A stretch of 64,000 nt of DNA from Rubrivivax sp. (GTDB lineage: Bacteria > Pseudomonadota > Gammaproteobacteria > Burkholderiales > Burkholderiaceae_C): NCBI GenBank assembly GCA_016789955.1, contig JAEUPB010000100.1:1-64000 (forward strand). The letters run 5' to 3'. A program made the translations under genes and the position numbers. Numbering within the stretch: position 1 is the first letter of the stretch; each line of letters begins with the position of its first letter. Shown piece after piece: positions 1-64,000 of the stretch. The notes beneath the pieces are model-generated. The model saw only the letters and a program-made list of their open reading frames with translations. It did no database searches and was not told the origin of the DNA.

Positions 1-282
1 GAACACGGGTTACCCACCGTCGGCGCCCGCGTCGCAGGCGCCGCGCCGCCGGTGGATAACCCTGCCCAGCAGATCACCCAAGACCCAACCCCGGCTTGAG
101 ACTCAAGCCGACAACCGTCCGTTGAAACGGGGCAAGTCCAGCCAGACAGAGGGCACACTTTCTGCCCCGCCTTGCGACTACGGTCCTGGCGTGTTCTCTT
201 CTCGTCCCTCGAACGGGGGAGCCTGTGCGGGTGGCCCGGCTGGGCGATGACGGCGAGGACCTGCAGCGGCACCATGCACGGC
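1..282. other. Left-edge stretch with no supported gene
   Basis: I see no convincing coding region here. The open frames on both strands have the arginine/proline-rich composition typical of shadow frames in GC-rich DNA. The one structured item is a near-perfect palindrome at 92-110 (CGGCTTGAG, one base, CTCAAGCCG), which could fold as a short hairpin. The stretch lies in the accessory patch to the left of the tRNA-Thr. Confidence 0.4.
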
Positions 283-423
283 ATGAGCACCGTTTTCGAG
301 ACCGCCGCCCGCGTCGACGTTCTGGCCGCCACCGTCCGCGCGATCGCCCTGGCCCTGCCTGCAGATGCCGCCATGTCAGCAGTCGACCGACTGCAAGTCG
401 AACTGTCGAACTCGCCGCGCTGA
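283..423 (+). CDS. Possible 46-residue hypothetical protein
   Basis: From ATG 283 the frame gives a short, mostly helical, alanine/valine-rich peptide (begins MSTVFETAARVDVL, ends LQVELSNSPR) whose composition is more protein-like than the other frames here. A second ATG lies three codons upstream at 274. No clear Shine-Dalgarno sequence precedes either start. It would be the first of a short plus-strand run leading to the HNH protein at 500. I do not recognise it. Small proteins like this are common in prophage remnants, but this one may not be real. Confidence 0.25.
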   Translation: MSTVFETAARVDVLAATVRAIALALPADAAMSAVDRLQVELSNSPR

Positions 424-499
424 GGCCGGTCAGCGGCGCGGCGGACGCGGCCGCAGCAGGGACACTGGCCACGGTGCTGCAGGCGCTGACTCGGGCCTG

Positions 500-793
500 A
501 TGGAGCGGCGCACACGGGCCTCGTGCTGGGCGCCCCTTGCGCTGCTGCTGATGGCCCTGTCGGCGGCAGCGGCACCGGGCGACCGATCGCGGGCTCTACG
601 CGCCGAGTTCCAGCGAACGAACCCGTGCCCGAGCACGGGCGCCAGGCGCGGCGCCTGCCCTGGCTATGAGGTCGACCACCGCGAGGCGCTGATCTGCGGC
701 GGCCGCGACGAGCTGGCGAATCTGCAGTGGCTCACGGTGGAAGAGCAGCGCGCCAAGACCCGCGTGGAAGTGAAGCTGTGCCGGAGCAGATGA
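500..793 (+). CDS. Small secreted HNH-type endonuclease-like protein
   Basis: A 97-residue protein. The first ~28 residues form a signal-peptide-like segment (charged MERRTR, then a leucine/alanine core ending SAAAAPG). The mature part carries an HNH-like core: two cysteines (NPCP and GACPGYEVDH), the central VDH dyad, a glycine-rich turn (ICGGRDE), then LANLQWLTVEEQRAKTRVE. The last segment matches the usual N..QWLT...KA..K ending of short HNH nucleases that cut DNA with a beta-beta-alpha metal fold. I placed the start at ATG 500 because the signal peptide begins there; the frame is open further upstream to 365. Such proteins are found in prophages, plasmids and as periplasmic nucleases. Its location beside a tRNA gene fits a mobile-element remnant. 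The true substrate is unknown. Confidence 0.7.
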   Translation: MERRTRASCWAPLALLLMALSAAAAPGDRSRALRAEFQRTNPCPSTGARRGACPGYEVDHREALICGGRDELANLQWLTVEEQRAKTRVEVKLCRSR

Positions 794-917
794 GCGATTT
801 GCGACCAGTATGCGCGGGCGCGCAGGCACGCGCGAATTGGCAACTATGTCCGGCGCAGGTGCGTCGGCCCGGCTTGTAAAACCGAGTCTCGCCACACGCC
901 ACCAAGAAGGTACCGCT

Positions 918-1256
918 ATGAAGACTTGGTTCATCGCCGCCCTCGTCGCGCTGGTTTGCACTCAAGCGGATGCACAGCGGATAGCGGACATCAGTGGTCT
1001 TGGTGGCATTGGATGTGCCGAGTACCTTGAAGACCGTAGGGCCGCCAACAAGACCCAAGACGCGCTTTATGGGACTTGGGCCTGGGGCTACTTGTCGGGC
1101 TACAACCACTTCAGCAGCCACAAGGAAGTCGATATCCCAACCATTCCGACCATCTTGGCCTACTTGGACAAGTACTGCCGCGTAAACCCTCTGGAGAAAG
1201 TTGTCGTGGGTGCAATCACGCTCATCGGCGATCTAGGGGGCTGGAGAAGGCGGTGA
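918..1256 (+). CDS. Secreted Rap1a/Tai- or HdeA-like small protein
   Basis: A 112-residue protein starting at ATG 918 with a purine-rich ribosome site (AAGAAGG) about 8 bases upstream. Residues 1-19 (MKTWFIAALVALVCTQADA) are a signal peptide. The mature protein has a Cys (GCAEYL), an aromatic W-x-W-G-Y-x-x-G-Y segment, and a second Cys (YLDKYCRVNPLEKV) followed by a hydrophobic helix. This Cys...W..GY..G...C layout is that of the Rap1a/Tai type VI immunity fold and related HdeA-like periplasmic proteins, which use a disulfide-linked helical bundle. The codon use is visibly less GC-rich than that of its neighbours, which supports lateral origin. No cognate effector is visible in the window. 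Family assignment is by pattern only. Confidence 0.6.
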   Translation: MKTWFIAALVALVCTQADAQRIADISGLGGIGCAEYLEDRRAANKTQDALYGTWAWGYLSGYNHFSSHKEVDIPTIPTILAYLDKYCRVNPLEKVVVGAITLIGDLGGWRRR

Positions 1257-1402
1257 ATCCCCTGCGGGCAGGCGATGGCTTGGCGCAAGGCGCCGGAATG
1301 GAATCGTTGCGATGGCGAGGGGCGAGGGGGCGGCGGCCCTGCAGGTGCTGTCGGGATGGGGCCACCGTGCCTACAGGGCGCCTACAGCGCCGGCAGAAAG
1401 GA

Positions 1403-1437
1403 CAAGGGGTCGGCGCCTTGTGAACGCCAACCCCTTG
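1403..1437 (-). terminator. Probable intrinsic terminator after tRNA-Thr
   Basis: CAAGGGGT (1403-1410) pairs with ACCCCTTG (1430-1437), and an internal GGCG/CGCC extends the stem past one mismatch, leaving a 9-base loop. Read on the minus strand the hairpin lies just downstream of the tRNA-Thr 3' end and is followed by a pyrimidine tract (TGTCCTTTCT). The tail is weak for a classical terminator. Confidence 0.45.
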
Positions 1438-1444
1438 ATTTCTC

Positions 1445-1520
1445 TGGTGCCGGTGAAGAGAGTCGAACTCCCGACCTTCGCATTACGAATGCGCTGCTCT
1501 ACCAACTGAGCTACACCGGC
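1445..1520 (-). tRNA. tRNA-Thr (anticodon CGU)
   Basis: The minus-strand transcript begins GCCGGTGTAGCTCAGTTGG and ends with an encoded CCA. All four arms can be drawn: acceptor GCCGGTG/CACCGGC, D-arm with AGCTCAGTTGG, anticodon stem GCGCA/TGCG with loop TTCGTAA giving anticodon CGT, and T-arm GGGAGTTCGACTCTC. The length of 76 bases includes CCA. The 3' end faces the accessory genes at 1-1.4 kb, the usual orientation for an island that integrates into a tRNA 3' end. Confidence 0.95.
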
Positions 1521-1562
1521 GAAGCCCGCGAGTATAGGGCATCGGCCACCGCTCGGCCCCGA

Positions 1563-1877
1563 TCAGCGGCTCGCCGATGCCGGCGGCGGCAACGCGGGCG
1601 TCATCGCATCCAGCGGGATGCCGCGGCGGCGGAACTCCCCCAGCACCATCTGCACCGGGACGCTGCCGCCATCGGCCAGCGCCTGCACCTGCGACGCGAA
1701 CGCATCGATCGTGCGGCGCGACTGTTCGGCACGCTGCAGCGGCGCCGCCTGCGCGGCGAGCCGCGCGCGCAGGTCCTGCCTCACGTCGCGGAGGTGCCAG
1801 GCCTGCGCGATGAACCAGGCGAGCACGGCCGCCAGCAGCAGCGCCGTGGGCACGAACAGGCCGTGGCGGCGCGTCAT
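1563..1877 (-). CDS. Small single-pass membrane protein with coiled-coil segment
   Basis: A 104-residue protein: a short basic N-terminus, one transmembrane helix at about residues 8-26 (LFVPTALLLAAVLAWFIAQ), then a charged Arg/Gln/Leu-rich helix likely to be coiled coil, and a proline-rich tail. Its ATG overlaps the TGA of the preceding gene (ATGA at 1874-1877), so the two are translationally coupled. The layout (short cytoplasmic tip, one membrane helix, periplasmic coiled coil) resembles small bitopic scaffold proteins. I cannot assign a family. It is the last gene of the prfB-pepN-fbp run. Confidence 0.65.
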   Translation of the reverse strand: MTRRHGLFVPTALLLAAVLAWFIAQAWHLRDVRQDLRARLAAQAAPLQRAEQSRRTIDAFASQVQALADGGSVPVQMVLGEFRRRGIPLDAMTPALPPPASASR

Positions 1878-2140
1878 CGCGCGGGCAGCGGATGCGCGGC
1901 GAGCAGCGCGCGGATGCGGCCGTCGCCGTCCTGGCCGCGCTCGGCCATCGTCGCCAGCAGGCGGACCATCTCGCGGTGCACCTGCTCCAACGGCGCCGTC
2001 TGCTGCACGTACTGCTGCTGCTGCACGAGTTCGGCCTGCAGGGCCTCGTTGATGCGCTGCAGGCGGAGCACCGTGCCCATCAGCAGCGCGAGCAGGCCGG
2101 CGCCGGCCAGGAGCAGCGCCCACTCCGCACGGGTCAGCAT
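1874..2140 (-). CDS. Small single-pass membrane protein with Gln-rich coiled coil
   Basis: An 88-residue protein. I start it at the ATG of MLTRAEWALLL (2140), just after the phosphatase stop at 2148; the frame is open to 2185. One membrane helix spans about residues 7-24, followed by a glutamine-rich heptad-like stretch (RINEALQAELVQQQQYVQQ). It shares the architecture of the next gene and overlaps it by 4 bases, so the two products may pair as a heteromeric bitopic complex. No known family is recognised. Confidence 0.65.
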   Translation of the reverse strand: MLTRAEWALLLAGAGLLALLMGTVLRLQRINEALQAELVQQQQYVQQTAPLEQVHREMVRLLATMAERGQDGDGRIRALLAAHPLPAR

Positions 2141-2147
2141 GTGCGCT

Positions 2148-2813
2148 TCAGGCGTAGGTGATCCAGCCGTCGTACGGCGGGCCATCCAGGTGCGGCAGAT
2201 GGTTGAAGGTGTGCAGCGCGCGCCGGCCGCGCGAGACGACCAGTTCCGTCAGCGCGCTGTTGCGCAGCCGCAGGTTCAGTTCGACGAAGGCTTCCGGTGG
2301 CGCGCCCACCGTGCGCGCGACGGCCGTGCAGATCGGGCCGCCGCTGGAGACCACGAGCACGTACGCGTCGGTCTCGGCGGCCGTGGCCAGCGCGGCATCC
2401 ACGGCATCGGCGAACGCGGCATAGGGCGGCAGCCCCTGCGGCAGCACCTCGCCGCGCGCCCAGCGCCGCAGCCCGTCGCGCAGCAGGCGGAAATGGCCCC
2501 GCACCTCCTCGGGCGTGCGGGCCGGCGCGAGCGGCCCCTCGTGCACGGTACGGATCACCGCTACGCTGTCGTATTCGTCGAGCCCCGGCAGCGCTTGCGC
2601 TGCATGGGCCGTACCGAGCCCCTCTTCGAGTGCTGCGAGCGACTGCTCGTGCCGCCGCAGCGTGCCGCGCAGCACCGCGTCGAAGCGCATCCCGCGGCCG
2701 CGGAACCACTCGCCCAGGCGCACGCACTGCCGGTGCCCGAGCTCGCTCAGGCGGTCGTAGTCGTCGCTGCCGAACGAGGCCTGCCCGTGGCGCACCAGTA
2801 CCAGCGTGCCCAC
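2148..2813 (-). CDS. Histidine phosphatase superfamily protein (phosphoglycerate-mutase-like)
   Basis: A 221-residue protein. The family signature LVLVRHGQASFG lies at residues 4-15; the His of RHG is the phospho-acceptor. A second conserved basic/His region appears as LVVSSGGP (about 175), where most members carry SHG; here the canonical His is replaced by Ser, which is worth noting. The start is GTG, one base after the fbp stop, so translation is probably coupled to fbp. The substrate is not predictable. The family includes broad phosphatases, SixA-like regulators and cofactor-dependent mutases; with the altered second motif, activity may be reduced. Confidence 0.85.
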   Translation of the reverse strand: MGTLVLVRHGQASFGSDDYDRLSELGHRQCVRLGEWFRGRGMRFDAVLRGTLRRHEQSLAALEEGLGTAHAAQALPGLDEYDSVAVIRTVHEGPLAPARTPEEVRGHFRLLRDGLRRWARGEVLPQGLPPYAAFADAVDAALATAAETDAYVLVVSSGGPICTAVARTVGAPPEAFVELNLRLRNSALTELVVSRGRRALHTFNHLPHLDGPPYDGWITYA

Positions 2814-2814
2814 G

Positions 2815-3849
2815 TCAGGCCGCGCCCCCGGTCTCGGCGTGGTACCGGGTGACGCGCTCCACCTCGTGGCGCGACCCCAGCACCACCGCCACGCGCTCGT
2901 GCAGCTTGCCCGGAACGAGATCGAGGATGCGGCGCTGCCCGTCGGTGGCCATGCCGCCGGCCTGCTCGACGATGAAGGCCATCGGGTTGGCCTCGTACAT
3001 CAGGCGCAGCTTGCCGGGCTTGTCGGCCTCGCGCTTGTCCCAGGGGTAGAGGAACACGCCGCCGCGGGTGAGGATGCGGTGCACGTCGGCCACCATGCTG
3101 GCCACCCAGCGCATGTTGAAGTCCTTGCCGCGCGGGCCTTCGCGGCCGGCCAGGCATTCGTCGATGTAGCGGCGCACCGGCGGCGCCCAGTGGCGCAGGT
3201 TGCTCATGTTGATCGCGAACTCGCGCGTGTCCTCGGGGATCTGCACCTGCTCGGCGGTCAGCACCCACGAGCCGGTCTCGCGGTCGAGCGTGAACATCGC
3301 CACGCCGCTGCCCACCGTCAGCACCAGCGTGGTCTGCGGGCCATAGACGCAGTAGCCGGCCGCAGCCTGCTGCTTGCCGGGCTGCAGGAAGTCCTCCTCG
3401 GCGATGCCGCGCGCATGGCCGATCTTGCGCAGCACGCTGAAGATGGTGCCGATCGAGACGTTGACATCGATGTTGCTGGAGCCGTCGAGCGGGTCGAACA
3501 GCAGCATGTACTCGCCCTGCGGGTAGCGGTTGGGCACCACGTGGATCGAGTCCATCTCCTCGCTGGCCATCGCCGCCAGGTGGCCGCCCCACTCGTTGGC
3601 CTCGATCAGCACCTCGTTGCTGATGACGTCGAGCTTCTTCTGCACCTCGCCCTGCACGTTCTCGCTGCCGGCGGTGCCCAGCACATCGCCGAGCGCGCCC
3701 TTGTTCACCGCGATGGCGATGGTCTTGCAGGCGCGTGCGACGACCTCGATCAGCAGCCGCAGCTGCGCCGGGATGTGGCCGTGCTCGCGCTGCTGCTCGA
3801 CCAGGTAGCGCGTGAGGCTGATTCGGGCGGTGCGGTTCGCGGGGCTCAT
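2815..3849 (-). CDS. fbp: Fructose-1,6-bisphosphatase, class I
   Basis: A 344-residue cytoplasmic enzyme that removes the C1 phosphate of fructose 1,6-bisphosphate in gluconeogenesis and, in autotrophs, the Calvin cycle. It begins [16 protein letters not shown], typical for the family. The metal/substrate motifs are intact: SEEMD near residue 115, the [12 protein letters not shown] loop near 138, and a C-terminal region with [14 protein letters not shown]. Length and motifs match proteobacterial class I enzymes. It lies 34 bases downstream of pepN on the same strand, a pairing common in Burkholderiales, and is followed almost without gap by a phosphatase gene. Confidence 0.96.
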
Positions 3850-3883
3850 CGTCGGATGCTGAATGGTGGGTACTCGCGGGGGA

Positions 3884-6559
3884 CTACGCCGCGTCGGCCA
3901 GCGCGTGCTGCACGACCTCGCGCACGTCGCTGGACAGCGTGGCCTTGGCCGCCACCTTCTCGATGGCCGCGCGCGCCGACGTGCGGTACGGCTCGGACAG
4001 CGTGCGCCAGCGGTCCATCGCGCGGGCCATGCGCGAGGCGAGCTTGGGGTTGCCCGCGTCGAGCTGCAGCACCATGTCCGCCCAGAGCGCGTGGCCGGCG
4101 CCGTCCGGCCGGTGGAACGAGGCCGGGTTGCCGAAGAACAGCGGCGACAGCAGGCTGCGCGCGCGGTTCGGGTTCTTCAGCGAGTAGTCGGCGTGCTTCA
4201 TCAGCGACAGCACGCGTGAGAACGTGGCGCCGGCGCGTTCGCCCAGTGGCTCGGCGGCTGCTGCCTGCATCGCGAACCACTTGTCGATGACCAGCGCGTC
4301 GCCCTTGAACATCGCGTGCATGCGGTCGAGTGCCGGCTGCGCCAGCTCGGCGTGCGAGTGCACGAGCGCGCCCAGCGCGCCCAGCCGGTCGGTCATGCTG
4401 CCGGCGTCCTTGAAGCGCTGGTAGGCGCGGCCGGGCCACACGGCGTCGTGGGTCTGTGCGGCCCGCAGGCAGAGCATCGAGAGCGCCCGATTGGCCAGCG
4501 CACGCCGGCCTGCCTGCTGCGGCGTGGGCGCGTAGCCCTCGCGCACCTGGTGGGCCTCCCAGGCCCATTGCCAGTCGGCTTCGAGCATCGACGCGAGCTG
4601 GTTGCGGAAGCGCTCACGCACGAGGTGGATGCGCTGCGGGTCGACCGCCTCGCCCCGGCCGGCGATCTGCTCGGCCACCTCGCCCTCGTCGGGGAGCTGC
4701 AGCACGAGGTCCTTGAACGACGGATCGAGCCCGTCCTGCCGCAGCGCTCGGCCCATCGCCGAGACATAGGCATCGTCGAGCGGGTGCGTGCCGGGCTGCA
4801 GCACGGCATCCACGAGCCGGCGCATCGCGAGCTTCTGCGCCGCTTCCCAGCGGTTGAACGCATCGTCGTCGTGGGCCAGCAGCGCGAGCAGGTCTTCGTC
4901 GGCGAGGCCGTCGTCGAGGACGACCGGCGAAGAGAACCCGCGCAGGAGCGAAGGGACTGGCGGCGCGGCGACCTCGTCGAACACGTACGCCTGCTCGGGT
5001 TGGTCGAGGACCAGCAGCCGCTGCGGCGCCAGGTTCCCGCCGTCGCGGCCGACCAGCGCCGCCAGCACAGGGATCACGAACGGCTCCTTGGCAGGCTGGC
5101 CCGGCGTGGCCGGGCACTGCTGCGCAAGCGTGAGCGTGGCGCGGCGCGCGTCGGCGTCGTAGTGGCAGCGCGCCGTGACGCGCGGCGTGCCCGACTGCGC
5201 GTACCAGCGCTTGAAGGCGTCCAGCCGCGTGGCGAGCTCGCTGTGCGCGTTCGCATCGGCGATGGCCTGCGCGAAGTCGTCGCAGGTCACGGCCTGGCCG
5301 TCGTGGCGCTGGAAGTACAGCGTCAGGCCGCGGGCGAAGCCGTCGGCCCCCACCAGCGTCTGCATCATGCGCACCACCTCGGCGCCCTTCTCGTAGACGG
5401 TGGCGGTGTAGAAGTTGTCGATGGCGGCGTACTGGTCGGGCCGCACCGGGTGCGCCATCGGGCCGGCGTCTTCGGGAAACTGCGACTGGCGCAGGCGCCG
5501 CACGTCGTTGATGCGGCAGACGGCGCGCGCATTCGCGTCGCCGGCCATGTCCATCGAGAACTCCTGGTCGCGGAAGACCGTCAGGCCCTCCTTCAGCGAC
5601 AGCTGGAACCAGTCGCGACAGGTCACGCGGTTGCCGGTCCAGTTGTGGAAGTACTCGTGCCCGATCACGCTCTCGATGGCGTGGAAGTCGCGGTCGGTGG
5701 CGGTGGCCGGGGACGCCAGCACGTAGGCGGTGTTGAACAGGTTCAGGCCCTTGTTCTCCATCGCGCCGGAGTTGTAGTCCTGCACCGCCACGATCATGAA
5801 TCGGTCGAGGTCCAGCGCCAGCCCGAAGCGCGCCTCGTCCCAGGCCACCGAGGCCACCAGCGAAGCCATCGCGTGCTCGGTCTTGCCGAGGTCGCCGGGG
5901 CGCACGTAGACCTGCAGCAGGTGCTCACGGCCGCCGCGGCTGACGATGCGCTGCTCGCGGGCGACCAGGTTGCCGGCCACCAGCGCGAACAGGTAGCTGG
6001 GCTTGGGGTAGGGGTCGTGCCACTTCGCGTAGTGGCGGCCGCCGTCGAGCTCGCCCTGCTCGACGAGGTTGCCGTTGGACAGCAGCACCGGGTACTTCGC
6101 CTTGTCGGCGCGCAGCGTCACCGTGTACGTGGCCATCACGTCGGGCCGGTCGAGGAAGTACGTGATGCGGCGGAAGCCCTCGGCCTCGCATTGCGTGAAC
6201 AGGCCGCCGGCGCTGGTGTACAGGCCCGACAGCTCCGTGTTCTTGTCGGGCGCGTTGGTGTTGCGGATCTCCAGCGTGAACGCGTCGGCCGCGGGCGGCT
6301 GCTCGATCACCAGCAGGCTGCCGTCCTGCCGGAACGACAGGCTCTGGCCGTCGGCCATCACTCGCAGCAGCACCAGGTCCTCGCCGTGCAGCACCAGCGG
6401 CTGGCCGGGCGGCAGCGCGGTGTTGCGCTCGACGCGCAGCTTCGACGACACGATGGTCTTGGCCGCGTCGAGGTCGAAGCTCAGCTCGGCGGCGCGGATC
6501 CAGTAGGCCGGCGGCGCGTAGTCCCGTCGGTGGACGATCACGGAGTGCGTTTCGCGCAT
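3884..6559 (-). CDS. pepN: Aminopeptidase N (M1 family)
   Basis: An 891-residue cytoplasmic zinc aminopeptidase, the usual PepN length. The substrate-anchoring motif SGAMENKG and the zinc site [11 protein letters not shown] (HExxH) with the downstream Glu in [13 protein letters not shown] are all present. The N-terminal domain has the family's STTELSGLY-like segment ([12 protein letters not shown]). The ATG at 6559 is preceded by a good ribosome site (AAGGAGAC). It removes N-terminal residues from peptides made by ATP-dependent proteases. It follows prfB by 34 bases and probably shares its transcript. Confidence 0.96.
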
Positions 6560-6593
6560 GGACGTTGTCTCCTTGGGGCCTCCGAGGAGGCCC

Positions 6594-7698
6594 TCACAAG
6601 CCCTGCTTCAGGCTGGCCTCGATGAAGGCATCGAGGTCGCCGTCGAGGACCTTCTGCGTGTTGCTGATCTCGACGTTGGTGCGCAGGTCCTTGATGCGGC
6701 TCTGGTCGAGCACATAGCTGCGGATCTGGTGGCCCCAGCCGACGTCGGTCTTGCTGTCCTCGAGCTTCTGCTGCTGCTCGCGCTGCTTGCGCATCTCGTG
6801 CTCGTACAGCCGGCTCTTCAGCATCTGCCAGGCCTCGTCTCGGTTGCGATGCTGGCTGCGGTCGTTCTGGCACTGAACGACGATGCCGGTCGGGATGTGC
6901 GTGAGCCGCACCGCCGAGTCGGTCTTGTTGATGTGCTGCCCGCCGGCGCCGCTGGCGCGAAAGGTGTCGGTGCGCACGTCGGCCGGGTTGATCTCGATCT
7001 CGATCGAGTCGTCCACCTCGGGGTAGACGAACAGCGACGCGAAGCTCGTGTGACGGCCGCCGGACGAGTCGAACGGGCTCTTGCGCACCAGGCGATGCAC
7101 GCCGGTCTCGGTGCGCAGCTGCCCGTAGGCGTACTCGCCCTCGATCTTCAGCGTGGCGCTGCGGATGCCGGCCACGTCGCCCTCGGTCTCTTCCAGCACC
7201 TCGGCCTTGAAGCCCTTGCGCTCGCAGTACTTCAGGTACTGGCGCAGCAGCATCTGTGCCCAGTCGCAGGCCTCGGTGCCGCCGGCGCCGGCCTGGATGT
7301 CGATGAAGCAGTTCAGCGGGTCGGCGGGGTTGCTGAACATGCGCCGGAACTCGAACTGCTCGACGACCTCGCGCAGCTTGTGCGCATCGGCCTCGATGGC
7401 CTGCAGGCCGGCGATGTCGCCGTCGGCCTTGCTCATCTCGTACAGCTCGGTGTTGTCGTCGAGGTTGCCGCGCAGGTGGTCGATGGTGCCGACCACGCCC
7501 TCGAGCAGCTTCTTCTCGCGGCCGAGCTCCTGCGCCCGCTTGGGCTCGTTCCAGACGCTCGGGTTCTCCAGCGCCGCGTTGACCTCGTTCAGCCGCAGTG
7601 CCTTGCGGTCGTAGTCAAAGATACCCCCGTAGCTGTTCGGTGCGGGCGGAGAGGTCGGCCAGCAGGGTGCCGATGGCGTTGATCTGTTCGGTGTCCAT
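6594..7698 (-). CDS. prfB: Peptide chain release factor 2 (programmed frameshift)
   Basis: RF2 reads UGA and UAA and triggers peptide release at the ribosome. The true start is ATG 7698; the frame runs 27 codons to an in-frame TGA at 7617-7615 and continues in the +1 frame for 340 codons, giving 367 residues. The stop-recognition tripeptide SPF ([12 protein letters not shown]) and the catalytic GGQ loop ([14 protein letters not shown]) are both present. Autoregulation is by the frameshift: low RF2 favours the shift. An uninterrupted frame runs up to 7739 but bypasses this control and has an atypical N-terminus, so I reject that start. It is the first gene of the run that includes pepN and fbp. 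Confidence 0.96.
7614..7632 (-). promoter_or_regulatory. prfB programmed +1 frameshift site
   Basis: The minus strand reads CTACGGGGGTATCTTTGAC: an internal Shine-Dalgarno-like GGGGG, three bases, the slippery CTT, the in-frame stop TGA and a following C. This is the canonical RF2 autoregulation signal; the ribosome slips from CTT TGA to TTT GAC when RF2 is scarce. It lies at codons 23-28 of prfB. Confidence 0.95.
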
Positions 7699-7760
7699 GG
7701 GGCGCGATTGTCTCTCGGCTCGCGGCGTCGCCGCTTCAAGCCCGTGCCCGAGCCCGTGCA

Positions 7761-8669
7761 TCAATCGGCCAGGAACCGGCGCAAGTGCGCGGCCACCGCC
7801 TCGGGCTGGTCGTGGTGCAGCATGTGGCCGCAGTCGGCGATGACGTGGCGTTCCGTGTGCGGCACCACGTCGAGCCGGCGGTGGAACTCGGGCTTGGTGT
7901 AGCGATCACCCCACCACTTGGCGATGTCGGTGTCGGCGCCTTCGATCCACAGCACCCGGGCGCGGATCGCCTTCCACGACTCGAGCACTTCGTCGACGTG
8001 ATACAGCAACGGGTTGGGCCGCTTGTGCGCCGGATCGCCCAGCACGTGCCAGCGCCCGTCGGCGCGCTGCTCGGCCCAGTGCGGCGCCAGCCACGCGGCG
8101 CGTTCGGCCGACAGCCGCGGGTTGTTGCGCATCAGCCGCTCGGCCACCTCGGCCAGGCTGGCGTAATCGCGCATCGTCTGCGGCGTCTTCAGTTCGTCCA
8201 GCCACTGGACGAGGCGGCGCGGCCCTTGCGACGGGCGCGCGGCCGGCATGCCGAAGCCTTCGAGGTTGACGAGGCGGCGGATGCGCTGCGGTCGCACGCC
8301 GGCGTAGCTCATCACGACGTTGCCGCCCATGCTGTGGCCGAGCAGGTCCACCGGCGCGTCGGGCGAGATCGCGTCGAGCAGGCCGTCGAGGTCGCCGAGG
8401 TAGTCGGGGAACCAGTAGCAGTCGGCGTGCGGCGATTCGGTGCGGCCGAAGCCGCGCCAGTCCGGCGCGACCACCTCGCGATCGTCTTCGAGTGCGTCGA
8501 CGATGAACTGGAACGAGGCGGCCACGTCCATCCAGCCGTGCATCATCACCAGCGGCGGCGAGGAACCGGGAGTCGTGGCCGGCCAGCGGTGCAGGTGGTG
8601 GCGCAGGCCGCGCACGGTGACGAACTCGCTGCGCGACGGGCGGCGCGGCTGGCAAGGCGGGGCAGACAT
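7761..8669 (-). CDS. Alpha/beta hydrolase
   Basis: A 302-residue soluble alpha/beta-hydrolase. The oxyanion segment MMHGWMD is followed by the nucleophile elbow GHSMGG and the C-terminal catalytic His in DCGHMLHHDQP; the acid is probably the Asp of IEGADTD. I start it at ATG 8669 (MSAPPCQPRR), because the frame upstream lacks protein-like composition and runs into the divergent GST gene. Esterase, epoxide hydrolase-like and C-C hydrolase members share these motifs, so the substrate is open. It is divergent from the GST gene, with a 123-base shared promoter region. Confidence 0.88.
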   Translation of the reverse strand: MSAPPCQPRRPSRSEFVTVRGLRHHLHRWPATTPGSSPPLVMMHGWMDVAASFQFIVDALEDDREVVAPDWRGFGRTESPHADCYWFPDYLGDLDGLLDAISPDAPVDLLGHSMGGNVVMSYAGVRPQRIRRLVNLEGFGMPAARPSQGPRRLVQWLDELKTPQTMRDYASLAEVAERLMRNNPRLSAERAAWLAPHWAEQRADGRWHVLGDPAHKRPNPLLYHVDEVLESWKAIRARVLWIEGADTDIAKWWGDRYTKPEFHRRLDVVPHTERHVIADCGHMLHHDQPEAVAAHLRRFLAD

Positions 8670-8792
8670 CCGACGACTGTAGGCCAGGCGCGCGCGGGCC
8701 GGCCAGTCGCGGGGAAGCCCCGGCGATTGATGCGCCGGGCCATGCTTAAATCGCCTTCCGTCCGCTGCGGGCATCACCGGAGAGCGCCCCCG

Positions 8793-9434
8793 ATGTATCG
8801 GCTGCATGGCCTCGCCCAATCGGGCAACACCTTCAAGGTGGCGTTCGCGCTGCGCGTGCTGCAGCAGCCTTGCGAACTGGTCTTCGTCGACTTCATGAAC
8901 GCCGCCACGCGCTCGCCGCAGTGGCGCGCCGAGCTGAACCCGATGGGCGAGATCCCGGTGCTCGACGACGGCCCGCGACGGCTCACGCAATCGGGCGCGA
9001 TCCTCACGCTGCTGGCGCGGCGCCACGGGGCGCTGGGCGGGCGCGACGATGACGAGCAGTTCGAGGTGCTGCGCTGGCTGCTGTTCGACAACCACAAGTT
9101 CACGAGCTACTTCGCCACCTGGCGCTACATGAAGTCGTTCGCGCCGACGCCGCCGGACCCGGCGGTGCGGGCCTTCCTGATGCCGCGCATCGAGAACTGC
9201 TTCGGCATCGTCGAGCAGCACCTGTCCGGGCGCGAGTTCCTGGTCGGCGACGCGCTGACCATCGCCGACCTGTCGCTGTCGGGCTACCTGTTCTTCCCCA
9301 CCGAGGAGAGCGGCATCGACCTGCCGGCGCGCTACCCGGCGATCGCCCGCTGGGTGCAGCGGCTGCGCGAGGTGCCCGGCTGGCAGGACCCGTACGACAT
9401 GCTGCCGGGCGAGCGCATCGCCCCGAAGTGGTGA
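8793..9434 (+). CDS. Glutathione S-transferase family protein
   Basis: A 213-residue protein with an N-terminal thioredoxin-like domain (MYRLHGLAQSGNTFKVAFAL; the cis-proline segment is GEIPVL, followed by the glutathione-binding LTQSGAIL) and an all-helical C-terminal domain containing the N-capping motif GDALTIADLSLSGYL. The Ser/Asn pair in QSGNTFK is the likely thiol-activating site. Start ATG 8793 lies behind a weak GGAG. The stop at 9434 is 14 bases before the next ATG, so it is probably in an operon with the GNAT gene. The physiological substrate is unknown. Confidence 0.9.
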   Translation: MYRLHGLAQSGNTFKVAFALRVLQQPCELVFVDFMNAATRSPQWRAELNPMGEIPVLDDGPRRLTQSGAILTLLARRHGALGGRDDDEQFEVLRWLLFDNHKFTSYFATWRYMKSFAPTPPDPAVRAFLMPRIENCFGIVEQHLSGREFLVGDALTIADLSLSGYLFFPTEESGIDLPARYPAIARWVQRLREVPGWQDPYDMLPGERIAPKW

Positions 9435-9448
9435 ACCGGGAGCGCTCC

Positions 9449-9934
9449 ATGGCCGAGACCCCCCACACGCTGCGCGCGGCCGAACCGCGCGACCTGCCGG
9501 CCATCACCGGCCTGATCGGCGAGCTCGCCGAGTTCGAGCGCCTCACGCACCTGATGCAGGCCACGCCGGAGAGTCTGCATCCGCACCTGTTCGGGCCCCG
9601 TCCCGTCGCCGAGGCGGTGGTGGCCGAGATCGGCCCGCAGGTCGTGGCCTTCGCGTTGTTCTTCACCAACTTCTCCACCTTCCTCGCGAAGCCGGGGCTG
9701 TACCTGGAGGACCTCTACGTGCAGCCGGCCTATCGCGGCCACGGCATCGGCAAGGCGCTGCTGCAGCACCTGGGCGCGCTCGCGGTGGCGCGCGGCTGCG
9801 GCCGCTTCGAGTGGAGCGTGCTCGACTGGAACCGCAATGCCATCGAGTTCTACGAGCGCATGGGCGCCACCGTGATGCCCGACTGGCGCATCTGCCGCGT
9901 CACCGGCGAGGCGCTGGCGGCGTTCGGCCGCTAG
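9449..9934 (+). CDS. GNAT-family N-acetyltransferase
   Basis: A 161-residue protein with the GNAT acetyl-CoA binding motif A: LYVQPAYRGHGIGKALLQHLG (RGHGIGKAL), then motif B ending WNRNAIEFYERMGA. These features resemble the diamine/thialysine acetyltransferase subgroup (LEDLYVxPxYRGxGIG). The start at ATG 9449 follows GGGAGC; an in-frame GTG at 9428 overlaps the GST stop and is less likely. Its stop codon TAG (9932-9934) lies inside the terminal inverted repeat of the adjacent 278-bp element. This suggests that the insertion fell exactly at the end of the gene without altering the protein. Confidence 0.88.
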   Translation: MAETPHTLRAAEPRDLPAITGLIGELAEFERLTHLMQATPESLHPHLFGPRPVAEAVVAEIGPQVVAFALFFTNFSTFLAKPGLYLEDLYVQPAYRGHGIGKALLQHLGALAVARGCGRFEWSVLDWNRNAIEFYERMGATVMPDWRICRVTGEALAAFGR

Positions 9935-9965
9935 TGTCCTGTCCCGGAAATACATGCCATTGAGA

Positions 9966-10064
9966 TTCGACCAGATCGCGATGATCGCGGGTGCGGCGGG
10001 TGGGGGCGATACCGGGTGGTATCGCCCCCACCCGGCAAGCCCGCGAGGGCGCGATCTGGTCGAA
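9966..10064. repeat. Nested palindrome (cruciform) 1 inside the element
   Basis: The outer stem TTCGACCAGATCGCG (9966-9980) pairs perfectly with CGCGATCTGGTCGAA (10050-10064). Inside it is a near-perfect tip hairpin: GGGTGGGGGCGATACC (9998-10013), loop GGGT, GGTATCGCCCCCACCC (10018-10033), extended by one further C-G pair. The apex GATACC-N4-GGTATC recurs in the second palindrome. Confidence 0.9.
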
Positions 10065-10076
10065 CCCCTTTGGGGC

Positions 10077-10172
10077 GGGCCGAAACGGGGCGATCGCGGC
10101 GTTGCAGAGCCGGCCAGATACCCAGCGGTATCTGGCCGGCTCCGCGCCTTGCGCTCATCCCCGTTGCGGCCC
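10077..10172. repeat. Nested palindrome (cruciform) 2 inside the element
   Basis: The outer stem GGGCCGAAACGGGG (10077-10090) pairs with CCCCGTTGCGGCCC (10159-10172) with one mismatch. The inner tip hairpin is GAGCCGGCCAGATACC (10107-10122), loop CAGC, GGTATCTGGCCGGCTC (10127-10142), perfect over 16 bp. It shares the GATACC/GGTATC apex with palindrome 1 although the lower stems differ. Confidence 0.9.
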
Positions 10173-10208
10173 GTCGCAGTGGCACGTATCTCCGGGACAG
10201 GACACTAG

Positions 10209-13200
10209 ATGGACCGCCCGACCGACCCGGCGACGCTGGCCGCGCTCGGAGGCGACGGCGTGGCGCAGGCGCTGGCGGCGCTGGACTTGCCGCTGGCCCT
10301 GGTCGACGGCCGTGGCGTCGTGCGGTGGCGATCGGCCGGCTACACCGCCCTCGAGGCGGCCGCACCCGGGTTCGATGCCGGCCGCTGCCGCGATGGCGAC
10401 GAACTCGCCACCCGTGACGCGGCAGGCATCCGCCGGCGCTGGCGCTGGCACGTGCAACCGGCCGAAGGCGGCGCGCGGTTGCTGCGGGCCGAGTCGCGCG
10501 ACGAGGTGCACGCGCTGCAGGAGCGGCTGGACCTGGTGCAGGAGTTCACCGACACAGGCCTCTTCGAGCGCGACCCGGCCACGCAGCAGGGCCGCTGGGA
10601 TCGCCACATGTTCCGCATCTGGGGCCTGCCCGACGTGGGCGGCGGCGTGGCGCCCGATCACGCCGAGACCGGGCGGCTGATGGTCGAGGGCGAGCGGCCG
10701 AGCTTCGGCCCGGTCGACAGCCCCGGCCCGCACGAGCGGCGGCTGCGCATCCGCCGCGCCGACGGGCAGCTGCGGCACCTGCATGCGGGCTTCCGGGTGA
10801 TCTTCGACGAGCAGGGCCGGCCCGAGCGCATGCTCGGGGTCAACACCGACGACACCGACGTCTACGAGCTGGCGCAGCGCGCCGACAGCCTGTCCGAGCA
10901 GTTGCAGGCGGTGCTGGAGATGAGTCGCATCGGCCTGTGGCGCGTGGACCTGGCGCGCGAGCGCGTGGTGTTCGACCCGCGGGCCGCCGAGATCGTCGGG
11001 CTGCCGTACGACCTGGCGGGCTACACGCGCGAGCAGGCGCGCGGCCAGCTGCACCCGGACGATGTGCAGCTGGTCGATGCGTCGGCCGATCGCACGCTCG
11101 CCTCCGGCGAGCCCATCGACATGGAGCTGCGCTACCGGCGCGAAGGCGGCGGATGGCGGCACGTGCTGCTCAGGCGCGCGCTGCAGCGCGACCCCGAGGG
11201 CCGCGCGGTGGGCTACGTCGGCGTGGTGATGGACATCAGCGAGCGCGTGCAGGAGCGCGAGCGCGCAGCCGAAGCCGCACGCCGTCTCGAGTCGGCCGCC
11301 GAGGCGGCACGCGTCGGACTGTGGTCGACGCGCAGCGACAGCCGCCACCAGGAGTGGAACGAGCGCGCCTTCCGGATCTTCGGCCTCGATCCGGCCGAAG
11401 GGCCGCTGAAGCTGCGCGACTGGCTGCTGCGCTGCGTGCACGAAGGCGACCGGGAGCGCGTGCTGGGCGCCCTCCTGGCCTGGTGGGAGCGGGGCGACGG
11501 CGACCAGAGCCACGAGTTCCGCATCGTGCGCCCGAGCGACGGCGCCACGCGCTGGGTGGCGATCCGCGGCCGTATCGAACGCGTCGGGACCGAGGGCCAT
11601 CGCTACGCCGAGGGCGTGGCCCTGGACGTGACGCAGCAGCACGAGACGCTGCGGGAGCTGCGGGCCACGGTGGCCCGCATGGCGCTCACCACGCGGGCCT
11701 TGGGCCTGGGCACGTGGACCTCGGACGCCAGCCACCAGGCGGTGCACTGGGACGAGCAGATGTTCCGCCTGCGCGGCGTGGAGTCACCGGGGCGCCTGGT
11801 GCCGCCCGAGGAGATCCCGAGCTACCTGTACCCCGAGGAACGCGACGCGGTGATGACCCAACAGGTGTGCCTGATCGCCGATGGCGCGCCGTGGCACCGG
11901 GAGTTCCGAGTGCAGTGGCCCGACGGGCAGGTCCGCTGGATCACCTCGCACTCGGTGCAGGTCTACGACGACGCCGGCCGGCCCGACGGCCGCATCGGCG
12001 TGAACTGGGACAGCACCGACACCCACCTCGCGGCGCAGGCCCTGCGCGAGCGGCAGGTGGCGGTGGCCGAGAGCCAGGCCAAGTCGGCCGCGATGTCGCG
12101 CATCAGCCATGAACTGCGCACGCCGCTGAACGCGGTGCTGGGCTTCACGCAGCTGCTGCGGGTGGCCGAGCACGACGGCGATGCCGAACGGCGCTCGCGC
12201 TGGCTGGCGCATGTCGAGGACGCCGGGCGGCACCTGCTGGCGCTGATCGACGATGTGCTCGAGTTGTCGCGCGCACAGATCGGGCGGCTGAAGCTCGATG
12301 CGCAGCCGCTGCACTGCCGCGACGTGCTGGAGGCGGCGCTGCCGATGGTCGACGCGGCCGCGCGCGCCAGCGGCGTCACGCTGCACGTCGACGAGGCCGA
12401 GGGCTGCGTGCTGGCCGACCCGGTGCGCTTGCGCCAGGTGGTGATCAACCTGCTCTCCAACGCGATCAAGTACAACCGCCGCGGCGGCACGGTGCGCATC
12501 GCCTGCGTCGAGCGCGGCGCGCAGGTCGCCATCGAGGTCACCGACACCGGCATCGGCATCGCGCCCGAGCGCATGCGCGAGGCCTTCGAGCCGTTCATCC
12601 GGCTCGGCGGCGAGGGCAGCGGCGTGGAGGGCAGCGGCATCGGGCTGTCGATCGTCAAGGTGCTCGTCGAAGCGATGGGCGGCGAGGTCGAGGCGCGCAG
12701 CCGGCCCGACGTGGGCAGCACCTTCGTCGTGCGGCTGCCCCGGGCCGGCAGCGGGGGGGCCGGCGTGGCGACGACCGCCGTCGAGGGCCGCGGCCCGGGC
12801 GCTGCCGGATCCGATGCGACGGACCCGGTGGCTGTCAAGCAGGCCCTCGTGATCTACGTCGAGGACAACCCGGTCAATGCACTGCTCGTGCGCGAGATGC
12901 TGGCGCACCGTCCCGGCGTCGCGCTGCAGATCGCCGAAGACGGCCGCAGCGGCGTGGCGATGGCACATGCCTGCACGCCCGACCTGATGCTCGTGGACAT
13001 GCAGTTGCCCGACATCGACGGCTACGCGGTGCTGGCCGCGCTGCGGGCCGATGCCCGCACGGCGCAGGTGCCCTGCGTGGCGCTGTCGGCCAACGCGACG
13101 CGCGAGGACGTCGACGAGGCGCTGGCCGCCGGATTCGCCGACTACTGGACCAAGCCGGTGGACTTCGCGCGCTTCCTCGCCGGCATCGACGCGATGCTCG

Positions 13201-13214
13201 AGCGGGGCCGCTGA
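10209..13214 (+). CDS. Soluble four-PAS hybrid histidine kinase with receiver domain
   Basis: A 1001-residue multidomain sensor. After a short N-terminal region come four PAS/PAC-like modules (about residues 105-215, 235-355, 360-475 and 490-610; each has a GLW or GTW core and a PAC-like ending). A HisKA domain follows with phospho-acceptor His634 in SRISHELRTPLNAVLGF. The HATPase domain has its N-box NLLSNAIKYN, then DTGIGIAPE and GSGIGLSIVK. The C-terminal receiver has phospho-acceptor Asp930 (LMLVDMQLPDIDG) and the conserved Lys in DYWTKPVD. No transmembrane segment is seen, so it senses a cytoplasmic signal (redox, light or ligand). No output regulator lies beside it. Its ribosome site (AGGA, 10199-10202) is inside the terminal repeat of the upstream element. 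Confidence 0.93.
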   Translation: MDRPTDPATLAALGGDGVAQALAALDLPLALVDGRGVVRWRSAGYTALEAAAPGFDAGRCRDGDELATRDAAGIRRRWRWHVQPAEGGARLLRAESRDEVHALQERLDLVQEFTDTGLFERDPATQQGRWDRHMFRIWGLPDVGGGVAPDHAETGRLMVEGERPSFGPVDSPGPHERRLRIRRADGQLRHLHAGFRVIFDEQGRPERMLGVNTDDTDVYELAQRADSLSEQLQAVLEMSRIGLWRVDLARERVVFDPRAAEIVGLPYDLAGYTREQARGQLHPDDVQLVDASADRTLASGEPIDMELRYRREGGGWRHVLLRRALQRDPEGRAVGYVGVVMDISERVQERERAAEAARRLESAAEAARVGLWSTRSDSRHQEWNERAFRIFGLDPAEGPLKLRDWLLRCVHEGDRERVLGALLAWWERGDGDQSHEFRIVRPSDGATRWVAIRGRIERVGTEGHRYAEGVALDVTQQHETLRELRATVARMALTTRALGLGTWTSDASHQAVHWDEQMFRLRGVESPGRLVPPEEIPSYLYPEERDAVMTQQVCLIADGAPWHREFRVQWPDGQVRWITSHSVQVYDDAGRPDGRIGVNWDSTDTHLAAQALRERQVAVAESQAKSAAMSRISHELRTPLNAVLGFTQLLRVAEHDGDAERRSRWLAHVEDAGRHLLALIDDVLELSRAQIGRLKLDAQPLHCRDVLEAALPMVDAAARASGVTLHVDEAEGCVLADPVRLRQVVINLLSNAIKYNRRGGTVRIACVERGAQVAIEVTDTGIGIAPERMREAFEPFIRLGGEGSGVEGSGIGLSIVKVLVEAMGGEVEARSRPDVGSTFVVRLPRAGSGGAGVATTAVEGRGPGAAGSDATDPVAVKQALVIYVEDNPVNALLVREMLAHRPGVALQIAEDGRSGVAMAHACTPDLMLVDMQLPDIDGYAVLAALRADARTAQVPCVALSANATREDVDEALAAGFADYWTKPVDFARFLAGIDAMLERGR

Positions 13215-13221
13215 CGCCGGT

Positions 13222-13992
13222 TCAGGAACTGCGCCTGCGCAGCGGCCGCGACAGCAGCTGCCCGAGCGCGCGCCACAGGAACACCGCGTTGGTGTCCACG
13301 TAGCGCCAGGCCAGCCGGCGCGGCTCCTGCGCGAAGCGGTGCAGCCACTCGAGGCCCATGCGCCGCATCCAGCGCGGCGCGCGCTTCAGCGCACCGGCGT
13401 GGAAGTCGAACGCCGCCCCGACACCCAGCATCACCGCAGGGATGCGTCCGCGGTGCTCGTGCATCCAGCGCTCCTGCTTCGGGCATCCGAGGCCGACGAA
13501 GACGATCTGCGCGCCCGAGCGCTGGATGTGCTGCACGACGCGTGCGTCCTCCTCGGCGGTGAGCGGCCGGTGCGGCGGCGCCAGCGCGCCGACGATCTGC
13601 AGCTTGGGGTAGTGCCCGCGCAGCCGCTTGCGCAGCGCCGACAACGTCTCCTTCGTGCTGCCGAGCAGGAACACGCCGTGCTCGTTGACCTCGGCCTGCG
13701 CGAGCAGCGCGAGCATCACGTCGGGCCCGCCCAGACGCGGCTGCCCGCGGTGGCCCAGCAGCCGCAGCATCCACGCCACCGGCGCGCCGTCGGGCGCGGC
13801 CAGGTCGGCGTGCAGCAGCGCCACGGCGAACTCGGGGTCGCGTCCGTAGGTCACCACCGAATGGGCGTTGCAGAAGCACACCACGCGCGACTCGCGCTGG
13901 TTGGCCCACACCGCGATGCGGGCCAGCACGTCGTCCCAACCGAGCACGTCGATCGGGGCGCCGAGCACCGGCACCGTCTGGCGGTGGATCAC
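13222..13992 (-). CDS. WecG/TagA/CpsF family glycosyltransferase
   Basis: A 256-residue GT26-family enzyme that transfers a UDP-sugar (N-acetylmannosamine-type or glucose) to an undecaprenyl-linked acceptor at the inner face of the membrane in exopolysaccharide synthesis. Family motifs are present: CFCNAHSVVTYGRDPEF, DGAPVAWMLRL, FLLGSTKE, and GLGCPKQERWMHEH near residue 175. The basic C-terminal helix region (RRMGLEWLHRF) suits membrane association. It follows gmd by 3 bases and is convergent with the hybrid kinase. The other polysaccharide genes must lie elsewhere. Confidence 0.92.
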   Translation of the reverse strand: MIHRQTVPVLGAPIDVLGWDDVLARIAVWANQRESRVVCFCNAHSVVTYGRDPEFAVALLHADLAAPDGAPVAWMLRLLGHRGQPRLGGPDVMLALLAQAEVNEHGVFLLGSTKETLSALRKRLRGHYPKLQIVGALAPPHRPLTAEEDARVVQHIQRSGAQIVFVGLGCPKQERWMHEHRGRIPAVMLGVGAAFDFHAGALKRAPRWMRRMGLEWLHRFAQEPRRLAWRYVDTNAVFLWRALGQLLSRPLRRRSS

Positions 13993-13995
13993 GCG

Positions 13996-15111
13996 CTACT
14001 CGTGGTGGTCGTAGGCCTGGAAGCCGGCGAGCTTCACGAGGCTGTCGCGTCGCGCGGACGTGTAGTCGGCCTCGACCATCTCGCGCACCAGTTCGTCGAA
14101 CGACGTGCGCGGCACCCAGCCCAGCTTCTCGCGCGCCTTGGTGGGGTCGCCCAGCAGCGTCTCCACCTCGGTCGGGCGGTAGTAGCGCGGGTCCACGCGC
14201 ACGATCACGTCGCCGGGCTTGCAGCGCGCCTGCTTGCCGGTGACCGCAGTGACGGTACCGATCTCCTGCTCGCCCTGGCCGCTGAATGCGACCTCCACGC
14301 CCAGTTCGGCGCAGGCACGCTGCACGAACTGGCGCACGCTGTACTGCACGCCGGTGGCGATGACGTAGTCCTCGGCCTGCTGCTGCTGCAGCATCAGCCA
14401 CTGCATCTCGACGTAGTCGCGCGCATGGCCCCAGTCGCGCAGCGCCGACAGGTTGCCCAGGTACAGGCAGTCCTGCAGGCCGAGCGCGATGCGCGCCACG
14501 GCGCGGGTGATCTTGCGGGTGACGAAGGTCTCGCCGCGCAGCGGGCTCTCGTGGTTGAAGAGGATGCCGTTGCAGGCGTACATGCCGTAGGCCTCGCGGT
14601 AGTTCACGGTGATCCAGTAGGCGTACAGCTTGGCCACCGCGTAGGGGCTGCGCGGGTAGAACGGCGTGGTCTCCTTCTGCGGCACTTCCTGCACGAGGCC
14701 GTACAGCTCGGAGGTGCTGGCCTGGTAGAAGCGCGTGGTCTTCTCCAGGCCCAGGATGCGCAGCGCCTCGAGGATGCGCAGCGTGCCCATGCCGTCGACT
14801 TCGGCGGTGTACTCCGGCGTCTCGAAGCTCACCTGCACGTGGCTCATCGCGCCGAGGTTGTAGATCTCGTCGGGACGCACCTGCTGCACGATGCGGATCA
14901 GGCTGGTGGCATCCGACAGGTCGCCGTAGTGCAGCTTGAAGCGCAGGTCGGTCTCGTGCGGGTCCTGGTAGAGGTGGTCGACGCGGTCGGTGTTGAACAG
15001 CGACGCGCGGCGCTTGATGCCGTGGACCTCGTAGCCCTTCTTCAGCAGCAGTTCGGCCAGGTAGGCGCCGTCCTGGCCGGTGACGCCGGTGATGAGTGCG
15101 ACCTTGGGCAT
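13996..15111 (-). CDS. gmd: GDP-mannose 4,6-dehydratase
   Basis: A 371-residue SDR-family enzyme making GDP-4-keto-6-deoxymannose, precursor of GDP-fucose, GDP-rhamnose or GDP-perosamine. The Rossmann motif [12 protein letters not shown] is at the N-terminus, STSELYG carries the catalytic Ser/Thr-Glu, and [12 protein letters not shown] holds the Tyr-x-x-x-Lys pair. I start it at the ATG of MPKVALITG (15111), the usual family start; an in-frame GTG at 15129 would add six residues, and neither has a clear ribosome site. With the neighbouring glycosyltransferase it belongs to surface polysaccharide synthesis. Which deoxysugar is finally made cannot be told, because no epimerase or reductase follows. 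Confidence 0.95.
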
Positions 15112-15199
15112 GGGCAGGCGGATGTCCACGAAGCGATGGCGGGCATTGTGCCTGTCGGGGGCCGCGGCACCGCCATCGTGCGGCGCTGCGCGACGGCGC

Positions 15200-15877
15200 T
15201 CAGCCCGCCCGGCGATCTCGCTGTGAGCGCGCCTCGTGCAGCGCGTGCAATGAGATCTTGCGCACCTCGGCCTTGCTCTGCTCGATGTGGCTCTTCAGCA
15301 GCAGCTGTGCCTGGTCGGCGCGCCGCTGCACGATGGCGCGCAGGATCTTCGCGTGCTCGGCATAGGTGGCCTCGATGCGGTCGGGCCGCGTGAAGTCGAG
15401 CCGGCGCACGATGCGGATGCGGTCGGTGACCTCGCCGTGCACGCGGGCCATTTCGTGGTTGCCGGTGGCGCGCACCAGCGCGGCGTGGAAGTCCTCGTCG
15501 AGGCGGCCGACCTCGTGCGGGTCCGTGAGCCGCTCGGCCATGGGCACCAGCCACACCGACTTCAGCGCGTCGAGCGCCTCGGAGTCGTCGGGTCGGTGCA
15601 TCAGCCGCGCGACGCTCGCCGACTCGAGCACGATGCGCAGGTCGTAGAGCTGGTCGAGCCGCTCGAAGTCGATCGACCGCACGAACCAGCCGGTCTTGGC
15701 CTCGACGTCGATGAAGCCCTCGTTGCGCAAGCGCAGCAGCGCCTCGCGCACCGGCGTGCGGCTCACGCCCAGCCGCTGCCCGATCTCGGCTTCGGAGAGG
15801 CGATCGCCGGCGATCCAGCGGAAGTCGTGGAGCTCGCCCTTCAGCGCGGCGTAGACGGTGTCGGAGAGGCTGGCCAT
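15200..15877 (-). CDS. GntR-family transcriptional regulator (FCD subfamily)
   Basis: A 225-residue regulator. The winged-helix DNA-binding domain occupies about residues 5-70 ([25 protein letters not shown], then the wing [15 protein letters not shown]). An all-helical FCD ligand-binding domain follows, with the metal-binding pattern [21 protein letters not shown] and EHAKILRAI. It is the last gene of the eleven-gene oligourea cluster, 58 bases after the isochorismatase-like gene, so it probably controls the cluster in response to a pathway intermediate. A candidate operator (TTGGTATACAAG) lies upstream of the first gene at 25.8 kb. The effector is unknown. Confidence 0.92.
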
Positions 15878-15935
15878 GGGGGTGTGGAACCGGCGCGGAG
15901 GGCGATCATCGCCGACGCCATGGGTTCGAGTTGCC

Positions 15936-16616
15936 TCAGCTCTCTCCGATGGCGCCGAGCACGTCCGCCAGCGTCGCCGTCCAGCCGACGATGCCGCCTT
16001 GCGCGACGATCATCTCCAGCGTGGCGGCCTTGTAGGCCGGGAAGTAGCTCTCGGTGGCCTCTTCCACCAGCAGGCTGTCGTAGCCGCGGTCGTTGGCCTC
16101 GCGCATCGTGGTCTGCACGCAGACCTCGGTGGTGACGCCCGCGAACACGAGCTGCGTGACGCCGGCGGCCTCCAGCAGCGCCTGCATCGACGTGGCGTGG
16201 AAGGCGCCCTTGCCGGGCTTGTCGATCACCCACTCGCCGCTGCGCGGGGCCAGCGCCGGCACGATCTCGCTGCCCGGTTCGCCGCGCACCAGCAGCCGCC
16301 CCATGGGCCCCGGGTCGCCGATGCGGCGCGGCGGCGAGCCGCGCTCGCGCTTGGCCGGCGGGCAGTCCGACAGGTCGGGCGCATGCGACTCGCGGGTGTG
16401 CAGCACCGGCCAGCGCCGCTTGCGCCAGGCCTCCAGCAGTTGCCGCGACGGCTCGATCGCCGCCTGAAGCCGAGACACGTCGTTGCCCAGCGAGGCGCCG
16501 AAGCCGCCGGGCTCGATGAAGTCACGCTGCATGTCGATGATCACCAGCGCCGCCAGGCCGGGGCGCAGCGTGTAGGGGAAGGGGCGGGCGGGGATCTGCA
16601 GCATGGTGGAGGTCAT
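15936..16616 (-). CDS. Isochorismatase-like cysteine hydrolase, candidate triuret hydrolase
   Basis: A 226-residue cytoplasmic amidohydrolase of the isochorismatase-like superfamily. The catalytic triad is Asp28 (IIDMQRDF), Lys133 ([12 protein letters not shown]) and Cys166 ([18 protein letters not shown]). A cis-peptide-type Gln206 (AQGG) lies 40 residues after the Cys. It is a clear paralogue of the biuret hydrolase two genes upstream, with the same motif spacing but a divergent substrate segment (about residues 85-108, rich in Arg/Pro where the paralogue has [12 protein letters not shown]). In a described triuret pathway the triuret hydrolase TrtA is just such a BiuH relative encoded in the same cluster and forms carboxybiuret, the substrate of AtzEG. 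That role is my inference; a ureidoacrylate or second biuret amidohydrolase is the alternative. Confidence 0.72.
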
Positions 16617-16619
16617 CGA

Positions 16620-18167
16620 TCAATGGGCGTGGCCACCCATGTGGCGGCCGATGTCGTGCCGGTCGGCCCCGGCGGCAGCGCACTCGTGCACGACGCGGCC
16701 GCCGCTCATCACCACGATGCGGTCGGCCAGTGCGAGCAGCTCGTCGAGGTCCTCGCTGACCATCAGCACCGCTGCGCCGCGGTCGCGTGCGGCGGCCAGG
16801 CGCGCATGCACCTCGGCCACGGCGGTGAAGTCCAGGCCGAACACCGGGTTGCTGACCAGCAGCAGCTCGGCGTCGTCGGAGAGTTCGCGCGCCAGTACGG
16901 CGCGCTGCACGTTGCCGCCGGAGAGCGCGCGGATCGGCTCGCCCGGGCCGCGCGTCTTCACCCGGTACGTGGCCACGAGTTCGCGGGCTCGCCGTGTGAG
17001 CGCACCGGGCACGCGCCAGCCGCCGCGGGCGTAGGGCGGCGCGTCGAAGCTGCGCAGCCCGATGTTGTCGGCCACGCTCATCGCGCCCACGCAGGCGTTG
17101 CGCAGCGGCTCCTCGGGCAGGCCCCGCACGCGCAGGCGGCGGTTCTGGCCGCGCGTGGCGCGATACGCCTGCCCGGCCACGCGCACGTCGCCGCCGACGC
17201 GCTCGCGCTGGCCCGCCAGCGCTTCCATCAGCTCGCGCTGGCCGTTGCCCGAGACGCCCGCGATGCCCACGATCTCGCCGCGGCGCACCTCCAGGTCGAG
17301 GCCCGCCACGGCCGGTTCACCGCGGTCGCCGGTGACCTGCAGCCCGCGCACCGACAAGCACACGTCGCCGGGCGCGCCGCCCCGGGCGTTCGCGCGGTCG
17401 ACCGGCGCGTCGGTCGCGGCGGCCTGCGCAGCGTCCCCGCCGCCCACCATCATCGAGGCCAGCTCGGCCGCCGACGTGCCCGCCACCGCGCGGCTGCCGA
17501 CGTGGGCGCCGCGGCGCAGCACGGTCACGTCGTCGGCGAACTCGATCACCTCGCGGAACTTGTGCGTGATCATCACCACCGTGCACTCGCCCGAATGCGC
17601 GCGCTCCTTCAAGGCACCCAGCACCTCGTCGGCCTCCTGCGGCGTCAGCACCGAGGTCGGCTCGTCGAGGATCAGCAGGCGCGGGCGCAGGTACAGCTGC
17701 TTCAGGATCTCGAGCTTCTGCTTCTCGCCGGCGGAGAGCTGCATCGGCGTGGCGTCGAGCGGCAGCGCGAACGGGGCGCCCTGCATGAAGGCGTCGAGCT
17801 CGGCGCGGACCTTCGGCCAGTCGATGACCCACGGCAGCGCGCCCTTGGCGACGAGCAGATTCTCGGCCACCGTCATGCCCGGCACCACGGTGAAGTGCTG
17901 GTAGACCATGCCCAGGCCCAGGCTGCGGGCCACGGTGGGGCTGGAGATCGCCTGCTCGCGCCCGTCGATCAGCACCGAGCCGGTATCGGGCCGGTGGTAG
18001 CCCACCAGGCACTTGACCAGCGTGCTCTTGCCGGCGCCGTTCTCGCCGAGCAGCGCGTGCACCGTGCCGGCGCGCACGGTCATCGACACGCCCGAGAGCG
18101 CCGTGAAGCTGCCGAAGCGCTTGCCCAGCTCGTAGGTCTCCAGGTTCAGCGCGCCGGTGGCCGTCAT
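16620..18167 (-). CDS. BMP-type ABC transporter ATPase (two nucleotide-binding domains)
   Basis: A 515-residue duplicated ATPase of the YufO/RbsA-like kind that powers BMP-family importers. NBD1 has an intact Walker A (GENGAGKST), signature (LSAGEKQK) and Walker B ([13 protein letters not shown]). NBD2 has the usual weakened Walker A ([10 protein letters not shown]), signature [10 protein letters not shown] and [12 protein letters not shown]. The start at ATG 18167 overlaps the biuH TGA (ATGA), so it is coupled to it; the frame runs further upstream but through shadow sequence. It sits among the permease and hydrolase genes and should energise uptake of the cluster's substrate. Confidence 0.93.
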
Positions 18168-18841
18168 CTCAATCCCTCCAGCAGCGTGTCGACGGTCGCG
18201 GTGGCGCCGAACACGCCGCCCTGCATGTGCACCATGCGGATGGCGGCGTCGTGGTTGCCGCGGTCCGTGGCGCCGGTGCCGTCTTCCAGCAGCAGGCACT
18301 CGAAGCCGCGGTCGTTGGCCTCGCGCATCGTCGTGTGCACGCAGACGTCGGTGGTGATGCCGGCCAGCACCAGGTTGCGGATGCCGCGCGTGTGCAGCAG
18401 CAGCTCGAGGTCGGTTGCGCAGAAGCTGCCCTTGCCGGGCTTGTCGATGATGGGCTCGCCAGGATGCGGTGCCAGCTCGGGGATGATTTCCCAGCCCGGT
18501 TCGCCGCGAACCAGGATGCGGCCGCAAGGGCCGGGGTCGCCGATGCCCGCGCCGATGCGCTGCGAGCGCCAGCGCTTGTTGGCCGGCAGGTCCGAGAGGT
18601 CGGGCCGGTGGCCTTCGCGGGTGTGGATCACGTGGTAGCCGCGCTTGCGCATCGCCGTGAGCGCGCGGCGGATGGGCTCGATCGGCGCGCGGGTCAGCGC
18701 CAGGTCGTAGCCCATCGCGTCGACGTAGCCACCGATGCCGCAGAAGTCGGTCTGCATGTCGATGACGACGAGCGCGGTGTTCTGGGGGCTGAGCTGGCCG
18801 TCGTAGGGCCAGGGGTAGGGCGTGGCGACGATGTGGTGCAT
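18164..18841 (-). CDS. biuH: Biuret amidohydrolase
   Basis: A 225-residue isochorismatase-like cysteine hydrolase that should convert biuret to allophanate plus ammonia. The triad is Asp28 (VIDMQTDF), Lys134 ([16 protein letters not shown]) and Cys167 ([17 protein letters not shown]). Lys137 and Gln207 fit the substrate-binding positions known for BiuH, and the triad spacing (106 and 33 residues) equals the one I recall for the characterised rhizobial enzyme. The segment [19 protein letters not shown] and the [14 protein letters not shown] loop are also as in BiuH. It lies between the permease and ATPase genes of a dedicated importer, and its product feeds AtzF, encoded by the first gene of the same run. 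Confidence 0.88.
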
Positions 18842-18863
18842 GGCAGCGTGCGCGGGGTGTGGT

Positions 18864-19784
18864 CTAGCGGGTGACGCCGAGTTCCTGCGGCGCCCCGGCG
18901 AGGCTCTTGCGCGGCGAGCAGGTGGCCACGAGGATCGCCAGCGTCAGCGCGTAGGGCACGGCGTTGAACAGGTGGTATCCGAAGCCGATGCCCACCGACT
19001 GCAGCGCCGGCGCGATGGCCCCGGCGCCGCCGAACAGCAGCGCCGCGCCCAGGCAGGCCAGCGGCCGCCAGCGGGCGAAGATCACCAGCGCCACGGCGAT
19101 CAGGCCCTGGCCGCTGGACAGGCCCTCGTTCCAGCTTCCCGGGTAGTACAGCGACAGCGACGCACCGCCCAGCCCCGCGATGAAGCCACCGGCCGTCGTG
19201 GCTGCGATGCGGATGCCGTTCACCGAGTGGCCCAGCGCCCGCGCCGCGTCGGCCGAGTCGCCGGCCATGCGCAGCTTCAGGCCCCACCCGGTGTGGTGCA
19301 GGCCCCAGGCGATGAAAGCCGCCAGCAGCACGCCGATCGGGAAGAGCGCGTTGATCGACAGCGCCGCGGCCACCGCACCGGAGTCCGACCAGCCGCCCAG
19401 CGGAATGGCCGGGATCTGCGGCGCCTGCGGCTGGATCAGCGGCTTGCCGAGGAAGAACGCGAGGCCCGTGCCCAGCCCCATGATCGCGATGCCGGCCGCG
19501 ATGTCGTTGACGCGCGGCAGGCTGCACACGAGGCCGTGCACCAGCGCGATCAGTGCGCCGCTGGCGCCGGCGGCCAGCACGCCCACCCACCACAGCCCGG
19601 TGCCGTAGGCGGCGCCGAAACCGGCCATCGCCGAGAACACGAGCACGCCCTCGAGCCCGAGGTTGATGCGCCCGGCCTTCTCGGTGATGCACTCGCCGAG
19701 GCTGACGAACAGGAATGGCGTGCCGACGCGGATCGCGCCGCCGAGCACGGCGATCAGCACGTCGATCCACTGCTCGGCGGTCAT
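18864..19784 (-). CDS. BMP-type ABC transporter permease 2
   Basis: A 306-residue inner-membrane protein with 8-9 predicted helices of the BPD_transp_2 (YufQ-like) family. Marker segments are [25 protein letters not shown] near the N-terminus, where family members read GE..ER.G..N.G.EG, and the coupling-type [18 protein letters not shown] in the middle. It forms a heterodimer with the permease encoded immediately upstream. The gap to that gene is 24 bases and to biuH 22 bases, consistent with one transcript. Family substrates are nucleosides or purine-like compounds; here the context points to a urea-oligomer. Confidence 0.9.
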
Positions 19785-19808
19785 GCGGAGGCTCCGTGTG
19801 TCATGGGT

Positions 19809-20861
19809 TCAGGCCGCCGCCACCTGCGGCGACGGGCGCCACACCAGGTGCAGCCGTCCGCGCAGTGCCTCGCTGGCCAGCACCAGCACGAACGCGATGC
19901 CCATCAGCACCTGCACCGACGCATCCGGCAAGCCGAGCCGCCGCTGCAGCAGGCTGCCCGCGGCGAGAAAGCCGCCGAACAGGATGGCCACGGGGATGAT
20001 CGCCAGCGGCTGGTGCCGCGCGACGAAGCTGACGAGGATGCCGGTGTAGCCCAGCCCCACGATCAGCGAGGCGTTGGCGGCTGTGTGCACGGCGGTGACC
20101 TCGATGCCGCCGGCCAGGCCGGCCGCCGCGCCGCCGAGCGCGCACGCAGTGATCAGCAGCCGCGCGGCCGGCAGCCCGACGAGCCGGGCGGCGCGCAGGT
20201 TGCCGCCCACCACGCGCGTGGCGAAGCCGTGCGTGGATGCGGCCAGCCACAGCGCCGCCACGATGCACAGCACGATGCCGATCGGCAGCCCCCAATGCAC
20301 GTCCCAGGTGCCGACCGTGCCGATGCGCAGGCTTTCGGGCAGCGGCGCCGTGGAGGGTTTGTTCAGGCTCGCCGGGTCGCGCAGCGGCCCCTCGACGATG
20401 TGCTTGAAGAGCGCGATGGCCAGGTATCCGAGCAGCAGGCTGGAGATGGTCTCGTTGACGCCGCGCCACTGCCGCAGCGCACCGGCCAGCGCGATCCATG
20501 CCGCACCGGTCACCGCCGCGGCCAGCAGCAGGCAGACGGTGCCGGCGGTGCCACCGGGCAGCGGCAGCAGCGCCGGCAATGCCGCGGCGGCCAGGCCGCC
20601 CAGCACCAGCGCGCCTTCGCCGCCGATCACCACCAGGCCGGCCTGCGCCGGCAGGGCCACGGCCAGTGCCGTGAGCATCAGCGGCGCGGCCCGCTGCAGC
20701 GTGTTCTGCAGCGAGAACGAGTCGCCGAAGGCACCGCGGAACAGCAGTACCCAGGTCTCCACCGGGCTCACGCCCCCGAGCCAGACGAACAGGCCGAACA
20801 GCAGCAGCGCGCCGGCGAGGGCCGCCAGCGGCAGCAGCACGGCTTCGAGGGTGTCGCGCAT
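19809..20861 (-). CDS. BMP-type ABC transporter permease 1
   Basis: A 350-residue inner-membrane protein with about nine hydrophobic helices, family BPD_transp_2 (YufP-like). The family's AGLVVIGGEGALVLGG region and the coupling loop GFATRVVGGNLRAARLVGLPAAR are present, plus GGIEVTAVH and the C-terminal VALPVAILFGG-like helix (IIPVAILFGGFLAAGS). It partners the permease at 18.9-19.8 kb and the binding protein encoded 10 bases upstream. It is part of the oligourea cluster importer. Confidence 0.92.
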   Translation of the reverse strand: MRDTLEAVLLPLAALAGALLLFGLFVWLGGVSPVETWVLLFRGAFGDSFSLQNTLQRAAPLMLTALAVALPAQAGLVVIGGEGALVLGGLAAAALPALLPLPGGTAGTVCLLLAAAVTGAAWIALAGALRQWRGVNETISSLLLGYLAIALFKHIVEGPLRDPASLNKPSTAPLPESLRIGTVGTWDVHWGLPIGIVLCIVAALWLAASTHGFATRVVGGNLRAARLVGLPAARLLITACALGGAAAGLAGGIEVTAVHTAANASLIVGLGYTGILVSFVARHQPLAIIPVAILFGGFLAAGSLLQRRLGLPDASVQVLMGIAFVLVLASEALRGRLHLVWRPSPQVAAA

Positions 20862-20871
20862 CGCGCCGGCC

Positions 20872-21990
20872 TCAGACCTTGCCGATCACGCCTTCGACGA
20901 GGTAGTTCATCGCCTCGAGCTGCAGGTCGGTCTGCTTCAGCGTCGTGCCCTTGGGGATCACGACCTTGCCGGTGTTGTCCTTCAGCTCGCCGGCGAAGAT
21001 GTCGAAGGTGCCGGCCATCATCTTGGCGCGCACCGCCTCGGCGTTCTTGCGCGCGCCCTCGCTGACGGCGCTGCCGTACGGCGACGACTTGACGAAGCCG
21101 TCCTTCAGCCCGCCGCGCACGAAGTTCGGGTGCGGCTTGCCAGTGCGCGCCGCCTCGAGGATCTGCGTGTAGGCCGTGAGCCAGTTCCACTCGGCGCCGG
21201 TGAGGTAGGCTTGCGGCGCGAGCTTGGCCTGGCTGGCGTGGTAGCCGCAGACCATCTTGCCGCGCTTGGCGGCCGTCTCCACCACCACCTTCGGCCCGTC
21301 GACGTGCATCGTGAACACGTCGACGCCCTGGTCGGCGAGGCTGTTGGTGGCCTCGGCCTCCTTGACGGCCATCGACCAGTCGCCGGTGAAGATCACGGTG
21401 GTCGTGATCTTCGGGTCCACCGAGCGGGCGCCCATCGTGTAGGCGTTGATGTTGCGCAGCACCTGCGGTATCGGCTTGGCGGCCACGAAGCCGAGCTTCT
21501 TGCTCTTGCTCATGTGGCCGGCGACGACCCCGTTGAGGTACTGCGCCTCGTCGATGTAGCCGAAGAAGCTGCCGGTGTTGGCCGGGTGCTTGCCGGCCGT
21601 CCACAGGCCGCCGCAGTGGGAGAAGCGCACGGCGGGGTTCTTCGCCGCCACGGCGAGCATGTGCGGGTCGAAGTAGCCGAACGACGTGGGGAACAGCAGC
21701 GTCGCACCGTCCTGCGAGATCATGCCCTGCATGGTCTTCTGCACGGCCTGCGTCTCGGCGACGTTCTCCTCCTCGACGACCTTGACGCCGGCCACCTTCT
21801 TCAGCGCCGCGGCGGCCTCGGCCTGCGCCTGGTTGTAGCCGAAGTCGTCGCGCGGGCCCACGTAGATGATGCCCACGGTGATCGGCGCCTGCGCGCGGGC
21901 GGTGCTCCAGGCACCGGCCAGCGGCAGCGCGGCGCCGGCGGCCAGCACCTGGCGGCGGGAGAGGTCGAGTGGGCGGGAGGGGTGGTTCAT
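20872..21990 (-). CDS. BMP-family ABC transporter substrate-binding protein
   Basis: A 372-residue periplasmic protein. The N-terminus carries a twin-arginine-like signal ([25 protein letters not shown]), implying export of a folded protein. The mature part is a Bmp/PnrA-like periplasmic binding protein: [18 protein letters not shown], an [12 protein letters not shown] segment, [12 protein letters not shown] and [17 protein letters not shown] are typical. The start at ATG 21990 overlaps the atzH TGA (ATGA). Relatives bind nucleosides, and some bind small amide-rich compounds. In this cluster the ligand is plausibly biuret, triuret or a related product. Confidence 0.93.
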
Positions 21991-22430
21991 GTCGGCTCCT
22001 GGCGAACGTGGGACGGGACGGATGGAGGGGCGGGTACTGCAGGGGACAGGTCGATCAGCGAGACATGCGCGGCCACGACGCGCCAGCCCTGCGGGAAGCG
22101 CACCCAGGTCTGGCTCTGGCGGCCCAGGCGCGGGCTGCCCTCGCGGCGGAACTCGGTCATCGCGGTGGCGCAGTCGCGGCCGTGCGTGGTGATCACGGTG
22201 CGGTGCAGCGTGCGTGCGAGGCCGACGGGCGAGCGCGCGGTGCGGAAGGCGCGGATCTCGTCGATGCCGTAGAGGTCCTCGGCGGCGCCGTAGCGCACCG
22301 TGTGCGGGCTGTCCCAGAACAGTTCGTCGAGCACCTCGACGCGGTTGTTCACGAGCGCGTCCTCGTAGCGAGCGAACACGGCCGAAACCTCGGCGTGCAC
22401 GTCGGGCAGGTTGGTGTCTGCGGCGGCCAT
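21987..22430 (-). CDS. atzH: AtzH/HpxZ-like NTF2-fold protein (DUF3225)
   Basis: A 147-residue protein of the NTF2-like fold. Family features are [46 protein letters not shown] and the strand-rich C-terminal half ([39 protein letters not shown]). In the cyanuric acid pathway AtzH is a 1,3-dicarboxyurea deamidase giving allophanate; the related HpxZ works in oxalurate metabolism. The start ATG 22430 lies 11 bases after the atzE stop, and its end overlaps the binding-protein start. The neighbours atzE, atzG and atzF support the AtzH reading over HpxZ. Confidence 0.85.
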
Positions 22431-22441
22431 CGGTGTCGGTC

Positions 22442-23746
22442 TCACAGCTTCGCGACCGGTGCGTGCACCACACCGGCTTTCTCGAGCGCGCGGGCCAGCC
22501 GCAGCGCGCGGTCCTCCCGCCACGGCGCCGCGATCAGCTGCACGCCGATCGGCAGGTGCGGCGCGGCGGGGTCGCAGCCCCACACCGGCACCGTGACCAC
22601 CGGCAGCCCGATGCACGACACCGGCTGCGTCAGCAGGCCCAGGCTCGCGCGCATCGGCAGCTGGCGACCTTCGAGCTCGAGGTGCTCGGTGCCGATGGGC
22701 GGGGCCACGCACGGCGTGGCCGGCGCGAGGAACACGTCGACGCCTTCGAAGCTGCGCGCCACCTGACGCGCGAACCAGTGCCGCACGCGGTGTGCGCGAG
22801 CCACCCAGGCCGCGGGCAGCAGCGCGCCTGCGAGGAAGCGGTCGCGCGTGTGCGGGTCGAAGTCGTTCGGACGACGGCGCAGGTCGGGCAGGTGCAGCGC
22901 CGCGCCTTCGGAGTTGGTGATGACGAAGGCCGCCGCGCGGGCGCGGTCGACCTCGGGCCACTCGACGGTCTGCTGCGCGCCCAGCGCCTGGGCGACGCGG
23001 TCCACCGCGGCGCGCGCGGGCGGTTGCGCCATCGTGCGGAACCAACCGCCGAGCACCGCCACGCGCAGGCCGCGGGCGCCGTCGTCGAGCGTGGCCATCG
23101 CCGACTCCACCGGGCGCTGCGCGCAGGCCGGGTCGTCGGCGTCGGGGCCTTGCATCGCGTCGTAGGCCCGGGCCAGCAGCTCGACGCCGTCGGCGAACGG
23201 GCCGAGGTGGTCGAGGCTGGCCACGAACGGGTAGCTGCCGGTGCGCGGCAGCCGGCCGAACGTCGGCTTCAGGCCGTAGACGCCGCACAGCGAAGACGGC
23301 ACGCGGATCGAGCCGTTGGTGTCGGAGCCCAGCGCCAGCGGCACCTGCCCGGCGGCCACCGCCGCGGCCGAGCCACCGGAGGAGCCGCCGGCGACGCGGG
23401 TCGGATCGTGCGGGTTGCACGTCGGCCCCTCGTGGCTGTTCTCGGTGGTGAAGCCGTAGGCGTACTCATCCATGTTGAGCGCGCCGACGAGCACGGCCCC
23501 GGCGGCATCGAGCCGTTGCACGAGCACCGCGTCGGTCGTCTTCGGTTCGGCGTCGCGCTCGATGCGTGAGCCGGCCAGCGTCTGCAGCCCGGCCACGTCG
23601 AAGAGGTTCTTCACCGCGTAGGGCACGCCGTGCAGCAGCCCGTCGGTAGGGCGCGCCGCCAGCGCGCGCTCGGCCAGCACCGCGGTGAACGCGTTCACCG
23701 TGCCGTCGGTGGCGGTGATGCGGGCGAGGCTCTCGCGCACGTTCAC
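22442..23746 (-). CDS. atzE: AtzE-like amidase (1-carboxybiuret hydrolase large subunit)
   Basis: A 434-residue amidase-signature enzyme. The Ser-cisSer-Lys triad is visible: Lys46 ([11 protein letters not shown]), Ser122 ([10 protein letters not shown]) and nucleophile Ser146 ([13 protein letters not shown]). AtzE removes an amide from 1-carboxybiuret to give 1,3-dicarboxyurea and needs the small GatC-like partner AtzG, which is encoded immediately upstream. Translation probably starts at GTG 23746, overlapping the atzG stop (GTGA), giving [10 protein letters not shown]. Other amidases share the signature, but AtzG next door and AtzH behind it make the assignment strong. No maturation or transport signal is present, so it is cytoplasmic. 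Confidence 0.88.
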
Positions 23747-23937
23747 GAGCGGGGCTCCACGGGGCGGAACGTGCTGCCCGGCTCGTCGGCTGGGTCCAGC
23801 GGCAGCGACTCGATGCGCTCTGCCATCGCCGCCGCGAGCTGCAGGTTGCGCAGCACGCCAGGGCGCTGCTCGGGGGCGATCGGCAGCTCCAGCGCTGCCG
23901 CGGCGGCGTCGAGGTATTGATCCGGGTCCATCGGCAT
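23743..23937 (-). CDS. atzG: AtzG-like small subunit (DUF4089)
   Basis: A 64-residue protein with a helical N-terminal half (YLDAAAAALELPIAPEQRPGVLRNLQLAAAMAERI) and an extended tail ending FRPVEP. It matches AtzG, a small GatC-like protein that wraps around the AtzE amidase and stabilises it. The length is typical. The start is ATG 23937; a second in-frame ATG lies two codons later. It lies between atzF and atzE with a 4-base overlap to atzE, so stoichiometric synthesis is likely. Confidence 0.85.
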   Translation of the reverse strand: MPMDPDQYLDAAAAALELPIAPEQRPGVLRNLQLAAAMAERIESLPLDPADEPGSTFRPVEPRS

Positions 23938-23940
23938 CGT

Positions 23941-25728
23941 TCAGATCGAGGCGAGGTAGGCGCGCCAGCCACCGTGGTGGCTGATGTCCGGCGCGTCGGC
24001 CAGCGCGTGGCCTTCGCAGACGAATCCGCACACCCAGCTGCCGTCGGCCAGCTCGACACGGCCGATCGCCAGCGGCGCCGGGATGCCCGCCATGAACGAG
24101 CCCCAGTGCGCCAGCGGAAGCCACCACACCTCCAGCGCAATCGCCGTGCCGCCGGAAGGCACGCGTTGCAGACCGGGGCGGCGCGGCGGCCCGCCGGGCA
24201 GGGCGTGCAGGCGATACGCGGCCGACGTGGTGGTGGCCCGTTCGAGCACCGCGCCGCGCTCGGTGAGCTGGGCGTTCAGCGGCAGGCCCGACAGGTGCGC
24301 GCCGACCACGGCGATGCGCTGTCCGGGGGCCACTGCGGGGGTCGGCAGTGGCACGGAATCCGGGCCCGTGGCAGCGCTGGCCTGGGCCCCATGCGACGCC
24401 AGCCAGGCCTGCCCCCAGGGGGCCAGCGCGGCGTCGGCGTTGGCCGGGCCGATCGCGGTGACGCCGAAGGGCAAGCCGCCCGGCGTGCGCGTGGCCGGCA
24501 ACGCCAGGGCGCTCCAGCCGAGCAGGTTCACGAAGTTCGTGTACAGGCCGAGCTGCGCATTCGCGCCCACCGGATCGGCCTGCACCTGCGCATGCGTCGG
24601 ATGGGTCGGCACGCTGGGCACGACGATGAAGTCGACCTGCGCCATCAGGGCGTCGGCCTGCCGGCGCAGCGCCGTCAGGCGGTACTGGCCGCGAAAGGCA
24701 TCCGCGGCCGACAGGGCGTGGGCCCGCTCGATCACCCGGCGCACCGTGGCGTCGAGCGCTTCGGGCCGCTGGTCGATCAGCGGTTGCACCGCCAGCAGGC
24801 GCTCGGCGACCCAGGGTCCTTCGTACAGAAGCGACGCCACCTGGTGCAGCGGGGCCATGTCCAGCGGCACCAGCGTGGCCTGCTGCTCGAGCCCGGCCAG
24901 CGCCAGGCGCCAAGCGGCCGGGTAGTCCAGCGCCTCGTCCAGCGTCGGGGCCATCGGCACGCCGATGCGCGGGCGCTGCGGAAAGGCCGCCGCACCGGGC
25001 TGGAAGCGGCTGTAGGGGTCGTCGACGTCGTCGCCCTCGATGACCGCGAGCACCGCGGCCGCGTCCTCGGCGCTCGCGGCGAAGATCGAGACGCAGTCCA
25101 GGCTGCGGCACGCTGGCACGACCCCCGCGGTCGACACGCGGCCCGGGGTCGGCTTCAGTCCGACGATGCCGTTGAAGGCCGCCGGCACCCGCCCCGACCC
25201 GGCCGTGTCGGTGCCCAGCGCGAAGGCCACCTGGCCGAGGGCCACCGCCACCGCCGAGCCCGAACTCGAGCCGCCGCTCACCCGGCTCGCATCGAACACG
25301 CTGGACGGCACTCCGTAGGGCGACCGAGTGCCGACGAGGCCGGTGGCGAACTGGTCGAGGTTGGTCTTGCCGATCAGCACCGCACCGGCATCGAGCAGCC
25401 GACGCACCGCCGTGGCGCTCGCCGCGGCGACGTGCTCGAAAGCAGGGCAGGCCGCCGTGGTGGGCCAGCCTTCGACGTCGATGTTGTCCTTCACCGCGAA
25501 CGGCACGCCGTACAGCGGGTGGGCGGCGAGCAAGGCCTCGGGCGTGGCATGGCACCGCGCGAGCGCATCGAGTTCGCTGCAGCGGGTCGCCAGTTGCGCT
25601 TGGGTGGCCAAGCGGATCCAGACGCCCACCGGGCTGGTCTCACCGAGCCGCTTCAGCAATGGAGCGAGGTGCCCGAGCGGCGCCACTCCCGCGAAGGCGG
25701 CGGCCCGGCATGCGCCGATCGTCGGCAC
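23941..25728 (-). CDS. atzF: Allophanate hydrolase
   Basis: A 595-residue two-domain enzyme that converts allophanate to ammonia and CO2. The N-terminal amidase domain has Lys80 (VPFAVKDNIDV), Ser154 (VSGGSSSGSAV) and nucleophile Ser178 (GTDTAGSGRVPAAF). The C-terminal allophanate-hydrolase domain (about 455-595) ends with CGFVCEGHALADAPDIS and HHGGWRAYL, the His-rich motif used on the N-carboxycarbamate intermediate. I chose GTG 25728 because the family N-terminus (TIxAxRAAxxxG) begins there and it lies downstream of the operator-like site; an ATG at 25881 in frame would give 646 residues but would read through that site. It is the first gene of the cluster. Confidence 0.9.
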   Translation of the reverse strand: MPTIGACRAAAFAGVAPLGHLAPLLKRLGETSPVGVWIRLATQAQLATRCSELDALARCHATPEALLAAHPLYGVPFAVKDNIDVEGWPTTAACPAFEHVAAASATAVRRLLDAGAVLIGKTNLDQFATGLVGTRSPYGVPSSVFDASRVSGGSSSGSAVAVALGQVAFALGTDTAGSGRVPAAFNGIVGLKPTPGRVSTAGVVPACRSLDCVSIFAASAEDAAAVLAVIEGDDVDDPYSRFQPGAAAFPQRPRIGVPMAPTLDEALDYPAAWRLALAGLEQQATLVPLDMAPLHQVASLLYEGPWVAERLLAVQPLIDQRPEALDATVRRVIERAHALSAADAFRGQYRLTALRRQADALMAQVDFIVVPSVPTHPTHAQVQADPVGANAQLGLYTNFVNLLGWSALALPATRTPGGLPFGVTAIGPANADAALAPWGQAWLASHGAQASAATGPDSVPLPTPAVAPGQRIAVVGAHLSGLPLNAQLTERGAVLERATTTSAAYRLHALPGGPPRRPGLQRVPSGGTAIALEVWWLPLAHWGSFMAGIPAPLAIGRVELADGSWVCGFVCEGHALADAPDISHHGGWRAYLASI

Positions 25729-25798
25729 CGTGGCCGTTGTCGATGCTGCAGACGCGCCGGCAGAGGGTGGGATCGGGGGTGCCAAGTCCGTGCACTCG

Positions 25799-25810
25799 TT
25801 GGTATACAAG
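25799..25810. promoter_or_regulatory. Candidate GntR/FCD operator upstream of the oligourea cluster
   Basis: TTGGTATACAAG has a GTATAC core palindrome with flanking T/A symmetry and resembles the TTGTATACAA-type operators of FCD-subfamily GntR regulators. It lies about 70 bases before the chosen atzF start, in a locally AT-richer patch, and the only regulator gene in the run is a GntR/FCD protein. I found no second copy ahead of that regulator. This is inference from pattern and position. Confidence 0.45.
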
Positions 25811-25965
25811 CCGGAGTGCTTGCAGGAGCCGTGCCAGCCCCGGGCCGGCGCACCGGCCTGAGCGGGCGCCGCGGGTGTCATGCAACGGACGTGCAACGCC
25901 CGCAGCCGATCCTGTGCACATGGCGGGCCCGGCATCACGGCCGGCCATCGAAAGGAGACCTGTCG

Positions 25966-26187
25966 ATGACACGAGATCCCATGCAACGGCCCGACCCCGG
26001 CCCCGGCGCCGAGCCCGTGCGCCTGTGGGTGAGGCTGCGCCTCGTGGCGGGCCGTCCCGCCCCGGGCTGGGTGGCCGAGGTGGCGGAGTCCGAGGGCGGC
26101 CCCGGGCAGCGCTTCGATTCGCTCGACGTGCTGTTCGCGCACCTGGACGACATCGCGCGCGACCACCGCCGCACCGGCATCCGGTGA
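25966..26187 (+). CDS. Small hypothetical protein (73 residues)
   Basis: ATG 25966 follows a strong ribosome site (AAAGGAGA, 25951-25958). The product has a proline-rich start, then a compact beta-strand-like core (RLWVRLRLVAGRPAPGWVAEVAES) and an acidic helix (RFDSLDVLFAHLDDIARDH). The segment FDSLDVLFAHLDD resembles short beta-beta-alpha proteins seen in Burkholderiales, but I cannot name a family. It is divergent from atzF and convergent with ychF (22 bases between stops). Confidence 0.6.
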   Translation: MTRDPMQRPDPGPGAEPVRLWVRLRLVAGRPAPGWVAEVAESEGGPGQRFDSLDVLFAHLDDIARDHRRTGIR

Positions 26188-26208
26188 ACGGCGCCGGTGG
26201 GACGGGGG

Positions 26209-27306
26209 CTACGTCGGCGAAAACAGGAAGTTCATGACGTCGCCGTCGCGCACGACGTACTCCTTGCCTTCGGCGCGCATCTTCCCGGCGTCCTTGGCAC
26301 CCTGCTCGCCGCGGCAGGCGACGTAGTCGTCGTAGGCGATCGTCTGCGCGCGGATGAAACCGCGCTCGAAGTCGGTGTGGATGACGCCGGCGGCCTGCGG
26401 CGCCGTGTCGCCCACGTGGATGGTCCACGCGCGCACTTCCTTCTCGCCGGCGGTGAAGTAGGTCTGCAGGCCGAGCAGCTTGAAGGCGGCGCGGATCAGC
26501 CGCGCCAGGCCCGGCTCGTCCTGGCCCATCTCGGCCAGGAACAGCGCGCGGTCCTCGTCGCTCATGTCGGCCAGCTCGGCCTCGGTCTTCGCGCAGATGG
26601 CCACCACCGGCGCGCCTTCCTTGGCGGCGTGCTCGCGCAGCCGCTCGAGCAGCGGGTTGTTCTCGAAGCCGTTCTCGTCGACATTGCCGACGAACATCGC
26701 CGGCTTCGCGGTGATCAGGCACAGCGGCTTCAGCACCACGCGCTCTTCCTTGCTGAAGTCGATCGAGCGCACCGGGCGACCCTGGTTGAGCGCCGCCTCG
26801 CACTTCTTCAGCACGTCGACGAGACGTGCCGCTTCCTTGTCGCCGCCGGCCTTGGCCTGCTTGGTCCAGCGCACGAGACTCTTCTCGACGGTGGAGAGAT
26901 CGGCCAGGCACAGCTCGGTCTGGATCACCTCGATGTCGGCGATCGGGTCGACCTTGCCGGCGACGTGGATGACGTTGGCGTCCTCGAAGCAGCGCACGAC
27001 GTTGACGACCGCGTCGGTCTCGCGGATGTGCGAGAGGAACTGGTTGCCCAGACCCTCGCCCTTGCTGGCGCCGGCCACCAGGCCCGCGATGTCGACGAAC
27101 TCGACGATCGCCGGCAGGATGCGCTGCGGCTGCACGATCTCGGCCAGCTTCGCGAGCCGCGGGTCGGGCAGCTCGACCACGCCGACATTGGGCTCGATCG
27201 TGCAGAACGGGTAGTTCTCGGCGGCGATGCCGGCCTTGGTGAGGGCGTTGAACAGGGTGGACTTGCCGACGTTGGGCAGTCCGACGATGCCGCACTTGAG
27301 GCTCAT
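26209..27306 (-). CDS. ychF: Redox-responsive ribosome-associated ATPase YchF/OLA1
   Basis: A 365-residue OBG-family P-loop ATPase. G1 [14 protein letters not shown] is at residues 8-21, followed by [15 protein letters not shown]3 [18 protein letters not shown], and a C-terminal TGS domain with the [29 protein letters not shown] pattern and the final MNFLFSP. The G4 region carries NVDENG instead of a guanine-specific NKxD, as usual for this ATP-preferring protein. The start at ATG 27306 ([16 protein letters not shown]) is the family standard. Confidence 0.96.
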
Positions 27307-27368
27307 CGGCGTGGCTTTCGGGAGGAGGGGACAGGCCGCGCGCTGCGCACGCGGGCAAACCCGGAATT

Positions 27369-28019
27369 CTAGGCCGCCGGCTGTCGGCGGATGTGCTCCA
27401 GCAGGTCGGACACGAGTTCCAGCCGCAGCAGCGGGCTGTCGGTCTCCAGCAGGCGCTGCTTCACGTCGGAGGGCACCGGCAGCAGGTCGCACCAGCGGTT
27501 GGCCACCCAGCCGCAGTCGTCGAGCCGGTGGGGCTGCGGGATCGGCATGTCGTCGCCGGCGCGCTTGACGAGTTCACGCAGCAGCGCACGCAGCATCAGC
27601 GCCACCGGTTCGAGGTCCTCGGGCACCTCGAGCGGGGTGTCGTCGGGCAGCAGCTCGGCGTTGCCGACCCAGAGTCCGGTCTTCAGCCGCTCGCGGTGCT
27701 GAAGGCGGAAGCGCTGCGTGGCTCGGCAGACGATCTGGTACAGCCCGGGGTGGGGCCGTTCCAGCCGTTCCACGAGCGCCATCGTGCCGACGTCGTGGAA
27801 GATCTCGTTGGCGTAGCCGTCGCCGGTCGGGCCGGCCGGCTGCTGCACCTCGCGGCCTTCGGTCAGCGACACCACGCCGAACGGCGTGCCGTCGCGGTGG
27901 GCGCGGCCGATCATGTCGAGGTAGCGCACCTCGAAGATGCGCAGCGGCAGCAGCGCGCCTGGGTAGAGCACCCTGGACAGCGGAAACAGCGGCAGCGCCT
28001 GCAGGGTCGGGTCGGCCAT
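27369..28019 (-). CDS. Lon substrate-binding-domain protein (PF02190-type)
   Basis: A 216-residue stand-alone version of the Lon protease N-terminal domain. The hallmark segments are [29 protein letters not shown] at the N-terminus, FGVVSL, then [30 protein letters not shown] and a helical C-terminal half. It has no protease or AAA module, so it is not a peptidase. Its role is unknown; related proteins may bind unfolded substrates. It lies 62 bases upstream of ychF on the same strand and may be co-transcribed with it. Confidence 0.9.
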
Positions 28020-28085
28020 TGCTGCCGACTGTAGCGGCCCGGCCGGCCGCGCGACGGCTTGGGGTCGCCTCAGGCGTGGGGGTCC

Positions 28086-29228
28086 TCAGCGCAGCGTGAG
28101 CAGCATCAGCTTGTCGGCGGTGGCTTCGGCGTCGATCGTTCGCTCGCCGACAACGGCTGCCACCGCGTATTGCGGCAGCGAAGTGTCCACGCGCAGTGGC
28201 TGCGTGAGCGTGATGCCGCCCGGCGACGTGAGGCACGCGACGATCGGCGTGGTGACGCTGCCGCCGCGCTGCACGACGATGCCCACCGCCCCCGAGGCCA
28301 GGCGCACCTGGCAACCCGGCGGGTAGACGCCGAATTCCTTCACCAGGGCCGCGGTCATCGGGTGGCCGGGGTCCTGCATGAACATCTGGCGCCCGGCGAT
28401 GTCGGCGTTCATCGCGTCGCGGTGCGAGCGCGACGAGAGCTTGGAGGTGTAGATGTCGGCGCGGCGCACTAGCGATGCGAGGTCGCCGACGTCGGTGCCG
28501 GCGATGCCGCGCGGATAGCCGCTGCCGTCCTCGACCTCGTGGTGGTGGGCCACGGCGCGCAGCCAGTCGGGGTCGGCCACGCCGGCGGCCTCGAGCAATG
28601 CGGCGCTGCGGTGCGGGTGCGACTGCAGCGCCTGCTGCTGCGAGACGGTCAGCGGCGTGCGCTGGCGCGACAGCTCGCCCTGCAGCTCGAGCATCGCCAC
28701 GTTGGCCGTCAACGCGGCCTTGAACGCCTTGCCGGTCTCGTCGGCCGTCCAGCCCAGGCGCTGTGCGACCAGGAAGGCGGTGATGGCGGTGTTCATCGAG
28801 CGCTGCACGCCGTAGGCCACGTGCGGGTTGCCGTCGCTGCGCAGCACCTGGAAGATGGCCAGGTCGGGGTCGCGCTCGACGAGCGTCATCACGGGATCGG
28901 TGGCGTCTTCGAGCGCGGCCTTGAAGCTGTAGTGCGGCGCATGCAGCAGCGCATCGCCGACCCTCGACAGGCCCTCGCGCCACAGCTTCGGCAGCAGCTC
29001 CGGCGGCGCATGGCGCGCGCGTTCGGCCGCGGTCTGCAGTTCCTCGATGTCGACCAGCGCGCCGCGGGCCAGCAGCGCGTCGAGCTGCTCATGCGTCTCG
29101 ACGACATGCCCGCGAGCCAGCAGCAGCGTCGCATCGACATCGCGGACGCCGAAAGGCAGCGGCTGGCCGACATGCAGCCGGTTCCTGACGGTGACGAGTG
29201 GAGTGGTCTGCATGGCTGCTCGCGACAT
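28086..29228 (-). CDS. Degenerate HD-GYP-like protein
   Basis: A 380-residue protein. An N-terminal beta-rich region (LVTVRNRLHVGQPLPFGVRD) precedes an HD-GYP-like domain (about 140-320). The second half of the motif set is retained (HHHEVEDGSGYPRGIAG; RADIYTSKLSSRSHRDAM), but the HD dyad is lost: where active enzymes read ALLHDIGK this protein reads ALTANVAM. Canonical cyclic-di-GMP phosphodiesterase activity is therefore unlikely; it may bind ligand or act as a regulatory partner. A further C-terminal domain (GCQVRLASGAVGIVVQRG) may be a small beta module. I start at ATG 29228; ATG 29213 is an alternative. It is divergent from the acyl-CoA synthetase gene. Confidence 0.82.
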   Translation of the reverse strand: MSRAAMQTTPLVTVRNRLHVGQPLPFGVRDVDATLLLARGHVVETHEQLDALLARGALVDIEELQTAAERARHAPPELLPKLWREGLSRVGDALLHAPHYSFKAALEDATDPVMTLVERDPDLAIFQVLRSDGNPHVAYGVQRSMNTAITAFLVAQRLGWTADETGKAFKAALTANVAMLELQGELSRQRTPLTVSQQQALQSHPHRSAALLEAAGVADPDWLRAVAHHHEVEDGSGYPRGIAGTDVGDLASLVRRADIYTSKLSSRSHRDAMNADIAGRQMFMQDPGHPMTAALVKEFGVYPPGCQVRLASGAVGIVVQRGGSVTTPIVACLTSPGGITLTQPLRVDTSLPQYAVAAVVGERTIDAEATADKLMLLTLR

Positions 29229-29321
29229 GGGCCTGGGGGGGTTTTCGGCGCACCGGGAGGGAACTTGACGCTGCCGCCGCCCGGGCGGGCGCGGGTGACA
29301 AGTGCCTGTTAGCCTCGCGGC

Positions 29322-31085
29322 ATGTCGCGCCGACCGCCTGTCATCGACCACTGGGCTGCCCTGCATCAGGGTTTCCACTGGCGCGTACCCCCGATGTTCA
29401 ACATCGCCGATGCCTGCTGCGGGCGCTGGGCGCGGCATTCGGCCGGCGCGATGCGGGTGGCCATCCACTGGGAGCGCGAAGACGGCAGCGCGGGCGCCAT
29501 CAGCTACTCGGCGCTGCACCAGTTGTCAGGCCGGCTGGCGCATGCGTTGCAGCGGCTGGGCGTGGGCACCGGCGACCGCGTGGCCATCGTGTTGCCGCAG
29601 CGCCCGGAGACCGCGGTGTCGCACCTCGGCTGCTACCAGCTCGGCGCGGTGGCGATGCCGCTGTCGATGCTGTTCGGGCCCGAGGCCTTGCAGTTCCGCC
29701 TGCAGGACAGCGGCGCGCGCGTGGCGATCGTCGATGCGAGCGTCCTGCCGACGCTGCGCGAGCTGCGCGCGAGTTGCCCGGCGCTGCAGGCGATCATCGT
29801 CGTGGGCGATCCGCCGCCCGGGCGGGCCAGCGCCGGCGAAGGCGCCTGGCGCGAGCTGCTCGACCGCGAAGGATCGGCCTTCGTGCCGCACCTCACGCGT
29901 GCCGACGACCCCGCACTGCTGATCTACACCAGTGGTACGACGGGCCCGCCCAAGGGTGCGTTGGTGCCTCACCGGGCGCTGATCGGCAACCTCACCGGCT
30001 TCGTCTGCAGTCAGAACTGGTTCGGCGCCGAGCCGGGCGGCGTGTTCTGGAGCCCCGCTGACTGGGCCTGGACCGGCGGCCTGATGGACGCGCTGCTGCC
30101 CACGCTCTACTTCGGCCGCGAGATCGTCGCCTACCAGGGGCGCTTCGGGGCGGAGAAGGCCTTCGACTTGATGCAGCGCCACCGGGTGACGCACGCCTTC
30201 CTGTTCCCCACGGCGCTCAAGGCGATGATGAAGGAGGTGCCCGAGCCACGCAGCCGCTACCGCCTCGAGCTGAAGGCCATGATGAGCGCCGGCGAGCCCG
30301 TGGGGGATGCGGTGTACGCGTGGTGCCGCGACCAGCTGCGGGTGCCGGTGAACGAGATGTTCGGGCAGACCGAGATCAATTACGTGGTGGGCAACTGCGG
30401 CAGCTACATGGACGCAGAGGGGCACCGTCATCCGGCATGGCCCTCGCGGCCCGGCTCGATGGGCCGGCCGTACCCGGGACACCGCGTGGCGGTGATCGAC
30501 GACGAGGGCCGCGAGGTGCCGCGGGGCACCGTCGGCGAGGTGGCGGTGCACCGGCTGGACGTGCACGGCGACCCCGACCCGGTGTTCTTCCTCGGCTACT
30601 GGAACAACCCAGAGGCCACGGCCGCCAAGTACACCGGCGACGAGGCCTCGAGCTGGTGCCGGACCGGCGACAACGCGCGCATGGACGATGCCGGCTACCT
30701 CTGGTACCACGGCCGCAGCGACGACATGATCAAGGCGGCGGGCTACCGCATCGGGCCCAGCGAGATCGAGAACTGCCTCGTCAAGCACCCGGCGGTGGCC
30801 AATGCCGCGGTGATCGGCAAGCCCGACCGCGATCGCGGCGCGCTCATCAAGGCCTGCATCGTGCTGGCACCGGGAGCGCTGGGCGGCGACCGGCTGGTGC
30901 AGGAGCTGCAGCAGCACGTGCGCGCGCGGCTGGCGCCTTACGAGGTGCCCAAGGAGATCGAGTTCGTCGACAGCCTGCCGATGACCACCACCGGCAAGGT
31001 GCAGCGCAAGGTGCTGCGGGAGCGCGAGGCCCGGCGCCTCAGCAAGGCTTCGCCGCCTTCGGCTTCGGCGAAACGGCCGCGTTGA
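29322..31085 (+). CDS. AMP-binding acyl-CoA synthetase (acetyl/medium-chain type)
   Basis: A 587-residue ANL-superfamily ligase that adenylates a carboxylic acid and transfers it to CoA. Motifs are the P-loop YTSGTTGPPKGALVPHR, FWSPADWAWTGGLMDALLPTLYFG, the GQTEINYVVGN core, TGDNARMDDAGYLWYHGRSDDMIKAAGYRIGPSEIE and the C-terminal catalytic Lys in TTTGKVQRKVLR. Spacing resembles acetyl-CoA or medium-chain acyl-CoA synthetases rather than long-chain FadD. The start is ATG 29322. Its 3' end overlaps the convergent proline-rich gene by 47 bases. The acyl substrate is not determined. Confidence 0.92.
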   Translation: MSRRPPVIDHWAALHQGFHWRVPPMFNIADACCGRWARHSAGAMRVAIHWEREDGSAGAISYSALHQLSGRLAHALQRLGVGTGDRVAIVLPQRPETAVSHLGCYQLGAVAMPLSMLFGPEALQFRLQDSGARVAIVDASVLPTLRELRASCPALQAIIVVGDPPPGRASAGEGAWRELLDREGSAFVPHLTRADDPALLIYTSGTTGPPKGALVPHRALIGNLTGFVCSQNWFGAEPGGVFWSPADWAWTGGLMDALLPTLYFGREIVAYQGRFGAEKAFDLMQRHRVTHAFLFPTALKAMMKEVPEPRSRYRLELKAMMSAGEPVGDAVYAWCRDQLRVPVNEMFGQTEINYVVGNCGSYMDAEGHRHPAWPSRPGSMGRPYPGHRVAVIDDEGREVPRGTVGEVAVHRLDVHGDPDPVFFLGYWNNPEATAAKYTGDEASSWCRTGDNARMDDAGYLWYHGRSDDMIKAAGYRIGPSEIENCLVKHPAVANAAVIGKPDRDRGALIKACIVLAPGALGGDRLVQELQQHVRARLAPYEVPKEIEFVDSLPMTTTGKVQRKVLREREARRLSKASPPSASAKRPR

Positions 31086-31665
31086 ACGGATCGAGTTCAC
31101 CGGCCCGCGACGGCTCGACGTCCGCGCACTGCAGCCCGCGCCTGTAGCGGGCGCGGCCGTCGCCGCGCAGTTCCTCGGTGGGGGCCGCCATGCCCGTGGC
31201 GGCGGCGATGCGCGACTCGAGGGTGGTCGGTGGAGTACGAGACCGTGGATCGTCCAGTGCCGGGTGGCGCGGCGGTGCCGAGGCGGCTCTCGGCAGCGAC
31301 AGGCGCAAGGGCGGCGGTTCGATGGCGAGTTGCGCAGGCGCAGTCGGCCCGGTGGCGGCCGGCACATCGACGATCGGGACCTCCGCGGATGGTGGGGTCC
31401 CTGGTGTGATCGACGTGACCGCCGGTACCGGGGCTGCCGGCACAGGTGTGCGTGGACGGGCCGGAGGCGGGGCCTCGCGACGCGGCTCGGCGGGTACCAA
31501 CGGCGGCGCCATCAGCCGCACGATCAGCGGGGGCCGCTCCGCGACGGGCCTTGGCGGGCCCCGATCCCCCGGCGGCGCCGACTGCTGCAGCGTGACGCCG
31601 ACCGCCCCGTGCAGCAGCACCACGACCGTCGCGACAGCGCGCCTCGCGCTACGCGTCGTCCCCAT
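31039..31665 (-). CDS. Proline-rich hypothetical protein with N-terminal membrane segment
   Basis: A 208-residue protein. A basic start (MGTTRSARRAV) is followed by one hydrophobic segment (ATVVVLLHGAVGVTL), then about 130 residues dominated by Pro, Ala and Arg, and a Cys-containing tail (RRGLQCADVEPSRAGELDPF). The layout of an inner-membrane anchor plus a periplasm-spanning proline-rich stretch resembles TonB-like or scaffold proteins, but no TonB C-terminal domain is present. It overlaps the convergent acyl-CoA synthetase 3' end by 47 bases and the XRE regulator gene by 17 bases. The function is unknown. Confidence 0.6.
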   Translation of the reverse strand: MGTTRSARRAVATVVVLLHGAVGVTLQQSAPPGDRGPPRPVAERPPLIVRLMAPPLVPAEPRREAPPPARPRTPVPAAPVPAVTSITPGTPPSAEVPIVDVPAATGPTAPAQLAIEPPPLRLSLPRAASAPPRHPALDDPRSRTPPTTLESRIAAATGMAAPTEELRGDGRARYRRGLQCADVEPSRAGELDPFNAAVSPKPKAAKPC

Positions 31666-31885
31666 CCGCGGCCGGCGTGGCGCCGGGCTCCCAGGCCAGC
31701 AGGTCGCCGGGCTGGCACTGCAGCACCTCGCAGATGCGCGCCAGCGTCTCGAAGCGCACGCCGCGCACCTTGCCGCTCTTCAGCAGGCTGATGTTGACCT
31801 CGCTGATGCCGACGCGCTCGGCCAGCTCGCGCGAGCGCATCTTGCGCCGCGCCAGCATCACGTCGAGGTGCACGACGATGGGCAT
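31649..31885 (-). CDS. XRE-family helix-turn-helix regulator
   Basis: A 78-residue Cro/C1-type (YozG-like) DNA-binding protein. The HTH is RSRELAERVGISEVNISLLKSGKVRGVRFETLARICEVLQCQPGDLLAW. The ATG at 31885 overlaps the TGA of the DUF2975 gene, so the pair is translationally coupled, an arrangement typical of DUF2975/XRE modules. A 6-bp inverted repeat (ACTTAT...ATAAGT) just ahead of the module is a plausible autoregulatory operator. The tail (PGATPAADGDDA) is unstructured. Confidence 0.9.
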   Translation of the reverse strand: MPIVVHLDVMLARRKMRSRELAERVGISEVNISLLKSGKVRGVRFETLARICEVLQCQPGDLLAWEPGATPAADGDDA

Positions 31886-32442
31886 CAGACGAAGCCACGG
31901 TTCTCTTCGGCAGCGCCGACGGCCTGCCGCATCACGGTGGCGATGGCCAGCAGCGTGAGCGCCACGATCAAGCCCAGGTAGTCGTTCGAGCCGAGCCCGA
32001 TGACCAGGTGCCGTTTCCCCGCTGGGTTGTGCATCGTCAACGCCACGGACATCGCCGCGCGCACCAGCGGCTGCGACAGCACGATCGCGAGCAGCAGCCA
32101 CGCCAGCCGCTGGAGGAGCCGCTGCGCCGGCAGCGTCAGCGCCCGGCCGGCCCGGTACTCGCCGAACAGGCGCCAGACCGTTGCGAAGAAGGCGATCGCC
32201 AGTGCGATCGGCACCACCGAGATGGCCACCGCCCAGGCCCGGGCCGTCTCGTCGATCACGGCAGCCGCACCGCACGGCAGCCCGGCGATCTGAGGCGCGA
32301 GATCGGCCACGCGCGCGGCGTCGGTCCAGAAGATCGCCGGCAAGGCCAGGCTCATCGCGACGCCGAGCAGCGCGCCCGCCCGAACCACGGCACACAGGCG
32401 GAGATGCCGGGCGCTGCCTGCCTGAATATCGAAAGACTTCAT
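31885..32442 (-). CDS. DUF2975 family membrane protein
   Basis: A 185-residue integral membrane protein with four predicted helices: VVRAGALLGVAMSLALPAIF, WAVAISVVPIALAIAFFATVW, LAWLLLAIVLSQPLVRAAMS, and YLGLIVALTLLAIATVM. The conserved segment GEYRAGRALTLPAQRLLQRLAW between helices 2 and 3 is a DUF2975 feature. I start it at ATG 32442 (MKSFDIQAGS), right after an AT-rich promoter-like stretch. These membrane proteins are usually coupled to a small XRE regulator, as here, suggesting a signal-sensing pair. Its biological role is unknown. Confidence 0.85.
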   Translation of the reverse strand: MKSFDIQAGSARHLRLCAVVRAGALLGVAMSLALPAIFWTDAARVADLAPQIAGLPCGAAAVIDETARAWAVAISVVPIALAIAFFATVWRLFGEYRAGRALTLPAQRLLQRLAWLLLAIVLSQPLVRAAMSVALTMHNPAGKRHLVIGLGSNDYLGLIVALTLLAIATVMRQAVGAAEENRGFV

Positions 32443-32444
32443 GA

Positions 32445-32465
32445 ACTTATCGTAAAACAATAAGT
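32445..32465. promoter_or_regulatory. AT-rich promoter region with inverted repeat
   Basis: ACTTAT (32445-32450) and ATAAGT (32460-32465) are complementary half-sites nine bases apart. They lie immediately upstream of the DUF2975 ATG in one of the most AT-rich stretches of the window. It could be the operator of the XRE regulator. Read on the minus strand, TTATTGTTTTACG may contain promoter elements, but I cannot fix the -10/-35 boxes. Confidence 0.4.
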
Positions 32466-32510
32466 CGTGAGGTGCAATCCGACCGTGTGACTGCGGCACA
32501 CTCCATCGCC

Positions 32511-33572
32511 ATGGAACACGTGACCCTGGGCCGCGGCGGCCCTGCGGTGTCCCGCATCTGCCTGGGCACCATGACCTTCGGCGAGCAGGTCGGCGAGGCC
32601 GACGCGCATGCGATCCTGGACCGCGCGCTCGAACTGGGCATCGACTTCATCGACACGGCCGAGATGTACCCCGTGCCCGCCCGGCGCGACAGCTACAGCC
32701 GCACCGAGACGCTGATCGGCCGCTGGTTCGCGTCGCGGCCCGGTGTGCGGCAGCGCGTGGTGCTGGCGACCAAGGTGGCCGGGCCGTCGCGCGGCATGGA
32801 CTGGATCCGCGGCGGCGCGCCCGACCTCACGCCCGCCGACATCGTGCGCGCCTGCGACGACGGCCTGCGCCGGCTGCAGACCGACGTCATCGACCTGTAC
32901 CAGATCCACTGGCCGGTGCGCGCGGTGCCGATGTTCGGCGGCCTCTACTACGACCCGGCACAGGATCGCGACGTCACGCCGATCCAGGCGCAGCTCGAGG
33001 CGTTCGCCGGCCTCGTGCGCGCGGGCAAGGTGCGGCACATCGGGCTGTCCAACGAGACGCCCTGGGGCGTGGCCGAGTTCGTCCGCATCGCCGATGCCGC
33101 CGGGCTGCCGCGCATCGTCAGCGTGCAGAACCCGTACGCGCTGGTCAACCGGGTCGTCGACAACGGCCTCGACGAGGTGCTGCACCACACCGGCGTGTCG
33201 CTGCTCGCGTATTCGCCGCTGGGCTTCGGTGCCTTGACGGGCAAGTACGACGGCGGCGGCGCCGACCCCGCCCGGCCGGAACTCGGCCGGCTCGCCCGCT
33301 TCGAGTCGATGCGCAAGCAGCGCTGGGCGCGAGCCGACTCGCTGGCCGCGGCGCGCGAGTACAACGAACTGGCCGCCCGCCACGGCCTGGCGCCGACGCG
33401 CATGGCGCTGGCCTGGTGCTACCGCAACTGGCGCGTGGCCAGCACGATCATCGGCATCACGCGGCTCGATCAGCTCGAGGAGAACGTGGCCGCGTGGGGC
33501 ACCGAGTTGCCGCGAGAACTGCTGGCCGAGATCGACGCGATCCGCTGGCGACGGCGCGACCCCGCGCAGTAG
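32511..33572 (+). CDS. Aldo/keto reductase (Tas-like)
   Basis: A 353-residue NADPH-dependent TIM-barrel oxidoreductase. The tetrad is visible as Asp and Tyr in FIDTAEMYPVP, Lys in VLATKVAG and His in LYQIHWPVR. The cofactor-binding C-terminus contains STIIGITRLDQLEENV. It most resembles the Tas/YghZ-type group (LGRGGPAVSRICLGTMTFGEQ). Start ATG 32511 is not preceded by an obvious ribosome site. The stop is 13 bases before ybaK, which probably shares its transcript. The substrate is unknown. Confidence 0.92.
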   Translation: MEHVTLGRGGPAVSRICLGTMTFGEQVGEADAHAILDRALELGIDFIDTAEMYPVPARRDSYSRTETLIGRWFASRPGVRQRVVLATKVAGPSRGMDWIRGGAPDLTPADIVRACDDGLRRLQTDVIDLYQIHWPVRAVPMFGGLYYDPAQDRDVTPIQAQLEAFAGLVRAGKVRHIGLSNETPWGVAEFVRIADAAGLPRIVSVQNPYALVNRVVDNGLDEVLHHTGVSLLAYSPLGFGALTGKYDGGGADPARPELGRLARFESMRKQRWARADSLAAAREYNELAARHGLAPTRMALAWCYRNWRVASTIIGITRLDQLEENVAAWGTELPRELLAEIDAIRWRRRDPAQ

Positions 33573-33585
33573 CCGGTCGATCGGC

Positions 33586-34080
33586 ATGGCGCGCAAGGAG
33601 CGGCACGTCAGCGAGACCCCCGCCACGCAGGCGCTGAAACGGGCGGGCATCGCCTACACCGAGCACCCGTACGACTACGTCGAGCATGGCGGTACGGCCG
33701 AGTCGGCGCGCCAGCTGGGCGTGCCCGAGCACCAGGTGATCAAGACGCTGGTGATGGAGAACGAGCGCGGTGAGCCGCTCATCGTGCTGATGCACGGCGA
33801 TCGCCAGGTGTCGACGAAGAACCTCGCGCGCGAGATCGGCGCCAAGTCGGTCGCGCCCTGCAAGCCCGAGGTGGCGCAGCGCCACAGCGGCTACCTGGTC
33901 GGCGGCACGTCGCCGTTCGGCTTGCGCAAGCCGATGCCGGTCTACGTGGAGGCGGGCGTGCTCGACCTGCCGGAGATCCGCATCAACGGCGGCAGGCGCG
34001 GCTTCCTCGTCGGCCTCGCGCCATCGGTGCTGGTGACGCTGCTGGGCGCGCGCCCGGTGCACTGCGCCATCGCGGCGTAG
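33586..34080 (+). CDS. ybaK: Cys-tRNA(Pro)/Cys-tRNA(Cys) deacylase
   Basis: A 164-residue YbaK/EbsC-family editing protein that hydrolyses mischarged Cys-tRNA(Pro) in trans. Family features are TPATQALKRAGIAYTEHPYDY, then VIKTLVMENERGEPLIVLMHGDRQVSTKNLAREIGAK with the catalytic Lys in the VIKTLV segment, and GYLVGGTSPFGLRKPMPVY. The start is ATG 33586 (MARKERHVSET). It follows the aldo/keto reductase gene and is convergent with the lipoprotein hydrolase gene. Confidence 0.93.
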   Translation: MARKERHVSETPATQALKRAGIAYTEHPYDYVEHGGTAESARQLGVPEHQVIKTLVMENERGEPLIVLMHGDRQVSTKNLAREIGAKSVAPCKPEVAQRHSGYLVGGTSPFGLRKPMPVYVEAGVLDLPEIRINGGRRGFLVGLAPSVLVTLLGARPVHCAIAA

Positions 34081-34106
34081 CAGGCCTCGCGTGCCCGGGC
34101 CGAGGT

Positions 34107-35009
34107 TCAGTTGCCCGCCGACGCCCCGGCCGAGTCGCCGGCTCCGTGGCCGAACAATTCGGCCAGCGCCCGCCGATACTGCGGCTGCCCGACCTGGTTG
34201 GTGTTGTGGTGCGAGCCGCCTTCCACCAGGAGGAAGCGCTTGGGCGGGCTGGCACGTTCGTACAGCGAGCGGCCGAGTTCCGACGGGATCAGGTTGTCGG
34301 CGCTGCCGTGCACCACCAGCACCGGCACGCCCACTCGGCCGATCCTCGACGCCGAGTCGAATCGCTGCGTGATCAGCGGCCCCACCGGCAGCCAGCCCCA
34401 GCGGAAGCTGCTGACGACATCCGGGATGGACGTGAACGTGCCCTCGACGATGAGCCCGGTGGCCTGCGGGCCGACTTCGCTTGCCAGGTGCACGGCCACG
34501 GCGCCGCCCAGCGAATGGCCGAAGATGTATCGAGGGGTGTTCGGGTGCTGGCGCGCCAGCCAGTCCCACGCGGCCCGGGAGTCTTCGTAGGCCATCTGCT
34601 CCGACGGCAGTTCGTTGGTGCTCTTGCCGAAGCCGCGGTAGTCGATGCCCAGCACCGCGAAGCCCAGTTCGTGCATGCGGCGCATGCGGTGCGCGCTGCC
34701 GCGCACGTCCCAGCGCGCGCCGTGCAGGTAGAGCAGCACGGGCGCGTCGGGCGACGCCTGCGGCAACCAGAGGCCGTGCAGCTTCACTGGCTGGCCGGTC
34801 TCGCGCGAAGTGAAATCGATCCAGACGTCGGTCATGCCTTCGGCGGCGGCCAGACCGCCCCACCAGGTGCGGTCGGTGGGCTGGAAGATCCACTTGCGCT
34901 GCTGCTCGTCGAGCGAGGCGCAACCGGCCAGCAGCGCGAGGCTCGCGGCGGCCGCGCCGATGAGCGCCCGGGCGCGGCGACTCGTGGGGGTCGACTGTCT
35001 TGCAGGCAT
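34107..35009 (-). CDS. Alpha/beta hydrolase lipoprotein
   Basis: A 300-residue protein with a lipoprotein signal (ALIGAAAASLALLAGC; lipobox LLAGC, lipidation Cys at about residue 29), so it is anchored to a membrane facing the periplasm. The hydrolase fold follows: LLYLHGARW (oxyanion), GIDYRGFGKS, nucleophile elbow GHSLGG, acid in HGSADNLIP and His in VEGGSHHN. It resembles the YsgA/BEM46-type serine hydrolases. I start at ATG 35009; upstream sequence in the frame is shadow of the divergent CBS gene. Confidence 0.88.
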   Translation of the reverse strand: MPARQSTPTSRRARALIGAAAASLALLAGCASLDEQQRKWIFQPTDRTWWGGLAAAEGMTDVWIDFTSRETGQPVKLHGLWLPQASPDAPVLLYLHGARWDVRGSAHRMRRMHELGFAVLGIDYRGFGKSTNELPSEQMAYEDSRAAWDWLARQHPNTPRYIFGHSLGGAVAVHLASEVGPQATGLIVEGTFTSIPDVVSSFRWGWLPVGPLITQRFDSASRIGRVGVPVLVVHGSADNLIPSELGRSLYERASPPKRFLLVEGGSHHNTNQVGQPQYRRALAELFGHGAGDSAGASAGN

Positions 35010-35060
35010 GGGGCGCGATTGTGTAGTCTCGGGCCCGGACTCGCCACACGGGGGGCAAGC

Positions 35061-35489
35061 ATGAAGCCGGTGTCGGAACTCCTGAAGAAGCACGACGGCA
35101 CGCTGTGGCACTTGCGGCCCGAGGCCACCGTGTTCGACGCGCTGCAGACGCTGGCCAGCTACGAGGTCGGCGCGCTGATGGTGATGGAAGGTGGGCGCCT
35201 CGTGGGCGTGATGTCCGAGCGCGACTACACGCGCAAGGTGGCGCTGCAGGGCCGTAACTCGCGCGAGACGCGGGTGCAGGACATCATGACGCGCAACGTC
35301 GTGGCGGTAGGCCCGCAGACCCGCACGCGCGAGTGCATGGCGCTGATGCGCGAGAAGCGCATCCGCCACCTGCCGGTGGTGGAGTCCGGCACGGTGCTCG
35401 GCATGATCTCGATCCGCGACCTGATGGACGACATCATCGCCGACCACGAGTTGACCATCCAGCAACTCGAGAGCTACATCCACAGCTGA
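35061..35489 (+). CDS. CBS-domain-pair protein
   Basis: A 142-residue protein made of two CBS domains. The first is LRPEATVFDALQTLASYEVGALMVMEGGRLVGVMSERDYTRK; the second is RVQDIMTRNVVAVGPQTRTRECMALMREKRIRHLPVVESGTVLGMISIRDLMDD. CBS pairs bind adenosine nucleotides and regulate partner proteins; stand-alone versions often have unknown targets. The start at ATG 35061 follows GGGGGC. It is divergent from the lipoprotein gene with a 51-base gap that must hold both promoters. Confidence 0.92.
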   Translation: MKPVSELLKKHDGTLWHLRPEATVFDALQTLASYEVGALMVMEGGRLVGVMSERDYTRKVALQGRNSRETRVQDIMTRNVVAVGPQTRTRECMALMREKRIRHLPVVESGTVLGMISIRDLMDDIIADHELTIQQLESYIHS

Positions 35490-35603
35490 GGGCGGCTCGC
35501 CGGCCCGAGGGGTTACCCTCGGAAGCATCAGAAATCACGGCAATCCCCTCCAGACGAGGGTTGACTGAGCCAGTTCCTGCGCGACCAGGGCTACGCGCAG
35601 GAG

Positions 35604-35834
35604 GTGCTCGACGAGGCAATGCGCAGCGGCGACTCCCGGCTGCGCGACTACGCCACGTACGTGCAGGCCCGGCTTTCGGGCGCGCGCATGGCCGCCGATC
35701 CGCCTGCCTTCGCAGCGGCGCCGCGCGACGGCACATCGGCCGCGCCAGCGCCCGCGGATCCCAAGCCGGGCGCGACGCGGGAGGACGAACTGCGCGCCCG
35801 CGTGCTGCGCAAGTACACCAGCGGGCTGCGCTGA
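35604..35834 (+). CDS. Small hypothetical protein
   Basis: A 76-residue protein if begun at GTG 35604. The frame is protein-like further upstream to a stop at 35562-35564 (SQFLRDQGYAQEVLDEAM), and CTG 35565 just after the stop, behind a GAGGG at 35556-35560, would add 13 residues. The product has a charged helical half (SRLRDYATYVQARLSGARM), an Ala/Pro linker and a basic tail (REDELRARVLRKYTSGLR). I do not recognise the family. It is convergent with mutL, 1 base between stops. Confidence 0.5.
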   Translation: MLDEAMRSGDSRLRDYATYVQARLSGARMAADPPAFAAAPRDGTSAAPAPADPKPGATREDELRARVLRKYTSGLR

Positions 35835-35835
35835 C

Positions 35836-37641
35836 TCACTTCCCCCGCAGGAACAAGGCATCGAGTTCGCGGCCGGTGACCTGGCGCCATGTCGGACGGC
35901 CGTGGTTGCAGGTGTCGGAGCGCTCGGTGCGCTCCATCTCGCGCAGCAGCGCGTTCATCTCGTCGATCGTCAGCCGGCGGTTCGCGCGCACGGCGCCGTG
36001 GCAGGCCATGGTGGCCAGCAGGTCGTCGCGGGCGCGGGCGACGACACGGCTGGCCCCGTGCTGCGCCAGTTCGGCGAGCACCGAGCGCACCAGATCGGCC
36101 ACGTCGGCATCGGGCAGCGCGGCAGGGCGGCTGCGCACCGCCAGCGTCTGTGCCGACAGCGCGGCCACGTCGAGGCCGAGCGCCAGGAGCGCGTCGCGCT
36201 CGTTCTCGGCAGTGGCCATCTCCAGCGGGCTCGCGGCCATCGACACCGGCAGCAGCAGCGGCTGGGCGGGCAGCGGTGCATCGGGGTCGTTCAGCGAGGC
36301 CTTCAGCCGCTCGTAGACCACGCGCTCGTGGGCGGCATGCATGTCGACGATCACGAGGCCGTGCCGGTTCTCGGCCAGCACGTAGACGCCGCCGAGCTGC
36401 GCCAGCGCGCGCCCCAACGGCCACGCGTCGTGGTCCTCGGCGCTGCGTGGGTCGAGCGCCGCGGGCGGTGACGCGGCCGCGATCGGGCCCCACGGCGCAT
36501 CGCGCACCAGCGGCGGCGGGCTGCTGCGCTCGGGGAGCCCGAGCGTGGCCTGCCGATAGCTGGGCGGGATCGCATCGGGCTGCGCCGGCGCTGCGTAGGG
36601 GGTCGGTGCAGAGGCGGGCGGGGTGGCCGGCGCGGCGACATCCTGCGCGGCCAGCGCCCGCGAGTCGGCCAGCGCATCCTGCACCGACGCCTGCACCGCG
36701 CCGTGCAGTGCACGGCCATCGCGGAAGCGCACCTCGATCTTGGTCGGGTGCACGTTGACGTCGACGAGCTCGGGGGCGATGTCCAGGAACAGCACGTACG
36801 CAGGCTGGCGGCTGCCGTGCAGCAGGTCGTCGTAGGCGGCGCGCAGTGCGTGTGCCACGAGACGGTCGCGCACGTAGCGGCCGTTGACGAAGAGGTACTG
36901 CTGGTCGGCCCGTGCGCGTGCAGCCTCGGGTCGGCCGATGCGGCCGCGGATCGCCAGCGGCCCGCGGCGCGCGGCGATGGCCCGACTGGCCGCGATGAAC
37001 TCCGCGCCCAGCACGTCGGCCAGGCGCTGCTCGGCCGACGCGGCCCGCCACTGCGCCGTGAGGCGCCCGTCGTGCCACATCGCGAAGGTCACGTCGGGGC
37101 GCGCCAGCGCGTGGCGGCGCAGCGCCTCGAGCGCGTGCGCGTACTCGGTTGCGTCGCTCTTCAGGAACTTGCGCCGCGCCGGCGTGGCGAAGAACAGCTC
37201 GCGCACCTCCACCGTGGTGCCGCGGCCGCGAGCGGCGGCGCCCAGCTCGCCACCGCGCGCATCGAGCCTGGCGGCGTGGGCCGAGTCGGCCGTGCGGCTC
37301 GTGATCGAGAGCTCTGCCACCGAGGCGATGGCCGCCAGCGCCTCGCCGCGGAATCCCATCGTGGCCACCGATTCGAGGTCGGCGAGCGTGGCGACCTTGC
37401 TGGTCGCGTGGCGCTTCAGCGCCAGCGGCAGCTCGTCGGGCGGGATGCCTGCGCCATCGTCCTCGACGACGATGGCGCGCACGCCGCCGGCCACCAGACG
37501 CACCGTGACCAGTCGCGCGCCAGCATCGAGCGCGTTGTCCACCAGTTCACGAACCACCGAGGCCGGCCGCTCGACGACCTCGCCAGCCGCGATCTGGCTG
37601 ACGAGTTCGTCAGGGAGTTCCCGGATCGCACGCCGGGGCAT
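35836..37641 (-). CDS. mutL: DNA mismatch repair protein MutL
   Basis: A 601-residue GHKL ATPase that links MutS recognition to strand removal. N-terminal motifs are ELVDNALDAGA, DDGAGIPPDEL and MGFRGEALAAIASV; the transducer region has VDVNVHPTKIEVRFRD. A Pro/Ala linker (about 330-400) joins it to the C-terminal dimerisation domain. That domain carries DMHAAHERVVYE, close to the DQHA..E....E metal motif, and SDTCNHGRPTWRQ (CxHGRP), so an endonuclease-active MutL is likely, unlike the E. coli protein. Start ATG 37641 (MPRRAIRELPDEL) is typical. The dedA gene starts 28 bases away on the other strand. Confidence 0.95.
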   Translation of the reverse strand: MPRRAIRELPDELVSQIAAGEVVERPASVVRELVDNALDAGARLVTVRLVAGGVRAIVVEDDGAGIPPDELPLALKRHATSKVATLADLESVATMGFRGEALAAIASVAELSITSRTADSAHAARLDARGGELGAAARGRGTTVEVRELFFATPARRKFLKSDATEYAHALEALRRHALARPDVTFAMWHDGRLTAQWRAASAEQRLADVLGAEFIAASRAIAARRGPLAIRGRIGRPEAARARADQQYLFVNGRYVRDRLVAHALRAAYDDLLHGSRQPAYVLFLDIAPELVDVNVHPTKIEVRFRDGRALHGAVQASVQDALADSRALAAQDVAAPATPPASAPTPYAAPAQPDAIPPSYRQATLGLPERSSPPPLVRDAPWGPIAAASPPAALDPRSAEDHDAWPLGRALAQLGGVYVLAENRHGLVIVDMHAAHERVVYERLKASLNDPDAPLPAQPLLLPVSMAASPLEMATAENERDALLALGLDVAALSAQTLAVRSRPAALPDADVADLVRSVLAELAQHGASRVVARARDDLLATMACHGAVRANRRLTIDEMNALLREMERTERSDTCNHGRPTWRQVTGRELDALFLRGK

Positions 37642-37668
37642 GGCGGATCGCTCGGGATAATGCCCCGC

Positions 37669-38328
37669 ATGGAGATCTTCCCGTGGCTGCTCGATTTCGT
37701 GCTGCATGTGGACCGGCATCTGACCGAGTTCGTGGCCGCATACGGACTCTGGATCTATGCCTTGCTGTTCGTGATCATTTTCGTCGAGACCGGCGTCGTG
37801 GTGATGCCGTTCCTGCCGGGAGACTCGCTGCTGTTCGTCGTCGGCGCGATGTGCGGCACCGGCATGATGGAGCTGCCGCTGATCGTGCCGCTGCTGTGCG
37901 CGGCAGCGATCCTCGGCGACCAGCTCAACTACAGCATCGGGCGCTATTTCGGGCCGCGCGTGTTCGGCTGGGAGCACTCGAGGTGGTTCAACAAGCGCGC
38001 CTTCACGCAGGCGCACGAGTTTTACGAGCGCCATGGCGGCATCACGATCGTGCTGGCGCGCTTCCTGCCGTTCATCCGGACGTTCGCGCCCTTCGTGGCC
38101 GGGGTGGCCGAGATGACTCGCCACAAGTTCACCGTCTACAACGTGGCCGGCGGCTGCCTGTGGGTGGTGTCGCTGACGACCGCGGGCTACTTCTTCGGCA
38201 ACCTGCCGTGGGTTCAGCAGAACCTGGAGAAGATCATCTGGGCGCTGGTCATCGTGCCCGGGCTGATCGCGATGTGGGGGGCGTGGAAGTCGCGCCGAGC
38301 GGCCGAGGCCGAGATCGATCCGGCCTGA
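37669..38328 (+). CDS. DedA family membrane protein
   Basis: A 219-residue inner-membrane protein of the DedA/SNARE-associated family, needed for membrane homeostasis and undecaprenyl phosphate or lipid flipping. Key segments are FVIIFVETGVVVMPFLPGDSLLF with the re-entrant-loop acidic residues, GDQLNYSIGRYFG, FYERHGGITIVLARFLPFIRTFAPFVAG and a C-terminal pair of helices. I start at ATG 37669 (MEIFPWLLDFVLHVD), the family-like start; ATG 37660 in the same frame is possible. It is divergent from mutL and convergent with the broken S9 peptidase gene. Confidence 0.92.
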   Translation: MEIFPWLLDFVLHVDRHLTEFVAAYGLWIYALLFVIIFVETGVVVMPFLPGDSLLFVVGAMCGTGMMELPLIVPLLCAAAILGDQLNYSIGRYFGPRVFGWEHSRWFNKRAFTQAHEFYERHGGITIVLARFLPFIRTFAPFVAGVAEMTRHKFTVYNVAGGCLWVVSLTTAGYFFGNLPWVQQNLEKIIWALVIVPGLIAMWGAWKSRRAAEAEIDPA

Positions 38329-38365
38329 CGCCCGCGCCGGGCCTTCGGAGCGCGGCGCCGCGCGG

Positions 38366-40362
38366 CTACAGCCGCATCGTCTGCCGCAGGAACATCAGCG
38401 CGGCGTAGAAGAAGTAGTCCGCGTTCTCCTTGCGCGCGAAGCCATGGCCTTCGTTCTCGGCGCGCACGTACCAGACCGGCGTGCCGTTGGCGCGCGCCTT
38501 CGCCACGATCTGCTCGGCCTCGGTGTAGGGTACGCGCGGGTCGTTGCGCCCTTGCGCCACCAGCAGTGGCCGCTTGATGCGGTGCGCATTGGTCAGCGGC
38601 GAGATGCGGTGCAGGAACTCCCGCATCTGCGGGTCGCGCTCGTCCCGTACTCGACGCGGCGCAGGTCGCGCCGGTAGCTCTCGGTCGACTCGAGGAAGGT
38701 CACGAAGTGCGAGATGCCGACGACGTCGATCGCGCCTGCGAGCCGGTCGGCGTAGTTCGCCGCGGAGGCCAGCGACATGTAGCCCCCGTAGCTCCCGCCC
38801 ATCACCACCACGCGGTTCGGGTCGAGATCGGGCTGCTGCGCGATCCAGTCGAGCAGCGCGCCGATGTCCTTCACCGAGTCCTCGCGCCGGCGGCCGTTGT
38901 CGAGGTCCAGGAAGGTCTTGCCGTAGCCGCTGGAACCGCGCACGTTGGGCTGGATCATCGCGACGCCCAGCTCCTGGATCGCGTACTGCCAGCGGCCGAG
39001 GAAGCCGCTCTGCGCCTGGGCCTCGGGCCCGCCGTGGATGTTGATCAGCACCGGGCGGCGGCCTGTGTGGCGCGCCGGCGGCATCGACAGCCAGCCGCTG
39101 ATCGTGCGGCCGTCAAAGCTCTTCCAGCGCACCAGCCGCTGCGGCACGAAGGTGCTCGTGTCGGCACCGCTGGACTCCGCGCGTGTCCATGGCTCGACGC
39201 GGCCGGTCTCGGTGTCCAGCGTGTAGACCTGCCCCGGTGACTGCGCATTCGCGACGCTGAACGCGAGTTCCGGCCGCGAGGGGTGGAAGGCCGAACGGCC
39301 GATGTTGCCCTCTGGCAGCGCCGGGCGCGGCCGCTCCGCCAGCGTGCGGGCATCGAACAGGCGCAAGACGTCGGAGCCGTCCTCGTTGGCCTGCAGCGCG
39401 AGCAGCCGGCCGTCGCGGGAGGCATCCAGCGAGCTCACGTCCCACGGGATGTGCGCCGTGACGCGCTTCTGCACGGCGCCGTCCAGGCCCACCGCCACGG
39501 CCTCGCGGAACTCGCCGGCGGCATCACTGCCGACGAGCAGGCCCGCGCCCTCGCGGCGGAAGGTGGCTCCCGGCCAGGCCGACGGCGGCGCATCCGGGCG
39601 CGGCAGCAGCTTCGTGCGCTGGCGCGTGGCGAGGTCGAACAACCACACCTCCGAACGCGTGGCGCTGATGTAGCGCCCGAGCGCCAGCGTCTTCTCGTCG
39701 GGAGCAACGTCGGCCACGTGCCAGCCGGCGCCGGGCAGCGTGGCGATCACCTCACGCCCTTGCGGCGCCAGCGGATCGAGGACCGACAGCTGCGTCTCGA
39801 TGCGCTCACGGGTGCCGCCCTGCGCGGTGCGGTCCAGCGGCACCGAGGCCACGATCAGGCGGCTCGTGGGCTGCGCCGGCCCGTGCAGCCAGCCTTGCGC
39901 CGAGTGGCGCTGTGCCGGATCGGTGAGCCGCTCGTGGCGGCCGCCGTCGAGGTCCAGTCGCCACAACTGGTAGGCCTCGTCACCTCCGGAGGAACGTGCG
40001 TAGACGATGTAGCGCCCGTCGCGCGGCTCGTAGCTGGCGTTGCTGATCGGCTCCGGCAGCTGCGTCACCGGCTCGGGCGGGGCCAGTGGCGCCTTCAGGC
40101 GCCACAGCTGCGTGGTGCTTCCGCCGGCCTTGCGGTGGCTCACCAGCATCTCGCGCAGCGTCGGATGCCAGGCCACGAAGCCGTGGCCGCGGAAGTCGTT
40201 GTAGCGGGCCACTTCGTCGGCCAGTGACGCGGGGATCGGCGGCAGCCCCTGCAGGTGCAGGTTGGGGTTCGGCGTGAGCGCGGCCGGCGCCACCGAAGGC
40301 GGCGTGGCGCAGGCCGAGAGCAGCGCGAGGGCGGCGAGCGTGGAGGCGAGCAGTCTGAGCAT
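38366..40362 (-). pseudogene. Prolyl oligopeptidase (S9) family lipoprotein, frameshifted
   Basis: A 5' part (40362 to about 38645) encodes a lipoprotein signal (ALALLSAC), a beta-propeller with repeated WD-like blades, and the serine hydrolase domain with GGSYGGYMSL. The reading frame is broken near 38645, where TACGGGACGAG lacks one base relative to the expected TAC-GGC-GAC-GAG. The rest is in the next frame (stop at 38366) and contains the Asp (VAQGRNDPRVPYTEAEQI) and His (AENEGHGFARKENADYF) of the triad. Read across the shift, the protein would be about 660 residues and complete. The catalytic Ser and the Asp/His are on different fragments, so this copy is inactive unless the base is a sequencing error. 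It would act on peptides in the periplasm. Confidence 0.85.
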
Positions 40363-40393
40363 GCGGATCGGACGGAATGCGGGAAACGGAGGC

Positions 40394-41854
40394 CTAAAGC
40401 TGGCGCTGCCGGGCCAGCGGAGGATGCCCCGCGAAATAGCGGTGGATGCCGCGCGCGAGCGCATCGACGAGCTCGCGGCGGTACTGCGGGTCGCGCAGGC
40501 GCGCTTCCTCGTCGGGATTGGAGATGAACGCGGTCTCTACGAGGATGCTGGGGATGTCGGGTGCCTTCAGCACCGCGAAGCCGGCCTGCTCGACCTGGGC
40601 CTTGTGCAGGCGCCCGACGCGGCCGATGTGCGACAGCACCTCGCGGCCGACCTTCAGGCTGTCCTTGATCTGCGCCGTCGTGCTCATGTCCAGCAGCGTG
40701 CGAGCGAGCTGCGCGTCCTTGGCCGCGATGTTCACGCCGCCGACCTGGTCGGACGAGTTCTCGCGCTCGGCCATCCAGCGCGCGGCGGTGCTGGTGGCGC
40801 CGCGTTCGCTGAGCGCGAAGACGCTGGCGCCGCGCGCCTCGGGGCGCAGGAAGGCATCGGCGTGGATCGAGACGAACAGGTCGGCCTGCACGCGCCGCGC
40901 CTTGCGCACGCGTTCCTGCAGCGGCACGAAGTAGTCGCCGTCGCGGGTGAGCACCACGCGCACGCCCGGCGCGGCCTCGAGCTTGTCGCGCAGCTTCATC
41001 GCGATGGCGAGCACCACATCCTTCTCGCGCAGCCCTGTGGGACCGGTGGCGCCGGGATCCTCGCCACCGTGGCCGGGGTCGAGCGCCACGATGATCAGCC
41101 GGTTGACCTTGCGCTTCTCGGCCGATGACAGCGGTGCGGCCGTGGGCTCGGGTGCCGGCGGCAGTGGCAATGGCGGCGGCGGCGCGACGGCGGAGGCCGG
41201 CGCGCTCGGGGCCGGCGGCAGCCCGCTCGCCGCCGGTGGTGGTGACGAGGCGGCCGGCGGCGTCGGCGCTGACGAGGCGGCCGCGGCCGCGGGCCGCTCT
41301 ATGCGGGCGATCAGGTCGCCCAGGGTGTCCTGCACGTCACGGGCCGCCTGTGCGCTCTGCGCGTCGGCGCCGGCGGGCTTGTCGCGCACCAGTTGCAGCA
41401 GCGGGTCGGCTTCCTGTGTCGGGAAGAGGTCGAACACCAGCCGGTGCCGGTAGGCGGCCACCGGCGGCAGCGCAAACTGCTGCGGCCTCACGCTGCGCTT
41501 GAGGTCGATGACGATGCGCAGCACGCGGGGGTTCACCTGGAACTGGCCGACGCGCGCCCCGGCGATGTACGGGTCGTCGGGCCGGACCTTGCCCACCAGC
41601 TCGCGCAGCCCGCTGTCGAGCTCGAGGCCATCGAAGTCGATCACCAGCCGGGGCGGGCTGTCGACGAGCTGATGGCGTGCCGGCAACGGCTGTTCACTCT
41701 CGATGGTCACGCGCGTGTAGTCGCGCGCCGGCCATACGCGCACGGCCACGATCGCCGCGCCGAGCGCATGCCGCGCCGGCACCAGCATCAGCAGAGCAGC
41801 GCCCTGCAGCCAATGCCGTCGCGGCCAGCGTGTCGCCGCGGCGGTGGGGGTCAC
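40394..41854 (-). CDS. amiC: N-acetylmuramoyl-L-alanine amidase (AmiC-like)
   Basis: A 486-residue periplasmic enzyme that cuts peptide stems from murein during cell separation. The N-terminus has a twin-arginine-like signal (RWPRRHWLQGAALLMLV). An AMIN domain follows (about 35-150; RVTIESEQPLPARHQLVD), then a Pro/Ala linker (200-245) and an Amidase_3 domain with the zinc ligands in DPGHGGEDPGA, REKDVVL, SIHADAF and the final VETAFISNPDEE. Start is GTG 41854, overlapping the tsaE stop (GTGA). It is therefore coupled to tsaE, a common gene order. Confidence 0.93.
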   Translation of the reverse strand: MTPTAAATRWPRRHWLQGAALLMLVPARHALGAAIVAVRVWPARDYTRVTIESEQPLPARHQLVDSPPRLVIDFDGLELDSGLRELVGKVRPDDPYIAGARVGQFQVNPRVLRIVIDLKRSVRPQQFALPPVAAYRHRLVFDLFPTQEADPLLQLVRDKPAGADAQSAQAARDVQDTLGDLIARIERPAAAAASSAPTPPAASSPPPAASGLPPAPSAPASAVAPPPPLPLPPAPEPTAAPLSSAEKRKVNRLIIVALDPGHGGEDPGATGPTGLREKDVVLAIAMKLRDKLEAAPGVRVVLTRDGDYFVPLQERVRKARRVQADLFVSIHADAFLRPEARGASVFALSERGATSTAARWMAERENSSDQVGGVNIAAKDAQLARTLLDMSTTAQIKDSLKVGREVLSHIGRVGRLHKAQVEQAGFAVLKAPDIPSILVETAFISNPDEEARLRDPQYRRELVDALARGIHRYFAGHPPLARQRQL

Positions 41855-42291
41855 GGCAGCAGGCTCCGGCCGGCCTCGGTGCAGGCCTCGAAGCGCACGT
41901 CGCGCGAGCCGTCATCGCGCGCGACGATCTCGAGGCGCAGGTCGGGTCGCGGCAGCAGTGCAGCCGCGCGGTCGGGCCACTCGACGAGCTTCAGGCCCGG
42001 CGCGGCGAAGACATCGCGCAGTCCGGCGTCCTCCCATTCGCGCGGATCGTCGAACCGGTAGAAGTCCAGGTGCGAGATCGGCAGGCCCGGCAGCTCGTAG
42101 GGCTCCAGCACGGCGTAGGTGGGGCTCTTGATGCGGCCGGTGACGCCCAGCGCCCGCAGCAGGTGGCGCACGAAGGTCGTCTTGCCCGCGCCGAGCGACC
42201 CGCGCAGCTCGATCAGGGCATCGCGCAGCGCGGGTCGGCGGGCGAGGGCCGCCGCGGCCTCGGCGCAGGCTGCCTCGTCGGGCCAGTGCAG
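41851..42291 (-). CDS. tsaE: tRNA t6A threonylcarbamoyltransferase ATPase TsaE
   Basis: A P-loop protein of about 146 residues that drives t6A37 formation with TsaB/TsaD. Motifs are LRGSLGAGKTTFVRHLLRALG (Walker A), SPTYAVLEPYEL, HLDFYRF and KLVEWPDRAA. No ATG, GTG or TTG is available in frame at the expected N-terminus: the nearest protein-like residues begin LHWPDEAACAEAA, coded from CTG 42291, with AGGA about 9 bases upstream. I use that CTG, with doubt; upstream in-frame starts overlap the divergent queG gene. The end overlaps the amiC start. Confidence 0.88.
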   Translation of the reverse strand: MHWPDEAACAEAAAALARRPALRDALIELRGSLGAGKTTFVRHLLRALGVTGRIKSPTYAVLEPYELPGLPISHLDFYRFDDPREWEDAGLRDVFAAPGLKLVEWPDRAAALLPRPDLRLEIVARDDGSRDVRFEACTEAGRSLLP

Positions 42292-42315
42292 GCGGCACGT
42301 TCCTAGAATCGGCCG

Positions 42316-43476
42316 ATGCCGCGCAGTGATCGCATCCTCGACGGGCAGGTGGTCGAGCTGCTGCAGGGCTGGGGGCATGAACTCGGATTCTCCCAGATCG
42401 GTGTGGCCGGCATCGACCTCCACGAGGCCGAGGAAGGCCTGCGCGCGTGGCTGGCGGCGGGCTTCCACGGCTCGATGGCCTACATGGAACGCCACGGCCT
42501 GGCGCGGGCCCGGCCGGCCGACCTGGTGCCGGGCACAGCCAGCGTGATCACGGCCTGCATGGACTATCTGCCGCGCGCTGCACCGGCCGACTGGGCCGCC
42601 CACGAGATCGACCGCCTGACCGAGCCGGCGCAGGCCGTGGTGTCGGTCTACGCCCGTGGCCGCGACTACCACAAGGTGCTGCGGGCCCGGCTGCGCAGCC
42701 TCGCCGACCGGCTGGCGGCGCACGTGGGCCCGCTGGGTTTCCGCGTGTTCACGGACTCGGCGCCGGTGCTCGAAGCCGAGCTGGCGGTGCGATCGGGCCT
42801 GGGCTGGCGCGGCAAGCACACGCTGGTGCTGCACCGCGAGGGCGGCTCGATGCGCTTCCTCGGCGAGATCTACGTCGATGCGCTCCTGCCGCCGACACCC
42901 GCGGTGACTGCGCACTGCGGCGAGTGTTCGCGCTGCCTGGAGGTGTGCCCCACGCAGGCCATCGTCGCGCCGTACCGGCTGGATGCGCGGCGCTGCATCT
43001 CGTACCTGACGATCGAGCACGACGGCGCCATTCCGCGCGAGCTGCGCCCGGCGATCGGCAACCGCATCTACGGTTGCGACGACTGCCAGCTGGCCTGCCC
43101 GTGGAACAAGTACGCGCGGCGCGCCGTGCTCGCCGACTTCGACGTGCGCCACGGCCTCGACCGGGCCGGGCTGCTCGACCTGTGGCAGTGGGACGAGGCC
43201 ACGTTCCTCGCCCGCACCGAGGGCTCGGCGATGCGGCGCGCGGGCTGGCAGCGCTGGCGGCGCAACCTCTCCGTGGCGCTGGGCAATGCCCTGCGCGACA
43301 CCGGCGACGCACGCATCGGCGGGGCGCTCGCGGCCGCGCGCCCCTCGGCGGATGCGCTCGTCGCCGAGCACATCGACTGGGCGCTCGATCAGCGAGGGCA
43401 GGTTGGTGCCCGGCCTGTCGGCGCCGCGCCGGCTTCGCGCGTTGAGCCGGCTCCGCCTCCCGGGTCCGACGCATGA
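42316..43476 (+). CDS. queG: Epoxyqueuosine reductase
   Basis: A 386-residue cobalamin and iron-sulfur enzyme that makes queuosine from epoxyqueuosine in tRNA, the last step of queuosine synthesis. The N-terminal cobalamin-binding region has GFSQIGVAGIDL and GFHGSMAYMERH. Two 4Fe-4S clusters are bound by CGECSRCLEVCPTQAI and CDDCQLACPWNKYA. HEAT-like helices lie towards the C-terminus. Start ATG 42316. The stop overlaps the next ATG (ATGA), so a chalcone-isomerase-like gene is coupled to it. It is divergent from tsaE, sharing a 24-base start region. Confidence 0.95.
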   Translation: MPRSDRILDGQVVELLQGWGHELGFSQIGVAGIDLHEAEEGLRAWLAAGFHGSMAYMERHGLARARPADLVPGTASVITACMDYLPRAAPADWAAHEIDRLTEPAQAVVSVYARGRDYHKVLRARLRSLADRLAAHVGPLGFRVFTDSAPVLEAELAVRSGLGWRGKHTLVLHREGGSMRFLGEIYVDALLPPTPAVTAHCGECSRCLEVCPTQAIVAPYRLDARRCISYLTIEHDGAIPRELRPAIGNRIYGCDDCQLACPWNKYARRAVLADFDVRHGLDRAGLLDLWQWDEATFLARTEGSAMRRAGWQRWRRNLSVALGNALRDTGDARIGGALAAARPSADALVAEHIDWALDQRGQVGARPVGAAPASRVEPAPPPGSDA

Positions 43477-44063
43477 CGATCACGCTACGCCGCTACGCCC
43501 GCCAGGGTCTGCTCCTCCTCGCGATCGCGGCGTCTGCCGCAACGGGCCATGCGCGGCAGGTCGAAGGCCAGACGCTGGCCGAGCAGCAGCAGCTCGGCGG
43601 CACGCTGCTCGAACTGAACGGCGTCGGCGTGCGCGCGGTGGCCTGGCTGAAGGGCTACGTCGCGGGCCTGTACCTCACCCACAAGTGCCGCACGGCGGCC
43701 GAGGTCGTCGGCGCGCCTGGGCCCAAGCGGCTGCAGCTGCGCATGCTGCAGAACGTGGCGGCCGACGAGTTCGCCAAGGCTTTCGACCGCGGCGTCCGCC
43801 GCCACGCGAGCGATGCCGAGCTCGAGCAGCTGCGGGGCCGCATGGCCGATTTCGAGCAGATCGTGCGGTCGGTGGGGCGCGTCCGCAAGGGCGACGTGAT
43901 CGACGTCGACTACCTGCCCACGGCGGGCACGACGATGGCGATCAACGGCCGCATCGCAGGCCCGGCGATCGCCGGCAGGGACTTCCACGCCGCGCTGCTG
44001 CAGGTCTTCGTCGGCGAGAAGGTGACCGACCCCGGCCTGCGGGTGGGGCTTCTCGGCGGGTAG
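43473..44063 (+). CDS. Chalcone isomerase-like family protein
   Basis: A 196-residue protein with a signal peptide (LLLLAIAASAATGHARQ; cleavage near 28), so probably periplasmic. The mature part shows the bacterial chalcone-isomerase-like pattern: GTLLELNGVGVRAVAWLKGYVAGLYLTHKC, then LQLRMLQNVAADEFAKAFDRGVRRH and DVIDVDYLPTAGTTMAINGR, GPAIAGRDFHAALLQVFVGE. Members lack evidence for flavonoid chemistry; they may bind a lipid or small hydrophobic ligand. Translation is coupled to queG by a 4-base overlap. The function in this host is unknown. Confidence 0.88.
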   Translation: MTITLRRYARQGLLLLAIAASAATGHARQVEGQTLAEQQQLGGTLLELNGVGVRAVAWLKGYVAGLYLTHKCRTAAEVVGAPGPKRLQLRMLQNVAADEFAKAFDRGVRRHASDAELEQLRGRMADFEQIVRSVGRVRKGDVIDVDYLPTAGTTMAINGRIAGPAIAGRDFHAALLQVFVGEKVTDPGLRVGLLGG

Positions 44064-44153
44064 CCCCTCGCCACGTGCTGGCGTCGCCAGGGGCGCCGAG
44101 CGGTCAGCGACAATCCGATGTTCCCGAACATCCCTTGGAGTGCTGGAGACGAC

Positions 44154-45125
44154 ATGCTGAAGATCCTCGGCCGAGCCACCCTGACCGCCGCTCTCGCATG
44201 CGCGGCGATCGTCACGCAGGCGCAGACCTATCCCTCCAAGCCCGTGCGGCTGATCGTGCCGTTCGCGCCCGGGGGCACCACCGACATCGTCGCCCGCATC
44301 GTCTCCGAGAAGATGGGGGCCTCGCTGGGGCAGCAGGTGCTCGTCGAGAACAAGGCCGGCGGCGGCGGATCGGTCGGAGCGCTCGAGGTCATCAAGGCGC
44401 CGGCCGACGGGCACGTGCTGGGCATGGCCACCGTCTCGACCACGGCCGCCAACCCGGCGATCAACACGAAGATCGGCTACAGCCCGATCACCGACTTCAC
44501 GCCGATCATCAACATCGCCGCCACGCCCAACGTCATCGCGGTCCACCCGTCGTTCCCGGCGCGCGACTACAAGACCTTCATCGACGTGCTGAAGAAGAAC
44601 CCGGGCAAGTACAGCTATTCCAGTTCGGGCACCGGCGGCATCGGTCACCTGCAGACCGAACTCTTCAAGAGCCTGGCCGGCGTCTTCATGACGCACATCC
44701 CCTACCGGGGCGCGGGCCCGGCGCTGAACGACACCGTGGCCGGACAGGTGCAGATCATCTTCGACAACATGCCGTCGGCGCTGCCCTTCATCAAGGACGG
44801 CCGCCTGATCCCGATCGTCGTGGCCGCGCCGCAGCGCCTGGCGGTGCTGCCCACCGTGCCGACATTCAAGGAAGTGGGTCTGGAGCCGGTGAACCGCATG
44901 GCCTATTACGGCGTGCTCGGCCCGAAGGGCCTGCCCAAGGACGTGGTGGACAAGATCTCCGCGGCGGTGAGGAAGAGTGTCGAGGATCCCGGCGTGCGCA
45001 AGCGCATCGAGGACACCGGCTCGCTGATCGTGGCCAACACGCCGGATCAGTTCAGCGCACAGATCAAGGCCGAGTTCGACGTCTACAAGACCGTCGTGGC
45101 CAAGCAGAAGCTCTCTCTGGATTGA
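44154..45125 (+). CDS. Tripartite tricarboxylate transporter substrate-binding protein (Bug family)
   Basis: A 323-residue periplasmic binding protein. The signal peptide is LTAALACAAIVTQAQ. The family signature YPSKPVRLIVPFAPGGTTDIVAR follows, with VLVENKAGGGGSVGALEV and the ligand-loop region HIPYRGAGPALNDTVAGQ. Bug proteins bind carboxylates or amides with high affinity. The TctA/TctB membrane genes are not here, so it is an orphan, as is common in Burkholderiales. The ATG at 44154 follows a GGAGAC ribosome site. It is 7 bases upstream of xerD but functionally unrelated. Confidence 0.94.
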   Translation: MLKILGRATLTAALACAAIVTQAQTYPSKPVRLIVPFAPGGTTDIVARIVSEKMGASLGQQVLVENKAGGGGSVGALEVIKAPADGHVLGMATVSTTAANPAINTKIGYSPITDFTPIINIAATPNVIAVHPSFPARDYKTFIDVLKKNPGKYSYSSSGTGGIGHLQTELFKSLAGVFMTHIPYRGAGPALNDTVAGQVQIIFDNMPSALPFIKDGRLIPIVVAAPQRLAVLPTVPTFKEVGLEPVNRMAYYGVLGPKGLPKDVVDKISAAVRKSVEDPGVRKRIEDTGSLIVANTPDQFSAQIKAEFDVYKTVVAKQKLSLD

Positions 45126-45132
45126 CCCCGCG

Positions 45133-46071
45133 GTGGGCGGGCCAGCGGCCACCGGCGACGCGCCTGCGGCCCTGCCTGCCGCCGACATCGCGCTGATCGA
45201 CCGCTTCGCCGACGCGCTGTGGGTCGAGCACGGTCTCTCGGCGTTGACGCTGGCGGCCTACCGCCGCGACCTCTCTCTACTGGCCGCCTGGCTGCACGGC
45301 CAGGGCCATGCCGGCGGCTTGGCCACCGCCGGCCGCACCGGGTTGCTGGGCTACATCGCGGCGCGCCACCGCGAGACGCGGGCCAGCACCGCCAACCGGC
45401 GGCTCTCGGTGTTCAAGCGCTTCTACCGCTGGGCGCTGCGCGAGCACCTGGTGTCGGACGACCCGACGCTGGAACTGCTGTCGGCCCGCACGCCGCTGCG
45501 CGTGCCTCGCACGCTGTCGGAGGCGCAGGTCGAAGCGCTGCTGGCGGCGCCCGACGTGGCCACGCCGCTGGGGCTGCGGGACCGGTGCATGTTCGAACTG
45601 ATGTACGCGAGCGGCCTGCGCGTCAGTGAACTGGTCACGCTGAACAGCATCCAGGTGCATCTGAACGACGGTGTCGTGCGTGTCCTCGGCAAGGGAGCGA
45701 AGGAGCGTCTCGTGCCTTTCGGCCACGAGGCCCGCGCGTGGATCGAGCGCTACCTCGCGGATTCGCGCGCCGTGCTCCTGGGCCCTCGGACGAGCGAGCG
45801 GCTGTTCGTCACCTCGCGCGGCGACGCGATGACGCGGCAGCACTACTGGGGGCTGGTGAAGCGGCATGCGCGGATGGCCGGCATCATGGCGCCGCTGTCG
45901 CCCCACACGCTGCGCCACGCCTTCGCGACGCATCTGCTGAATCATGGGGCCGACCTGCGCGTCGTGCAGTTGCTGCTCGGGCACGCCGACATCGGCACGA
46001 CCACGATTTATACGCACGTCGCGCGCGAACGATTGCGACAGCTTCACGCCAGACATCATCCTCGCGGGTGA
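45133..46071 (+). CDS. xerD: Site-specific tyrosine recombinase XerD
   Basis: A 312-residue tyrosine recombinase that with XerC resolves chromosome dimers at dif under FtsK control. The N-terminal SAM-like DNA-binding domain (about 20-110; ALWVEHGLSALTLAAYRRDL) precedes the catalytic domain with Arg in ASGLRVSELVTL, Lys in LGKGAKERLVP, HTLRHAFATHLLN, the His in LLGHADIGTTTIY, and Tyr near residue 293 in that last segment. Start is GTG 45133. It ends GARHHPRG-like, the usual XerD tail. The length and motifs exclude a phage integrase. Confidence 0.94.
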   Translation: MGGPAATGDAPAALPAADIALIDRFADALWVEHGLSALTLAAYRRDLSLLAAWLHGQGHAGGLATAGRTGLLGYIAARHRETRASTANRRLSVFKRFYRWALREHLVSDDPTLELLSARTPLRVPRTLSEAQVEALLAAPDVATPLGLRDRCMFELMYASGLRVSELVTLNSIQVHLNDGVVRVLGKGAKERLVPFGHEARAWIERYLADSRAVLLGPRTSERLFVTSRGDAMTRQHYWGLVKRHARMAGIMAPLSPHTLRHAFATHLLNHGADLRVVQLLLGHADIGTTTIYTHVARERLRQLHARHHPRG

Positions 46072-46228
46072 TGCGATGGCGCATTTATCCGTCACACGAG
46101 CACAACTGCCTTGACGTGTTTCAGCGAGGCCTCCGGGTTGTATTTCCGAGGGTTCCCCTTGGGAATAGAGGCGCGGCCTGTGCTTGAATTCAGTTCTTGA
46201 CTTCTCGAAGGCCCGTTGTCCTTCCACC

Positions 46229-46915
46229 ATGTATCCGACCACCGTTGCCCTGATCGACGACGATCCCGAATACGCCGAGTACCTCGCCCAGCATCTCAGC
46301 GGGCAGGGCATGAGCGTCGATGTGTACCGCGACAGCCGCGATCTGCTGGCGGCCACCGACGCCTATGACTACGACTTCTATCTCGTCGACCTGATGCTGC
46401 CGGGCATCGATGGCGTCGAGCTGATCAAGGTGCTTCGCAAGCGCAGCAATGCCGGTGTGCTGGTGGTCTCCGGGCGGCTGGCACCCGACGTGTTCCGCCA
46501 GGTGGTGGACGCTGGCGCCGACATGTACCTGGCCAAGCCTGTGCAGTTCGAGCAGGTCGTGCTCGCGATCCAGGCCGTGCAGCGACGCGTCGGTTCCGGC
46601 GCCCCGGCGCAGACGCCCTGGAAGTTCGACCGCCGCGCCCGCCAACTGGTGGCGCCCGACGGCGTGCGCGTGGACCTGAGCGATGCCGACGTGCTGGTGC
46701 TGGAGTGCTTCGCGCAGGCCGAAGGCGGTACCGTGACGCGCGAGACGCTGCGCCAGCGCCTGGGCCGCGAACCCGACGCCGCCGGCACCGACGGCCTGAA
46801 CGCGATCATCTATCGCCTGCGCCGCCGCATCGAGCGCGCCACTCCGTCGCTGGTGCCGTTGCAGTCGCGCTCGCGCGTGGGCTACGTGTTCCGCGCGCCG
46901 CTGGTCACGCTGTAG
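46229..46915 (+). CDS. OmpR/PhoB-like response regulator
   Basis: A 228-residue DNA-binding regulator. The receiver domain has DDD acidic residues (LIDDDPEYAEYL), phospho-acceptor Asp in FYLVDLMLPGIDGVELI and the conserved Lys in MYLAKPVQFEQV. The C-terminal half is a winged-helix domain with TVTRETLRQRLGRE, LNAIIYRLRRRIE and RSRVGYVFRAP. No kinase is adjacent. I start at ATG 46229 (MYPTTVALIDDD) rather than the upstream TTG 46184 because the receiver fold begins there. Its 3' end overlaps the convergent DUF455 gene by 11 bases. Confidence 0.9.
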   Translation: MYPTTVALIDDDPEYAEYLAQHLSGQGMSVDVYRDSRDLLAATDAYDYDFYLVDLMLPGIDGVELIKVLRKRSNAGVLVVSGRLAPDVFRQVVDAGADMYLAKPVQFEQVVLAIQAVQRRVGSGAPAQTPWKFDRRARQLVAPDGVRVDLSDADVLVLECFAQAEGGTVTRETLRQRLGREPDAAGTDGLNAIIYRLRRRIERATPSLVPLQSRSRVGYVFRAPLVTL

Positions 46916-47810
46916 GGCCGCGGGCGCCCGGCGCGGCCGGGCCGTCATCACCGACGAGTGCGGCGATCTCGGCGTCGCTGAAGCCGGCCGAGCGTCGTGC
47001 GGCCACGTTGAACGGCCCGCGCAGCGTCGGCGCGCGATGTTCGGCCGCCAGCCGCCGGTACGTGACTTCGGGATCGAGGCCCCGCTCCCGGCACAGCCAG
47101 CGGTACCAGCGGTTGCCGATGGCCACGTGGCCCACTTCGTCGCGCAGGATCACGTCGAGGATCTCGGCGGCGCGCGTGTCGCCGGCGGCGGCGAGCTTGT
47201 CGCGCAGCGGCGGCGCGGCATCCAGCCCGCGCGCTTCCAGCGTCCGCGGCACCAGGGCGATGCGGGCCAGCACGTCGTGCCGGGTGCGCTCGGCCATCTG
47301 CCAGAGGCCGTCGTGGGCGGGAAAGTCGCCGTAGTCGTAGCCCAGTCCGCGCAGGTGCTCGCGCAGCAACGTGAAGTGGAGGGCCTCCTCGTCGGCCACG
47401 CGCAGCCAGTCGCGGTAGTAGTCGTCGGGCAGCCCGCCGAACCGGAAAGCGGCGTCCAGGGCCAGGTCGATCGCGTTGAACTCGATGTGCGCCAGCGCGT
47501 GCAGCAGCGCGCCGCGGCCCTCGCGCGTGGAGGGCTTGCGGGGCTTCAGTGAGGCCGGGTCGACGAGAAGCGGTCGTGGCGGACGACCGGGGATGTCGGA
47601 GCCGGCGTGCAGGTCGTCGACGGCGCCGCTCCGGCCCTGGCGCACGTCGATCGCGCGGGCAGCCTGTGCCTTGGCCGCCGGGTCGGCGATGCGCAGGGCC
47701 TCGAGCGCCTGCGAGCGCCAGGTGGGTTGCAGCGGATCGGAAGGCAGGGCGGGGCGGCGGCTACTGGAAGTGCGACAGCATACGCGCCAGCGCCGCGTTG
47801 AACGGCACAT
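46905..47810 (-). CDS. DUF455 ferritin-like protein
   Basis: A 301-residue protein of the DUF455 family, a ferritin-like helical bundle with likely di-iron ligands: LAHIEFNAIDLALDAA, VADEEALHFTLLREHL and VILRDEVGHVAIGNRWY (Glu and His pairs). The biochemical role is unknown; members have been linked to tRNA-modifying or oxygenase functions without proof. The only ATG in frame (47810) lies 50 bases inside fliR; the family-like sequence begins later (LQPTWRSQALEALRIADPAAK), so translation may really start at a non-ATG codon near 47765 or be coupled to fliR. Confidence 0.8.
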   Translation of the reverse strand: MCRSTRRWRVCCRTSSSRRPALPSDPLQPTWRSQALEALRIADPAAKAQAARAIDVRQGRSGAVDDLHAGSDIPGRPPRPLLVDPASLKPRKPSTREGRGALLHALAHIEFNAIDLALDAAFRFGGLPDDYYRDWLRVADEEALHFTLLREHLRGLGYDYGDFPAHDGLWQMAERTRHDVLARIALVPRTLEARGLDAAPPLRDKLAAAGDTRAAEILDVILRDEVGHVAIGNRWYRWLCRERGLDPEVTYRRLAAEHRAPTLRGPFNVAARRSAGFSDAEIAALVGDDGPAAPGARGPTA

Positions 47811-48522
47811 CCAGCATCGGCAGCGTCACCAGCATGCCGAGCAGGCCCACCGACAGCGTCACCGGGAAACCGATCGAGAACACGTTGATCTGCGGCGCCA
47901 CGCGCGAGATCACGCCCAGCACCAGGTTGACCAGCAGCATCATCACGACCAGCGGCAGCGCGACGGCCAGCCCGCCGGAGAACACCTGCGCGCCCCATTG
48001 CTGCGGCTGCACGCCGTAGAGCCACGACAGCGGCTCGGGCGCGACCGGGATCGCCGTGAAGCTGTGCGCCAGCGCGAGGATCACCACCAGGTGCCCGTTG
48101 CCGACCACGAACAGCCATGCGATCGTGGTGCCGAAGAAGCGGCTGGTGGCGGTGGCGGTGCTCGCGCTCATCGGGTCGAAGAACGCGGCGAAGTTCAGGC
48201 CCATCTGCAGGCCGATCAGTTCGCCGCCGAACTCGACCGCCGCGAACACCAGCCGCACCGCGAAGCCCATCACGAGGCCTACCACGACCTGCTGCGCGGC
48301 CACCAGCAGCGCCGGCGGCGCATCCAGCGGTACGACCGCGATCGGCGGAAGCATCGGCTGCGCGGCCAGGGACACGAAGGCGGCCAGGCCGATGCGCACC
48401 CGCATCGGCACCGTGCGCGTGCCCAGCACCGGCATCGCCGTGAACAGCGCCAGCGCGCGCAGGAACGGCCACAGCAGCGGCGTGATCCACGCCAGCAGCT
48501 GCGCTTCGCTGAAGGTGATCAT
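47761..48522 (-). CDS. fliR: Flagellar biosynthesis protein FliR
   Basis: A 253-residue inner-membrane component of the flagellar type III export gate, which sits with FliP and FliQ in the pore. There are six hydrophobic segments; typical features are RALALFTAMPVLGTRTVPMRVRIGLA, GFAVRLVFAAVEFGGELIGLQMGLNFAAFFDP and PLVVMMLLVNLVLGVISRVAPQINVFSIGFP. The start is ATG 48522. It follows fliQ by 24 bases and is the last flagellar gene of the run; no flhB follows. The DUF455 gene start overlaps its 3' end. Confidence 0.95.
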   Translation of the reverse strand: MITFSEAQLLAWITPLLWPFLRALALFTAMPVLGTRTVPMRVRIGLAAFVSLAAQPMLPPIAVVPLDAPPALLVAAQQVVVGLVMGFAVRLVFAAVEFGGELIGLQMGLNFAAFFDPMSASTATATSRFFGTTIAWLFVVGNGHLVVILALAHSFTAIPVAPEPLSWLYGVQPQQWGAQVFSGGLAVALPLVVMMLLVNLVLGVISRVAPQINVFSIGFPVTLSVGLLGMLVTLPMLDVPFNAALARMLSHFQ

Positions 48523-48546
48523 CGGTGGCCTCGAAGGCCTGGGCGC

Positions 48547-48816
48547 TCAGCCCACCACGCCGGGCAGCGACGTCAGCATGCGCCGCAGGTACTCGACCAG
48601 CGTCGTCAGCATCCACGGCCCGGCGATGGCCAGCACCACCACCGCCGCGACGATCTTCGGCACGAACGACAGCGTGGCCTCGTTGATCTGCGTGGCGGCC
48701 TGGAACACGCTGACGAGCAGGCCCACCACCAGCACCGCGAGCAGCACCGGGGCCGACACCATCAGCATCATCGTCAGGGCTTGTTGGCCATAGGTCAGGA
48801 CTTGTTGGGACTGCAT
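48547..48816 (-). CDS. fliQ: Flagellar biosynthesis protein FliQ
   Basis: An 89-residue two-helix membrane protein of the flagellar export gate: LTMMLMVSAPVLLAVLVVGLLVSVFQAATQINEATLSFVPKIVAAVVVLAIAGPWML. The TQINEATLSFVPK loop is the family signature. The size is standard. It lies 19 bases downstream of fliP and 24 bases upstream of fliR. Confidence 0.95.
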   Translation of the reverse strand: MQSQQVLTYGQQALTMMLMVSAPVLLAVLVVGLLVSVFQAATQINEATLSFVPKIVAAVVVLAIAGPWMLTTLVEYLRRMLTSLPGVVG

Positions 48817-48835
48817 GGGGCAACCGGTCGGTAGT

Positions 48836-49516
48836 TCAGGTGGCGAATGAGGCTGCGAGCGAGCCCAGCAGCAGGTTCCACCCGTCGGCCAGCACGAACA
48901 GCATCAGCTTGAACGGCAATGCCACCAGCACCGGGCTGAGCATCATCATGCCCAGGCTCATCAGCACGCTGGCCACGATCATGTCGATGATCAGGAACGG
49001 GATGAAGATCATGAAGCCGATCTGGAACGCGCTCTTCAGCTCGCTGGTCACGAAGGCCGGCACGAGCACGCGGAACGGCACCGTCTCGGGCTGCGTCTGC
49101 GCCTCGGGCAGCTTGGCGAGCTTGGAGAACAGCTGCAGATCGCTCTGGCGCGTCTGCTTCAGCATGAAGGCGCGCATCGGCGCCTCGCCTTGCTCCAGCG
49201 CCTTGTTGAAGTCGATCTGGTTGGCCGCATACGGCTTGTAGGCCTTCTCGTAGACCTGGTCCAGCGTCGGCGACATCACGAAGAACGTCAGGAACAGCGA
49301 CAGGCCCACCACCACCTGGTTCGGTGGCGCCGCCTGCGTGCCCAGGGCCTGCCGCATCAACGACAGCACGATCACGATGCGCGTGAAGCCCGTCATCAGC
49401 AGCAGCACCGCGGGCAGGAACGACAGCGCGGTGAAGAACAGCAGCGTCTGGATCGGCACCGAGTAGCTGGTGCCCCCCGCGCCCTGCGCGACCATCAGCG
49501 GAAGTTCAGCGGCCAT
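48836..49516 (-). CDS. fliP: Flagellar biosynthesis protein FliP
   Basis: A 226-residue membrane protein of the export gate. Features are [70 protein letters not shown], and [50 protein letters not shown]. Most FliP proteins have a cleavable signal peptide before this; here the start at 49516 (overlapping fliO by 11 bases) leaves only about 15 residues before the conserved helix, so no obvious signal is present. Confidence 0.94.
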
Positions 49517-49871
49517 CGTCGCCTGCGCCGTCGCGCTTCTCGGTCTTCAGCCGCGAGAGCAGCTGGGCGAAACCCTCCGCGGGCGTCACCGGGGACGGTG
49601 CGGCCGACGGGTCGTCGTGCGGTGAGAGCGTGTAGAGCAGGTTGATGCTGCCGGGAGTGACGCCCAGCACCAGCCAGCGCCGCTCGTCGCCCTGGCCGAC
49701 TTCCACCGTGACGAGCTTCTGCGATGCCGACAGCGGCAGCGCGCCCACGGCCTTCATCGAGGCCGCGGCCATGCGTGCGCCGGCGCCGGAGCGGCGGAAC
49801 ATCCACAGCGCCAGCGGGATCGCGACGACGACGAGCGCGAACCAGCCGAGGGCGGACCAGTCGGGTGTCAT
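49506..49871 (-). CDS. fliO: Flagellar biosynthetic protein FliO
   Basis: A 121-residue bitopic membrane protein that assists FliP assembly in the export gate. One N-terminal helix ([19 protein letters not shown]) is followed by the FliO-like cytoplasmic segment [34 protein letters not shown]. The position between fliN and fliP fits. It overlaps fliP by 11 bases and starts 7 bases after the fliN stop. Confidence 0.88.
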
Positions 49872-49878
49872 CGGCGGA

Positions 49879-50325
49879 TCAGGCCCGGCTCAGGCGGCGC
49901 ATGCGCTCGCTGGGCGTGACGATGTCGGTGAGGCGGATGCCGAACTTGTCGTTCACCACCACCACCTCGCCCTGCGCGATCAGGTAGCCGTTGACGAGCA
50001 CGTCCATCGGCTCGCCGGCCATCGCGTCGAGCTCCACCACGGAGCCCTGCGCCAGCTGCAAGATGTGCTTGATCGGGATGCGCGTGCGGCCGAGCTCCAC
50101 GGTGAGCTGCACCGGGATGTCCAGGATCATGTTGATGTCGTTGCCCGCCGCCGGTACCTGGGCCGGCTGGAAGCTGGCGAACGACGCCGGCGCCACCGAC
50201 TCCGCAGGCGCCGTCACCTCGGCGGCCGACTCGGCGGCGGCGCCCTCGGGCTTGTTCTCGGCGAGCGCGGCCGCCCACTCGGCGGCCATGCGGTCTTCTT
50301 CGGACATGTTGGCGTCAGCTGACAT
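49879..50325 (-). CDS. fliN: Flagellar motor switch protein FliN
   Basis: A 148-residue C-ring protein. After an acidic/alanine-rich N-terminal extension (about residues 1-60) comes the SpoA domain: MILDIPVQLTVELGRTRIPIKHILQLAQGSVVELDAMAGEPMDVLVNGYLIAQGEVVVVNDKFGIRLTDIV. With FliM and FliG it forms the switch that sets rotation direction. The start overlaps the fliM 3' end by 11 bases. Confidence 0.95.
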   Translation of the reverse strand: MSADANMSEEDRMAAEWAAALAENKPEGAAAESAAEVTAPAESVAPASFASFQPAQVPAAGNDINMILDIPVQLTVELGRTRIPIKHILQLAQGSVVELDAMAGEPMDVLVNGYLIAQGEVVVVNDKFGIRLTDIVTPSERMRRLSRA

Positions 50326-51322
50326 GGGACTGGGCTCCGATCCATCCGAGCGAAGAGCTGGACATCAGGCGATCGACCTTGATCGCATAGCGACCGTTGG
50401 ACAGGCCGTAGTGGCACTCGAGCACCGGCACGCCGTCGACGTTGGCCTGCACCATCGGCTCCAGGTCGAGTTCGACGAAGTCGCCGGGCTTGAACGACAG
50501 CAGCTGCTCCACGGTGGCCGGGGCGGTGCCGAGCTCGACGACGAGTTCGACCTGCGCGTCCTGGATCTGGTGCTTGAGCAGGTTCACCCAGCGCCGATCG
50601 GGCTCGGTGGAGTCGCCTTGCGTCGACGAATACAGCACGTCGCGGATCGGCTCCAGCGTGGCGTAGGGGATGCAGAAGTGCACCGAGCCGGAGGTCTCGC
50701 CGATCTCCAGCGTGAAGGTCGTGGAGACCACGATCTCGCTGGGCGTGGCGATGGTGGCGAACTGCGGTTGCATCTCCGAGCGCTGGTATTCCAGCTCGAG
50801 CGGATAGACGTTGCCCCAGGCCTTGCGGTACTCGGTGCAGATCACCTCGACGAGGCGCAGGATCACGCGCTGCTCGGTGGCCGAGAAGTCGCGGCCCTCG
50901 ATGCGGGTGTGGAACTTGCCGATTCCGCCGAACAGCGCATCGATGGTGGCGAACACCAGGCTCGGGTCGCACACGATCAGCCCGCTGCCGCGCAGCGGCC
51001 GCACCGTGCAGAGGTTGAAGTTGGTGGGCACGACGATGTCGCGCAGGAAGGCGCTGTACTTCTGCACCTTGATGCCGCCGATCGACACCTCGGGGCTCTT
51101 GCGGATCAGGTTGAACAGGCCGACGCGGATGTTCCTGGCGAAGCGCTCGTTGATCACCTCCATGGTCGGCATGCGACCACGGACGATGCGTTCCTGGTTC
51201 GCCAGGTCGTAGTCGCGCACGCCGCCTTGCTGCTGCTCCTCCTGCTCGAGCTTCTGGCTCTCGCCGGTGATGCCTTGCAGCAGCGCGTCGACTTCGTCCT
51301 GGGAAAGGATCTGCTGGTTCAT
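50315..51322 (-). CDS. fliM: Flagellar motor switch protein FliM
   Basis: A 335-residue C-ring protein. The N-terminal CheY-P-binding segment is ILSQDEVDALLQGI; the middle domain has RMPTMEVINERFARNIRVGLFN and GGIKVQKYSAFLRDIVVPTNFNL, and the C-terminal SpoA-like domain includes VELDLEPMVQANVDGVPVLECHYGLSNGRYAIKVDR. The full family length is present. It overlaps fliL by 4 bases and fliN by 11. Confidence 0.96.
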   Translation of the reverse strand: MNQQILSQDEVDALLQGITGESQKLEQEEQQQGGVRDYDLANQERIVRGRMPTMEVINERFARNIRVGLFNLIRKSPEVSIGGIKVQKYSAFLRDIVVPTNFNLCTVRPLRGSGLIVCDPSLVFATIDALFGGIGKFHTRIEGRDFSATEQRVILRLVEVICTEYRKAWGNVYPLELEYQRSEMQPQFATIATPSEIVVSTTFTLEIGETSGSVHFCIPYATLEPIRDVLYSSTQGDSTEPDRRWVNLLKHQIQDAQVELVVELGTAPATVEQLLSFKPGDFVELDLEPMVQANVDGVPVLECHYGLSNGRYAIKVDRLMSSSSLGWIGAQSHVS

Positions 51323-51942
51323 TGAACGATGAAGTTCGCGAAGTGCACGGCGAGGATGGGGAGCTGCGGCTCGGCGGGCTTCTTCTTCTTCTTTTTCTTC
51401 TTGTCCGCTTCCTTCTTCTTGGGCGCTTCCTCTTCGGCCGCGCCTTCCTCCTCGGGCTCGTCGACCTCGATGCCCAGCGCGCGCGATGCGGCGCGCTGAA
51501 CCTCGCCGGCGAGCTTGACCTTGCCTTCCTTCTGCAGCAGGTCGGCCGACGTCTTGTGCGCCAGCACCATCAGGATGTTGTTGCGGATGGCCGGCATGAA
51601 CACCTTGATGCCGTCGGCCTGCTTGGCGTCGACCATCTCCAGCGTGATGCCGACCTGTGCATAGCGCTCGGAGTCGCGGTCCGCGAGGTTCACGACGAAC
51701 ATGTCCAGCGGCACATAGGCCGGCGGCGTCTTCGGGTCGCGCTTGATCTCGGCCTTGTGCTCGACCTTCGCCGGCGCCTCGGCCTCCTCGTCGTCGGCGT
51801 GCGGCTTCTTCTTCAGCAGCATCACCGCGGCACCGCCGCCCACGAGGACCAGCAGCAGCACGGCCGCCAGGATGATGATCAGCTTCTTCTTGCCGCCGCC
51901 CTTGGGGGCGACAGCTTCGGCAGTGGCAGCAGCGGCGGACAT
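51319..51942 (-). CDS. fliL: Flagellar basal body-associated protein FliL
   Basis: A 207-residue protein that forms rings around the MotA/MotB stator. The membrane helix LIIILAAVLLLVLVGGGAAVML is at about residues 21-42, followed by the periplasmic domain with YVPLDMFVVNLADRDSERYAQVGITLEMVDAKQADGIKVFMPAIRNNILMVLAHKTSADL. Unusual is a charged insertion near residues 160-190 (acidic, then a run of eight lysines) before the conserved LPILAVHFANFIVQ end. I start at ATG 51942, which has GAGGAG upstream; GTG 51948 is too close to that site. Confidence 0.93.
   Translation of the reverse strand: MSAAAATAEAVAPKGGGKKKLIIILAAVLLLVLVGGGAAVMLLKKKPHADDEEAEAPAKVEHKAEIKRDPKTPPAYVPLDMFVVNLADRDSERYAQVGITLEMVDAKQADGIKVFMPAIRNNILMVLAHKTSADLLQKEGKVKLAGEVQRAASRALGIEVDEPEEEGAAEEEAPKKKEADKKKKKKKKPAEPQLPILAVHFANFIVQ
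51380..51420. repeat. Low-complexity pyrimidine tract within fliL
   Basis: A run of TTC/TTT triplets on the plus strand (ctTCTTCTTCTTTTTCTTC) encodes the lysine-rich insertion of FliL. Such tracts are prone to slippage and length variation between strains. Confidence 0.85.
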
Positions 51943-52042
51943 CGGCACTCCTCGCGTCGGATGCCGGTCATTGTGCGAAGCACCCCGCCGGGCTAAAGCG
52001 GCAAAAGAGGGCCGATGGCGCTGCTATTGCCGCCCCGCGCGG

Positions 52043-53548
52043 TCAGGCGTAGACGTCCAGCAGCCCGCGTGAACGGCGCGCCACGGGTGCGGCCACGGCC
52101 GCCAGCGGCGCGTCGTCGGCACCACCGCGCTCGCCGCGCGACGACGGGGCCGCGTTCGGCGTCGCCTGCGGGTCGCGTGCCTGCTGCGAGACGCCGCCGC
52201 CGGTCATCGTGAAGCCGGCATCCTGCAGGGCGCGGGCCAGTTCGGGCAGCGCCTGTTCCAGCGCCTGGCGAGTGGCGCTGTGCTCCACCGCCAGGTGCAC
52301 CTGGGCCATCTGCCCGTCCAGCCCGATCTGCACCGCGATCGGGCCGAGTTCGGCCGGATGCAGGTGCAGGCGCGCTTCGCTGACCTCGCCCGAGACCATC
52401 GTCGTCAGCTGAAGCGACAGGGCCGACGAGAACGCCGGGGAATCGATGGCGGCGCTGAGCTGCGCATGGAACGGCGCGGCCGGGGCCGCGGTGGCGGCGG
52501 CCGACAGGGATTCGCGGTGGGCCATCCAGCCCGGGGCGGCGATGGCGTTGGACGTGTCCGCCCCAGCGGCCTTCGGCGCTGCGTTCGCGCGCTCGGGCAG
52601 GGCGGCCTGCCAGCGTGCTGCGTCGACCTCGGCGGCCTGTGCCGTGGGACCGGCGGCGCCGGGGGCGGCCGGTGCATCGGAAGGCGCTTCGGCCCGGGTG
52701 GCTGCCGGCTGCCTGGGCTCGGGGCGGGCAGCCCGGGGGGCCGCCGCGCGGCTGGCCTCGCCGTCGCGCCCCTCGCGGCCGTCTCGCCGCTCGGGGATGG
52801 CGCCCACGCCGTCCTTCGAGGCGCCGGCATCGATGGCCGAGGCCCGGTTCACCGGGGCCGGCAGCACGGCGGCCAGCGGCGTCAGCAGCGCCGGCACGGC
52901 GGTGGCGGCGTCGTCCCCGGCCGTCTCGGCGTCGTCGGTCTCCAGCGCCGATCCGTCGCCGATCGTGTCGATCGGGTCGAACTGGTCATCGATCAGCGCA
53001 CCGGGAGGGATCCCCTGGCCCGCGGCGAGCGGGTCGTTCGGGTCGGCCGCGGCCGCTGCGGCATCGCCGGCGAGCAGCGCGCGCAGCCGCGCCAGCGCGG
53101 GGTCGTGCGGGCCTTGGGGCAGCAGGCGGCGCATGCGGGTGCCGACGTCGGCCAGCAATCCCAGCGCATCGGCGGCATCGGCATCCAGCGCATCGGCGCC
53201 CGCCTGGTCCGCATCCGGCGGCAGCACCCCGGGTGCCTCTTCCCTGGGCATCGGCGGCCCGATGCGCCGCGTCAGCGCGTCCAGGGCCGCGTCGAGCGTC
53301 CCGGCGTCGGTGGTCCCGGCGTCGGCAGTCGCGGCGTCGGCCGCGGGGCCGGACGTCTGGTTCGCCGGCTGGGCGGCCGACTTCGAGGCCGACTGCGCGA
53401 GCAGCCCCGAGAACGAGGACGTCGGCGTCGAGGACGCGGCATCGGCACTGCCGGACGACGGCATCACCATGCCGCAGTTCGCGGAAGGCGAGCCCGGTGC
53501 GGAGAGCGCACCCGACGAGGTGGCGATCATCGAGGCGGCGTCGATCAT
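52043..53548 (-). CDS. fliK: Flagellar hook-length control protein FliK
   Basis: A 501-residue protein. The first two thirds are low-complexity, alanine/aspartate/proline-rich (the ruler part), and the C-terminal export-switch domain (about 380-470) has the conserved LQLTTMVSGEVSEARLHLHPAELGPIAVQIGLDGQMAQVHLAVEHSATRQALEQALPELARAL. It is secreted during hook assembly and switches export specificity at the right hook length. I start at ATG 53548; upstream sequence in the frame is shadow. The gap to fliL is 100 bases and to fliJ 74 bases, larger than the others in the run. Confidence 0.9.
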   Translation of the reverse strand: MIDAASMIATSSGALSAPGSPSANCGMVMPSSGSADAASSTPTSSFSGLLAQSASKSAAQPANQTSGPAADAATADAGTTDAGTLDAALDALTRRIGPPMPREEAPGVLPPDADQAGADALDADAADALGLLADVGTRMRRLLPQGPHDPALARLRALLAGDAAAAAADPNDPLAAGQGIPPGALIDDQFDPIDTIGDGSALETDDAETAGDDAATAVPALLTPLAAVLPAPVNRASAIDAGASKDGVGAIPERRDGREGRDGEASRAAAPRAARPEPRQPAATRAEAPSDAPAAPGAAGPTAQAAEVDAARWQAALPERANAAPKAAGADTSNAIAAPGWMAHRESLSAAATAAPAAPFHAQLSAAIDSPAFSSALSLQLTTMVSGEVSEARLHLHPAELGPIAVQIGLDGQMAQVHLAVEHSATRQALEQALPELARALQDAGFTMTGGGVSQQARDPQATPNAAPSSRGERGGADDAPLAAVAAPVARRSRGLLDVYA

Positions 53549-53622
53549 GGGCGTCTTCCTGCAACGTGGAGGGGCAAGGCGGGGAGCGGGGCGGGAGCCA
53601 CGGCGACAGCGTGGCGTGCAGG

Positions 53623-54090
53623 TCAGTGGTTGGCGGCCGCCATCGACGGACGCGCGTGCCAGTGCTTGAGCGCGGCAATCTCGTCGGCGGCCTTCTGGTC
53701 GCGTATGGCCAGGGTGCGCTGGCGTTCGCCCACGCGCCGTTCGATGAGCTTCTTCACCGAGGCGACGCGCGTCTCGCGCTCGACGAGCCGCTCGCGCGCC
53801 TCCTGGGCCTGCTGTTCGGCCTGCCGGGTCTGGCGGTCGAGCTGCTCGAGCGCCTGGTTCAGCCGCTCGATGAAGCTGCGGTAGCTGTGCACCACCTCGA
53901 TGGCGGCCTTGTCGCGGAACTGCGTCGACCAGCGCGCCTCGTAGTCGCGCCGGTAGGCCAGCAGCTGTTCGCGCTGGGTGCTGAAGCGGCGCACCTGCTC
54001 CAGCATCAGGTAGAGCTGTGCCGTGGCTTCGTCGCGGGCGGCGGTGGCGTGCTCGAGCAGCGTGGCCAGGGCGGTGGAGTCGGTGGGCAT
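53623..54090 (-). CDS. fliJ: Flagellar export protein FliJ
   Basis: A 155-residue all-helical coiled-coil protein that stimulates the export ATPase and escorts chaperones. Heptad-rich segments include EVVHSYRSFIERLNQALEQLDRQTRQAEQQAQEARERLVERETRVASVKKLIERR. The position after fliI and before fliK fits the family. No other domain is present. Confidence 0.9.
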   Translation of the reverse strand: MPTDSTALATLLEHATAARDEATAQLYLMLEQVRRFSTQREQLLAYRRDYEARWSTQFRDKAAIEVVHSYRSFIERLNQALEQLDRQTRQAEQQAQEARERLVERETRVASVKKLIERRVGERQRTLAIRDQKAADEIAALKHWHARPSMAAANH

Positions 54091-54138
54091 GAGGTCCTGA
54101 CGGTGGTTCGGGTGGGGGAGGGGACTCGGGGAACGGGT

Positions 54139-55590
54139 TCAGGTGGTGGCCGCGATGGCGGTCATCTGCTGGCGGCTCTCCTGCAGCGTGGCGTGCTCGT
54201 GCATGCCTTGCTGCAGCAGGGCCTGGATCTGCGGCGCCAGGCGCACCGCGAGATCGAGCTCGTGGTCGTGGCCGGGCGCATAGGCGCCGAGCTGGATCAG
54301 GTCGCGCGCCTTGTTGAACTTGGCCAGCAGCTGGCGCACGCGGCGGGCCGCGGCGAGTTGTTCGGACGGGGCCACCGCGTTCATCACGCGCGAGATCGAG
54401 CGCTCGACGTCGATGGCCGGGAAGTGCGCCGCCTCGGCCAGCTCGCGCGACAGCACGATGTGGCCGTCGAGGATGCCTCGCGCCGCGTCGGCGATCGGGT
54501 CCTGCGGGTCGTCGCCTTCGGTCAGCACCGTGTAGAACGCGGTGATCGAGCCGCCGCCGGCGGCGCCGTTGCCGCTGCGCTCCACCAGCAGCGGCAGCCG
54601 CGCGAAGCAGCTCGGTGGGTAGCCCTTGGTGGCCGGCGGCTCGCCGATCGCCAGCGCGATCTCGCGCTGCGCCATCGCGTAGCGCGTCAGCGAGTCCATC
54701 AGCAGCAGCACGTGCTTGCCGCGGTCGCGGAAGTGCTCGGCCACCGCGGCAGCGTAGTTGGCGCCCTGCAGCCGCACGAGGGCCGGCGCGTCGGCCGGCG
54801 CGGCGATCACCACCGAGCGGGCGCGGCCGTCGTCGCCGAGGATGTCCTCGACGAACTCCTTCACCTCGCGGCCGCGCTCGCCGATCAGGCCGACGACGAT
54901 CACGTCGGCCGCGGTGTAGCGCGCCATCATGCCCAGCAGCACCGACTTGCCGACGCCGGTGCCGGCGAACAGGCCCAGCCGCTGGCCGCGTCCGACCGTG
55001 AGCAGCGCGTTGATCGCGCGCACGCCGGTGTCCAGCGGCGTGCGCACGGGGTCGCGGTCCATCGCGTTGATCTGGCGCCGCACCATCGGCTCGGTGGGAA
55101 CGTCCAGCAACGGACCCTGGCGGTCGATCGGCACGCCGTGCGCGTCGAGCACGCGGCCGAGCAGGCCGTCGCCCATCGGCAGGTGCAGGCTGCGGTCTTC
55201 GCGGCGGCGCCAAGGATGATGTTCCTCGCCCCAGCGTGGCGGCACCGTCGGCGCCGGCCGCGGCACCACGCGGGCGCCGCTGGAGAGGCCGTGCACCTCG
55301 CTGGTGGGCATCAGGTACGCGCGGTCACCGGTGAAGCCGACGACCTCGGCGAGCACCGGCGGCTGGCCGGGCGTGAGCACCTCGCAGATCGAGCCCACCG
55401 GCACGCGGATGCCGGCGGCCTCGAGCACGAGGCCGGTCACGCGCACGAGCGTGCCGGTGGCCTCGAACGGGTGGTCCACGGTGGCGTACTCGCGCAGCTC
55501 CGACAGGAATCGGTTCCAGTGCCGTTCGCGAGCCGCGGCGCCGCGGGTGGCGGCCGGCATCGCGGGGCTGTCGGCGGGCACGGTGTTCAC
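54139..55590 (-). CDS. fliI: Flagellum-specific ATPase FliI
   Basis: A 483-residue hexameric ATPase of the flagellar export system. The Walker [21 protein letters not shown], the [17 protein letters not shown] motif, Walker [20 protein letters not shown] and [23 protein letters not shown] are all intact. The start is GTG 55590, overlapping the fliH stop (GTGA); an internal ATG at 55560 is possible. It works with FliH and FliJ, whose genes flank it. Confidence 0.95.
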
Positions 55591-56282
55591 GGCGCGGGCT
55601 CCAGTCCCGACGTGGCCTGCGCCCACAGCGTCTCGATGCGCGCATCGATGGTGCCGACGTCGGATTCGACGATGCAGTCGCCGCGTGCGAGGGCCGGGTT
55701 GGCGACGAGGCGCGCCGAGCGGGCTTCCAGCGCCTCGCGGGCGCCTTCGGCCACCAGCGGCAGGTCCTGCGGATGCAGTTGCAGCGTGATGTGGCGCGCC
55801 GAGAGCAGCATCGCCCCCAGCGCCTGCTGCGCCACCGCGGCCACCACGTCGGGGTTGGCCTTCAGCTCGCTCTTCAGCACCTGGCTGGCCAGGTCCACGG
55901 CGGCGCGGGCCACGGCCTCGGCCAGGCGCGGCTGCAGCGCGTCGAACTCGGCATCCAGTCGGGTGAGGAGCGCGCCCACCTGCGCGGTGGTCTGCGCGGC
56001 GAAGGTCTGCTTGAAGCTTTCGAGCGCGACCAGCCCGTCGCGATAGCCGTTCTGGTAGCCCTCCTGCACCCCGGCGCGGCGCGCCTCGGCGATGCGGGCC
56101 TGCCACTGGGCCTCGGTGGGCGGCGGCGGCGCGGCCGGGGCCGGGGCTGCCGCGGCGGCGCCGGTGCCCGAGCCCGGGAACGAGCCCGGTTTCCACGCGG
56201 CGAAGCTGGTCAGCTCCTCGCGCGGGATGAACCGCGTGTACGGGTGCGGGCCCTTGGCGGAGCTAGACGAGTTGTTCGTCAC
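55587..56282 (-). CDS. fliH: Flagellar assembly protein FliH
   Basis: A 231-residue negative regulator and stator of FliI. The N-terminal segment ([21 protein letters not shown]) resembles the FliN-binding motif region. A proline/alanine linker, the FliH helix [35 protein letters not shown], and the V-ATPase-E-like C-terminal domain ([13 protein letters not shown]-type, then [21 protein letters not shown]) follow. It overlaps fliG by 20 bases and fliI by 4. Confidence 0.93.
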
Positions 56283-57273
56283 CGCCGCCTCCCAGCACGA
56301 TCTGGCCTTCGTCGGCCAGGCGGCGGACGATCTTCAGGATTTCCTTCTGCTCGGCCTCGACTTCCGACAGCCGCACCGGGCCGCGGCCTTCGAGGTCCTC
56401 GCGCAGCGTCTCGGCAGCACGGCTGGACATGTTCTTGAACACCTTCTCGCGCAACACCGGCGAGGCGCCCTTCAGCGCCAGCACCAGCGATTCGCTCTGC
56501 ACTTCCTTCAGCAGCGCCTGGAAGCCCTTGTCGTCGAGCTTCTCCAGGTCGTCGAACACGAACATGTTGTCCATGATCTTCTGCGCCAGCTCGCCGTCGG
56601 CCTCGCGCACGAAGTCGAGCACCGAGGTCTCGACCTGCGAGCCCAGCATGTTCAGCATCTCCGCGGCGGCCTTGGCACCGCCCAGGCTGCTGCGCTTCAT
56701 GCGGTCGCCGCCGGCCAGCACCTTGCTCATGACGTCGTTCAGGTCCTTCAGCGCCGAGGGCTGGATGCCGTCGAGCGTGGCGATGCGCAGCATCACCTCG
56801 TTGCGCTGCCGTTCGGCGAGCTGCTTCAGCACGTCGGCGGCCTGGTCGTACTCCAGGTGCGCGAGGATCGCCGCGACGATCTGCGGGTGCTCGTTGCGCA
56901 GCAGCTCGGCCACCGAGGCGGCGTCCATCCACTTCAGGCTCTCGATGCCCGAGGTGTCGCTGCCCTGCAGGATTCGGTCGATCAGCAGGTTGGCCTTGTC
57001 GTCGCCCAGCGCCTTGCGCAGCACGGACTTGACGTACTCGTTGTTGTCGTCGACCAGCATCTGCTCGGCCCCGGCCTGCTGCGAGAAGCGCTCCAATACC
57101 TTGTCGACGCGCTCGCGCGGCACCGCCTTCATCTTGGCGATGGTCTCGCCGACGCGCTGCACTTCCTTGGGCGTCATGTGCTTGAGGACCTCGGACGCGT
57201 CCTCTTCGCCGAGCGACATCAGCAGGATCGCGGCGTCCTCGACGCCGGCGTCGTCCGTCGGTGCGGTGGCCAT
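56263..57273 (-). CDS. fliG: Flagellar motor switch protein FliG
   Basis: A 336-residue rotor protein binding FliF (N-terminal), FliM (EHPQ and middle domain) and the stator (C-terminal torque helix). Motifs are AAILLMSLGEEDASEVLKHM, RNEHPQIVAAILAHLE, and the charged torque helix VFDDLEKLDDKGFQALLKEVQSE, with LREDLEGRGPVRLSEVEAEQKEIL near the end. Start ATG 57273; 31 bases separate it from fliF. Confidence 0.96.
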   Translation of the reverse strand: MATAPTDDAGVEDAAILLMSLGEEDASEVLKHMTPKEVQRVGETIAKMKAVPRERVDKVLERFSQQAGAEQMLVDDNNEYVKSVLRKALGDDKANLLIDRILQGSDTSGIESLKWMDAASVAELLRNEHPQIVAAILAHLEYDQAADVLKQLAERQRNEVMLRIATLDGIQPSALKDLNDVMSKVLAGGDRMKRSSLGGAKAAAEMLNMLGSQVETSVLDFVREADGELAQKIMDNMFVFDDLEKLDDKGFQALLKEVQSESLVLALKGASPVLREKVFKNMSSRAAETLREDLEGRGPVRLSEVEAEQKEILKIVRRLADEGQIVLGGGGDEQLV

Positions 57274-57304
57274 CGTGTGCGGGGCTTCCGGTGGGCGGCG
57301 ATCG

Positions 57305-59056
57305 TCAGGCGGCTTCGCCGCTCACCCAGCCGCGCAGCACGTTGGCCACGGCGGCGGGGTTCTGGCGAGCCATGCCGCGCACGGCCTCGAGCGTGGAGGG
57401 GGGCTCGGGCGCGGCCAGCGCGGGGCGCGACGGGTTGGCGCCGGGCAGCACGTTGTCGTCGTCGACGACGGCATCGATGCGCTGGCCGGGCGTGGTGGCG
57501 GGCTCCTGGGGCGGGGCCGGCGGCGTAAAGGCCGGCTTCAGCGCCGGACGGATCACGCCGAGCACCAGGACGAGGCCGACGAGCGCCAGCGCCGCCGGCA
57601 TCGCCGACTGGCGCGCCAGGTCCTGGATCCAAGGCTCCTTCCACCACGGCGTGGGCTCCACCGGTGGCGCGGCCACTTCCATGAATGGCGCGTTGACCAC
57701 GCGCACCGAGTCGCCGCGGGCCTTGTTGAAGCCGATGCCCTGTTCGACCAGCGCGGTGAGCTTCTCGATCTCCTCGGGCGGCAGCGGCACGGTGGTGGGC
57801 TTGCCCTTGGCGTCCTTGGTGGTGCGGTGGTTCACCACCACCGCAGCGTTCAGGCGCCGCACGACGCCGGTGGCCAGCCGCGTGACGCTGACCTTCTTGT
57901 CCACCTCGTAGCGTGTCTCGCCCTCGCGGCGCGTCGAACCGGGCGTGGCGCCGGCCGGTTGCGCGGCGCGCTGCTGCTGCGCAGCGCCGTTCACCGGCGC
58001 AGTGGCCGGCGTGGGCGGCTGATTGGAGAGCGCGCCCGGTACGCCGCCGTTGGCGGAAGGGGCGGGCGAGCTGGATTCCTCGTTGCGCACGGCGCGCACC
58101 GCGGCCGGCTGGTCACCCTGATTGGGCTTGAACTCCTCGGCGGTGGACTCGACCTGCGAGAAGTCGATGTCGGCGGTGACCGTGGCGCGCAGGTTCTCGC
58201 GGCCGACCACCGGCTCCAGCAGCTGCAGCACGCGCTTGACGTGCTGCGCCTCGACATCGCGCAGGTACTGCACCTGCTGCGCGTCCAGGCCCTGCGGTGT
58301 GGTGGCGTCGGGCGGGTTGCTGAGCAGCGCACCGTTGCCGTCGACCACGCTGATCGCCTTGGGCGAGAGTTCGGGCACGCTGTTGGAGATCAGCGCCGCG
58401 ATGCCTGCGAGCTGCGCCGAGTCGAGCGTGCGGCCCGGGTGCAGGTTCACGACCACCGAGGCCGAGGGCTTCTGCTGCTCGCGGAAGAAGCCGTTCTGCT
58501 GCGGCACGGCCAGGTGCACGCGCGCCGACTGCACCGAGGGGAACCCCTGGATGGTCTTGGTCAGTTCGCCTTCGAGCGCGCGCTTCTGGCTGCTCTGCTC
58601 CTGCGCCTGCGTCTGGCCGAACGGCGTCTTGTCGAGCAGTTCGTTGCCGATCACGGTGCCGCGCGACAGGCCGGCGGAGGCCAGCTTGAAGCGCAGCTCG
58701 TAGACACGCTCGGCCGGCACCATCAGCGTGCCGCTGCCCTCGGCGAAGCGGTAGGGCACGTTCATCTGCGCGAGCTTCTCGATGATGGCGCCGCCTTCCC
58801 GTTCGGAGAGGTTGGCGAACAGCAATCGATAGTCGCCCTGGCGCGCGTTCTGTGCGCCGAGCACGAGGGCACCCACGAGCGCGAGGCCGGCCGCGCCGGC
58901 GATCCATCTGGATCGCGCGGGCAGCGCGGCGATGCGGGTGCCGAGGCCCGGCATTGCCGGCACCAGCGGCGCCGGTGCGGCCGGCAAGGCCACGGCGTTG
59001 GAAGATCCGATCGGGGCGGGCACGGCAGGCGTGACGGCGTTGTCCATGCCGGGCAT
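57305..59056 (-). CDS. fliF: Flagellar MS-ring protein FliF
   Basis: A 583-residue inner-membrane protein that forms the MS ring and houses the export gate. Two transmembrane helices flank a large periplasmic region: about residues 50-70 (WIAGAAGLALVGALVLGA) and 470-490 (AALALVGLVLVLGVIRPAL). The PRINGE/secretin-like domain has NVPYRFAEGSGTLMVPAERVYELRFKLASAGL, RALEGELTKTIQGFPSVQSARVHLAVPQQN and NLRATVTADIDFSQVESTAEEF. The C-terminal FliG-binding tail ends NPAAVANVLRGWVSGEAA. Start is ATG 59056 or 59047 (MDNAVTPAV). It heads the minus-strand run and is divergent from fliE. Confidence 0.95.
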   Translation of the reverse strand: MPGMDNAVTPAVPAPIGSSNAVALPAAPAPLVPAMPGLGTRIAALPARSRWIAGAAGLALVGALVLGAQNARQGDYRLLFANLSEREGGAIIEKLAQMNVPYRFAEGSGTLMVPAERVYELRFKLASAGLSRGTVIGNELLDKTPFGQTQAQEQSSQKRALEGELTKTIQGFPSVQSARVHLAVPQQNGFFREQQKPSASVVVNLHPGRTLDSAQLAGIAALISNSVPELSPKAISVVDGNGALLSNPPDATTPQGLDAQQVQYLRDVEAQHVKRVLQLLEPVVGRENLRATVTADIDFSQVESTAEEFKPNQGDQPAAVRAVRNEESSSPAPSANGGVPGALSNQPPTPATAPVNGAAQQQRAAQPAGATPGSTRREGETRYEVDKKVSVTRLATGVVRRLNAAVVVNHRTTKDAKGKPTTVPLPPEEIEKLTALVEQGIGFNKARGDSVRVVNAPFMEVAAPPVEPTPWWKEPWIQDLARQSAMPAALALVGLVLVLGVIRPALKPAFTPPAPPQEPATTPGQRIDAVVDDDNVLPGANPSRPALAAPEPPSTLEAVRGMARQNPAAVANVLRGWVSGEAA

Positions 59057-59236
59057 TGTTGGAGTCGGCCGTCGCCGGCATTAGCGGGATCAGGCGCGGG
59101 ATTCGCGGGCTGTTCGCGCAGCGACGTGACGGTCGGCACGCCGGCGGGGGTGTTCTCGCGAGTCTGCGAACTGGACCGTCTTTGCCCCGTTCATCGGGCT
59201 CAAGTCGGGGGCCCGGACGCCTACAGTCGTCGCACC

Positions 59237-59557
59237 GTGGACCTCAAGCTCAAGCCCTTCGACTTCGACGCCGCCGTGGCGCGCGCCGGCCTCACTCGGC
59301 AGGGGCTGCCGGTGGCTCGCGCGGCCGCTCCGGCCGGCGGCTTCGCGACTGAAATGAACCGTGCGCTGGCCGACGTGAGCCGCATGCAGGGCGAGGCGCA
59401 GCGCATGCAACGCGAGGTGACGTTGGACAATCCCACCGTCAGCCTCGAAGAGACGATGGTCGCGATGCAGAAGGCCCAGCTCGGATTCCAGGCGACCCTG
59501 GCGGTGCGCAATCGCCTGGTGCAGGCCTACACGGACATCATGAACATGCAGGTCTGA
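59237..59557 (+). CDS. fliE: Flagellar hook-basal body complex protein FliE
   Basis: A 106-residue rod-base adaptor between the MS ring and the rod. The C-terminal motif is EETMVAMQKAQLGFQATLAVRNRLVQAYTDIMNMQV, and GGFATEMNRALADVSRMQGEAQRMQREV precedes it. Start is GTG 59237 (VDLKLKPFDFD), the likely family start. It is transcribed away from fliF, in contrast to its usual place as the first gene of a fliEFGHIJK run. The 180-base gap to fliF must hold promoters for both. Confidence 0.94.
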   Translation: MDLKLKPFDFDAAVARAGLTRQGLPVARAAAPAGGFATEMNRALADVSRMQGEAQRMQREVTLDNPTVSLEETMVAMQKAQLGFQATLAVRNRLVQAYTDIMNMQV

Positions 59558-59573
59558 TGCTGCTGCCGCGGGT

Positions 59574-61070
59574 TCAACCCAGCGGCACCGGCACGAAGAT
59601 CCGCTGCCCGTCGCGCGAGACCAGCAGCGCCACCTGCTTCGGGCGCGGCTTCAGCGCCTCGCGCACCTGCTCCACACGTTCCACCGGGCGGCCGTTCAGT
59701 GCCAGCAGCACGTCGCCGGGCTGCAGGCCGGCGAGCTGCGCCGGGCCTTCCACACGTTCGATCAGCAGGCCGTGGTCCACGCCGGCCTCGCGCAGTTCCT
59801 CGCCCTGCAGCGGCCGCACCGCCAGGCCGAGCGTGCCGCCTGCGGCCGCGGCCCGTGCTTCGCGCGTCTCGGCGTCGGCGCGCTGCAGCGTCACCGCCAC
59901 GTCGGTGCGCGCCTTGTCGCGCCACACCTGCAGTGTCAGCTTGTCGCCCGGCCGCCCGAGGCCGATGCGGCTGGAGAGGTCGCCCGCCACCTGCACAGGC
60001 CGGCCGTCGATGGCCGTGACCAGGTCGCCGGCCTTCAGGCCCGCCTTGGCGGCGGCGCTGCCTGGAGCCACGCTGGAGACCAGCGCCCCATCGGGCGCGG
60101 GCAGTCCGAACGACGCGGCCAGCGGCGCCGACAGGTCCTGCACGGTCACGCCGAGCCGGGCGTGCTCCACGCGGCCGTGCGCGACGATCTGGTCCTTCAC
60201 GTGCAGCGCCACGTCGACCGGGATCGCGAACGCCAGGCCCTGGAAGCCGCCGCTGCGCGAGTAGATCTGTGCATTGACGCCGATCACCCGGCCGCTCGCA
60301 TCGAACAACGGGCCGCCGGAGTTGCCGGGGTTCACCGCGGCATCGGTCTGGATGAAGGGCACGACGCCTTCGCCGGGCAGCGAGCGCCCCTTGGCGCTGA
60401 CGATGCCTTGCGTGGCGGTCTGCTCGAAGCCGTAGGGCGCGCCGATCGCCAGCACCCAGTCGCCCACCTGCACCGCCGACGGGTCGCCCAGCGCCACCGT
60501 GGGCAGGCCCTGCGCGTCGATCTTCAGCACCGCGATGTCGGTGGCCGTGTCGCTGCCGAGCACGCGCGCGGTGTACTCGCGCCGGTCGGAGAGCTTGACG
60601 GTCACCTGGCGTGCGTCGCGCACCACGTGGGCGTTGGTGAGCACCAGGCCGTCGCTGCTGACGATGAAGCCCGAGCCCTGGCCGCGGAACGGGGTGGCGC
60701 CGCCCGGCGGCATGCGCAGGCCGGGCAGGCCGCGGAAGAAGCGGTGGAAGGGGTCGTCGTCAGGGCTCGCGGCTGGGCCTTCGTCGTCGCTGCCGACGCT
60801 GCGCAGCCCGGCCACCGAGATGCCGACCACCGCCGGTCCCTGTGTGCGCACGATGGCGCGGTAGTTCGGCATCGCGGTGGGGTCGGCCAGCGGCACCGGT
60901 GCTGGCGTTCCGCTGACGGCGGCCGCCGAAGCGACGGTACTGGCGGGCGATGCGGGCGCCGCGGCCTGCGCGCGCATCCAGGCGGGCCAGCTCCAGGCGT
61001 CGGCCGTGCCGGCGGCCAGCGCCAGCACCGTCAATGCGGCGGCGGAGGTGGTGAGGGTCAATCGCTTCAT
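59574..61070 (-). CDS. HtrA/DegQ-type periplasmic serine protease
   Basis: A 498-residue protein with a signal peptide (LTLTTSAAALTVLALAAGTADA), a trypsin-like domain with catalytic His148 (LTNAHVVRD), Asp178 (TATDIAVLKID) and Ser251 (VNPGNSGGPLFD), and two PDZ domains (about 280-380 and 400-490). It degrades or refolds misfolded envelope proteins. The loop around SDDEGPAASPDDDPFHRFF may correspond to the LA loop. The gene is convergent with fliE (17 bases between stops) and lies downstream of a two-component pair on the same strand. Confidence 0.94.
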   Translation of the reverse strand: MKRLTLTTSAAALTVLALAAGTADAWSWPAWMRAQAAAPASPASTVASAAAVSGTPAPVPLADPTAMPNYRAIVRTQGPAVVGISVAGLRSVGSDDEGPAASPDDDPFHRFFRGLPGLRMPPGGATPFRGQGSGFIVSSDGLVLTNAHVVRDARQVTVKLSDRREYTARVLGSDTATDIAVLKIDAQGLPTVALGDPSAVQVGDWVLAIGAPYGFEQTATQGIVSAKGRSLPGEGVVPFIQTDAAVNPGNSGGPLFDASGRVIGVNAQIYSRSGGFQGLAFAIPVDVALHVKDQIVAHGRVEHARLGVTVQDLSAPLAASFGLPAPDGALVSSVAPGSAAAKAGLKAGDLVTAIDGRPVQVAGDLSSRIGLGRPGDKLTLQVWRDKARTDVAVTLQRADAETREARAAAAGGTLGLAVRPLQGEELREAGVDHGLLIERVEGPAQLAGLQPGDVLLALNGRPVERVEQVREALKPRPKQVALLVSRDGQRIFVPVPLG

Positions 61071-61209
61071 CGTGGGCTCCTCGTGAGGGTCGGCAAGGGC
61101 GGCATGCCCCGACCGCCGAGGCCCACTCTAGGCAGCGCCGATGAGGCGTCGATGAAGCGTAGATGAGGCGAAAGTGAAGACGCGGCGGCGGTGGCGGGCC
61201 CGCCAGACC

Positions 61210-62526
61210 CTACGCCGGCATCGCCGGCAGCGTCACCTCCACGCGCAGCCCGCCCTGCGGCGCGGTGTCGAGCCGGGCGTGGCCGCCGTGCCGCAGCGCC
61301 ACGGCCTGCACGATCGCCAGGCCCAGCCCGCTGCCGGAGGCCTCGGCCCCGGCGCCGCGGGCGAAGCGGTCGAACAGGCGCTCGCGCTCGGCCGGCGGCA
61401 CGCCGGCACCTCCGTCGTCCACCCGCAGGACCAGGTTCGCGGCCTCGCACGCCAGCGACACCCGCACCGGCGGCCGGCCATGCAGCAGCGCGTTGTCGAG
61501 CAGGTTGCGCACGGCGCTGCGCAGCGCCTGGGCGTCGCCGTGCACGAGGGCGGAGGCGGGCAGCTCGGGCTCGATCGTGCAGGCGGCGCGTTCGGCGAGC
61601 GGGGCCACGTCGGCCAGCGTCTCGCGCACGACCGCCGCCAGGTCCACCGCACCGCGGGGCGCACCGGCGCCGGGCTCGGCGCGGGCCAGCGCCAGCAGCT
61701 GCGCCACGAGGTGCGTGCTGCGGTCCACGCCGGCGCGCAGCCGCTGCTGTGCGGCCTCGTGCTGCTCGTCGGTGGCGGCGTCGCGCAGCAGCCCGAGCTG
61801 CAGCTTCAGCGCCGTCAGCGGCGTGCGCAGTTCGTGGGCGGCATCGGCCACGAAGGTGCGCTGGGTCTCGAAGGCCTCGGCCAGCCGCGCCAGCAACGCG
61901 TTGAAGGCGGTGACCAGCGGCACCACTTCGCCGGGCAGACCGGCGAGCGGCAGCGGCTCGGTGGCGCGCACGTCGCGCTCACCGATGCCGGAGGCCAGGC
62001 GCTGCAGCGGAGCCAGCGAGACGCCCAGCAGCCACCACAACGCGAACGCCACCACCGGTGCCGCGGCGGCGATCGGCAGCAGGCTGCGCAGCGCCGCCGC
62101 GGTGGCCAGCCGCCGGCGCACCGAGATCGGCTGGGCCACCTGCACCACGCGCAGCGGCGTCGCCGCGCCGTACACGCGCCAGGGCTCGCCGCCGAGGGTC
62201 ACCTCGCTGAAGCCGAGCACGGCGCGTGGCGGCAACGTGCCCACCAGTCCTGGTGGGCGGCTCGAGTACAGCTCGAGCCCCTGCATCGACCAGATCTGCA
62301 CGACGTAATCCAGCGCCGGGTTGGCCAGCACGGCGCGCTCGTCGTCGCCGATGCGGCCCTGGTCTCGCAGCGACAGCGCCATCTGCTGCAGGTGGTAGTC
62401 GAACAGCTGGTCGGCCTCGGCGCGCACGCTGATCCAGGTGGCGCCGCCCACCGCCAGACCGACCACCGCGGCGAGCACGCCGAGGAAGGCGAACAGCCGG
62501 CCCCGCAGCGAGCCGAGGTGATTCAC
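61210..62526 (-). CDS. Two-component sensor histidine kinase (QseC/TctE-like)
   Basis: A 438-residue membrane kinase. Transmembrane helix 1 is FAFLGVLAAVVGLAVGGATWI; a periplasmic sensing domain follows; helix 2 is SLLPIAAAAPVVAFALWWLLG, then a HAMP linker. The H-box is TFVADAAHELRTPLTALKLQLG, the N-box ALRSAVRNLLDNALLHG, and the G-boxes VDDGGAGVPP and GSGLGLAIVQAV. The ligand is unknown. The ATG overlaps the response regulator stop by 4 bases, and its stop is 139 bases before the HtrA start. Confidence 0.94.
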   Translation of the reverse strand: MNHLGSLRGRLFAFLGVLAAVVGLAVGGATWISVRAEADQLFDYHLQQMALSLRDQGRIGDDERAVLANPALDYVVQIWSMQGLELYSSRPPGLVGTLPPRAVLGFSEVTLGGEPWRVYGAATPLRVVQVAQPISVRRRLATAAALRSLLPIAAAAPVVAFALWWLLGVSLAPLQRLASGIGERDVRATEPLPLAGLPGEVVPLVTAFNALLARLAEAFETQRTFVADAAHELRTPLTALKLQLGLLRDAATDEQHEAAQQRLRAGVDRSTHLVAQLLALARAEPGAGAPRGAVDLAAVVRETLADVAPLAERAACTIEPELPASALVHGDAQALRSAVRNLLDNALLHGRPPVRVSLACEAANLVLRVDDGGAGVPPAERERLFDRFARGAGAEASGSGLGLAIVQAVALRHGGHARLDTAPQGGLRVEVTLPAMPA

Positions 62527-63197
62527 CGCGCGCCGTCCTTGGCCGGCCCGGCGTAGTAGCCCAGGCCGCGCACCGTGTGCAGCAGGTCGTCGCCGAGCTT
62601 CTTGCGCAGCTGGTGCATGTAGACGCTGATCGCGTTGCTCTCCAGTTCCTCGCCCCAGCCGTACAGGCGGTCCTCGAGCCGGGCGCGCGACACGATCGCG
62701 CCGGGCCGTTCCAGCAGCGCCTGCAGCACCGCGAACTCACGCGCCGACAGCAGGACCGGCCGGCCGCCGCGCGTCACCTCGCGCGTGGCCGGGTCCAGCT
62801 GCAGGTCGGCCACGCCGAGCACGCTGTGCGCGCGGCCACCGTGCCGGCGCACCAGGGCGCGCAGCCGCGCCAGCAGCTCGTCGAGCTCGAAGGGCTTGAC
62901 GAGGTAGTCGTCGGCGCCGGTGTCCAGGCCGCGCACGCGGTCGGGCAGCGCGTCGCGCGCGGTGACCACGATCACCGGCGTCGTGTCGCCGCGCGCCCGC
63001 AGCGCGCGCAGCACCTCCAGGCCGTCGCGGCCGGGCAGGCCGAGATCGAGCAGCACGGCGTCGAAGCGCTCGCTGGCGAGAGCGGCATCGGCGGCACGGC
63101 CGTCGCGCACCCAGTCGGCCGCGAGCCCCTGGCCACGCAGCGCGTCGCGCAGGCTCTCGCCGATCATCGTGTCGTCCTCGACCAGCAGCACTCGCAT
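62523..63197 (-). CDS. OmpR-family response regulator (QseB-like)
   Basis: A 224-residue regulator. Receiver features are MRVLLVEDDTMIGESL, phospho-acceptor Asp in AVLLDLGLPGRDGLEVL, and DDYLVKPFELDELLAR. The winged-helix effector contains LSAREFAVLQALLERPGAIVSRARLEDRLY and SNAISVYMHQLRKKLGDDLLHTVRGLGYYA. It is translated just upstream of the kinase and partners it. Regulated targets cannot be told, although the neighbouring HtrA gene is a natural candidate. Confidence 0.94.
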   Translation of the reverse strand: MRVLLVEDDTMIGESLRDALRGQGLAADWVRDGRAADAALASERFDAVLLDLGLPGRDGLEVLRALRARGDTTPVIVVTARDALPDRVRGLDTGADDYLVKPFELDELLARLRALVRRHGGRAHSVLGVADLQLDPATREVTRGGRPVLLSAREFAVLQALLERPGAIVSRARLEDRLYGWGEELESNAISVYMHQLRKKLGDDLLHTVRGLGYYAGPAKDGAR

Positions 63198-63234
63198 CGG
63201 CGTCGAGAATACGACGCCGTGCCGCGCGGTGCCT

Positions 63235-63738
63235 TCAGCAGCCGGGCACGCCGGGCACCAGGGCGCCGGGGGCGCACAGCCGAGGCCGGCCCGAAGGCCC
63301 CACCTCGGCGCGCAGCACATGGCCGCGGCTGGACTTCAGCTCGGCATGGCCGCTGCCGCGGCCGCCGGGTTCGAACTGCACCTCCTGCGCGGCCTGCAGT
63401 TCCACGCCCTTGAACTGGGGCGCGCCCATCGTCTTCCCGCGGCAGGTCTGCGGCACGCGACAGTCGCAGCCCGGCGTGGTGGCCACGGCCCAGCACCAGT
63501 CGGCACCGGTCGCGAAGGCCACGTGCATCGTGCGGTCGCGTTGCGCGGCCGCGAACCGCGTTTCGGCCATCTCGGACACCAGCACCTCGCCGGCGGCGCG
63601 CACGCGGGCGCGGGCCAGCACGTCGTTCATCATCGGCAAGGCCAGCGTCGCCAGCGTCACGAGCATCGCCAGCGCGATGGCCATCTCGATCAGCGTGAAG
63701 CCGCGCGCGGGTCGGCGGCGGAACGTGCGCAGGGACAT
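63235..63738 (-). CDS. Type IV minor pilin (GspH/FimT-like)
   Basis: A 167-residue pseudopilin. The prepilin peptidase site RGFTLIEMAIALAMLVTLATLALPMM is at residues 13-37; cleavage after Gly precedes a methylated Phe. The C-terminal part is rich in Gly and Cys (WCWAVATTPGCDCRVPQTC, final LVPGVPGC), typical of FimT/FimU minor pilins that prime pilus assembly. It lies 8 bases after the PilE-like gene and is in the same operon. Confidence 0.88.
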   Translation of the reverse strand: MSLRTFRRRPARGFTLIEMAIALAMLVTLATLALPMMNDVLARARVRAAGEVLVSEMAETRFAAAQRDRTMHVAFATGADWCWAVATTPGCDCRVPQTCRGKTMGAPQFKGVELQAAQEVQFEPGGRGSGHAELKSSRGHVLRAEVGPSGRPRLCAPGALVPGVPGC

Positions 63739-63746
63739 GGAAGGCC

Positions 63747-64000
63747 TCAGCGCACCCAGCAGGCCGGCGTGGGGCCGTGTTCGGGCACGCCACCCACCAC
63801 CGTCAGCACGATCTGCGCGCAGGCGGTGTCCCCGGCCTGCGGGCCATCGGCGCGGGCCACGGCCTGCGCGGTGTAGCGCTCGGGCGTGGCTTCGGTGAGC
63901 TGGATGTCGTAGAGGCGCGCATCGCTCACCACCTGCGACGCGCCGATCAGCGCGCGCGTGTCGGCGGCGTAGAAGCCGTGCATCGCGTGGTGGCGTTCCT
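63747..64000 (-). CDS. pilE: PilE-like minor pilin, cut by the window edge
   Basis: Only the C-terminal part (about 84 residues) is inside the window; the frame is open to the edge. The segment HHAMHGFYAADTRALIGASQVVSDARLYDIQLTEATPERYTAQAVARADGP, then a Cys pair (DTACAQI and PACW), matches the PilE-like globular domain of type IV minor pilins. The N-terminal prepilin motif must lie beyond 64000. It continues the minor pilin operon with the FimT-like gene. Confidence 0.82.
   Translation of the reverse strand, partial: ERHHAMHGFYAADTRALIGASQVVSDARLYDIQLTEATPERYTAQAVARADGPQAGDTACAQIVLTVVGGVPEHGPTPACWVR

Follow-up and report, generated by a model that had tools for sequence, protein, structure and literature searches.

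The window (the whole 64,000-nucleotide stretch of Rubrivivax sp. DNA analyzed here) very probably contains a nitrogen-regulated operon for the uptake and full mineralization of triuret and biuret, both of which are impurities of urea fertilizer. Eleven closely packed minus-strand genes encode AtzF, AtzG, AtzE, AtzH, the components of a BMP-type ABC importer, BiuH, a second isochorismatase-like hydrolase, and a GntR/FCD regulator (Table 1). The gene set, strand, and order given in the original prediction were all recovered from the open reading frame coordinates and family scans, as were the short spacers: atzG/atzE, atzH/BMP, and biuH/ATPase overlap by 4 nt, and the gaps are 3 nt (atzF/atzG and ATPase/trtA), 10 nt (BMP/permease), 11 nt (atzE/atzH), 22 nt (permease/biuH), 24 nt (permease/permease), and, at the largest, 58 nt (trtA/gntR). 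Given this spacing, the whole run is probably expressed as one transcript. The neighborhood check proposed for the operon showed that the same gene order recurs in a same-genus genome, with two additional genes. GC content runs through the operon without a break.

Table 1. Features of the operon and its control region (bit scores are followed by the family cut-off where available; the two permeases score 103 and 87 against BPD_transp_2, cut-off 27)
Feature	Coordinates	Strand	Basis
GntR/FCD regulator	15200..15877	-	PF00392 and PF07729; FCD 80 bits (24)
trtA, predicted triuret hydrolase	15936..16616	-	Top solved relative TrtA 6xix, 284 bits; TrtA residues
Importer ABC ATPase	16620..18167	-	Two-domain ABC ATPase matches in NCBIfam, the collection scanned; none above equivalog cut-off
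biuH, predicted biuret hydrolase	18164..18841	-	NF050097 416 bits (370); BiuH residues Y,Y,S,D,T,V
ABC permease 2	18864..19784	-	PF02653
ABC permease 1	19809..20861	-	PF02653
BMP-type periplasmic binding protein of importer, AtzT-like	20872..21990	-	PF02608 135 bits (24); AtzT is top solved relative
atzH, predicted 1,3-dicarboxyurea decarboxylase	21987..22430	-	PF11533 204 bits (27); 8 AtzH pocket residues
atzE, predicted 1-carboxybiuret hydrolase, GTG start	22442..23746	-	PRK09201 674 bits (461); solved relative 6c62
atzG, predicted 1-carboxybiuret hydrolase small subunit	23743..23937	-	PF13318 59 bits (24)
atzF, predicted allophanate hydrolase, probable TTG start 25785	23941..25785	-	TIGR02713 735 bits (511); AH_C domain
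Palindrome TTGTATACCA, candidate GntR/FCD operator	25800..25809	-	11 nt past sigma-54 element
Sigma-54 (-24/-12) promoter element TGGCACGGCTCCTGCA	25821..25836	-	1 mismatch to TGGCACN5TTGCA

The two isochorismatase-like hydrolases were told apart by six published discriminating residues, with the TrtA positions taken from PMC7948467. One enzyme carries the TrtA set at all six positions (F35, N41, A134, E160, Y187, and I205) and retains the catalytic Asp24, Lys129, and Cys162; the other carries the BiuH set at all six. Five of these positions are unchanging in 80 of 80 TrtA and 65 of 65 BiuH genes from related loci. The BiuH equivalog model agrees with this division: the BiuH candidate passes its cut-off, and the other hydrolase, at 242 bits, falls below it and is not classed as BiuH. 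By these residues and scores, the two genes are those of TrtA triuret hydrolase and BiuH biuret hydrolase, respectively; the BiuH assignment made originally is thus borne out, and the hydrolase left without a specific identity is sharpened to TrtA.

For AtzF, AtzE, AtzG, and AtzH, both family matches and solved relatives were found. An AtzE-family amidase adjoins its AtzG partner, the gene arrangement that marks AtzEG 1-carboxybiuret hydrolase, and the pair is accordingly predicted to deaminate carboxybiuret. AtzH of the window keeps all eight pocket residues described in the available part of PMC6219798 (Tyr22, Arg46, Arg63, Arg66, Arg73, Arg96, Gln106, and Gln108; the numbering of that paper was taken as native + 3, as inferred from a cloning primer). 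Arg66 is kept in 73 of the 74 AtzH proteins whose locus also encodes AtzE (the window counted) and is missing from those whose locus does not; short copies of re-fetched loci were excluded from this comparison and from the AtzE trees.

An NCBI model labels the same AtzH "oxalurate catabolism protein HpxZ" (209 bits, cut-off 135), and Klebsiella hpxX, an AtzE-family gene, and hpxZ stand in the same gene order, so that AtzG-E-H could be an oxalurate (HpxXYZ) module located by chance in a biuret/triuret operon. We consider this very unlikely. The model also names AtzH of plasmid pADP-1 HpxZ, and its score therefore cannot separate the two readings. The window AtzE falls among TrtA-linked AtzE proteins (20 of 20 rows of that clade in one tree and 20 of 21 in another, with row L039 left out of the AtzE tree as too short), apart from the long-branch Klebsiella protein; no gamma-glutamyltransferase-like or allantoate gene is found among the eleven; and AtzF provides a sink for allophanate.

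The BMP protein resembles AtzT, which binds guanine at about 110 nM (PMC6834077), and urate oxidation can yield triuret (PMC7948467). It could thus be argued that the operon serves purine or nucleobase uptake. In that case, the BMP protein would import purines of the guanine type or products of uric acid, and oxidation products formed in the cell would be cleared by the hydrolases. Such a role appears unlikely, given that none of the 11 genes matched a known purine-degradation enzyme in the family scans and that the guanine-binding set of AtzT is incomplete: the ring sandwich (Tyr45 and Trp194) and Ser97 are kept, but Glu165 is replaced by Gln, Asn218 by His, and Asn220 by Asp. His at position 218 is present in 66 of 66 TrtA-linked BMP proteins and Glu165 in 0 of 66; Asp at position 220 also occurs in two BMP proteins of loci lacking TrtA and is therefore no discriminator. 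A BMP gene is present in 49 of 50 full-length TrtA loci, and the ligand of the importer of the triuret/biuret operon is likely to be triuret or biuret.

Upstream of atzF lies a control region that the original prediction had not covered. Its promoter element was sought with the pattern TGGCACN5TTGCA, which we take to be the sigma-54 consensus, with a GG-N10-GC core. The window contains three matches to the sigma-54 pattern versus 1.1 expected, and 9 of 100 shuffles reach three, so the site alone is not significant and the case is carried by conservation. Sigma-54 sites are 33-fold denser at the BMP/AtzF starts of TrtA loci than elsewhere in these loci, and all 25 sigma-54/palindrome pairs found in 109 sequences sit at the leading gene of a cluster of this type. 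The sequence ATGTATACAT is bound by a GntR/FCD protein (PMC7797058), and the TGTATACA-type palindrome at the promoter, the sole window site with at most two mismatches to TTGTATACAA, is a candidate GntR/FCD operator. Binding of the palindrome by GntR was not supported by co-occurrence across loci: with one mismatch allowed, the palindrome was found in 4 of 20 loci with a close GntR and in 5 of 30 without one (p = 1; many AtzF-first operons in this count had AtzF starts beyond the fetched flanks), and no link to a close GntR in the locus was found at two mismatches either. The five loci with the palindrome but without a close GntR have a distant GntR match (26-29%), as observed post hoc. Searches for intrinsic terminators and sigma-70 promoters yielded none beyond chance.

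The palindrome also bears on the start of atzF, which had been placed near 25810, at a TTG within this conserved element. Because the start codons of the three relatives compared lie 8 or 9 codons further in, translation most likely begins at the TTG at 25785, although the frame stays open upstream of it.

In the proposed pathway, the BMP/ABC transporter would import a planar oligourea, and TrtA would convert triuret to 1-carboxybiuret and one ammonia. Along one branch, AtzEG would strip a second ammonia from the unstable 1-carboxybiuret, yielding 1,3-dicarboxyurea, which AtzH would decarboxylate to allophanate. In parallel, carboxybiuret, which has a half-life of about 20 min (PMC7948467), would lose CO2 spontaneously to give biuret, and BiuH would turn this, as well as imported biuret, into allophanate. 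AtzF would then free the last nitrogen of allophanate as ammonia, so that all four triuret nitrogens would be recovered. Transcription would start from the sigma-54 promoter upstream of atzF and should, for that reason, need nitrogen limitation (NtrC); the operon's own GntR/FCD protein probably blocks the start site via the palindrome until an inducer is present. The chemistry originally proposed fits each gene, and it is refined by the specificity residues of TrtA, BiuH, and AtzH and by the gene order shared with the same-genus genome.

The original prediction called it striking that all steps, a private importer, and a regulator should be encoded together. The operon type is not rare. Culturable relatives that carry it include Leptothrix discophora and Hydrogenophaga pseudoflava. 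Among 349 genomes of the family (its own genome counted), AtzE was detected in 79 and TrtA in 94, with both in 70, AtzE only in 9, and TrtA only in 24 (odds ratio of co-occurrence, 80); for 64 of the 80 AtzE genes, TrtA is on the same contig, never more than 18.3 kb away. In 300 genomes of the wider order, 16 of 34 strong AtzE genes are on the same contig as TrtA, within 20 kb, and many of the remaining ones stand beside AtzF, which implies that AtzGEH serves other routes too. Close arrangements are also already in print, namely, the gene order without a substrate (in the available text of PMC6219798) and the triuret pathway with TrtB (PMC7948467 and the available passages of PMC12625717).

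The cyanuric acid enzymes of pADP-1 include AtzG-E-H-F, and an AtzD-like gene is present in 6 of 80 TrtA loci, which might suggest a cyanuric acid operon that lacks its ring-opening enzyme, AtzD. We regard this as very unlikely: TrtA provides carboxybiuret, AtzD is uncommon in the operon family (3 of 50 full-length loci), and AtzD was not found in the operon or in the genome, the assembly being 79.6% complete, which leaves room for AtzD or further genes to have escaped detection. The search detected AtzD in 3 of 3 other AtzD-bearing genomes and matched 0 of 14 standard control genomes.

In the AtzE trees, pADP-1 AtzE nests inside the mostly TrtA-linked clade, and in the first locus set compared, pADP-1 AtzG, AtzE, and AtzH find their best match in a triuret locus of Ramlibacter monticola (63, 79, and 73%, respectively). 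This locus is not the best match for pADP-1 AtzF and AtzT, which are not close to their counterparts in TrtA operons; we therefore rejected the idea that the pADP-1 set descends as a whole from them. At 77%, AtzE of a chromosomal AtzD-E-H locus comes similarly near to pADP-1 AtzE, and a careful tree places the two as sisters, so pADP-1 may have gained AtzD and GEH together. These affinities suggest that operons of this kind were the source of a well-known part of the atrazine-degradation plasmid.

In many relatives, a further gene separates permease 2 from biuH. We considered it for TrtB and dropped it, as its sequence resembles that of a formamidase-type nitrilase; in the window, the space between permease 2 and biuH is too small for it. 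No description of the TrtB protein family was found in the literature searched. AtzH-like proteins without AtzE may be TrtB. A reading that we hold to be as probable as not is that AtzG-E-H of this family was at its root a triuret-pathway module; that the carboxybiuret step of pADP-1 came from this lineage, AtzD replacing TrtA as the source of carboxybiuret; and that AtzH split by chemistry, with Arg66 forms serving AtzEG (dicarboxyurea to allophanate) and Arg66-less forms decarboxylating carboxybiuret in TrtA operons devoid of AtzEG, the latter perhaps corresponding to TrtB.

The operon joins the triuret literature, in which carboxybiuret is consumed by a decarboxylase or spontaneous decay, with the s-triazine literature, in which AtzG-E-H lacks a natural substrate. 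If the proposal is correct, AtzGEH gains a natural role, part of the atrazine pathway gains a testable origin, and the predicted nitrogen- and GntR-controlled promoter can be used to locate such operons. The triuret pathway of Herbaspirillum sp. BH-1 (PMC7948467) has TrtA, BiuH, and AtzF in common with the window. An ammonia-oxidizer contig with trtA, trtB, biuH, atzF, and bmpA-nupABC shares these three enzymes and a BMP/Nup-type ABC transporter (PMC12625717, the abstract of which gives "trtA, biuH, and atzH" and the available text passages trtB and atzF), but it has the putative carboxybiuret decarboxylase TrtB where the window has AtzG-E-H, with predicted carboxybiuret deamination, beside BiuH. 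The clusters of atzF, atzG-atzE-atzH, an ABC transporter, and an amidase reported in 2018 from Variovorax, Rhodoferax, Leptothrix, Rhizobacter, and Methylibium (PMC6219798, in the part available) are probably of the same operon type, and AtzE, the BMP transporter, BiuH, and TrtA are all present in one Leptothrix and four Variovorax loci of our set; the gene order was given there without a substrate, and "triuret" is absent from the main text as available. The pADP-1 genes atzDGEHF and atzRSTUVW share AtzG, AtzE, AtzH, AtzF, and the BMP transporter with the window, as well as sigma-54 control (PMC6834077), which is likewise predicted here, and differ in having AtzD in place of TrtA/BiuH and a LysR regulator.

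Family scans upheld the eleven minus-strand genes of the original prediction, atzF through gntR, which are separated by gaps of 3 to 58 nt or joined by one of three 4-nt overlaps. Only the 5' end of atzF has to be shifted: because three compared relatives have a start codon at position 9 or 10 in the frame first proposed, the window gene probably starts at a downstream TTG. Of the two cysteine hydrolases, one scores 416 bits against the NCBI BiuH equivalog (cut-off, 370), with Rhizobium biuret hydrolase as its nearest structures. The other, initially described as a second isochorismatase-like hydrolase, scores 242 bits, failing that cut-off, and its nearest match is Herbaspirillum TrtA. At the positions that tell TrtA from BiuH in the available text of PMC7948467, this protein has the TrtA residue in 6/6 cases (F35, N41, A134, E160, Y187, and I205), and BiuH has the BiuH residue in 6/6. 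A species-genome scan at a loose threshold yielded at least 573 stretches encoding a TrtA relative, of which the best 80 were fetched. Among these 80 best loci, F/N/E/Y/I is fixed in 80/80 TrtA genes and Y/Y/D/T/V in 65/65 BiuH genes, position 134 being variable in both. Given the six residues and the fixed sets, we assign the second hydrolase to TrtA on sequence grounds.

Features of the window and related loci (L, fetched loci; G, sampled genomes)
Feature	Location	Remark
trtA (assigned)	15936-16616	minus strand
biuH	18164-18841	minus strand
atzF start (probable)	25785	TTG
Palindrome	25809-25800	TTGTATACCA
Sigma-54-type element	25836-25821, minus	TGGCACGGCTCCTGCA
Urease alpha subunit gene	C48:39791-40165	window genome (L087)
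Formamidase-like gene	L007 6489-7508	
AtzD-like gene	L018, L019, L042, L081	between biuH and ATPase
AtzD-like gene	L029	before ATPase, contig end
AtzD-like gene	L078	opposite strand
AtzE loci without TrtA or BiuH	L181-L188	G421, G443, G318, G369, G528, G566, G604, G382

The TrtA product, carboxybiuret, decays by loss of CO2, its half-life being about 20 min (available text of PMC7948467), and the reaction of AtzEG followed by AtzH is described in the accessible part of PMC6219798. In the window, carboxybiuret would have two exits, one through AtzEG and then AtzH, the other through BiuH acting on biuret. The window AtzH retains Tyr22, Arg46, Arg63, Arg66, Arg73, Arg96, Gln106, and Gln108 (PMC6219798 numbering, taken from the partial text as native + 3). 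Arg66 is present in 73 of the 74 AtzH proteins, the window's included, whose locus has AtzE (exception, L142), and in 1 of the 11, all from TrtA loci, whose locus lacks it. In that single case (L026), AtzH lies at a contig end and AtzE may be cut off; with L026 set aside and AtzE scored per locus, the count is 0/10; eight of these ten come from loci with full 10-kb flanks and two (L047 and L078) from short contigs. Since 1,3-dicarboxyurea carries two carboxylates and carboxybiuret one, we infer that the forms lacking Arg66 would decarboxylate carboxybiuret; they may be TrtB. The window genome also contains a urease alpha subunit gene, so that urea from allophanate or dicarboxyurea decay need not be a dead end.

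Among 349 genomes of the window's family, the window's included, sampled without regard to TrtA, AtzE was found in 79, TrtA in 94, and the two together in 70; the odds ratio is 80 and p = 3e-42, without correction for relatedness. TrtA shares the contig with 64 of the 80 AtzE genes, always within 18.3 kb and in 63 cases within 12 kb; in the 9 AtzE-only genomes, AtzE is linked to AtzF (7), AtzD (1), or GGT (1). The link is looser in the wider order, where, by our reading, 16 of 34 strong AtzE genes in 300 genomes are near TrtA. In the window's genus, two of the five genomes sampled (the window's and G537) encode both proteins and three neither at the thresholds used. G537 carries the complete set with its order kept; atzF is followed by an additional ATPase-like gene, and biuH is preceded by a formamidase-like one. 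Within the 80 best loci, the 50 of at least 20 kb include BiuH in 48, BMP in 49, AtzE in 28, AtzH in 32, AtzF in 25, and AtzD in 3, although outer genes may fall outside the flanks.

Several variants of this layout were observed. In Rubrivivax-type relatives (L007, L008, L011, L013, and others), trtA is separated from gntR by two more ABC ATPase matches, which probably mark a second transporter and which the window lacks. The gene type absent from the window that we take, by likeness, for a formamidase-type nitrilase occurs in 32 of the 80 best loci (24/50 full-length), between permease 2 and biuH in those inspected. An AtzD-like ring-opening hydrolase is encoded in 6 of the 80 best loci, so one carboxybiuret pool could receive cyanuric acid and triuret alike. 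Eight AtzE loci without TrtA or BiuH, another setting for AtzGEH, encode a related GntR (7/8), AtzF (7/8), and another ABC ATPase (8/8).

The sigma-54-type element has one mismatch to the sigma-54 consensus. This pattern has 3 matches in the window versus 1.1 expected, and the claim must therefore rest on conservation. With GG and GC fixed, 42 sites occur across 2.8 Mb of strand in the 80 best loci. Between -300 and +200 of BMP or AtzF frame starts there are 15 of them, from 15/65 loci, at 33 times the density found elsewhere in these loci; eight other gene sets have at most 2 sites each. The palindrome, 11 nt downstream of the element, is the window's only site within two mismatches of TTGTATACAA. 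The same 80 loci contain 17 sites at one mismatch, 12 near BMP, 4 near AtzF, and 1 near permease 2 (double counting possible), and none near seven other gene sets. The two elements form 25 pairs in a set of 109 sequences (the window plus 108 loci), with spacing of 7 to 11 nt in 21/25. The closest same-strand start is BMP, AtzF, or AtzE in 22/22 pairs with mapped genes; in the other pairs it is atzF in the window, and AtzF and BMP in L195 (same genus, same gene order) and L198. The GntR/FCD protein Atu1419 binds ATGTATACAT (PMC7797058, partial text). Against GntR/FCD binding of the palindrome, a test for its association with a close GntR in the same locus found none.

A quick tree built from 108 AtzE proteins placed AtzE of the atrazine plasmid pADP-1 in a 38-row clade with 28 TrtA-linked rows (99), and a careful tree of 51 placed it in a 36-row clade with 26 (100/100; inner clade of 33 rows, 97/93); rows were partly picked from TrtA loci, favoring this label, unlike the 349-genome draw. 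In the careful tree, pADP-1 AtzE adjoins an AtzD-linked chromosomal gene (98/47), followed outward by a Ramlibacter gene that is linked to TrtA (93/95) and then by two further TrtA-linked genes (90/88). Among the loci compared, the same Ramlibacter locus is the top match of pADP-1 AtzG, AtzE, and AtzH. As the trees are unrooted and AtzF-linked and AtzD-linked rows also fall inside the clade, the direction of change between TrtA-linked and pADP-1 AtzE is one that we can only infer.

The solved structure nearest to the window BMP protein is pADP-1 AtzT, in which guanine is held between Tyr45 and Trp194 (PMC6834077, partial text). Both residues and Ser97 are kept, whereas positions 165, 218, and 220 are Gln, His, and Asp in the window protein. 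In 66 TrtA-linked BMPs, His218 and Asp220 are each present in 66/66, and position 165 is never Glu, with 47 proteins having Gln, 11 Ser, and 8 Thr; BMPs of the TrtA-less loci L134 and L184 have Glu165 and Asn218, yet also Asp220. This pocket fits a flat ligand that is rich in nitrogen but is not guanine, possibly triuret or biuret.

The searched text of the papers found yielded no statement placing AtzG-E-H genes in triuret operons; priority is uncertain because supplements and two relevant papers (biuret hydrolases 2018 and TrtB 2020) lay outside the search. AtzEG activity on carboxybiuret is remarked upon in the available text of PMC7948467, and the clusters in the accessible part of PMC6219798 are given with gene order but without a substrate. 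The abstract of PMC12625717 names "trtA, biuH, and atzH," so that a link between AtzH and TrtA has at least been named already. The system in the portion of that paper available comprises trtA-trtB-biuH-atzF, with trtB, the gene of a putative carboxybiuret decarboxylase, and a transporter of the same type as that of the window.
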